In this document: in pieces, positions 1-25,630 of the stretch
Layout of the letters: each line of letters opens with the position of its first letter
How positions within the stretch are numbered: the first letter of the stretch is position 1
Source: a virus
Length of the DNA stretch: 25,630 nt
Direction: 5' to 3' (one strand)
IMG/VR virus record: IMGVR_UViG_3300025684_000723
Location: 1 to 25,630 of that record
Notes under the pieces: model-generated
Seen by the model: only the letters and a program-made list of their open reading frames with translations
Database searches by the model: none
Told to the model about the DNA's origin: nothing
Program-made: the position numbers and the translations under genes

Positions 1-528
1 TACAACCAAACTTTTGTTAGGCACAACTACAATACTACGCCCGTACTTTTCTACACTGCTACTAAGTGCGGCTGTTATTAGTGTTTTGCCTGCGCCTGTA
101 GCAATTTCCTGTAAGCACTGTGGGTTTTCTAAGAAGTTGTTTACTACATCAATTTGGTAGTCACGTAGCACAACAGGTTGTCCTTCAACTGGGTGTCCTT
201 CTGGCCAGTTCTTATGAGCAAATGTTTCTTCACTAACACGATTAAATGTCAACTCGCCGAAGTTTTCTCTACGGTCTTCCAGCTCGATATTATAGTTATA
301 ACGTTCAACTATCGGAAGTATTTCGGGTAATAAATTTAAATATGTACTACCGCCCATTTGGAAAAAACTTACTGTTCCGTCCCAACGTCCTAATTTATAT
401 GCTGGCATATGCCTAGCATAAGGCAACATATATTTAAATGTGTTTACTAACTTCTTTCTGACATCAAGATCTAAGCCTTCGAGTTTGATGTTGACTTCGT
501 CTTTGATTATGATTTTACAACTTTTCAT
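1..528 (-). CDS. uvsW: UvsW-like DNA/RNA helicase, N-terminal 176 codons (partial at window edge)
   Basis: This is a superfamily 2 helicase that in T4 unwinds branched DNA, regresses forks and removes R-loops. The gene starts at the ATG at 528 and runs off the left edge in frame, so only the first 176 residues are present. Visible features are an N-terminal domain with a LGRWDGTV segment, matching the GNWDGR segment of T4 UvsW, then VVLRDYQIDVV (Q-motif region). A Walker A motif ATGAGKT and VVVPNKSL (motif Ia region) follow near the edge. The start overlaps the stop of the upstream gene by one base (TAATG), suggesting coupled translation. The nucleotide-binding core and the N-terminal domain agree, so the family call is secure. 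The C-terminal helicase half cannot be seen. Confidence 0.9.
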   Translation of the reverse strand, partial: MKSCKIIIKDEVNIKLEGLDLDVRKKLVNTFKYMLPYARHMPAYKLGRWDGTVSFFQMGGSTYLNLLPEILPIVERYNYNIELEDRRENFGELTFNRVSEETFAHKNWPEGHPVEGQPVVLRDYQIDVVNNFLENPQCLQEIATGAGKTLITAALSSSVEKYGRSIVVVPNKSLVV

Positions 529-1736
529 TATTCCCCAAACAAATAAAACATTTTCATTACTGGTGTTTTTATTATCCTTTTAGTGTAGTACTTTCCGATT
601 ATCATACTATTATCAGTTATAATAATACTATCTTTTAAATCTAAGTCACTAATTATGCTAGCCGAATCTTTGTGCAAATTACGGTCATGGCTTAAAAATA
701 TTACCTCGCCTGTAGTAGGAGTGCCAAATGCAATTTCTCTTGCTCTGCTTGTACTTGTAGAATTTTTTTGTAATGTTATAAACACCCAAAAACGTGCATC
801 AACTGATTTCATAATATCTTCTAAATTTTTGTAATTAATAGGAGATTCAAATTTCCTGCCAAGTTTAAGTATATCTGTTTGACTAGTCAGAAGTGCACTT
901 GAAATATTAGTATACTTGTTTTGTACATAGGTTGTCAAATTTTTTCCTGGAAACATTCCATACTTTTCTAATTTTAGACACAAGTTTGGCACAGTCTGAC
1001 TAAAATCAAAATCTTTAAGAGCACGATCAACATATTCGTTGCTGTTGTTAACAACATATTGATTGTCAACTAAGTCAATATTAGGAATGTAATTATAGTA
1101 GTTAGTTATTGCTTGCTGTGCAACATCTAATTCATGCTGTGTCTTGTTATCGACTTTCCATGGATGCTTGTCAAACTCATTTAAAAATTTATACAACAGT
1201 CTTAGATTTTTTTCAGTTTTTGAAATATTCCACAAACGATCGTCGCTGTTCCATTTAAAATCTCCGCTACTGTGTGCACTTAAAGTATGCATATAATCTA
1301 CCATTTTTGGCTGGTAAGGAAATCTTACAATATAATAGTTGTCAGGACCATTGACTATTTCAAAATTATTTTGTACTTCTCTAATAGGAAGTTTAAACTC
1401 TGGATTTGTTGATAGAAAATCTACATCAATGTTTAGCTTTTTTTTAATTTGTTTACGATGTTTAGTTATGATACGCACTGCTAATTGCGATTGTGATTTA
1501 GTAAATCCAATTCCTTGAACAAGTGTGTCGCTGGTGTTCTCAATAAATCCAACATCGTAGTTTGCAACTTTTACAGGTGGATCAATATAGAACGGAAAAT
1601 CAATGATGTTGCCGAGTCTATCAACTCGACAACCTAACCATAGTATCCAATCCTCAACAAAATGTGGAAATTTTTTATTGTAGTTAACCAATCTTAGCGC
1701 ACTTTCATGCAAGTATTTTCTGCAATTCCTTGCCAA
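528..1736 (-). CDS. unrecognised protein of up to 402 aa with a HARP-like segment
   Basis: I do not recognise the family as a whole. Residues about 121-188 read like the HARP domain of SMARCAL1-type annealing helicases: a strand, a FPYQPKMVDYM segment, then FKWNSDDRLWNIS and a hydrophobic helix. This resemblance is by eye only. No Walker motifs or other catalytic signature are evident, and the C-terminal ~100 residues look like an alpha/beta fold. The gene sits between an AAA ATPase and uvsW with 1-bp coupling to uvsW, so a role in recombination or fork processing is a reasonable inference. The start is uncertain. The first in-frame codon, TTG at 1736, lies 43 bp inside the upstream gene. TTG at 1712 (12 nt after AAGGA) and TTG at 1691 (just after the upstream stop) are alternatives, and no ATG occurs until far downstream. 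Confidence 0.75.
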   Translation of the reverse strand: MARNCRKYLHESALRLVNYNKKFPHFVEDWILWLGCRVDRLGNIIDFPFYIDPPVKVANYDVGFIENTSDTLVQGIGFTKSQSQLAVRIITKHRKQIKKKLNIDVDFLSTNPEFKLPIREVQNNFEIVNGPDNYYIVRFPYQPKMVDYMHTLSAHSSGDFKWNSDDRLWNISKTEKNLRLLYKFLNEFDKHPWKVDNKTQHELDVAQQAITNYYNYIPNIDLVDNQYVVNNSNEYVDRALKDFDFSQTVPNLCLKLEKYGMFPGKNLTTYVQNKYTNISSALLTSQTDILKLGRKFESPINYKNLEDIMKSVDARFWVFITLQKNSTSTSRAREIAFGTPTTGEVIFLSHDRNLHKDSASIISDLDLKDSIIITDNSMIIGKYYTKRIIKTPVMKMFYLFGE

Positions 1737-2680
1737 CGGTTCGGACTCATGCGGCGCAGGTCTGCTAGTTTAATTGCCATACGCAGGCTCATTTCACGCA
1801 AACGATTTTGATTGTTTTTCATAAAATCGATGATTTCGTTTTCTTGCATTTTATCAAGACCGTATGCAGCAAACAAGCCGCCGCTTCGAGCAATTTGCTT
1901 AATACGCAAATACTTATCACGCATGGTATCTAGTGTAAGATCTAAATAATGACAACGACTCATCAATGCTTCTAAGTGATCTTTGAGTTTAAGGCTACGA
2001 ACATTATCAAATTTAACATTTGTAATAAAGATAACCGAACCTTTGAAGTCAAAGCTATTAGGCACACCTTCATTGCGAAGTTTGTGACTGTCGGCATTCC
2101 AATGAATAGTTCTGCGCTTGCTGCTATCGAGTGCTGCCTTAAGAATGTTCAAACTCAGATCGTCCATTAGTACACTGTCACAGTCATCAAACACTAGAAC
2201 ATTATTTTTGTCGCTGTATTCGTATAGTTTACAGTAAAGCCCAATTGGAGTCATAGCACCTTTTACAACTTCGTATTTGCGAGGGCGTCCTGCTAAGTCA
2301 TCTAGCAAACCGCTTTTTTCTAATTCACGCTCAACACCAAAACTTTTACCAACACCCGGAGGTCCTGTAACAATCATAGCACGTACATCACCGTTAACAG
2401 TGGCACGTGTCATTTCGTCTAGTATTTCGAAACGTTCTTCAATACGAGAAATAATTTGCTCGTCTGTTTCTTTTTTTACAAGTGCAGCATCTTCTCCGAC
2501 ATACTCGTAATCGTCAACCATAATACGAATCTTTTTGTAATCAGAACCTAGTGTATTACTAGCGTCAACTGTAACAAAATTTCCTTTGGCTCCAGATGTT
2601 ACTTCTTTGAGCATTGGAAAAATCTTATTGTTAATAGTTTTGCCTCGGTATGTACCATTGATAACTTTTACACTTTGCAT
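1694..2680 (-). CDS. AAA family ATPase
   Basis: A 328-aa P-loop ATPase. The Walker A motif GPPGVGKS is at residues 106-113 and Walker B VLVFDDCD at 161-168. A sensor-1-like segment VIFITN and a C-terminal helical region follow. The N-terminal ~40 residues (KVINGTYRGKT) look like a small SH3/KOW-type strand bundle. AAA proteins of this layout are common in marine T4-like phages, but their substrate is not obvious. Lying upstream of uvsW, it may be a DNA-metabolism motor (inference). I chose the ATG at 2680 because it lies 7 nt after a clean AAGGAG. A TTG at 2686 is in frame but badly placed. A strong TTGACA/TATAAT promoter lies directly upstream. Confidence 0.88.
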   Translation of the reverse strand: MQSVKVINGTYRGKTINNKIFPMLKEVTSGAKGNFVTVDASNTLGSDYKKIRIMVDDYEYVGEDAALVKKETDEQIISRIEERFEILDEMTRATVNGDVRAMIVTGPPGVGKSFGVERELEKSGLLDDLAGRPRKYEVVKGAMTPIGLYCKLYEYSDKNNVLVFDDCDSVLMDDLSLNILKAALDSSKRRTIHWNADSHKLRNEGVPNSFDFKGSVIFITNVKFDNVRSLKLKDHLEALMSRCHYLDLTLDTMRDKYLRIKQIARSGGLFAAYGLDKMQENEIIDFMKNNQNRLREMSLRMAIKLADLRRMSPNRWQGIAENTCMKVR

Positions 2681-2711
2681 ATGCAACTCCTTGCTTCTCT
2701 ATTACAACACT

Positions 2712-2739
2712 ATTATAGCACTATTAAGATTAGTGTCAA
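2712..2739 (-). promoter_or_regulatory. sigma70-type (early) promoter for the AAA ATPase gene
   Basis: On the minus strand, a perfect -35 TTGACA (2739-2734) is followed by a 16-bp spacer and a perfect -10 TATAAT (2717-2712). The leader carries AAGGAG before the ATG at 2680. The spacer contains an inverted repeat CACTA-N7-TAGTG that could be an operator. The promoter lies partly over the end of the 61-aa gene upstream. Confidence 0.85.
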
Positions 2740-2744
2740 CCTGT

Positions 2745-2930
2745 TTAATCAAAGAAGTTACCTTCTGTCCAAACAAAAGTATTAAGGTCCCCGGATTCTC
2801 TCCAAACGCCATCTTTGAAGTTAGGAGTTGTCCACAGTAGTTTCTTGTTAGCAGTAGGGTATGCATCAATTGCTTTTTCTGCTTCAATTTTTCGAGTTTT
2901 GCCGTATGCTTTAAAAACAAATCTTGTCAT
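2745..2930 (-). CDS. small hypothetical protein, 61 aa
   Basis: A short soluble protein rich in aromatic and charged residues (FVFKAYGKTRKIEAEKA at the N-terminus, FVWTEGNFFD at the end). I do not recognise it. The ATG at 2930 is preceded by AAGGAG with 8-nt spacing and by its own sigma70-type promoter, so it is very likely real. An alternative ORF in another frame of the same stretch (2702-2920) lacks such a start site and is taken as a shadow. Its strong promoter suggests an early, possibly host-directed, role, but nothing in the sequence shows what it does. Confidence 0.75.
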   Translation of the reverse strand: MTRFVFKAYGKTRKIEAEKAIDAYPTANKKLLWTTPNFKDGVWRESGDLNTFVWTEGNFFD

Positions 2931-2955
2931 ATTGCATGCTCCTTAGTTACAGTTT

Positions 2956-2983
2956 ATAATAGCATACATTCCGATAGTGTCAA
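2956..2983 (-). promoter_or_regulatory. sigma70-type (early) promoter for the 61-aa gene
   Basis: Minus strand: -35 TTGACA (2983-2978), 16-bp spacer, -10 TATTAT (2961-2956), then AAGGAG and the ATG at 2930. The 11-base run GGTTGACACTA is identical to that in the AAA gene promoter, indicating a shared early-promoter class. The site lies in the divergent gap with the plus-strand gene at 3014. Confidence 0.8.
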
Positions 2984-3000
2984 CCATTAACTACTCAGTT

Positions 3001-3008
3001 TATAAATA
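3001..3008 (+). promoter_or_regulatory. T4-type late promoter box TATAAATA, probably giving a leaderless mRNA
   Basis: A perfect match to the T4 late consensus TATAAATA. By T4 geometry (box at -13 to -6) transcription would start at 3014, which is the A of the ATG. No Shine-Dalgarno sequence lies between box and start. Confidence 0.7.
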
Positions 3009-3013
3009 CATAC

Positions 3014-4105
3014 ATGGAACAATACTATAACCGATTACTAACTCAACTCGAAGGATACACTGTACAAGGGATATTCCAAGGAAAAAGAAGCATCAAAGAT
3101 ATTGTTACACTACAGGAAGGCACACGTGGTCGTGTATTTTTCTTTGACCAAGAACCAATGAGCAAAACGTTAGATTGTGAACTGTGGGATCATATTTTTC
3201 AAGAACCTACTATATTTGCTAATAGCGAACTTAATAGTCAGGATAAAGAATACCTACAGGAAAACTATCCAAACTTTATCGACTGGTATTACTTTAGTAA
3301 TGCAATGTTGAGTTTAGAATGGTTTGATCCGCATAAACATAACTATGCAGGTTGGTGGGACCACAAGCAAACATTACTAGATTGTAACTTAATTACCGGA
3401 AGTAGACAATACAGAGTTTATTTAATTCACCATATGTATCACAGAGGCTTTAATAACAATAGTTTTTTAAGTTTCAACGGTGACTGGGATTGGAAAAAAG
3501 ATCTAGAACTAAACGATCAATTTGGCTTACTCGAGCATGGGACATTTGATCGAATACCTACAGAAAAAATAAGTTACGACAACTGGGGGAAAGACCATGC
3601 ATTATACAACGGATTAATGCAAAGTCGCATACCATTGGATTATTACAGTCAAGTAAACTATATTTTTATTAGCGAAACATTGTGTGTAGAAAACAAAAAA
3701 CATCTTAGCGATAAAATATTTAAACCAATTGCTGCTGGAAAACCATTTGTTGTTGCTGCTGGTGTGAACAATTTAGAATATTTAAAAAGTTATGGATTTT
3801 GTACTTTCAATGACTTATGGGACGAAAGCTACGATCAAATAGTTGATCCAAAACAAAGATTAGACGCACTGTTTGATATTGTCGACTATAAAATTAATCT
3901 CGGAGAAGAATATCTTAGTGATTTTGATCCCGCAAAACCCCATCAAACACAACTAGAAAAACTAGATATGTTTGATGCTGCACATAAGATTGCACGTTGG
4001 AATCGTGAATGGTTCTGGAGTGATGAATTTAAAGATAATCTATTCACTGAAGCGTTCGAAAACTTAGAAATTGCAAAACAAAAACTAGACTCTATGAACA
4101 TCTAG
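3014..4105 (+). CDS. glycosyltransferase-like protein
   Basis: A 363-aa cytoplasmic protein without signal peptide or membrane segment. The diagnostic part is residues ~217-270: YIFISETL, then LSDKIFKPIAAGKPFVV, then LEYLKSYGFCTF and DESYD. This 'KxFKPxxAGKPF...YLxxxGFxTF' block occurs in the C-terminal nucleotide-sugar-binding half of several phage and marine glycosyltransferases, and a looser version is in the 9565-10533 gene. Residues ~126-156 (ITGSRQYRVYLIHHMYHRG) match the equivalent helix of that second protein. Donor and acceptor are unknown. It is one of only three plus-strand genes here and has its own late box. Its 3' end overlaps the convergent amidinotransferase gene by 21 bp. Confidence 0.68.
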   Translation: MEQYYNRLLTQLEGYTVQGIFQGKRSIKDIVTLQEGTRGRVFFFDQEPMSKTLDCELWDHIFQEPTIFANSELNSQDKEYLQENYPNFIDWYYFSNAMLSLEWFDPHKHNYAGWWDHKQTLLDCNLITGSRQYRVYLIHHMYHRGFNNNSFLSFNGDWDWKKDLELNDQFGLLEHGTFDRIPTEKISYDNWGKDHALYNGLMQSRIPLDYYSQVNYIFISETLCVENKKHLSDKIFKPIAAGKPFVVAAGVNNLEYLKSYGFCTFNDLWDESYDQIVDPKQRLDALFDIVDYKINLGEEYLSDFDPAKPHQTQLEKLDMFDAAHKIARWNREWFWSDEFKDNLFTEAFENLEIAKQKLDSMNI

Positions 4106-5017
4106 TGTAACGCAGTGATGGCCTCCGCCTAGTGTTCTGCTTTCTGTTAAGTCGCAGTGAACACTTTCAACGCCGTATGTAGCAAGTTTTTCCTCAAGTA
4201 TCTTTTGTTTAGGATCAATGATTGCAGTTTTTTCATCAAACATTAAAAAGTTCAGTCCAATCCAGTTGCTTGCATATGGATAATGTTCAAACGGCTGCCA
4301 TGTTAGTTCGTCTGCGTGTACATAGATTTTATCCCAATCTTTAAATACAGCAGGACAGTTATCATCATTGATACGTCCGGCGTTTAATACTACTAATCCT
4401 TCACGTATAGCAGTAATAGTACTATCAATATGAAATCCAGCATACAGGTTATCAATAGGATGCACACGGTATTCTTTTCCAAGCCATTCTTGCAGCCATC
4501 TTGCTCCTTCTATATTTCCACTAGGACTAACTAAATAAAGAAGGTCTCTTCCCAATCTACACACATTTGCTGCATCAAACATAGCATCAGGGTCATCGCA
4601 GCGATGAACTGGGTGACCATCCCAAACATGCAACATTGTTTCCCATTCATTGCGTCGACTGGTCCACGGTGTTGGGCATGCTAACACTTTGTCACCCACA
4701 ACTAACACTGTGTCACGGGGACAATATCCGTAGAATTGATCTAGCATTTGATAATTCCTCGGAAGAGGTCTATGTACTTTGGCACCTAAATCTTCAAGTA
4801 CTGCTGAAAATTCATTTAAACTTTTGTTTGCACGATCAATAATTGACTGTTTTACAGGACCGAACTCAAATTCAGTTTCTGTCCATGTCCTATTTTCTTT
4901 GCTGCCTGACATTGAGTTATAAAATTCAATATCGCTTGCTGGCCAGTTAGCATGTGTAGCATCTCCTACTACAATTTCTTTTAGCTGTCCCCATTCGTTT
5001 TCACTGAATATTGTCAT
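4085..5017 (-). CDS. amidinotransferase (glycine/inosamine amidinotransferase family)
   Basis: A 310-aa enzyme of the AGAT/StrB family, which moves an amidino group from arginine to an amine through a covalent Cys intermediate. The catalytic triad is visible. Asp148 is in FDAANVCRLGRD, the counterpart of the FDAADF-RAGRD segment of human AGAT. His196 is in GFHIDST and Cys302 in GGGHHC near the C-terminus. A CPRD segment (residues 99-102) is also conserved. Family members act on glycine, lysine or aminocyclitol phosphate, and the acceptor cannot be read from sequence. Among sugar genes, a guanidino-sugar or guanidino amino acid decoration is an attractive guess. It starts at the ATG at 5017, 3 nt after the preceding stop, and its 3' end overlaps a convergent gene. 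Confidence 0.88.
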   Translation of the reverse strand: MTIFSENEWGQLKEIVVGDATHANWPASDIEFYNSMSGSKENRTWTETEFEFGPVKQSIIDRANKSLNEFSAVLEDLGAKVHRPLPRNYQMLDQFYGYCPRDTVLVVGDKVLACPTPWTSRRNEWETMLHVWDGHPVHRCDDPDAMFDAANVCRLGRDLLYLVSPSGNIEGARWLQEWLGKEYRVHPIDNLYAGFHIDSTITAIREGLVVLNAGRINDDNCPAVFKDWDKIYVHADELTWQPFEHYPYASNWIGLNFLMFDEKTAIIDPKQKILEEKLATYGVESVHCDLTESRTLGGGHHCVTLDVHRV

Positions 5018-5020
5018 TGT

Positions 5021-5545
5021 TTATTTGTGTCCTGTTAATTGTAGTGTATATCTTTTTTCAATACCAATATTCGCTGCCATATGCAAAGTGTTGCCGAGCC
5101 ACCAAAAATAATCCCCGGCTTGCCAACCTGTTTGAGGTTGGTTATTAATTTCAAAATAGTGTCCGCTTTTCCAGTCTTCCAGCATTACAATAACACGAAC
5201 AATGTCATTGAGCTTGCATCCAAACAGGTCTCTGTAACGTTTGTAAATGTCTCCATGTACTGGTAGTATTACCCCTGTGCCCATTTTATAATAGCTACTA
5301 CCTACATTGCTAACACCAAATTCGTCAGCAAACCAATCAATTAGTGTTGGGTTCCAACTTGGTTGTTTTTCTCTCATATCGCATAAAAACCCAGTGTAAT
5401 GACTGTCAGGGTGTACATACCCTTGTCTATGCCATTTTTCTAAATCTTTTGGATTGTTAAATGCTTCAAGACGGTAATTTAAATTTTTATATTCATTGTC
5501 CCAAAAAGGGTCAATGTGTCCTTTGCCCCACTCTTGTGTTTCCAT
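5021..5545 (-). CDS. 2-oxoglutarate/Fe(II)-dependent oxygenase-like protein
   Basis: A 174-aa double-stranded beta-helix protein resembling the aspartyl/prolyl hydroxylase type. The iron triad is visible as H97-x-D99 (PVHGD) and H155 (TLHMA). R165 in KRYTLQLTG is the expected 2-oxoglutarate ligand. Between them lie the typical MLEDWKSGHYFE and WQAGDYFWW strands. Such oxygenases are frequent in marine T4-like phages, with mostly unknown substrates. The ATG at 5545 follows AAGG by 9 nt and lies inside the end of the upstream sugar dehydrogenase gene (35-bp overlap). Confidence 0.82.
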   Translation of the reverse strand: METQEWGKGHIDPFWDNEYKNLNYRLEAFNNPKDLEKWHRQGYVHPDSHYTGFLCDMREKQPSWNPTLIDWFADEFGVSNVGSSYYKMGTGVILPVHGDIYKRYRDLFGCKLNDIVRVIVMLEDWKSGHYFEINNQPQTGWQAGDYFWWLGNTLHMAANIGIEKRYTLQLTGHK

Positions 5546-6752
5546 ATTGTATTACCTTAACTGTGTTATCTTTTGTTTTAAACTTTCTCCACGGATCAAC
5601 CACAATACTATTTTCTGGTATTTCACAGTAGAGTTCGTCTTGTGTGTCGGTACTGGCATAATTATAAGTTGTACTTGCGCTGTGTGCTAGTAAAAATACG
5701 CCAGACTCGGTTGGCTGAAAATTATCACTGGTGTTAGGATCAATGTATACTGGTACATGACCCATGTCATTGAGGTAGTGTCCAATTAATAAGCTGTAAC
5801 TTCCTTCTAAATACTCTACACCTGGCTTGTATGATTTTCCGTGTATGTATACTGGATAATTGTTTTCTGAGGCTAAGTTAGCTAATTTTGTTGCCATGTT
5901 TTTTGCTTGAATCTGCCTAGCATTCATTATAGCATCAAATAGATCATATCCTAAGTCAAGTTCCTGTGCCATGTAGCGCAGAGCTATATTATCACGTGGG
6001 TGACAGCCGCCTCCGTCGCCCATACCAGCAGTCATATATTGCGGACCCATAATACGCTTTGTGCTATATGCAAGTGCATTTGTTACTACATCTACATTGA
6101 TGTTACCCTGCTTTTCAGCAACGTCTTGTATCATATTAACAAGACCAATTTTAGTACTAATAAAGGTATTGTAAAAAACTTTAATAGCTTCGCATTCGTC
6201 CCATGTTCCGATTTCATATCTTGGATTGTTTTCCATAATGTTTTTATAGAAGTCTACTAGTTCTTTAGCATCGCCAGTTTCGCTACCGTCTTCAGTGCCG
6301 ATCATAACCATTTCTGGATTGACCATGTCCCATGCTACACTGCCCATTGCGATTAAATATGGATTGTATACAAATCTTGTATTAGGTACCAAATCAACAA
6401 ACTGTTTGCGTGTTGTGCCTGGCAATACTGTACTAACCAGCACCAATAACTGATCTTTGTTCATATACTGATTTGCTTCTGCTAGTACTTGTTTAACAAT
6501 ACTGTAGTCAAAGTCTTTAGGCTCTAGATGAGCAGTTGGATCTCTTCCGTCATAGTCCGGATCATGCGGTGTAGGCACAGCAACAAAAACAATATCTGCA
6601 TTTGCAACTGCACCTTTTATTGACGTAAACATTGTTACAAGTTGACTTTTCTTGTAGGTTGCATCATACCCAGAGACCGTGTGCCCTTTTGATGCGATTG
6701 CTTCTGCACATGGCATTCCTAATTTGCCAACGCCTAGCCAAGTAATTCTCAT
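5511..6752 (-). CDS. UDP-glucose/GDP-mannose-type 6-dehydrogenase, full length
   Basis: A 413-aa nucleotide-sugar dehydrogenase that would oxidise a sugar C6 alcohol to the uronic acid with 2 NAD+. The N-terminal Rossmann motif GVGKLGMP is at residues 7-14. VPTPHDP and VSTVLPGTT follow, then the central-helix residues K191 and N195 (KVFYNTF), and catalytic Cys250 in GDGGGCHPRD. The usual motif is GGxCLPKD, so Leu-Lys are replaced by His-Arg here. The C-terminal domain with YIHGKSYKPGVEYLEGS (usual GxxYKxxxxDxRxS) is present. Substrate may be UDP-Glc, GDP-Man or a HexNAc form. A perfect late box lies 29 bases upstream, and the leader has AAAGG. It overlaps the following oxygenase gene by 35 bp. 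Confidence 0.9.
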   Translation of the reverse strand: MRITWLGVGKLGMPCAEAIASKGHTVSGYDATYKKSQLVTMFTSIKGAVANADIVFVAVPTPHDPDYDGRDPTAHLEPKDFDYSIVKQVLAEANQYMNKDQLLVLVSTVLPGTTRKQFVDLVPNTRFVYNPYLIAMGSVAWDMVNPEMVMIGTEDGSETGDAKELVDFYKNIMENNPRYEIGTWDECEAIKVFYNTFISTKIGLVNMIQDVAEKQGNINVDVVTNALAYSTKRIMGPQYMTAGMGDGGGCHPRDNIALRYMAQELDLGYDLFDAIMNARQIQAKNMATKLANLASENNYPVYIHGKSYKPGVEYLEGSYSLLIGHYLNDMGHVPVYIDPNTSDNFQPTESGVFLLAHSASTTYNYASTDTQDELYCEIPENSIVVDPWRKFKTKDNTVKVIQYGNTRVGQRTH

Positions 6753-6780
6753 AATATGGGATAACCTTTTAATTATAAAA

Positions 6781-6788
6781 TATTTATA
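6781..6788 (-). promoter_or_regulatory. T4-type late promoter box TATAAATA upstream of the sugar dehydrogenase
   Basis: Minus-strand TATAAATA, overlapping the stop of the metallophosphoesterase gene. The predicted start of transcription is ~6775, giving a 23-nt leader with AAAGG before the ATG at 6752. Confidence 0.7.
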
Positions 6789-7332
6789 GTTTCAATTCAT
6801 CAATATTTACCGGAATGTAATTTGTCTGTTCGACACATACACATTTATATCTACCTTCGGGCGACTCTGCAGAATGTATGTGTCCGTGTACATTTAACAA
6901 CGGGGTTTTTTCATCAACTAGTACTTCGCCTGCTCTTTTATAAATCCAAGAAACATTTTCGTGCACTGGAGCATGTGTTAGCATTAATTTTCTATCGATG
7001 TCAATTTTCCAAAGGACAACTTCTTTAAACCACTTGTAGCTACAGATCATGTCAATTTTGTCATGATTGCCAACAACTAGATTTTTAGTCCCGTTTAAAC
7101 GAGGCCAATTTTTTTCCATCCAGGCAACTTTATTGTCTCCAAAAATAACATCGCCTAGATGCCATACAGTATCTTCAGGTTTAACTACACTGTTCCACGA
7201 TTCGATTATGTGTTCATTCATCTCAGAAATAGTGTTAAAGCCAGGACGAACAAGTGTGTTATCTTTTTCCTTGGCTCCAAATATCCATTGATCATTGAAG
7301 TGTGTGTCGCTAGTCAGCCATATGTTGCTCAT
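6784..7332 (-). CDS. calcineurin-like metallophosphoesterase
   Basis: A 182-aa phosphoesterase with the full metal-binding set: D9-x-H11 (SDTHF), G60-D61 (LGDV), G88-N-H-D91, H120 (THAP) and H149-G-H151-x-H153 (VHGHIH). This small form is common in phages and resembles the MJ0936/YfcE-type or phosphatase/RNA 2',3'-cyclic phosphodiesterase group. The substrate cannot be assigned. The ATG at 7332 lies 23 bp inside the upstream dehydrogenase gene, so translation is probably coupled. No leader-borne strong Shine-Dalgarno is visible. Confidence 0.88.
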   Translation of the reverse strand: MSNIWLTSDTHFNDQWIFGAKEKDNTLVRPGFNTISEMNEHIIESWNSVVKPEDTVWHLGDVIFGDNKVAWMEKNWPRLNGTKNLVVGNHDKIDMICSYKWFKEVVLWKIDIDRKLMLTHAPVHENVSWIYKRAGEVLVDEKTPLLNVHGHIHSAESPEGRYKCVCVEQTNYIPVNIDELKL

Positions 7333-8098
7333 TGTTTCTTACTCTTTTGTTGTATTTAACAACTCCTTCAAGAATATCAAATTGGTAACCAAGACGGCGT
7401 GCAGTGTGTAACATAGCACTAGTATCCTTAGGTAAACAATGTCCGCCCCAACCCAATTGATTGTCTGGTCCGGGAACATAACTATGGTCTGGCATAATGC
7501 GTTTATCTTGTGTTAAATGGTGCCTAACTGTTTCAAAATTAGCGCCAATTAGATCACTTAGTTCATACAAATGATTAAAGAATCCGACTTTCATTGCAAG
7601 AAAACTGTTTTCTGCATACTTGATTAATATTGCTTCTTCGTGCGAACATGTAAAGTGGTGTATAGAAGGGAAGCGATGCCTAAACACGTCTAACCAAAAA
7701 TCAACATTGCCGCCTCCAAGTATTACAAATTCCTGTGCTGCGAAATCGTCATTGGCACTTGCTGCTCGTAAAAACTCTGGGCTTAGTGTAATTCTGTGAG
7801 TAGGATACTTGGCACGTAACTCTTGGAAGTTTTCTAATGCTACTGTACTTTTAATTAGCACAGGTGTTGTTTCTGGGATATCAGCAAAGACTGCTTCAAT
7901 TGCTGTACTGTCGCAAGTACCGTCGCCGTTGTTGCTTTCTGGTGTACCTACACATACAATCACACCGTCTGCATATTGATCATATATACGATTTTTGTTG
8001 TATTGAGGATCTACTACATAGGTATTAAAGTAATCTTTAAGACTATTTTCTACAGCTTTGCCTACAAAACCATAACCAGCAATTGTTATTTTTTTCAT
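7310..8098 (-). CDS. short nucleotide-sugar dehydrogenase lacking the C-terminal domain
   Basis: A 262-aa member of the UDP-glucose dehydrogenase family. GYGFVG (residues 8-13), CVGTPE, IKSTV, SPEFLRAASA (106-115), K160/N164 (KYAENSFLAMK) and catalytic Cys221 in WGGHCLPKDTS are all present and intact. The protein stops ~25 residues after the central helix, so the third domain that normally completes the UDP-sugar site (~120-150 aa) is missing. The reading frame ends cleanly and overlaps the next gene, so this is a stable short form rather than an obvious frameshift. The full-length paralog at 5511-6752 might supply the missing domain in a mixed complex (speculative). The ATG at 8098 is one base after the upstream stop. 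Confidence 0.87.
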   Translation of the reverse strand: MKKITIAGYGFVGKAVENSLKDYFNTYVVDPQYNKNRIYDQYADGVIVCVGTPESNNGDGTCDSTAIEAVFADIPETTPVLIKSTVALENFQELRAKYPTHRITLSPEFLRAASANDDFAAQEFVILGGGNVDFWLDVFRHRFPSIHHFTCSHEEAILIKYAENSFLAMKVGFFNHLYELSDLIGANFETVRHHLTQDKRIMPDHSYVPGPDNQLGWGGHCLPKDTSAMLHTARRLGYQFDILEGVVKYNKRVRNNEQHMAD

Positions 8099-8099
8099 T

Positions 8100-8603
8100 T
8101 TATTTTTCCATATACTTTAGTAACTGATCTACGTTAAACTTTAAATCATCTAGTGTGCCGTTATTGTCAATGGTGAAGTCTGCCATCCATTGGTCTAAAC
8201 TCATACTCTCTTTGTCTTCAGGAGGGAGGTACATACTGCGATCAACCCATATGCAATAATCAAACACACCAGTGTTTTGCATTGCAAAGAATTCACGCTT
8301 GTTGCGTAAACCACAATAGATATCATGTTCTTTAAATATTTCTCTGCCTAGTGTCGCTGCATCAGTTACATTATAAGCACAGATAGCATCATACCATTCT
8401 GCTCTATGATTATGCCTGTCAGCATAGCACTCTTCTTCGTTGGCATATCCATACTTGTCTTTTAGCTTATTGAATATAAATTGTTTACTACAAAACTTTG
8501 AGCTTGATTCAAATGTATACCCATAATCGTCGCGGAGAATTTCGCACACGGTATCTTTACCGTGCCTGCCATGACCAATTACAAGGAGTTTTAGTTTTTT
8601 CAT
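8100..8603 (-). CDS. deoxynucleoside monophosphate kinase-like P-loop protein
   Basis: A 167-aa kinase-like protein with Walker A variant GHGRHGKDT at residues 10-18. It continues with SSSKFCS, ECYADRHNHRAEWYD and REIFKEHDIYCGLRNKREF, then CIWVDRS and DFTIDNNGTLDDL. This pattern matches phage dNMP kinases and related adenylate-kinase-fold proteins (T4 gene 1 group), which phosphorylate dNMPs for phage DNA synthesis. Substrate range is not readable. It overlaps the upstream 60-aa gene by 4 bp (ATGA) and is followed one base later by the short sugar dehydrogenase. Confidence 0.75.
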   Translation of the reverse strand: MKKLKLLVIGHGRHGKDTVCEILRDDYGYTFESSSKFCSKQFIFNKLKDKYGYANEEECYADRHNHRAEWYDAICAYNVTDAATLGREIFKEHDIYCGLRNKREFFAMQNTGVFDYCIWVDRSMYLPPEDKESMSLDQWMADFTIDNNGTLDDLKFNVDQLLKYMEK

Positions 8604-8782
8604 ACGAGCACATCATCCATCATATTTTCAAGCTCAAATTCATGTTGAGCTACTTGTTGTTGTTTACGCTTTAACATACTACGAAGTGCTTCACGTGCTG
8701 CTCGCTTTTCGTCGCTAGCACCTTCTTCCCATGCAACCAGTACATCCTGAATTGTTTCAATGTCGTAAAAAATATCAGTCAT
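8600..8782 (-). CDS. small hypothetical protein, 60 aa
   Basis: An acidic, largely helical 60-aa protein (helical run EEGASDEKRAAREALRSM, then KRKQQQVAQHEFELENMM). I do not recognise it. The ATG at 8782 has GGAG 6 nt upstream and a candidate sigma70 promoter (8814-8841). The ATGA overlap with the kinase-like gene downstream supports a real coding gene at the head of a small operon. Confidence 0.75.
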   Translation of the reverse strand: MTDIFYDIETIQDVLVAWEEGASDEKRAAREALRSMLKRKQQQVAQHEFELENMMDDVLV

Positions 8783-8813
8783 GTTAATCTCCGTGGTGAA
8801 TTGCTATATTACT

Positions 8814-8841
8814 AATGTAACAGATTAGTTTATTTTGTCAA
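8814..8841 (-). promoter_or_regulatory. candidate sigma70-type promoter for the 60-aa/kinase operon
   Basis: Minus strand: -35 TTGACA (8841-8836), embedded in the last codons of the preceding gene, then a 16-bp spacer and -10 TACATT (8819-8814). GGTTGACA is shared with the promoters near 2739 and 2983. The -10 is weaker than theirs. Confidence 0.55.
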
Positions 8842-9544
8842 CCAGATTTTTTAAAATTTTCCAAGTTTCTTGCCAACTATTAACTTTGTGACAATTATAA
8901 TTTACATTACGATTTGTCAATTCAAGTGCCAATGGCCAATCATTACCACCTTCAAATATTGCATCTCCAAAGAATATAATGTGATCTTCAGGATCGAAGT
9001 CTTTTACAATTTGACTTTTGTCTGCACCCTTGGGAGCAATATCAATCCCAGTTTCTCCGCCTACAGTTGCTTGCAAGTCTGGAAACATTGTATTGAATGC
9101 ATTTGCTATTGTAATACGTTCATTTGTAGATGTGTCGTATGCTACATACTCTTGACGTTGTTCTGCATCTGCGCCTCGTCCTACTACACTAAAGTTTACC
9201 ATACCGGGGCGTTTCTCAATATGAGTGCCTGTGCGCAAGTTAAATCTACTTTCGTACAAACAACCATTTAAAAAGTATTCCGCTGTTTCTGGTATTTTCC
9301 AGTCGTTTGTATGAACGTGTGTTGCGCCTTCCCAGACATCGTTTCCGCTACAATTGTAAACTCTTTTACATCTATAGTAAACTGACTCGCCTACTTGTTC
9401 TATAGTTTTTACACGATCGCTGCCAGTAACTAAATACACATCATTTGTCCTAGTAAATCCTAGGAACCAAGATTTAAATTCATTATCCATTTTACTACGA
9501 CTTGGTGTTAATGTACCGTCTACATCAAATATAAATTTATCCAT
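8825..9544 (-). CDS. phosphomannomutase-like HAD-family protein (eukaryotic PMM type)
   Basis: A 239-aa HAD-IIB protein that reads like the alpha-phosphomannomutase (PMM2/ManB-eukaryotic) family, which interconverts mannose-6-P and mannose-1-P. Visible are the nucleophile motif FDVDGTLTP (D7, D9), TGSD (40-43), RPGMVNFSVVGR (112-123) and YxxxD. The C-terminal sugar-phosphate loop GGETGIDIAPKGADKSQ (162-178) and the metal motif FFGDAIFEGGND (191-202) follow. The match to human PMM2 (RNGMLNVSPIGR, FFGDKTMPGGND) extends over the whole length, so mutase rather than generic phosphatase is favoured. The predicted transcription start of its TTGACA/TATAGT promoter is the ATG itself, and no Shine-Dalgarno is present. 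Confidence 0.85.
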   Translation of the reverse strand: MDKFIFDVDGTLTPSRSKMDNEFKSWFLGFTRTNDVYLVTGSDRVKTIEQVGESVYYRCKRVYNCSGNDVWEGATHVHTNDWKIPETAEYFLNGCLYESRFNLRTGTHIEKRPGMVNFSVVGRGADAEQRQEYVAYDTSTNERITIANAFNTMFPDLQATVGGETGIDIAPKGADKSQIVKDFDPEDHIIFFGDAIFEGGNDWPLALELTNRNVNYNCHKVNSWQETWKILKNLVDKIN

Positions 9545-9550
9545 GTACTA

Positions 9551-9579
9551 ACTATAACAAAGATTTAAAAAGTTGTCAA
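9551..9579 (-). promoter_or_regulatory. sigma70-type promoter, possibly leaderless, for the PMM-like gene
   Basis: Minus strand: -35 TTGACA (9579-9574), 17-bp spacer, -10 TATAGT (9556-9551). With the usual geometry, +1 falls at 9544, the A of the ATG. Confidence 0.7.
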
Positions 9580-10533
9580 TAACCATTTGTAGAAATTATT
9601 TTCCCAATGCTTGCTATTAGCATGATAATAATTGTGACTAGTTAACTCATCCCAATCTCGAAATGTGTATCCTTTTATGCCAGCACGTTCTATATCTCCA
9701 ATGATATTAACAACCTTCAAAGGATCAGCATGTATAGGAAACATTAATTCAAATCCAAGTTCTATTAGATAGTCCTCGTGTTTTTTTCCTGTATAAAAAA
9801 TACAATGTTGGTTACCTAGAAAACTTTTCCAAGTTTTTTCAGTAAAAAATGCATGATGAGCTCCTAGATCAGTTTCTGTAATAACACTTATTATACTCTC
9901 ATTGAGAATTAATCTAGGAATCAAACAACTACTAAAATGTCCGTTTACTAGTCTTGTAGTACTATCATTTTTTACATTATAATTTAAATCATTATTGTAT
10001 AGTTGTTTGATTAACTCGTCCTCGTACTCCCACACACTTCTAAAATATGGCGTAGGATCGATTGTTGTTTCTGGCATATAATGCTTGCCGTAGTGATAAC
10101 TAACCATGCCTTTGTCTAATAGATTTCTTTCGTCAAACAATCTTAATAAATCAGTGCGCCAATCCTTTGCACGACCTAACAACATATTATATGAATATTT
10201 CGGGGACGCTTTTCTTGTTATATAATCATTGGTATTGTTAGTTTCTTTGACTGCAAAAAGCCAATGCGGAAAAAAGTAATTGTTATATTCTTCTAATCCT
10301 GGCTCAACACTGGTATGTATTAATACAACCTTTTCACGAAATTGATTTATGATTGGTCTTATTTTAAAAGTAGTTTCTGCACATAATACAAATATTAAAT
10401 CAAATTTGTCAGGATCAATATCACTGATAGTAAGATGATCAGTTGCAGCGATACGGTTGTTTCCAGTAAACACACTATTAAGTATGCCCGCTGCATACGA
10501 CACTTGAGGAAGATATTCAAAATAGTTTTTCAC
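9565..10533 (-). CDS. glycosyltransferase-like protein, GTG start
   Basis: A 322-aa cytoplasmic protein. YSYNMLLGRAKDWRTDLLRLF and ERNLLDKGMVSYH (residues 113-146) form the helix pair found in several marine phage and giant-virus glycosyltransferases. ISVITETDLG, FFTEKTWKSFLGNQHCIFY and YLIELGFELMF (215-265) form the nucleotide-sugar-binding half, parallel to the block in the 3014-4105 protein. Donor and acceptor are unknown. The only usable start is GTG at 10533. It has no Shine-Dalgarno and lies exactly 5 nt after AATAAATA. A terminator separates it from the upstream gene. Confidence 0.68.
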   Translation of the reverse strand: MKNYFEYLPQVSYAAGILNSVFTGNNRIAATDHLTISDIDPDKFDLIFVLCAETTFKIRPIINQFREKVVLIHTSVEPGLEEYNNYFFPHWLFAVKETNNTNDYITRKASPKYSYNMLLGRAKDWRTDLLRLFDERNLLDKGMVSYHYGKHYMPETTIDPTPYFRSVWEYEDELIKQLYNNDLNYNVKNDSTTRLVNGHFSSCLIPRLILNESIISVITETDLGAHHAFFTEKTWKSFLGNQHCIFYTGKKHEDYLIELGFELMFPIHADPLKVVNIIGDIERAGIKGYTFRDWDELTSHNYYHANSKHWENNFYKWLLTTF

Positions 10534-10538
10534 AAAAT

Positions 10539-10546
10539 TATTTATT
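10539..10546 (-). promoter_or_regulatory. late promoter box AATAAATA, leaderless geometry
   Basis: Minus-strand AATAAATA (7 of 8 match to the T4 late box). The predicted +1 is 10533, the first base of the GTG start. It lies between the terminator and the glycosyltransferase-like gene, where a promoter is required. Confidence 0.6.
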
Positions 10547-10577
10547 CAATAAAAAAGCCCTTATAAAAAAGGGCTTT
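10547..10577 (-). terminator. intrinsic terminator after the CBM-like gene
   Basis: A 9-bp perfect stem AAAGCCCTT / AAGGGCTTT (10554-10562 with 10569-10577) has a 6-nt loop. On the minus strand it is followed by a T-rich run TTTTTTATT. It lies 25 bp after the stop at 10603. The plus-strand face also has a T-rich tail, so it could work in both directions. Confidence 0.85.
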
Positions 10578-10602
10578 CTTTTATTAATTTTTAATTATAG
10601 AA

Positions 10603-11190
10603 TTACGAAAATGTTATTGTAATTGATTTTACACCGCCGACATAAGCAATTGATGGTGTATCAATATTTGAATGCTGGAAGAACGGGTTTGTACCTGGGT
10701 CTGATTCGTTCCAAACATATCCTGGAGTTCCGCCACTGCCTTCATCTCCGTTGTCAAAATCTTCTTCGTCGGTTTTTGGTTGATTTGGATCATAATCAGG
10801 GTTCATTAAGTATGCTGGGTTTACTGGGCATCTGTCAGATGAAGTTGGATCATAATCTGGATTAATAATTGCTCTCCAACCTACTTGTTGTTGCACATCA
10901 AAATTACTTGTATTGTCGTCGGCTAAGATTAAACGTTCGTATGTTGTGCCGTCGTTTGCAACATCAACACGCTTAATTTGTAAGTCTCTGCCCACATCGT
11001 CGTTTTTGAAATCTAAATTTAACGTATAACTACCTGCGTCAACATCAATTGTATACTCACGCACAACTTCAGTTGAGCCGATATCTAGATCTAGATCAAC
11101 GTTTATGCTGTTGAAATCAACATCAACTACTGGACCTATGCTATCTGCAAGTGTGCCTTCCATAGTTAATTTAATTTTTCTCGCTGCCAT
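10603..11190 (-). CDS. putative virion or adhesion protein with a CBM-like beta domain
   Basis: A 195-aa protein rich in Asp, Thr and beta-strand pattern, with no signal peptide. Residues ~43-77 (VREYTIDVDAGSYTLNLDF, then NDDVGRDLQIKRVDV) resemble Ca-dependent xylan-binding modules (CBM36/CBM60 style: 'aGtytl.v.FtND..g.DRnL.vd.v'). The middle carries two INPDYDP/MNPDYDP repeats and an acidic linker. The fold and the separate promoter/terminator pair suggest an abundant late protein, perhaps a capsid decoration or fibre-associated lectin (inference). The ATG at 11190 follows AAGGA. Confidence 0.65.
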   Translation of the reverse strand: MAARKIKLTMEGTLADSIGPVVDVDFNSINVDLDLDIGSTEVVREYTIDVDAGSYTLNLDFKNDDVGRDLQIKRVDVANDGTTYERLILADDNTSNFDVQQQVGWRAIINPDYDPTSSDRCPVNPAYLMNPDYDPNQPKTDEEDFDNGDEGSGGTPGYVWNESDPGTNPFFQHSNIDTPSIAYVGGVKSITITFS

Positions 11191-11229
11191 GGATTTTCCT
11201 TTTTATTATAAAATGCATTTTTATAACAT

Positions 11230-11237
11230 TATTTATC
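11230..11237 (-). promoter_or_regulatory. candidate late promoter box GATAAATA
   Basis: Minus-strand GATAAATA (6 of 8 match) lies 40 bases before the ATG at 11190. The leader holds AAGGA. It sits in the gap after the SGNH-like gene. A TATAAAAA-like run just downstream is an alternative. Confidence 0.45.
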
Positions 11238-11245
11238 AACTTTAC

Positions 11246-12079
11246 TCAATAAATTTGGTTAACTATTAGATCTGCACAATCTCTGTGTGCTAGTTCTAAC
11301 GGATGACTAGTAGCGTAACTATAGTTGTTTAATCTAGCCCAGTCGTCAAATCCAAACCCCGAGTAGTTAATATTTCCAGGAAATTCAAACCATTTCTCCC
11401 AATCAATTAGTGTTCTAATACTATTTAAATACTGGCTACCCGGATTGTTCACTGCTATTTTTTTTAATGAATCAGTTACATAATGATTTACATATGTAAA
11501 CATATAATCAATATTATGCAATTTTAAATAGTTTTGCAAAAGTAAAATATCTTTTATATTTATATAACTGTTGTTCAACGGATTCATGTGTACTACACGA
11601 TTATACTGTTTTGCAAAGTCAACTACACCTAGATTTAAACTTCGATTCCATTTTGTTAACAAGCTATCTCTAGTGAATTTCCAGTTCTCGGTTGATTTTG
11701 GAAGTGCACTAAACCAACTACTTTCAGCTTCGTTATCAGCACTATGGACACTAAACGGGTACCACGGGCTATCATATTCATTTGTAGGTTTATCTAATGC
11801 ATACTCGTAACGATCTGTAAATGTCCACATGACTTGAACAAATATATCTTGTGATTCTACATCTGTATTAACAAGAGTATCTAATATATGTCTAACAATG
11901 TAAGCATTGCTTCGACCGCTTCTTGCTAAATTTAAATGTTTCGTGCCAATTTTGCTAGCAACTACATTAGCCCAACTCGAATAATGAGGAATTTTAGGAT
12001 TTTCATTTTTGTTATGCAATTCAGCACCAAATGTAAAGCTGTCTCCGCCCGAAATAACTAGTTTGTATTTTTTAGACAT
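11246..12079 (-). CDS. SGNH/GDSL-like hydrolase (DUF6071-like)
   Basis: A 277-aa protein with SGNH block I GGDSFTFG (Ser14 as candidate nucleophile), block II/III-like NLARSGRSN (Gly55, Asn58) and a C-terminal SHPLELAH with His259. Family members are esterases, acyltransferases or deacetylases acting on glycans or lipids. The canonical Asp three residues before the His is not present (ATSH), so the charge relay may differ. Its place after the nucleotidyltransferase-cupin gene (1-bp TAATG overlap) suggests O-acyl editing of a glycan (inference). Confidence 0.72.
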   Translation of the reverse strand: MSKKYKLVISGGDSFTFGAELHNKNENPKIPHYSSWANVVASKIGTKHLNLARSGRSNAYIVRHILDTLVNTDVESQDIFVQVMWTFTDRYEYALDKPTNEYDSPWYPFSVHSADNEAESSWFSALPKSTENWKFTRDSLLTKWNRSLNLGVVDFAKQYNRVVHMNPLNNSYINIKDILLLQNYLKLHNIDYMFTYVNHYVTDSLKKIAVNNPGSQYLNSIRTLIDWEKWFEFPGNINYSGFGFDDWARLNNYSYATSHPLELAHRDCADLIVNQIY

Positions 12080-12837
12080 TAATCTCTTCTCTCAATATCT
12101 TTCTCAGTCAATTCTTTGCCCATCCACACTTCTATAACTTTAGCATTTTTATTGTCTATATTTATTGCTTTGTGCCAATACCCTACTGGTATATCAATAC
12201 TGTCGCCTGCTACTAACAAGTGTGATGTTTTATGACCGGACTTATCTTCTAAAAACATGTTTATAACACCATCAACAACATGCCAATGTTCGCTTCGTTT
12301 AAGATGGCGCTGATCGCTTAGTGCTTTGTCTTTAAGGAATGTGAGTTCTTTTACTTGCCAGTTGTTGTTACTGTCTAGTATTTTGTACTCGCCCCAGGCA
12401 CGTTTAGTAATAGGCTTATCCCAGTTTTTTAATATCCAACTGCTTGAATTCTTTTTATCTTCACCACCTACACCAAATACAAATTCTACATTAGTATATT
12501 GCATTTCGGGTATATTAGACTCTGTTCTATCTCCGCCATTAGCAAAGATAATTTTTGTACTTGACCCTGTTGTGCTTTGTAATTGAAAAATTGCATTACA
12601 TGCACTATTATCATCGTCGTTAAATCCAATAACTTTATCTACTACTTTGAGTTCTTTAATAATAGCACAACGTTCTTTAAAGGGCATAAAAGCTTTGCCC
12701 TTTTTGCGTGTTAGCCATTCATCACTATTTACACCAACTACCAGATCATCACCTAGCTCTTTTGCTGCGTTAAAATACGCAATATGTCCGCTATGCAACG
12801 GGTCAAATCCGCCGGTAACTAATACTACTTTTTTCAT
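12079..12837 (-). CDS. fusion of a cytidylyltransferase-like domain and a PMI-type cupin
   Basis: A 252-aa two-domain protein. Residues 1-~130 are a nucleotidyltransferase of the RfaE/TagD type: GGFDPLHSGHIAYFNAAK (HxGH at 15-18), VNSDEWLTRKKGKAFMPF and ANGGDR. Residues ~146-245 are a cupin like the C-terminus of type II mannose-6-P isomerase/GMP (ManC): AWGEYKIL, WQVKELTF, QRHLKRSEHWHVVDG (metal-ligand histidines H178, H184, H186) and IPVGYWHKAIN. The usual ManC pairs this cupin with a different (GT-A-like) pyrophosphorylase, so this pairing is unusual. Activation and isomerisation of a sugar phosphate is the likely role. The ATG at 12837 follows GGA. Confidence 0.82.
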   Translation of the reverse strand: MKKVVLVTGGFDPLHSGHIAYFNAAKELGDDLVVGVNSDEWLTRKKGKAFMPFKERCAIIKELKVVDKVIGFNDDDNSACNAIFQLQSTTGSSTKIIFANGGDRTESNIPEMQYTNVEFVFGVGGEDKKNSSSWILKNWDKPITKRAWGEYKILDSNNNWQVKELTFLKDKALSDQRHLKRSEHWHVVDGVINMFLEDKSGHKTSHLLVAGDSIDIPVGYWHKAINIDNKNAKVIEVWMGKELTEKDIERRD

Positions 12838-12848
12838 TTATATTCCGT

Positions 12849-13604
12849 TTAATAAGGAAGCGACTCTTTGCTAAGATCGTACAAACTATGATCGAGCCAT
12901 TCTATAATAACTTTTTCTATTTTAGCATGTCCAAATTGATTAACACATTTAATTAAACTCGGCGGTATTAGTTCTTTTTCTGCCAAATCATACCAAGTTG
13001 TAGTATGTGGATCTAGTGGCTGTTGTGTGCCTTTGTAGACACTTGCCCAAAGAAAGTTCTCGCCGCGCTTAAATTTGAAATGTCCGTCATAACAATCAAA
13101 CCCACTCATTGCTAGCATTTGTATTAGTGTTAACATATTCCAATTGTATAATTCACCCGGATAACTGTCGGTTCTCCATCTATTTAAATTATCAATATAT
13201 GTTCTAATAGGAACACTAATGCAAAGCATAGCATCTTCTCTCATAATGTTCCACCAGTGATTTAGACTTTGCATTGGATTTATTTCTTTTTGAAAAACAT
13301 TATGTGCCCAAAGAAAATCAAAACTTTCATTATCTATATTAGTATTATATAAATTATCAACTTTTATGTTTTTAACATTTTCTCGACGATGTTCCTGGAG
13401 GTGACTCTCAGTAATGCATAGGTTTGTAATGTTGTATTGACTTTCTATTAAGTCGTCGGTGCTTCGATAATCACTAAACCAAGTGGTATGATTTCCAATT
13501 CTATCATCTAATATGCCTACTTCGTGCAAGCTATCCATAAATTCATTGTGTTCTCCTAGCAAGTCTAACACTTGCATACTACCGTCTGTGGTTAATCTTT
13601 TCAT
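12849..13604 (-). CDS. methyltransferase-like protein, degenerate SAM site
   Basis: A 251-aa protein resembling class I SAM-dependent methyltransferases of sugar clusters: FDFLWAHNVFQ (95-105) corresponds to the 'fD.i...hvleH' segment. A MREDAMLCISVP strand and a helical C-terminus with SGFDCYDGHFKF follow. The glycine-rich SAM loop is not recognisable (LDLLGEHNEF stands in its place), so activity is uncertain. I chose the ATG at 13604. A TTG at 13610 is in frame but less likely. A perfect late box lies upstream, giving a 16-nt leader with AGG. Confidence 0.55.
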   Translation of the reverse strand: MKRLTTDGSMQVLDLLGEHNEFMDSLHEVGILDDRIGNHTTWFSDYRSTDDLIESQYNITNLCITESHLQEHRRENVKNIKVDNLYNTNIDNESFDFLWAHNVFQKEINPMQSLNHWWNIMREDAMLCISVPIRTYIDNLNRWRTDSYPGELYNWNMLTLIQMLAMSGFDCYDGHFKFKRGENFLWASVYKGTQQPLDPHTTTWYDLAEKELIPPSLIKCVNQFGHAKIEKVIIEWLDHSLYDLSKESLPY

Positions 13605-13625
13605 AGTCAAATACCTATTTTAATA

Positions 13626-13633
13626 TATTTATA
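13626..13633 (-). promoter_or_regulatory. T4-type late promoter box TATAAATA upstream of the methyltransferase-like gene
   Basis: Minus-strand perfect TATAAATA, overlapping the stop codon region of the uvsY-like gene. Predicted +1 is ~13620. It would drive the methyltransferase, nucleotidyltransferase-cupin and SGNH genes as one late unit. Confidence 0.7.
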
Positions 13634-14084
13634 GGGAAACATCTTCCATACCGGCTGTCCTGAGTTTTACAATATGTCCTAGTTGCCATTGTTTGGTGTC
13701 TAAGCCTTTCATGATACCCAACCATTTATTGCGTATTAATGCAACTTCATTAATCAATATTTCGTACTCAATCACTTCGTCTTCGCCGTCTACATACTTT
13801 TCGGCATCTCTGCTACTTAAAGCACGTTGATACCCTTCTAAATACTTTTGAAAATATCTACGACGAATCTTTTTTAATTGTATGTTTAAAAAATTAAGAA
13901 CTGCTTCAATTTCTTGTAATTGGTTAAATCTATGTTCAGTAATACCAGGCAAGGCACTGATGTTCTTTTCAACAATACCTTTTACTCCACATTCAATTTT
14001 TGCTTCTTCAAGTTGGTCAGAGTAGTAATCAAGAAATCCCGGCAAGTAAGAGATATCGTCAACTACTTTATTATACCACGTCAT
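13629..14084 (-). CDS. uvsY: UvsY-like recombination mediator
   Basis: A 151-aa, mostly helical, charged protein. The call rests on position next to uvsX, on size (T4 UvsY is 137 aa) and on a C-terminal pattern: acidic segment (KYVDGEDEVIEYE), then NKWLGIMKGLDTKQWQLGHIVKLR. That end echoes the W-GI...I..RG..I.HI..R tail of UvsY. UvsY loads UvsX onto gp32-coated single-stranded DNA. All three genes lie in this region. It overlaps the upstream acidic gene by 4 bp (ATGA). Sequence similarity is weak, so an unrelated helical protein is possible. Confidence 0.68.
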   Translation of the reverse strand: MTWYNKVVDDISYLPGFLDYYSDQLEEAKIECGVKGIVEKNISALPGITEHRFNQLQEIEAVLNFLNIQLKKIRRRYFQKYLEGYQRALSSRDAEKYVDGEDEVIEYEILINEVALIRNKWLGIMKGLDTKQWQLGHIVKLRTAGMEDVSL

Positions 14085-14311
14085 TGGTCATCATCGTCAT
14101 AGTCCCAATCGTCATCAATTTCCTCAAGTTCGTGCTCTTCAAGAGCGCTTGCAAAAAATTCGTCTAAATTTGCTAATTTACGCACATCTTCGTCACGCAA
14201 GCCGGTATCTAGTAGTTCTGCTACTAGATGACTAACTGCATGTTGTTGATCGGATTTTTTAACGTATTGTTGAAATATTTCCCAACAGACTCTAATAGTG
14301 TCTAGATCCAA
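14081..14311 (-). CDS. small acidic hypothetical protein, 76 aa, TTG start
   Basis: A helical N-terminus (RVCWEIFQQYVKKSDQQHAV), then a strongly acidic tail (DDDWDYDDDDQ). I do not recognise the family. It lies between uvsX and uvsY-like with a 4-bp overlap, so it is co-expressed with recombination genes. The acidic tail could mimic DNA or contact a DNA-binding protein (inference). The start is TTG at 14311, supported by AAGGA 8 nt upstream. No in-frame ATG exists. Confidence 0.78.
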   Translation of the reverse strand: MDLDTIRVCWEIFQQYVKKSDQQHAVSHLVAELLDTGLRDEDVRKLANLDEFFASALEEHELEEIDDDWDYDDDDQ

Positions 14312-14322
14312 TTTATTATTCC

Positions 14323-15417
14323 TTATTCTTCAAGTGCTGCTTCGGTATTTAGTATTTCTTCAAGTGCCGTTTGTTCTAAGTCTGTTACATCTTCCATACC
14401 TAACAAATCTACATTTGCTAAGTCCATCATAACAACATCGAGCTTGTCACCTGTCCAGTTTTTGCGAAATTCGATAATTTCTTCGCCTGCTTTGGTCAAA
14501 TACTTTAAACGATTTCCTTGCTTAACCAGCAAACCTTTTGCTTCAAAAATATCAACCAAACCACTGTACGGATCCATACCTGTTTCGTATGGGATTTCAA
14601 TTTGCACACTTTCAAATGGCTTAGAGTAACGTGTTTTAACAACTTTACACGCAGCACGAATGCCATGTACTTTAGATGTTTTTACACCGTCAGCATCTGT
14701 TTTGAGTTTAAGTTTTTTAATTGCTACAACAATACTTGAAGCATATACAAAACCTTGTCCGCCTGAAATCTTATCGTCTGGGTCAAACATATCTTGCGAC
14801 TGATATGTGTGATTGGTTGCTACTAGACCTACGTTGTGTGCGCCAAACATGTTAACACAATTTGTTACTAGTGCTTTCAATGACTTGGCTTTGCGTCCCA
14901 TATCACCTTTCATGTCACCTTTGTCAAATTGATTTAGTTCAGTTGGTGTCATCATCATACCCAACGAATCAATTACAAACAGTACCTTCGGGCGTTCCTC
15001 TTCTGGTGTTTCTTTGTAGTTTTTCATAAACATACTGATAGTTTTTGCAACATCGTCGAGCATTGCCATGTTCAATTTCAGCAACTTATCTTCGTCTGTA
15101 CTTACGCCCAATGCATGCAACCATGTTTCATCAAGTGCGTTTTCCGAATCAATTAGTACAACATAGATACCTTGTTCTTGTGCTGCCTTAACAATATTGC
15201 CACTAGCAATAAAACTCTTACCAGCACCCGACTCACCAGCAAATACTGTTACTTTGCCTAGCGGAATGCCTTTGTAGAAGTCACCACTTACTAGATAGTT
15301 TAGTGCATAATTTCCTGTACTGATCCAATCTGTAGGATCGTTAAATCCAACACTAAGACCCTCAATACTCTTGGTAATATCTTTTCTAAATTTACTTACG
15401 TCAAATGGTTTTGCCAT
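14323..15417 (-). CDS. uvsX: UvsX, RecA-like recombinase
   Basis: A 364-aa strand-exchange protein. Walker A GESGAGKS is at residues 61-68, VLIDSENALDE follows (~95-105), Walker B is KVLFVIDSLGMMMTP, and ATNHTYQSQ plus DKISGGQGFVYASS form the L2/nucleotide region. The length and the layout match T4 UvsX (391 aa). It forms filaments on single-stranded DNA for recombination-dependent replication with UvsY and gp32. The ATG at 15417 has AAGGA 8 nt upstream. A candidate promoter lies ~30 bases further up. Confidence 0.95.
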   Translation of the reverse strand: MAKPFDVSKFRKDITKSIEGLSVGFNDPTDWISTGNYALNYLVSGDFYKGIPLGKVTVFAGESGAGKSFIASGNIVKAAQEQGIYVVLIDSENALDETWLHALGVSTDEDKLLKLNMAMLDDVAKTISMFMKNYKETPEEERPKVLFVIDSLGMMMTPTELNQFDKGDMKGDMGRKAKSLKALVTNCVNMFGAHNVGLVATNHTYQSQDMFDPDDKISGGQGFVYASSIVVAIKKLKLKTDADGVKTSKVHGIRAACKVVKTRYSKPFESVQIEIPYETGMDPYSGLVDIFEAKGLLVKQGNRLKYLTKAGEEIIEFRKNWTGDKLDVVMMDLANVDLLGMEDVTDLEQTALEEILNTEAALEE

Positions 15418-15442
15418 GATGTTTTTCCTTACATTTTGTTAT

Positions 15443-15471
15443 ATAATACATTATCTATTTAGACATTGCAA
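15443..15471 (-). promoter_or_regulatory. candidate sigma70-type promoter for uvsX
   Basis: Minus strand: -35 TTGCAA (15471-15466), 17-bp spacer, -10 TATTAT (15448-15443). It lies in the 66-bp gap upstream of uvsX. The -35 differs from consensus at two positions. Confidence 0.5.
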
Positions 15472-15483
15472 GATTTTTTTGTA

Positions 15484-16443
15484 TTATAAATTTTCTAGTA
15501 TAAAATTATATATTTTGTCTGCATATATTTTGTGTTGTATCGGTCCTGGGTGTATATTATCAGTACCGTAGTCAGTGTGGCTTGGTACTAAAGTATCTGT
15601 TCGAATATCAGAATCTATGGTTAAATCTAACCAACGTATATCTTTTTGCTTTTCTATCATCGGCGGCAGCCACGATACATTTAAAAGGTTTACAATAAAA
15701 AGTTTTGCTCCTACAAGATTACAAAAATTTTGTACTTGCATAACAGTTGCAAAAGTTTGCAAAAGTCTTGCTAATGTTTCAGTTTGTTCAACTGCGCTTA
15801 TATGTTTTCTTGAAGTTGTTAAACAGTTAGTAACTGTGTTAGTTTTATATTTCCAATCTTCAACATACTCTATTCTGTCAGGTGTTGTTAATCCCCAAAC
15901 TACAATATCGTCTTTTTTTAAATCAGATCTTAATAATTGATCTGCAACCCATTGCATACTTGCACCTGCTTTACTCAACGTAGTTTCAGGTAATTCTAAC
16001 TTTTTTGCTAGTATAGATCCAAATCTTTTATTGTATTCTACTCCTACACCTGCTGTATATGAACATCCAACTGTAACTAGACCAGGGCTATTTCTTTTTG
16101 TGTCAAGTGAATCTAGTTTAAAGTTATTTAAAAACTCAAGTATACCGTTATCGCTTTTAACCTTGTCTTTATGTTTATACAGTTCGTATACTAGTCTACC
16201 ATATTCGTATATTTCAGTTTCAACTGTATCAATGTTAGAAATAATATCAATATCAAGCAAAGTTATCGTCTGAGAACTTTTCATTATTAAAGACAAGTTT
16301 TCTGTTTTAATATCTTGTATAGTAGCAAAACAATCTAGTTCTTCTATCGATTGGATCGTTTTTTTAAAGTTTTTACTGGTTAGTAAAAACTTTGACGAAT
16401 CAACCTTATATTTTATTGTTCCAATGTATAAGTTATTAATCAT
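15484..16443 (-). CDS. SGNH/GDSL-like hydrolase with an extra N-terminal domain
   Basis: A 319-aa protein. The SGNH fold begins near residue 120: VGCSYTAGVG (Ser128 in GCSYT, block I), KAGASMQW (Gly160, block II) and VVWGLTTPDR. A D-x-x-H pair follows near the end (D295, H298 in TDNIHPG, block V). The first ~115 residues form a separate alpha/beta region that I do not recognise. SGNH enzymes in phage glycan clusters add or remove acyl groups. It is not a close copy of the 11246-12079 protein. It starts at the ATG at 16443, 11 bases after the upstream stop, with only a weak AGG. Confidence 0.72.
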   Translation of the reverse strand: MINNLYIGTIKYKVDSSKFLLTSKNFKKTIQSIEELDCFATIQDIKTENLSLIMKSSQTITLLDIDIISNIDTVETEIYEYGRLVYELYKHKDKVKSDNGILEFLNNFKLDSLDTKRNSPGLVTVGCSYTAGVGVEYNKRFGSILAKKLELPETTLSKAGASMQWVADQLLRSDLKKDDIVVWGLTTPDRIEYVEDWKYKTNTVTNCLTTSRKHISAVEQTETLARLLQTFATVMQVQNFCNLVGAKLFIVNLLNVSWLPPMIEKQKDIRWLDLTIDSDIRTDTLVPSHTDYGTDNIHPGPIQHKIYADKIYNFILENL

Positions 16444-16454
16444 ATAAGATAAAC

Positions 16455-17291
16455 CTAAAGTTTGTATCCATGTACGTTAGTGCATTCGTCTTGTATCCAT
16501 TGAGGTAGATCCTTAAAGTCATTTTTGTAATAACAATCTGGCCAATCAGTTCCTCTGACACTTTCGTAAAAACTTAACCAAAGGGTGTCTTTGTGGTTAT
16601 AACTCAAGTTTTCATTAGATACTTTTTTAAAAGTCCAATACTCTTTCATTTTAAATTTTTCAGACTTCCATACCCTGTTAGGGTAATTTTTCACAAAATA
16701 GTCATTGTACAACTGATGTTCAGACATAAAAATATCATCAAATATTTTTCCTGTAACAGTATCTTCAAGTACAGCGTCTCTGTATATTTCAATTTGATCT
16801 TTTTGAAATTTTTCTTCAAGAAAGTTTCTTAAAGATGCTAATACATCTGACTGGAATATCATATTGTTGGTTATGTACCCAACTGTCGAGTCAACATCAA
16901 TTAATTTTTTTACAAAATTTTCTGATTTTGGCATCGGCGTAGATCTATAAAATAATTTATTTTTTTTGCCGCTTTGCCATCGAAGAGGATTCGTGCAAAT
17001 TACATCAGCATCAGTTACTAATAGAGGTCCATCGGCAATTTTATCTAAATTTAATTTTAATATTTGTTGCTTAACCCAGTTTAGCTTGTATACATCTGAA
17101 TATTTAAATGCTGGATCAATCATCTCCCATAGATCTCGATCTAGTATATTGTTTGTACCAGGAATCAAAATTGGAGAATTTGAAACAATAGTAGTTGAGG
17201 AAATTTCATCTAATACATTATCATGAATAGATTGCAAACAATCATCCATTAAATGCTTATACCCAGTATGACAGAAAATAATATTATGCAT
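16455..17291 (-). CDS. glycosyltransferase-like protein (DUF6492-like)
   Basis: A 278-aa cytoplasmic protein. YKLNWVKQQILKLN (68-81), then LLVTDADVICTNP (90-102) with a D-x-D pair at D94/D96, is the metal/nucleotide-sugar signature of GT-A-like DUF6492 proteins. ITNNMIFQSDVL and FMSEHQLYNDYF follow as expected for that family. The acceptor is unknown. AGGA lies 7 nt before the ATG at 17291. A strong hairpin just upstream separates it from gene 32, so it is transcribed either by readthrough or by processing of a longer RNA. Confidence 0.72.
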   Translation of the reverse strand: MHNIIFCHTGYKHLMDDCLQSIHDNVLDEISSTTIVSNSPILIPGTNNILDRDLWEMIDPAFKYSDVYKLNWVKQQILKLNLDKIADGPLLVTDADVICTNPLRWQSGKKNKLFYRSTPMPKSENFVKKLIDVDSTVGYITNNMIFQSDVLASLRNFLEEKFQKDQIEIYRDAVLEDTVTGKIFDDIFMSEHQLYNDYFVKNYPNRVWKSEKFKMKEYWTFKKVSNENLSYNHKDTLWLSFYESVRGTDWPDCYYKNDFKDLPQWIQDECTNVHGYKL

Positions 17292-17300
17292 TTTTAATTC

Positions 17301-17330
17301 CTATTAAAGGGGTTGCAAACTGCAACCCCC
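17301..17330 (-). terminator. strong hairpin/terminator after gene 32
   Basis: A 9-bp perfect stem GGGGTTGCA / TGCAACCCC (17309-17317 with 17321-17329) has a 3-nt loop. On the minus strand it is followed by TTTAAT, a short T-run. It lies 17 bp past the gene 32 stop. The T-run is short, so partial termination or an RNA 3'-end stabiliser are both possible. Confidence 0.75.
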
Positions 17331-17346
17331 CTAGACAATGTCAATA

Positions 17347-18369
17347 TCAGTCAGCGCCTTTACGCTGACGGATCATAGCAAGAATATCTGCTGTCTTTGT
17401 ATCTGCACTAGCTGCCGGAGCGTCTGAAGATGCTGCTGGCGCAGTACTTTGCTCGACTTCTTTCCATCCTGTATCAGTGACTGATTCAGTCACTGCCTCT
17501 GCTACTGGCGCAGGTGCAGGTGCAGGTGCTGCTGGAACAGGTGCGGGTGTAGGAACAGATGATGGTGTATTATATTGTAAACCTGCTGGCTTATAATACT
17601 GTGCAAATGCATCTGGGTCATACGGCTGGCCGTCTACACTTGCTTCGAACATTTCCTGCAATACTCGCATTTCTGTTTCGCTTGGTTTCTTTGGTAAGAA
17701 ATCGTCTAAATTAAACAAACCGTTTGATTCAATTGTATCCAACTCGGTGTTGTTTAGTGCTGTTTCCTTACGAGCCCACTTACTTGTACTATAATCAGCG
17801 TACTGACCTTTTGTAGTTTTAGTAACCCAAAAGTCTAGCCCACGTTCGTAGTCAGTTGGCAATTCTTCAATTTCAGTGTCAATGAGTGCACTTTTAATTA
17901 CATTGAAAATTTGTGGACTAATAATAAAGCGACGAATTAGGTTTTCTGGCTCTTGATCTTCTACCATTGGTGTTTCGCGGACAAATCCTTGGAACACATA
18001 TGAACGCTTTTTCCAATACTTACGACCCATATCCTCAAGACTTGGGTCTTTAAACCAACTACGTACTTCGCCCAAGATAGGACAAGATGTACCATCGTTG
18101 TACATTTCAACACACGGAACTTGTACCATTACTGGTTTACTGTCCATTTGTCCTTTAATGCCCTGGAAAGGCAAACGAATCATACTACGCTCGACCCAGA
18201 AAAAGTCATTCTTCGTATTGCCGTCTGGCAAGAAGCGTAGTTTTGCTGTTGTTCCTTCGGGGATGTTCCAGTGTGCGTATACTGCACGATCGCCGCCTTG
18301 GTTGCTTGAACCTGTACTGCGTGTTTCTTGTTGTTGTAGTTTAGCACGAATTTCTGCTAGTGTTGCCAT
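17347..18369 (-). CDS. 32: gp32-like single-stranded DNA-binding protein
   Basis: A 340-aa protein that coats single-stranded DNA in replication, recombination and repair. The call rests on the N-terminal LAST-like basic helix (MATLAEIRAKLQ) and the core with WVERSMIRLPFQG. The block FKDPSLEDMGRKYWKKRSYVFQGFV, characteristic of marine T4-like gp32, also supports it. The T4 zinc site (H-C-C-C) is incomplete: C86 and C96 remain, but the last Cys of CPxC is Leu99. A Pro/Ala-rich linker (PAPVPAAPAPAPAP) leads to a C-terminus that ends basic (IRQRKGAD), not acidic as in T4. The ATG at 18369 is chosen for AAGGA 9 nt upstream. In-frame ATG 18393 has no Shine-Dalgarno. Confidence 0.92.
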   Translation of the reverse strand: MATLAEIRAKLQQQETRSTGSSNQGGDRAVYAHWNIPEGTTAKLRFLPDGNTKNDFFWVERSMIRLPFQGIKGQMDSKPVMVQVPCVEMYNDGTSCPILGEVRSWFKDPSLEDMGRKYWKKRSYVFQGFVRETPMVEDQEPENLIRRFIISPQIFNVIKSALIDTEIEELPTDYERGLDFWVTKTTKGQYADYSTSKWARKETALNNTELDTIESNGLFNLDDFLPKKPSETEMRVLQEMFEASVDGQPYDPDAFAQYYKPAGLQYNTPSSVPTPAPVPAAPAPAPAPVAEAVTESVTDTGWKEVEQSTAPAASSDAPAASADTKTADILAMIRQRKGAD

Positions 18370-18428
18370 GTCATTATATCCTTTTGTTGCCATGTAGCCA
18401 TGTTGTTTAATGTTTAGTGTTTGCCTAA

Positions 18429-18455
18429 GTGTTACACTATAGTTTAATGTAACAC
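18429..18455 (-). promoter_or_regulatory. 5' leader hairpin of gene 32, candidate autoregulatory operator
   Basis: A perfect 8-bp stem GTGTTACA / TGTAACAC (18455-18448 with 18436-18429) with an 11-nt loop forms at the very 5' end of the predicted late transcript. It is followed by an unstructured A-rich stretch with repeated AAACA/TTAAAC units before the Shine-Dalgarno. T4 gene 32 mRNA has the same plan: a 5' pseudoknot then an unstructured gp32-binding tract. I could not identify a convincing pseudoknot partner. Confidence 0.55.
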
Positions 18456-18474
18456 GACTATTTATACATGTCAA
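18446..18474 (-). promoter_or_regulatory. candidate sigma70-type promoter overlapping the gene 32 late box
   Basis: Minus strand: TTGACA (18474-18469), 17-bp spacer, TACATT (18451-18446). The spacer contains the late box at 18459-18466. The same TACATT -10 occurs at 8814-8819. Confidence 0.45.
18459..18466 (-). promoter_or_regulatory. T4-type late promoter box TATAAATA for gene 32
   Basis: Minus-strand perfect TATAAATA. Predicted +1 is ~18453, giving an 84-nt leader to the ATG at 18369 that starts with the operator-like hairpin. Confidence 0.7.
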
Positions 18475-18483
18475 CAAAAATAG

Positions 18484-18514
18484 TCAAAAAAATACTCCCC
18501 TGAGGGAGTATTTT
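18484..18514 (-). terminator. intrinsic terminator after the large virion-type gene
   Basis: Stem AATACTCCC / GGGAGTATT (18491-18499 with 18504-18512) with a 4-nt loop. The minus-strand copy ends in a run of seven T. It lies 13 bp past the stop at 18527 and just before the gene 32 promoters. Confidence 0.88.
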
Positions 18515-18526
18515 ATTTTATTTTAT

Positions 18527-20950
18527 TTAGATACCTGCGTAGATTTTAATAAGGTTTAAACTTTCTTGGAATAGTGTATCATCTTCCGAGTCGTTTATTT
18601 CTTCTGCTGTAGATTTCTTTTTCGTTGCTTTTTTAATAGCTTTGTCTCTACTACCCATGTACTCATCACGTGGAGATTCAATTCTGCCATCTCCGTCGTA
18701 ATCTTGGTTAGCTTTTACTTTAAGTGTTTTTTCTAAGATAGCAACTTCGCCATCTTCTGTAGTGTTTGTTTCGCTATTAGCTAAGGCTTGAATTGCTGCC
18801 TGTGGCTTTTTGGTTGTTAATGCACGTTTAGCAATTTCACCAGCAACTGGTATTTCATTTGGAGCTAAACGCTGACCTTTAGTTAACTTGTCGCTAACTC
18901 TTTTCATGTCCTGTGCTGCTTTTGCATCGCCTCCGCTGAGTGCTTTTAATACTTGTGCGTTTGCTTTTTGTGTGCTTTGTGTTCCGATTGTACCTTGAGT
19001 TACTGCTTCTACCATTTCATTTGCCCAATTTTCAAATTCTTCATGATATCCACCAGAACGTTTCTTCTTTTTGCCGTACATTTCTGTTGGATCCACACGC
19101 ACTTGGGATTTATAGTCTTGATCAGTTGCCATCATTTTAAAATCATCTAGATATTTTTTAGCCAATAGCATTGCTAATTGCTTGTCGCCTTTATACTCTG
19201 GTGTCATTCTTGTACCAAACGTTTCGCCTTCTTCGCCAATGTTAATACTCATTTCGCTTGCAAAGTTTGCTAATGCATCTGCATTTGCGCCGATTGCTCT
19301 GCTTGCAATATCAGCCATGATAAACGCTAAAAGTCCTTGCGATTTAGTAAAGTTTGCATTTTTAAACATTGCATCTGCACTATCGTCTTTTTTCAATATC
19401 AATACAAAGTTTGGATCTTTGATTGTTTTTTCAACACTTGGGCTTGCTTCATATAGTCCATCAATGTCGCCCAAGTAGCCGTCACATGCATGGTCTTCAT
19501 CATTAGGGCAATCACCACCGCAATATTTGCATTTTTCTTCATTTTCTTCAGTAACTGACTCTTCCCAAGGTGCTTTCTTTAGAGATACCTTTTTACGATC
19601 TTCACCACGCTCTGGTTCATCCGCAGCATAACGTGCACGTTTTATTTCACGTTCTTTTTCTGCATCGGACTTTTTGTCTTCGTCGACACCACTGTCACGT
19701 CCAATACGCATTTCTAAGTCACGAGCTACTTGATCACGTACATCAGTGTCATCAGCTTCTTCAAATTTGCTTTCTGTGTCTGATAAGTTTGTTAATGCTT
19801 TCATTGCCGAGTCAATTGCTTCTTCAGGACTGCTGAATACGTTTGCTTTATATGCACGTTCAATGTCGTCGATTATTTCTGCAACTTCATTATTGCCTTC
19901 TTTGCTAAACATTCCGTACTCTCTGTTACTTGCATATTGACCAGCAGCTGGGTTGTAATCAGGCGCACCCATACTTGCTTCAACTTTGTTAGTCGTGCTT
20001 TCTAGTGCACGTTGCACACTTGGTAGTAAATTATCCATTTTTTCATTCCAAACTTTTACTGTAAATTTTTCTTGTAACTGTGACACATCGCCGGCTGCTG
20101 ACGATTCAACAGGTGAAAATGTTTCCACAAACTGTTTATAATTGTTTACATTTTGCATACGCATAATATCTTTTCTGATAGCCTGATACGAATCAACTAC
20201 ACGTGATCTTATACTATTTGCTTCTTCATCTTCCATTGCATGCCTACGAGTTATCCTGGCAAACTGAGACAAGTTGCGCATTTCTTCAACTGTGCTTATA
20301 ATGTGTTTGCCGATCTCGTCATAAGGCTTGCCGCCTTCGTTTACATGAACTGCCATTGCTCTGGCACCATTTAAATAATTAATCGGGAAACGAAATTTTT
20401 CACCGTCGGATTCAATAAAAATTTTATCTATGTGTCTACTACGTGATCCACGTACTTCTTCATCTACTGTCTTTTTATGATACACAACCAGTGTAGCATT
20501 TTCAAACTTTTGCATGCTCTTGCGCTTGCTACCGTACATCTTTGATTCTGTAATTTCCACTTCGTCTTCCTTATAAGCTCCATTGTTTTTACTTAAAACT
20601 TTATAATCTCTATCGTCGAGTTGGTTCTTTTCAATGTCGTGTGCATCGAACGTCATTAAATTTTGCTTTGCAAAATTTCTCATATCTTTAAGAAACCCGT
20701 ACCATTTAGCATCGTTTTTTGAATTTTGTACAATATTATCAGAATAAAAAACTTTAATCTGATCATTTCCTACAATACTAACACTCACAGGGCCTAGTGG
20801 CTTGTCATTTTCTGTATACACAAAACTAAAAAATCTTGCTTCTGCAGGATCAACAGTTGAATCGGCATTATCGTTGCCGATATTCAATGGAGAAAAACGT
20901 GTTCTCAGTAGATCAAAAAGGTCGGATGCGGTCTTGTTCATTGGTTTCAT
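18527..20950 (-). CDS. large hypothetical protein, probable virion component, 807 aa
   Basis: I do not recognise the family. The protein is hydrophilic, highly charged and mostly helical, with no membrane segments. Around residue ~475 is a Cys cluster CKYCGGDC...HACDG (C-x2-C-x3-C-x8-C), a possible zinc knuckle. Near the C-terminus (~750) is DYDGDGRIESPRDE, an EF-hand/dockerin-like DxDxDG calcium loop. The protein ends ESLNLIKIYAGI, a tail shared in form with two prohead-region proteins. Position beside terminase gp17 and its size suggest a structural or capsid-internal protein (inference). I prefer ATG 20950 (5 nt after TAAATA) over ATG 20965, which overlaps the terminase stop by one base. 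The spacing pattern at other genes favours the former. Confidence 0.8.
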   Translation of the reverse strand: MKPMNKTASDLFDLLRTRFSPLNIGNDNADSTVDPAEARFFSFVYTENDKPLGPVSVSIVGNDQIKVFYSDNIVQNSKNDAKWYGFLKDMRNFAKQNLMTFDAHDIEKNQLDDRDYKVLSKNNGAYKEDEVEITESKMYGSKRKSMQKFENATLVVYHKKTVDEEVRGSRSRHIDKIFIESDGEKFRFPINYLNGARAMAVHVNEGGKPYDEIGKHIISTVEEMRNLSQFARITRRHAMEDEEANSIRSRVVDSYQAIRKDIMRMQNVNNYKQFVETFSPVESSAAGDVSQLQEKFTVKVWNEKMDNLLPSVQRALESTTNKVEASMGAPDYNPAAGQYASNREYGMFSKEGNNEVAEIIDDIERAYKANVFSSPEEAIDSAMKALTNLSDTESKFEEADDTDVRDQVARDLEMRIGRDSGVDEDKKSDAEKEREIKRARYAADEPERGEDRKKVSLKKAPWEESVTEENEEKCKYCGGDCPNDEDHACDGYLGDIDGLYEASPSVEKTIKDPNFVLILKKDDSADAMFKNANFTKSQGLLAFIMADIASRAIGANADALANFASEMSINIGEEGETFGTRMTPEYKGDKQLAMLLAKKYLDDFKMMATDQDYKSQVRVDPTEMYGKKKKRSGGYHEEFENWANEMVEAVTQGTIGTQSTQKANAQVLKALSGGDAKAAQDMKRVSDKLTKGQRLAPNEIPVAGEIAKRALTTKKPQAAIQALANSETNTTEDGEVAILEKTLKVKANQDYDGDGRIESPRDEYMGSRDKAIKKATKKKSTAEEINDSEDDTLFQESLNLIKIYAGI

Positions 20951-20955
20951 AGTAC

Positions 20956-20963
20956 TATTTACC
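20956..20963 (-). promoter_or_regulatory. weak late-type box GGTAAATA before the 807-aa gene
   Basis: Minus-strand GGTAAATA (6 of 8 match), followed by 5 nt and then the ATG at 20950, the same geometry as the terminase start (TAAATAGTAATATG versus TAAATAGTACTATG). Confidence 0.4.
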
Positions 20964-20964
20964 A

Positions 20965-22530
20965 TTAAAGTATAATAAATGGCATTGGTTCGACTATGTC
21001 ATCTAAACTGTCTTGTAATTGTTTTTGTATTTCTGGGTCATAGTTTTGCAACACCATACTCATGCGAATAGCTAGCACTGTACTCATTACTAGATCATCT
21101 TTTTCTCCTGGTTTAGCTGCATAACTACTACCACTTGCAACAAAATGTTTTAGCTCGCTTAAAAGTGCTTTACTATGCAATTTTAATTTGTCGCTTTCGA
21201 CTAAATTTTTTAGTTTAGAACATACAGTAATTTTACTTTTATTTGTAGTATTAAAACCTTTTCTAAACTGTCTAACATTGCCGGCTCGTTTTGGTTCACT
21301 TAAAAATATACCAGCAATATTTTCTTCGCCGGTTTCGCTAATGCTCACTAGTGCTGCTTCTCCTAGTGTATTGTTTTCAACACTATAGTATACACTATAC
21401 ATATCATTGATTTCGTCAGTGATGTATTTGGTTATTTCGCTTAGTATACGAACTTGTTTCTGTATTGGAGTTTTATTGTGCATCCACTCTGCTACTTGTT
21501 CCATGCTAGGCAATTCATATACTTGGAGAGCTGCATTATCACCTCCGGTCCCAAGACTTGGGTCTAATGCTACAACATATGTGTGTCCACGAGTAGGTTT
21601 CTTAAACCATCGTACTTGTCCTTGTTTGATAATAGGATCACTACTTTCAAGTTGCATAAGTTTTAAACTATCAATTAGTGTTTCATCATATATAATAGGT
21701 TCACACAAGTGCTCACGCTTGAATCTTTCTTCTCCTACACGACTCATTTCTTCATGTGCCCAAGTATCGTCTCTATCAGGATGTCTTTCCCAAGTAGCAA
21801 TATACCCAGCAAAGCCATTGACGCCAAGTTTGGTTTCGTTTCCAAATTCGTCAACACGTTTATTAGCACCAGACCACAGAAACCAAAACTGGTCTTCGTC
21901 GCTGTTTGGTGTGCTGGTAATAATTGCTTTACCACCTGTTGCTAGTGTCGGAGAAATACTAGTCCAAAACTCTCGAGCAATAGTAGGTCTAACAAATGCA
22001 AATTCGTCGCAGTATAGTAGTGTAATACTCATACCACGTCCGGTAGTTTCGGTGGTAGTTTGACTAACAATGCGTGACCCATTGTCAAATTCTATGCTGC
22101 CTTTGTTATAACTAGTAACACCAGCACGAATGTGATCAGGACATAATTCATACGCATAACGTATACGCTGCATAATTTCTTGTGCACCACTGTACTTGTG
22201 TGCAGCAATCAAGATAGTACTATCAGGCACAAACATGCTATACCATAACAAGTAACCTGCTGCGGTTGTAGTTTTGCCCATTTGTCGTCCTAGTAAATTA
22301 ATACTAAAACGGTTTTCATGATAGCATTGGATCAACTCTTCTTGATATTCAAATGCCTTATATAACATTCTGCCCTTAGTAGGATGCTGAATGCTAAAAT
22401 AATTTTCAGTGAAAAAATAAGGTCCGGTTTCTGGATCAGCACAACGTGCAAAGTTAACCAATTGCTCGTTACTCATTTTTTCTCTGGCATATGCTTTTTT
22501 TACTAATACGCCTTCTAAACTTTTGCTCAT
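20965..22530 (-). CDS. 17: terminase large subunit gp17
   Basis: A 521-aa DNA-packaging motor: N-terminal ATPase plus C-terminal RNase H-like nuclease. Walker A LGRQMGKTT is at ~80-88 and Walker B LLYCDEF at 171-177. ITSTPNS is motif III. Nuclease residues are D323 (VALDPSLGTGGDN), E385 (SVENNTLG) and D478/D479 (EKDDLVMS). The length is shorter than T4 gp17 (610 aa), as usual for marine relatives. It packages concatemeric DNA into the prohead through the portal. No Shine-Dalgarno is present, and ATG 22530 lies 5 nt after TAAATA. The stop overlaps an upstream ATG of the next gene by one base. Confidence 0.96.
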   Translation of the reverse strand: MSKSLEGVLVKKAYAREKMSNEQLVNFARCADPETGPYFFTENYFSIQHPTKGRMLYKAFEYQEELIQCYHENRFSINLLGRQMGKTTTAAGYLLWYSMFVPDSTILIAAHKYSGAQEIMQRIRYAYELCPDHIRAGVTSYNKGSIEFDNGSRIVSQTTTETTGRGMSITLLYCDEFAFVRPTIAREFWTSISPTLATGGKAIITSTPNSDEDQFWFLWSGANKRVDEFGNETKLGVNGFAGYIATWERHPDRDDTWAHEEMSRVGEERFKREHLCEPIIYDETLIDSLKLMQLESSDPIIKQGQVRWFKKPTRGHTYVVALDPSLGTGGDNAALQVYELPSMEQVAEWMHNKTPIQKQVRILSEITKYITDEINDMYSVYYSVENNTLGEAALVSISETGEENIAGIFLSEPKRAGNVRQFRKGFNTTNKSKITVCSKLKNLVESDKLKLHSKALLSELKHFVASGSSYAAKPGEKDDLVMSTVLAIRMSMVLQNYDPEIQKQLQDSLDDIVEPMPFIIL

Positions 22531-22535
22531 ATTAC

Positions 22536-22543
22536 TATTTAAC
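22536..22543 (-). promoter_or_regulatory. weak late-type box GTTAAATA before terminase
   Basis: Minus-strand GTTAAATA (6 of 8 match). Predicted +1 is exactly the ATG at 22530. Confidence 0.4.
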
Positions 22544-22550
22544 CAATTTA

Positions 22551-22811
22551 TTAATTGATATATTTACTGTCTTCTGTTATACTCTTAAAGTAGTTTGGTC
22601 CGTAATACGGATCATTATAGACTAAATTGATTGTATTGATTTTTGCTTCGATATGTTCATGCCAATGGTCCAGGAATTTTTTCATTCGAGGAAAGTTAGG
22701 ATAAAGATCAATTGTTTGCCAATTGAATTCGTTCAATACTCTGGGGTAATCAGGCATGTGATAGTAAATCTGAATTAAAGTTAACTGTTCAATTATTAGT
22801 TCTTTCTTCAT
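22551..22811 (-). CDS. Usg-like small protein, 86 aa
   Basis: An 86-aa soluble protein whose body matches the Usg family of alphaproteobacteria: LTLIQIYYHMPDYPRVLNEF, then WQTIDLYPNFPRMKKFLDHW and HIEAKINTINLVYN. The hallmarks are the YHMPD-P-L--F-WQ--D--P-FP---FL-FW run. Usg was named for a gene upstream of trpF in Caulobacter, and its molecular role is not established. Presence in a phage suggests capture from an alphaproteobacterial host. I chose the ATG at 22811 because a longer reading (to 22880) runs back over the divergent gene. The predicted +1 of an AATAAATA box falls on this ATG. Confidence 0.78.
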   Translation of the reverse strand: MKKELIIEQLTLIQIYYHMPDYPRVLNEFNWQTIDLYPNFPRMKKFLDHWHEHIEAKINTINLVYNDPYYGPNYFKSITEDSKYIN

Positions 22812-22818
22812 ATAAATA
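22811..22818 (+). promoter_or_regulatory. T4-type late promoter box TATAAATA for the radical SAM/HNH unit
   Basis: Perfect plus-strand TATAAATA. Predicted +1 is 22824, leaving a 17-nt leader to the ATG at 22841 without a clear Shine-Dalgarno. It overlaps the minus-strand box at 22817-22824. Confidence 0.65.
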
Positions 22819-22824
22819 TTTATT
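22817..22824 (-). promoter_or_regulatory. late promoter box AATAAATA for the Usg-like gene, leaderless geometry
   Basis: Minus-strand AATAAATA (7 of 8). Predicted +1 is 22811, the A of the Usg-like ATG. It shares two bases with the divergent plus-strand box. Confidence 0.6.
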
Positions 22825-22840
22825 ATTATTCGAGCAACAA

Positions 22841-24064
22841 ATGTCAAAACAACCGCCAAAAAACTTCTGTATATCTCCATTTATTAGTACTAGGCAAGGA
22901 CCTTCTCAAAAAGTGTCGCCTTGTGCATTTGGTGCCGGGGAATGGTATCAGCCCGATCTAAACAGTAAAGAACGTTGGAACAGCAACGAACTTGAAAGCC
23001 TTAGACAGAAATTTTTAAACAACGAACAACCAGATGAATGTAAAAGATGCTGGAACGAAGAAACAGCTGGAGCACAAAGTCTTCGGTTGCGACAGTATGA
23101 ATATTTTCCAAATGCATACGAAGAATATATTTTATCTGAAAAATATAAAACAGGTCCCATTACTGCGGTAATTAAAACTAGTAATATTTGTAACCTAGCA
23201 TGCAGAAGTTGTGCTGGATGGGATAGTAGCCTTTACACCAAAGAAGGTGAGCATTATGCTGAAAAGTATAACACACGGGACGAAGACGAACCTAACCGAG
23301 CAGTACACAATAGATTTATTCCATTGCTAGGACAACAAGAGTTTGATTTTAATGACTTTATTAGTGTAAGTGACAATTTAGAAAAAGTAGATTTTTTTGG
23401 CGGTGAGCCGTTGTTAAATGAATCACATGTTAAACTATTAGAACATCTGGTTAATACAGGACAGAGCAAAAATGTTACATTGTTTTATAGTACAAATACT
23501 GTGCAGTTTCCAAAGAAAAAACTATTAAATATTTGGGACAAATTTAAAGCAATTGAATTAAGTTTAAGTATCGACGGTGTCGGTGCTGCTTTTGAATACA
23601 CTAGGTGGCCGGGGAAATGGAACAAGTGCGAACGTAATATTAATCGGTTTATTGATTTTAAAAATAATAGCAATAGCGATGTTAGTGTTAGAAGTGCTAC
23701 GTGTTTCAGTATACTATCATTGTTTAACTTTAAAGAAACATACGAATATTTAGATAATGTCACTGACAGTGTATACGTTAATATTGTACAAAATCCAGCA
23801 TATTTAAACCCGGTAAATATTCCAGAAGAGATAAAACCAAAAGTAAATGATTTTTATAATGGCTTATATGCTGAAACTGTTAATTTTGTTAACATAGAAC
23901 AATCAGACCTTAGGCGCTTTAAACAATTTTGTATATGGATGGCTAGACAAGATATGTACAGAAAACAAACATTAAAACATAGTTTACCTATGTTGTATGA
24001 AGTTATAGAACCGTATTGGAAAAAATACACCAAAGATTTAAGCGATAATTATTTTCATCAATGA
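22841..24064 (+). CDS. radical SAM protein (twitch/SPASM-like layout)
   Basis: A 407-aa enzyme. The radical SAM cluster motif is CNLACRSC (C117, C121, C124). FFGGEPLL (GGEP 187-190) binds SAM, and LSLSIDG is the following strand. An unusual Cys-bearing N-terminal segment precedes it: C10 in FCISPF, C28 in SPCAF and C67-x2-C70 in ECKRCW. This segment could hold an auxiliary cluster. Such 'twitch-domain' radical SAM proteins are known from marine phages, but the substrate is unknown. Peptide or sugar modification are both possible. It is the first gene of a plus-strand pair inserted between terminase/Usg and the prohead-type genes. Confidence 0.88.
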   Translation: MSKQPPKNFCISPFISTRQGPSQKVSPCAFGAGEWYQPDLNSKERWNSNELESLRQKFLNNEQPDECKRCWNEETAGAQSLRLRQYEYFPNAYEEYILSEKYKTGPITAVIKTSNICNLACRSCAGWDSSLYTKEGEHYAEKYNTRDEDEPNRAVHNRFIPLLGQQEFDFNDFISVSDNLEKVDFFGGEPLLNESHVKLLEHLVNTGQSKNVTLFYSTNTVQFPKKKLLNIWDKFKAIELSLSIDGVGAAFEYTRWPGKWNKCERNINRFIDFKNNSNSDVSVRSATCFSILSLFNFKETYEYLDNVTDSVYVNIVQNPAYLNPVNIPEEIKPKVNDFYNGLYAETVNFVNIEQSDLRRFKQFCIWMARQDMYRKQTLKHSLPMLYEVIEPYWKKYTKDLSDNYFHQ

Positions 24065-24083
24065 AACAAAAAATGAGAAAAAT

Positions 24084-24599
24084 ATGTCAGATGTATTAGT
24101 TTTAAATGCCGATTATCGACCTTTAAACTTTTTGCCACTTAGTACTATTTCATGGCAACATGCAATGAAATTAGATATGCTAGAGAGAATTAAACCTATA
24201 GAATGGTATGACGAGTGGCAGGTTCGCAGTGCACACGATTCGTGGGCAGTGCCTGCTATTGTGGTTACTAAAGAATTTCAAAAATACAAAAAAAGTGTGA
24301 GGTTTAGCCGGCGTGCTGTATATCTCAGAGACTTATATACTTGTCAATATTGTAGCGAACCTTTTGCTCAAAAAGATTTAACATTAGATCATGTATTACC
24401 AGTGTGCAAAGGCGGAAAAACTGAGTGGACTAACATTGTTACTGCATGCAAAAAATGCAATCACAGCAAGAGTGATAAGATTATAAGTCCTATTAGATTA
24501 CCATGGAAACCCGAATACTGGCAAATTGTTGCTCATATCAAAGATAACCACGGATTTACATTTAAGCACCCGAGCTGGGAAAGATATTTAAATTCATGA
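24084..24599 (+). CDS. HNH endonuclease
   Basis: A 171-aa HNH nuclease. The N-terminus VLVLNADYRPLNFLPLSTISW is typical of the phage/bacterial HNH subgroup. The zinc ribbon is C87-x2-C90 (CQYC) and C122-x2-C125 (CKKC). The catalytic core is LDHVLPVCKGG (D102-H103), N117 and N126-H127. It could be a free-standing homing endonuclease or a packaging-associated nuclease near terminase. It follows the radical SAM gene by 19 bp with GAG upstream of the ATG, and its end overlaps the convergent 71-aa gene by 6 bp. Confidence 0.92.
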   Translation: MSDVLVLNADYRPLNFLPLSTISWQHAMKLDMLERIKPIEWYDEWQVRSAHDSWAVPAIVVTKEFQKYKKSVRFSRRAVYLRDLYTCQYCSEPFAQKDLTLDHVLPVCKGGKTEWTNIVTACKKCNHSKSDKIISPIRLPWKPEYWQIVAHIKDNHGFTFKHPSWERYLNS

Positions 24600-24809
24600 A
24601 AGTGGATTTTCGCCAGTTAAATAAGGTTTAGCAAACCAAAGTTTAAACCATTCAGGATCGCCTGGTTTTATATTATTAGCTTTTTGATGGTCTGATTTTT
24701 CTTGTGCAGTAACCGTAACATTGCCATTATCAACATTATAGGGTGTCATTCCAGAAAAACTGGCAGGTACGATACCCGCCAGTGTTTTTAATCTATTTAG
24801 ATCATCCAT
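24594..24809 (-). CDS. small prohead-region protein, 71 aa, with N-terminal AGI motif
   Basis: It begins MDDLNRLKTLAGI, then VPASFSG, and ends with PGDPEWFKLWFAKPYLTGENP. I do not recognise a characterised family. The N-terminal DLNRLKTLAGI has the same form as the C-terminal tails of the acidic protein upstream and of the 807-aa protein. The start at 24809 is chosen because it overlaps the stop of the 54-aa gene by 8 bp (ATGGATGA), which fits coupled translation. Longer readings run through that gene. Position after the acidic protein suggests a prohead core or internal protein (inference). Confidence 0.68.
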   Translation of the reverse strand: MDDLNRLKTLAGIVPASFSGMTPYNVDNGNVTVTAQEKSDHQKANNIKPGDPEWFKLWFAKPYLTGENPLS

Positions 24810-24966
24810 TTCTATATATTGTATACGCACCATATGCAATTGCGCCATACGCAATTAAGTTAGCAAGTGGCGAAAACACAATAATTGCTGCACCTGCCGC
24901 TACCATTAGCACGCCATCTATACTACTACGCTCTGCTAGTTTTGCTTTTATACGATCAACAATCAT
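24802..24966 (-). CDS. small membrane protein, 54 aa
   Basis: A complete ORF with ATG at 24966 one base after the preceding stop, an AGG upstream and a stop at 24804-24802. It begins with a basic/charged head (MIVDRIKAKLAERSS), then a hydrophobic stretch VLMVAAGAAIIVF and a second LANLIAYGAIAYGAYTI. It therefore likely spans the membrane once or twice. The tight packing between two prohead-type genes supports it being real. A membrane-anchored prohead initiator or a holin-like protein are both possible. I cannot decide between them. Confidence 0.68.
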   Translation of the reverse strand: MIVDRIKAKLAERSSIDGVLMVAAGAAIIVFSPLANLIAYGAIAYGAYTIYRNG

Positions 24967-24967
24967 A

Positions 24968-25630
24968 TTAGATGCCTGCCATTTTTAAGAATCTGCTTAA
25001 ACCTTGGTCATCTGCTTCCACAACTTCGTCAGTTGCTTCTTCTAGTTCTTCTTCAGCAACAACTTCTTCAGTTTCTTCAGCAACAACTTCTTCAGTAGAT
25101 TCTTCATCTTCTGCAAGCATTTCGTCTAGCATTGCTTTGAATTTACCTTCAAATGTTTCCATTGGATTATCGCCGCCGTCAACATCAGCATATGCTTCTT
25201 TGCTTTTGTTTAAATCATCGCCACTAGCAATTACTGCGTCCATGCCAAAAGTTTCTTCATCTGGAGAATTTGCATACTCAGTGTCTTCCATTTCTGGTTC
25301 TGGCATTGCTGGCATTGCTGGTTCTGGCATACCTGCATTTTTAAGAATTGCTAGTAGTTCTGCTGCTTCGGCGCCTTCAGCACTTACCATGATTGCTTCT
25401 TCTAGTTCTTCTTCGGCTACAGCTTCTTCTGACTCGTCGACTTCGTCTTTGTCGTCGTCTTTGTTACCTTTTTTAGCAGCAAGCATTTTTTCAAAAGCGG
25501 CTTTTTGTGCTGGACTTTGTGCTTCTTCTAGTTCTTCTTCACCAATTTTTGGAAGATGATCGTAATCACTGTCATCGCTGCCATCGATCATATCCATGGC
25601 ATCTTGTGCTACCATAGAAGCACGGTTTGG
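24968..25630 (-). CDS. long acidic protein, prohead/scaffold-like, 5' end outside the window
   Basis: The frame stays open to the right edge, so the true start may lie beyond 25630. ATG 25615 is only one candidate (219 or more residues visible in all). The protein is extremely rich in Glu, Asp and Ala, with three EEELEEA units (starting KIGEEELEEAQSP, then AVAEEELEEA, then VVAEEELEEA) and a Met-Pro-rich MPEPAMPAMPEPEM stretch. It ends DDQGLSRFLKMAGI. High acidity, low complexity and location suggest a prohead core/scaffold protein (gp67/gp22-like position in T4 order), without sequence proof. No catalytic motif is seen. Confidence 0.62.
   Translation of the reverse strand, partial: PNRASMVAQDAMDMIDGSDDSDYDHLPKIGEEELEEAQSPAQKAAFEKMLAAKKGNKDDDKDEVDESEEAVAEEELEEAIMVSAEGAEAAELLAILKNAGMPEPAMPAMPEPEMEDTEYANSPDEETFGMDAVIASGDDLNKSKEAYADVDGGDNPMETFEGKFKAMLDEMLAEDEESTEEVVAEETEEVVAEEELEEATDEVVEADDQGLSRFLKMAGI

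Follow-up and report, generated by a model that had tools for sequence, protein, structure and literature searches.

Results

The window analyzed here is the whole of a 25,630-base viral fragment, IMGVR_UViG_3300025684_000723, and Table 1 lists the genes and peptides within it that are the subject of this study. We used the terminase large subunit (TerL) as the query for placing the phage and for fetching its relatives, and the matches of TerL and of the 812-aa protein place the phage among the T4-superfamily jumbo phages. The N-terminal part of the 812-aa protein matches phrog_13484, which is a virion structural protein family, and distant matches to the protein occur in jumbo phages such as PA5oct and 121Q. 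Family look-up of the 71-aa protein gave no trustworthy match, and a PAGK match was set aside because it fell under the Pfam cut-off and lay outside the conserved peptide described below. For the acidic protein, family look-ups gave nothing useful and the phage collection contained no matching sequence; by position and composition, it is the counterpart of EST35_0203 of PA5oct.

Table 1. Positions of the terminase gene, the three tag-carrying genes and the tag copies in the window
Feature	Position	Strand	Remarks
Terminase large subunit (TerL)	20965..22530	-	phrog_36964, E 2.8e-117
812-aa ORF, TerL-downstream	18527..20965	-	807 aa counted from second Met
C-terminal tag SLNLIKIYAGI of 812/807-aa protein	18530..18562	-	Orthologs tagged at same end
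71-aa protein	24594..24809	-	ATG internal to 86-aa ORF
N-terminal tag DLNRLKTLAGI of 71-aa protein	24771..24803	-	Best matrix score in window
Acidic protein	24968..25615 or longer	-	ORF may continue past window edge
C-terminal tag GLSRFLKMAGI of acidic protein	24971..25003	-	Same tag in related loci L002 and L005
Internal copy LLAILKNAGM in acidic protein	25328..25357	-	

An initial examination of the letters of the window (the sequence-only reading) had named three peptides with a shared motif, and all three are present: the 812-aa ORF ends in ESLNLIKIYAGI, the 71-aa protein begins with MDDLNRLKTLAGI, and the third copy closes the acidic protein. The description of the motif as terminal holds for these three sites but not strictly, because the acidic protein also contains an internal copy, given here as AAELLAILKNAGM, which that reading had missed. 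Internal copies in acidic proteins may belong to a small domain. The proposal that each peptide fits an amphipathic helix was not borne out, as the Eisenberg hydrophobic moment of the tag 11-mers did not rise above that of their own shuffles. The peptides share the pattern xLxxLKxLAGI, or more broadly approximately [LIV]xx[LIM][KR]xLAG[ILM], and we confirmed that the shared peptide is real, with three terminal copies and one internal copy in the window.

The same motif was found at the C-terminus of a 366-369-aa protein in nine large related contigs, where the corresponding gene sits between those of the Peptidase_S77 prohead protease and the Gp23 major capsid protein, with the portal gene upstream. 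Within the T4 gene order 20-67-68-21-22-23, the equivalent place is held by the scaffold gp22. The protein belongs to phrog_10922, which is labelled 'unknown function', and its homologs in 121Q and MIJ3 are annotated as scaffolding proteins. A scan with a capsid protein yielded 80 loci, and the upstream ORF, which was readable in 79 of them, carried the motif at its C-terminus in 78, typically as NVIDIKRLAGL. The scaffold tails of six cultured phages (PA5oct/MIJ3, Atu_ph07, Vibrio 2.275.O, 121Q and GAP32) also carry the motif, which reads VDELRRLAGIK in MIJ3, INDLKRLAGIKK in Atu_ph07, LDRLTKIAGIRK in Vibrio 2.275.O, and, as an LSGI/LSGM variant, LKELDVLSGINKK in 121Q and LDEIAKLSGMDKKR in GAP32. 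Many scaffold tails extend past the motif with K, KK, N or KTN. The scaffold gene of the window phage itself lies off the fragment, and its tail is presumed from those of relatives, with TerL about 71% identical.

An AlphaFold2 model of the scaffold, based on 25 sequences, has long helices up to residue 318, disorder across residues 321-358 and a short C-terminal helix of low confidence at residues 359-366; the predicted architecture of phrog_10922 is a rod-like coiled coil. A model of the scaffold tail and the capsid protein as one read-through chain had a mean pLDDT of 37 and was uninformative on docking. Proteases of the gp21 type favor LxE[SGA]-like sites, and 68 of the 78 scaffolds have an LxE[SGA] site approximately 32 residues from their end, compared with about 6 expected. 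Such sites precede the tags of other proteins inconsistently, in some orthologs only, and we therefore dropped an adjoining cleavage site as a general feature of those tags.

To describe how the motif is distributed, we counted matches in 90 related loci, where a loose regular expression found 43 at C-termini and position alone predicted 4.3; for a tighter expression, the numbers were 31 and 1.7. Homologous copies are included in both counts. A first position matrix, built from 53 near-identical scaffold tails with heavy weights, proved too narrow, and we used instead a weighted 10-position matrix trained solely on scaffold tails (39 distinct 10-mers). Among the 8060 10-mers of the window, this matrix ranked LNRLKTLAGI first (per-position p 1.1e-6) and LSRFLKMAGI second (per-position p 7.5e-5). 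The tail of the 812-aa protein, LNLIKIYAGI, ranked ninth with a score of 7.6, which is not significant alone, and we accepted it as a tag because the corresponding end is tagged in its orthologs. Across the nine large contigs, with scaffolds left out, a score of at least 14 and expectations from shuffled proteins, there were 5 matches versus 0.03 expected at C-termini, 5 versus 0.04 at N-termini, and 10 versus 1.6 at internal sites. The sequence-only reading had staked its claim on the motif being more frequent at termini than inside proteins, and both the 90 loci and the nine contigs show that terminal excess. When T4 and cyanophage P-HM2 were scanned with the motif, neither genome gave a terminal match; their scaffold tails differ from the motif and have no copies elsewhere in those genomes. 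A rule by which all T4-type scaffolds share their tail with cargo was dropped, since the pattern is unseen in these two phages.

Most of the non-scaffold carriers have their genes in the head/packaging region. Among all fetched proteins, these carriers fall into several unrelated families, namely the small protein, the TerL-downstream protein, the acidic proteins, a 104-aa protein, a sigma-70 region-4 protein (Pfam, 2.8e-17), the Nudix hydrolase gp257 of Atu_ph07, in which the Nudix match starts at residue 14, directly after MNIDKLKKLAGIK, and a 111-aa Vibrio phage protein. The scaffold-tail matrix also finds terminal non-scaffold copies in the cultured phages Atu_ph07 and Vibrio 2.275.O. In 121Q, of which about 150 kb was read, and in GAP32, we found no convincing carrier other than the scaffold. 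The small-protein family has 20 members, mostly of 65-71 aa, with the tag at the N-terminus. Many orthologs of the TerL-downstream protein, which range from 449 to 1018 aa, keep the tag at the C-terminus (e.g., SLKLLKMFAGI, SLALLKKYAGI, SIALLKKLSGL, FSAIKRLAGI, VDNLKKLAGI and LDDMKKLAGL), and in more distant relatives it is lost or altered (e.g., DEWADGITQGY and LARIKSLALLK). The last 11 alignment columns of the 812-aa orthologs have a mean identity of 71% and zero gaps, and the preceding 100 columns have 48% identity and 16% gaps. In the acidic proteins, the tag is C-terminal, N-terminal or internal depending on the phage, a distribution more in keeping with a portable peptide than with an inherited domain.

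We also considered whether tagged proteins are found in virions, for which the PA5oct record flags proteins identified by ESI-MS/MS. The acidic protein EST35_0203, encoded upstream of TerL, with the N-terminus MFNINDILRLAGV and an internal LDEISKLAGI, is flagged, as is EST35_0235, which has an internal IDRIKKLAGI. By the mass spectrometry data of others, both of these clearly tagged non-scaffold proteins belong to the PA5oct virion. Two such proteins are few, and the support that they lend to the tag is weak alone because the mark is on about one quarter of all PA5oct proteins. The scaffold EST35_0153 is without the mark and its head-gene neighbors have it; the terminase EST35_0204 is likewise unmarked. 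In phAPEC6 virions, a 48.5-kDa protein adjoining SSB was detected, and the scaffold was detected by two peptides (PMC7247149). This 48.5-kDa protein matches 121Q gp5 in position and size. EST35_0206, the untagged PA5oct homolog of the 812-aa protein, is ESI-MS/MS-positive; untagged homologs of the 812-aa protein thus reach the virions of PA5oct and, probably, phAPEC6, which indicates that the tag is not always needed. Absence of tagged proteins from virions had been named in advance as counting against a sorting function; as judged through the homologs in PA5oct and phAPEC6, tagged EST35_0203 and EST35_0235 are present, but so are the untagged homologs. The presence of tagged proteins in virions is no proof that the tag put them there.

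Discussion

Based on the scaffold ending in the same peptide, we favor, with somewhat better than even confidence, the explanation that the peptide is the docking tail of the prohead core scaffold, copied onto proteins of the head region, and that through it those proteins are recruited to the prohead core. In the predicted scaffold, a long helical rod leads into a disordered tether and then a short tail helix. This tail would probably bind a repeated site in the prohead interior, which may lie on the inside of the Gp23 shell or on a different component of the core. Tagged proteins, through a C-terminal, N-terminal or linker copy, would attach to sites of this kind and could be incorporated into the prohead alongside the scaffold. 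At maturation, the prohead protease may detach the scaffold tail, as proposed because LxE[SGA] is conserved approximately 32 residues before the scaffold end. The sequence-only reading had guessed at a tag for sorting or scaffold docking, functional at either terminus, and this idea has gained strong circumstantial support from the scaffold tail, from the location of most non-scaffold carriers in the head/packaging region and from the two ESI-MS/MS-positive tagged proteins of PA5oct.

The docking-tail explanation has to be weighed against others. Scaffold tails might instead bind each other or a segment of the scaffold, such that other tagged proteins bind the scaffold rather than the shell; the same sequence evidence speaks for such self-association, as does the predicted short end helix, which has a disordered tether between it and the rod, and this reading differs from the docking-tail explanation in the binding partner alone. 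We consider it unlikely. Alternatively, the tag could dock on the packaging machinery at the terminase or portal side and unite packaging factors with the scaffolded prohead, rather than act in the prohead interior, which would accord with most tagged non-scaffold genes flanking the TerL gene. However, the steadiest carrier is the scaffold, which lies in the interior in many copies, the genes of the Atu_ph07 Nudix hydrolase and the 111-aa Vibrio protein are not adjacent to TerL, and tagged PA5oct proteins remain in the mature virion by mass spectrometry, unlike the terminase EST35_0204, which has no mark, so we regard this alternative as unlikely. Small hydrophobic C-termini can act as degrons, and PA5oct encodes ClpX, ClpA, ClpP and ClpS, so the peptide could in principle be a terminal degradation signal of the ClpX/ClpA type that clears the scaffold and accessory proteins after use. 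Such a C-terminal degron must stand at the very C-terminus, but N-terminal and internal copies exist, many scaffold tails run on past the motif, and tagged proteins are present in virions, which makes a degradation signal very improbable. Chance resemblance among short hydrophobic helices, for which the ninth rank of the 812-aa tail alone would speak, is barely credible given that an independently trained matrix shows an approximately 100-fold excess at termini, that the motif is conserved across lineages and that the T4 and P-HM2 controls lack terminal matches.

The docking-tail explanation can be extended to a portable 'zip code', in which the scaffold docking tail was copied to either end of unrelated proteins and serves to load the prohead, perhaps for delivery to the host; we offer this extension tentatively and give it somewhat less than even weight. 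Cargo in such a scheme would include an enzyme and a sigma-like factor, and the scheme resembles the cargo peptides of encapsulins. With one peptide shared by the scaffold and unrelated proteins, there is a concrete and testable idea of what a prohead address binds. If true, packaged jumbo-phage proteins, such as the Atu_ph07 Nudix hydrolase and the sigma-70 region-4 protein, could be predicted from sequence alone, and the peptide might serve to direct cargo into large phage heads.

A short terminal peptide on several unrelated proteins of one phage is what a capsid- or prohead-targeting signal would look like, and the motif is found in just that arrangement. A search of open-licence papers returned no earlier report of it. 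In T4, the capsid-targeting sequence (CTS) of IPII and IPIII comprises approximately 10 N-terminal residues and is a sorting signal for the prohead core; the remaining core proteins do not share it, and how sorting works has been called mysterious (PMC9958956). Like the CTS, the jumbo-phage peptide consists of about ten terminal residues common to several proteins of a T4-superfamily phage. Unlike the CTS, which is N-terminal only (MKTYQEFIAEA), it has a different motif, can stand at either terminus and also forms the tail of the scaffold itself. For the DarB protein of P1, the first 30 residues suffice for packaging of a reporter, and no consensus targeting sequence was found among the Dar proteins (PMC9024508). 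The DarB signal shares the terminal placement, but it is N-terminal only and has no link to a scaffold in that report (PMC9024508), whereas the jumbo-phage tag occurs at either end.

The phrog_10922 protein is like T4 gp22 in that its gene lies between those of the protease and the capsid protein, it is a predicted coiled-coil rod and its tail follows a disordered stretch. It differs in that the T4 tail, IVSVYAKVASRF, is uncopied in other T4 proteins, and we detected no significant similarity between phrog_10922 and gp22 (hhalign probability under 1%, E 0.13, over a short stretch). The cargo-loading peptides of encapsulins and the scaffold tails of herpesviruses and P22 are short terminal peptides on a flexible linker that dock inside a shell. 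As in those systems, where unrelated cargo, or a scaffold and a protease, share a terminal peptide, unrelated proteins here share one with the scaffold; docking to the shell is hypothetical in our case. The nearest known signals are those of T4 and P1, and the peptide would work as they do. What is new relative to them is the sequence of the motif, its occurrence at both kinds of terminus and, most importantly, its identity with the scaffold tail.

Short peptide modules and neighboring genes

The 812-aa protein encoded downstream of the terminase large subunit gene (TerL) contains an EF-hand/dockerin-like loop, and similar DxDxDG...DK[AE] loops were found in its L003 ortholog, in acidic proteins of related loci L031, L033, and L045, and in small proteins of L019, L035, and L040. 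The loop is a second short module common to head-region proteins that otherwise differ. Acidic proteins of the window, L031, L048, L058, and L072 also have a second module in common, DDL[HN]K.K..Y..V.GGDNPM.

In the related contig L042, the gene following the TerL-downstream gene encodes a sigma-70 region 4 protein with an N-terminal AGI tag, which is predicted from its sequence to be a packaged transcription factor.

Between TerL and the gene for the tagged 71-aa protein, and on the strand opposite to both, lies a radical-SAM-like ORF, whose match does not reach Pfam's cut-off, together with an HNH endonuclease gene. The sugar-metabolism-like set comprises two ORFs of the UDP-glucose/GDP-mannose dehydrogenase family, along with a fusion of the cytidylyltransferase/mannose-6-phosphate isomerase type.

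Features of the window and of L042
Feature	Position	Strand	Detail
EF-hand/dockerin-like loop	18638-18703	-	DYDGDGRIESPRDEYMGSRDKA; residues 755-776 of 812-aa protein
Acidic protein	24968-25615	-	
Tagged sigma-70 region 4 protein	L042:10595-11437		280 aa; N-terminal tag MDINELKKLSGI
Radical-SAM-like ORF, HNH endonuclease	22841-24064, 24084-24599	+	
Sugar-metabolism-like genes	5511-8098, 12079-12837	-	
ssDNA-binding protein C-terminus	17347-17400	-	ends TADILAMIRQRKGAD

The C-terminus of the ssDNA-binding protein is another conserved terminal peptide, differing from the AGI tag: the protein ends in [AE]DILAMIR[SAN]RQK in relatives and in AQDIIALIRARQNSGN in the cultured related jumbo phage PA5oct.
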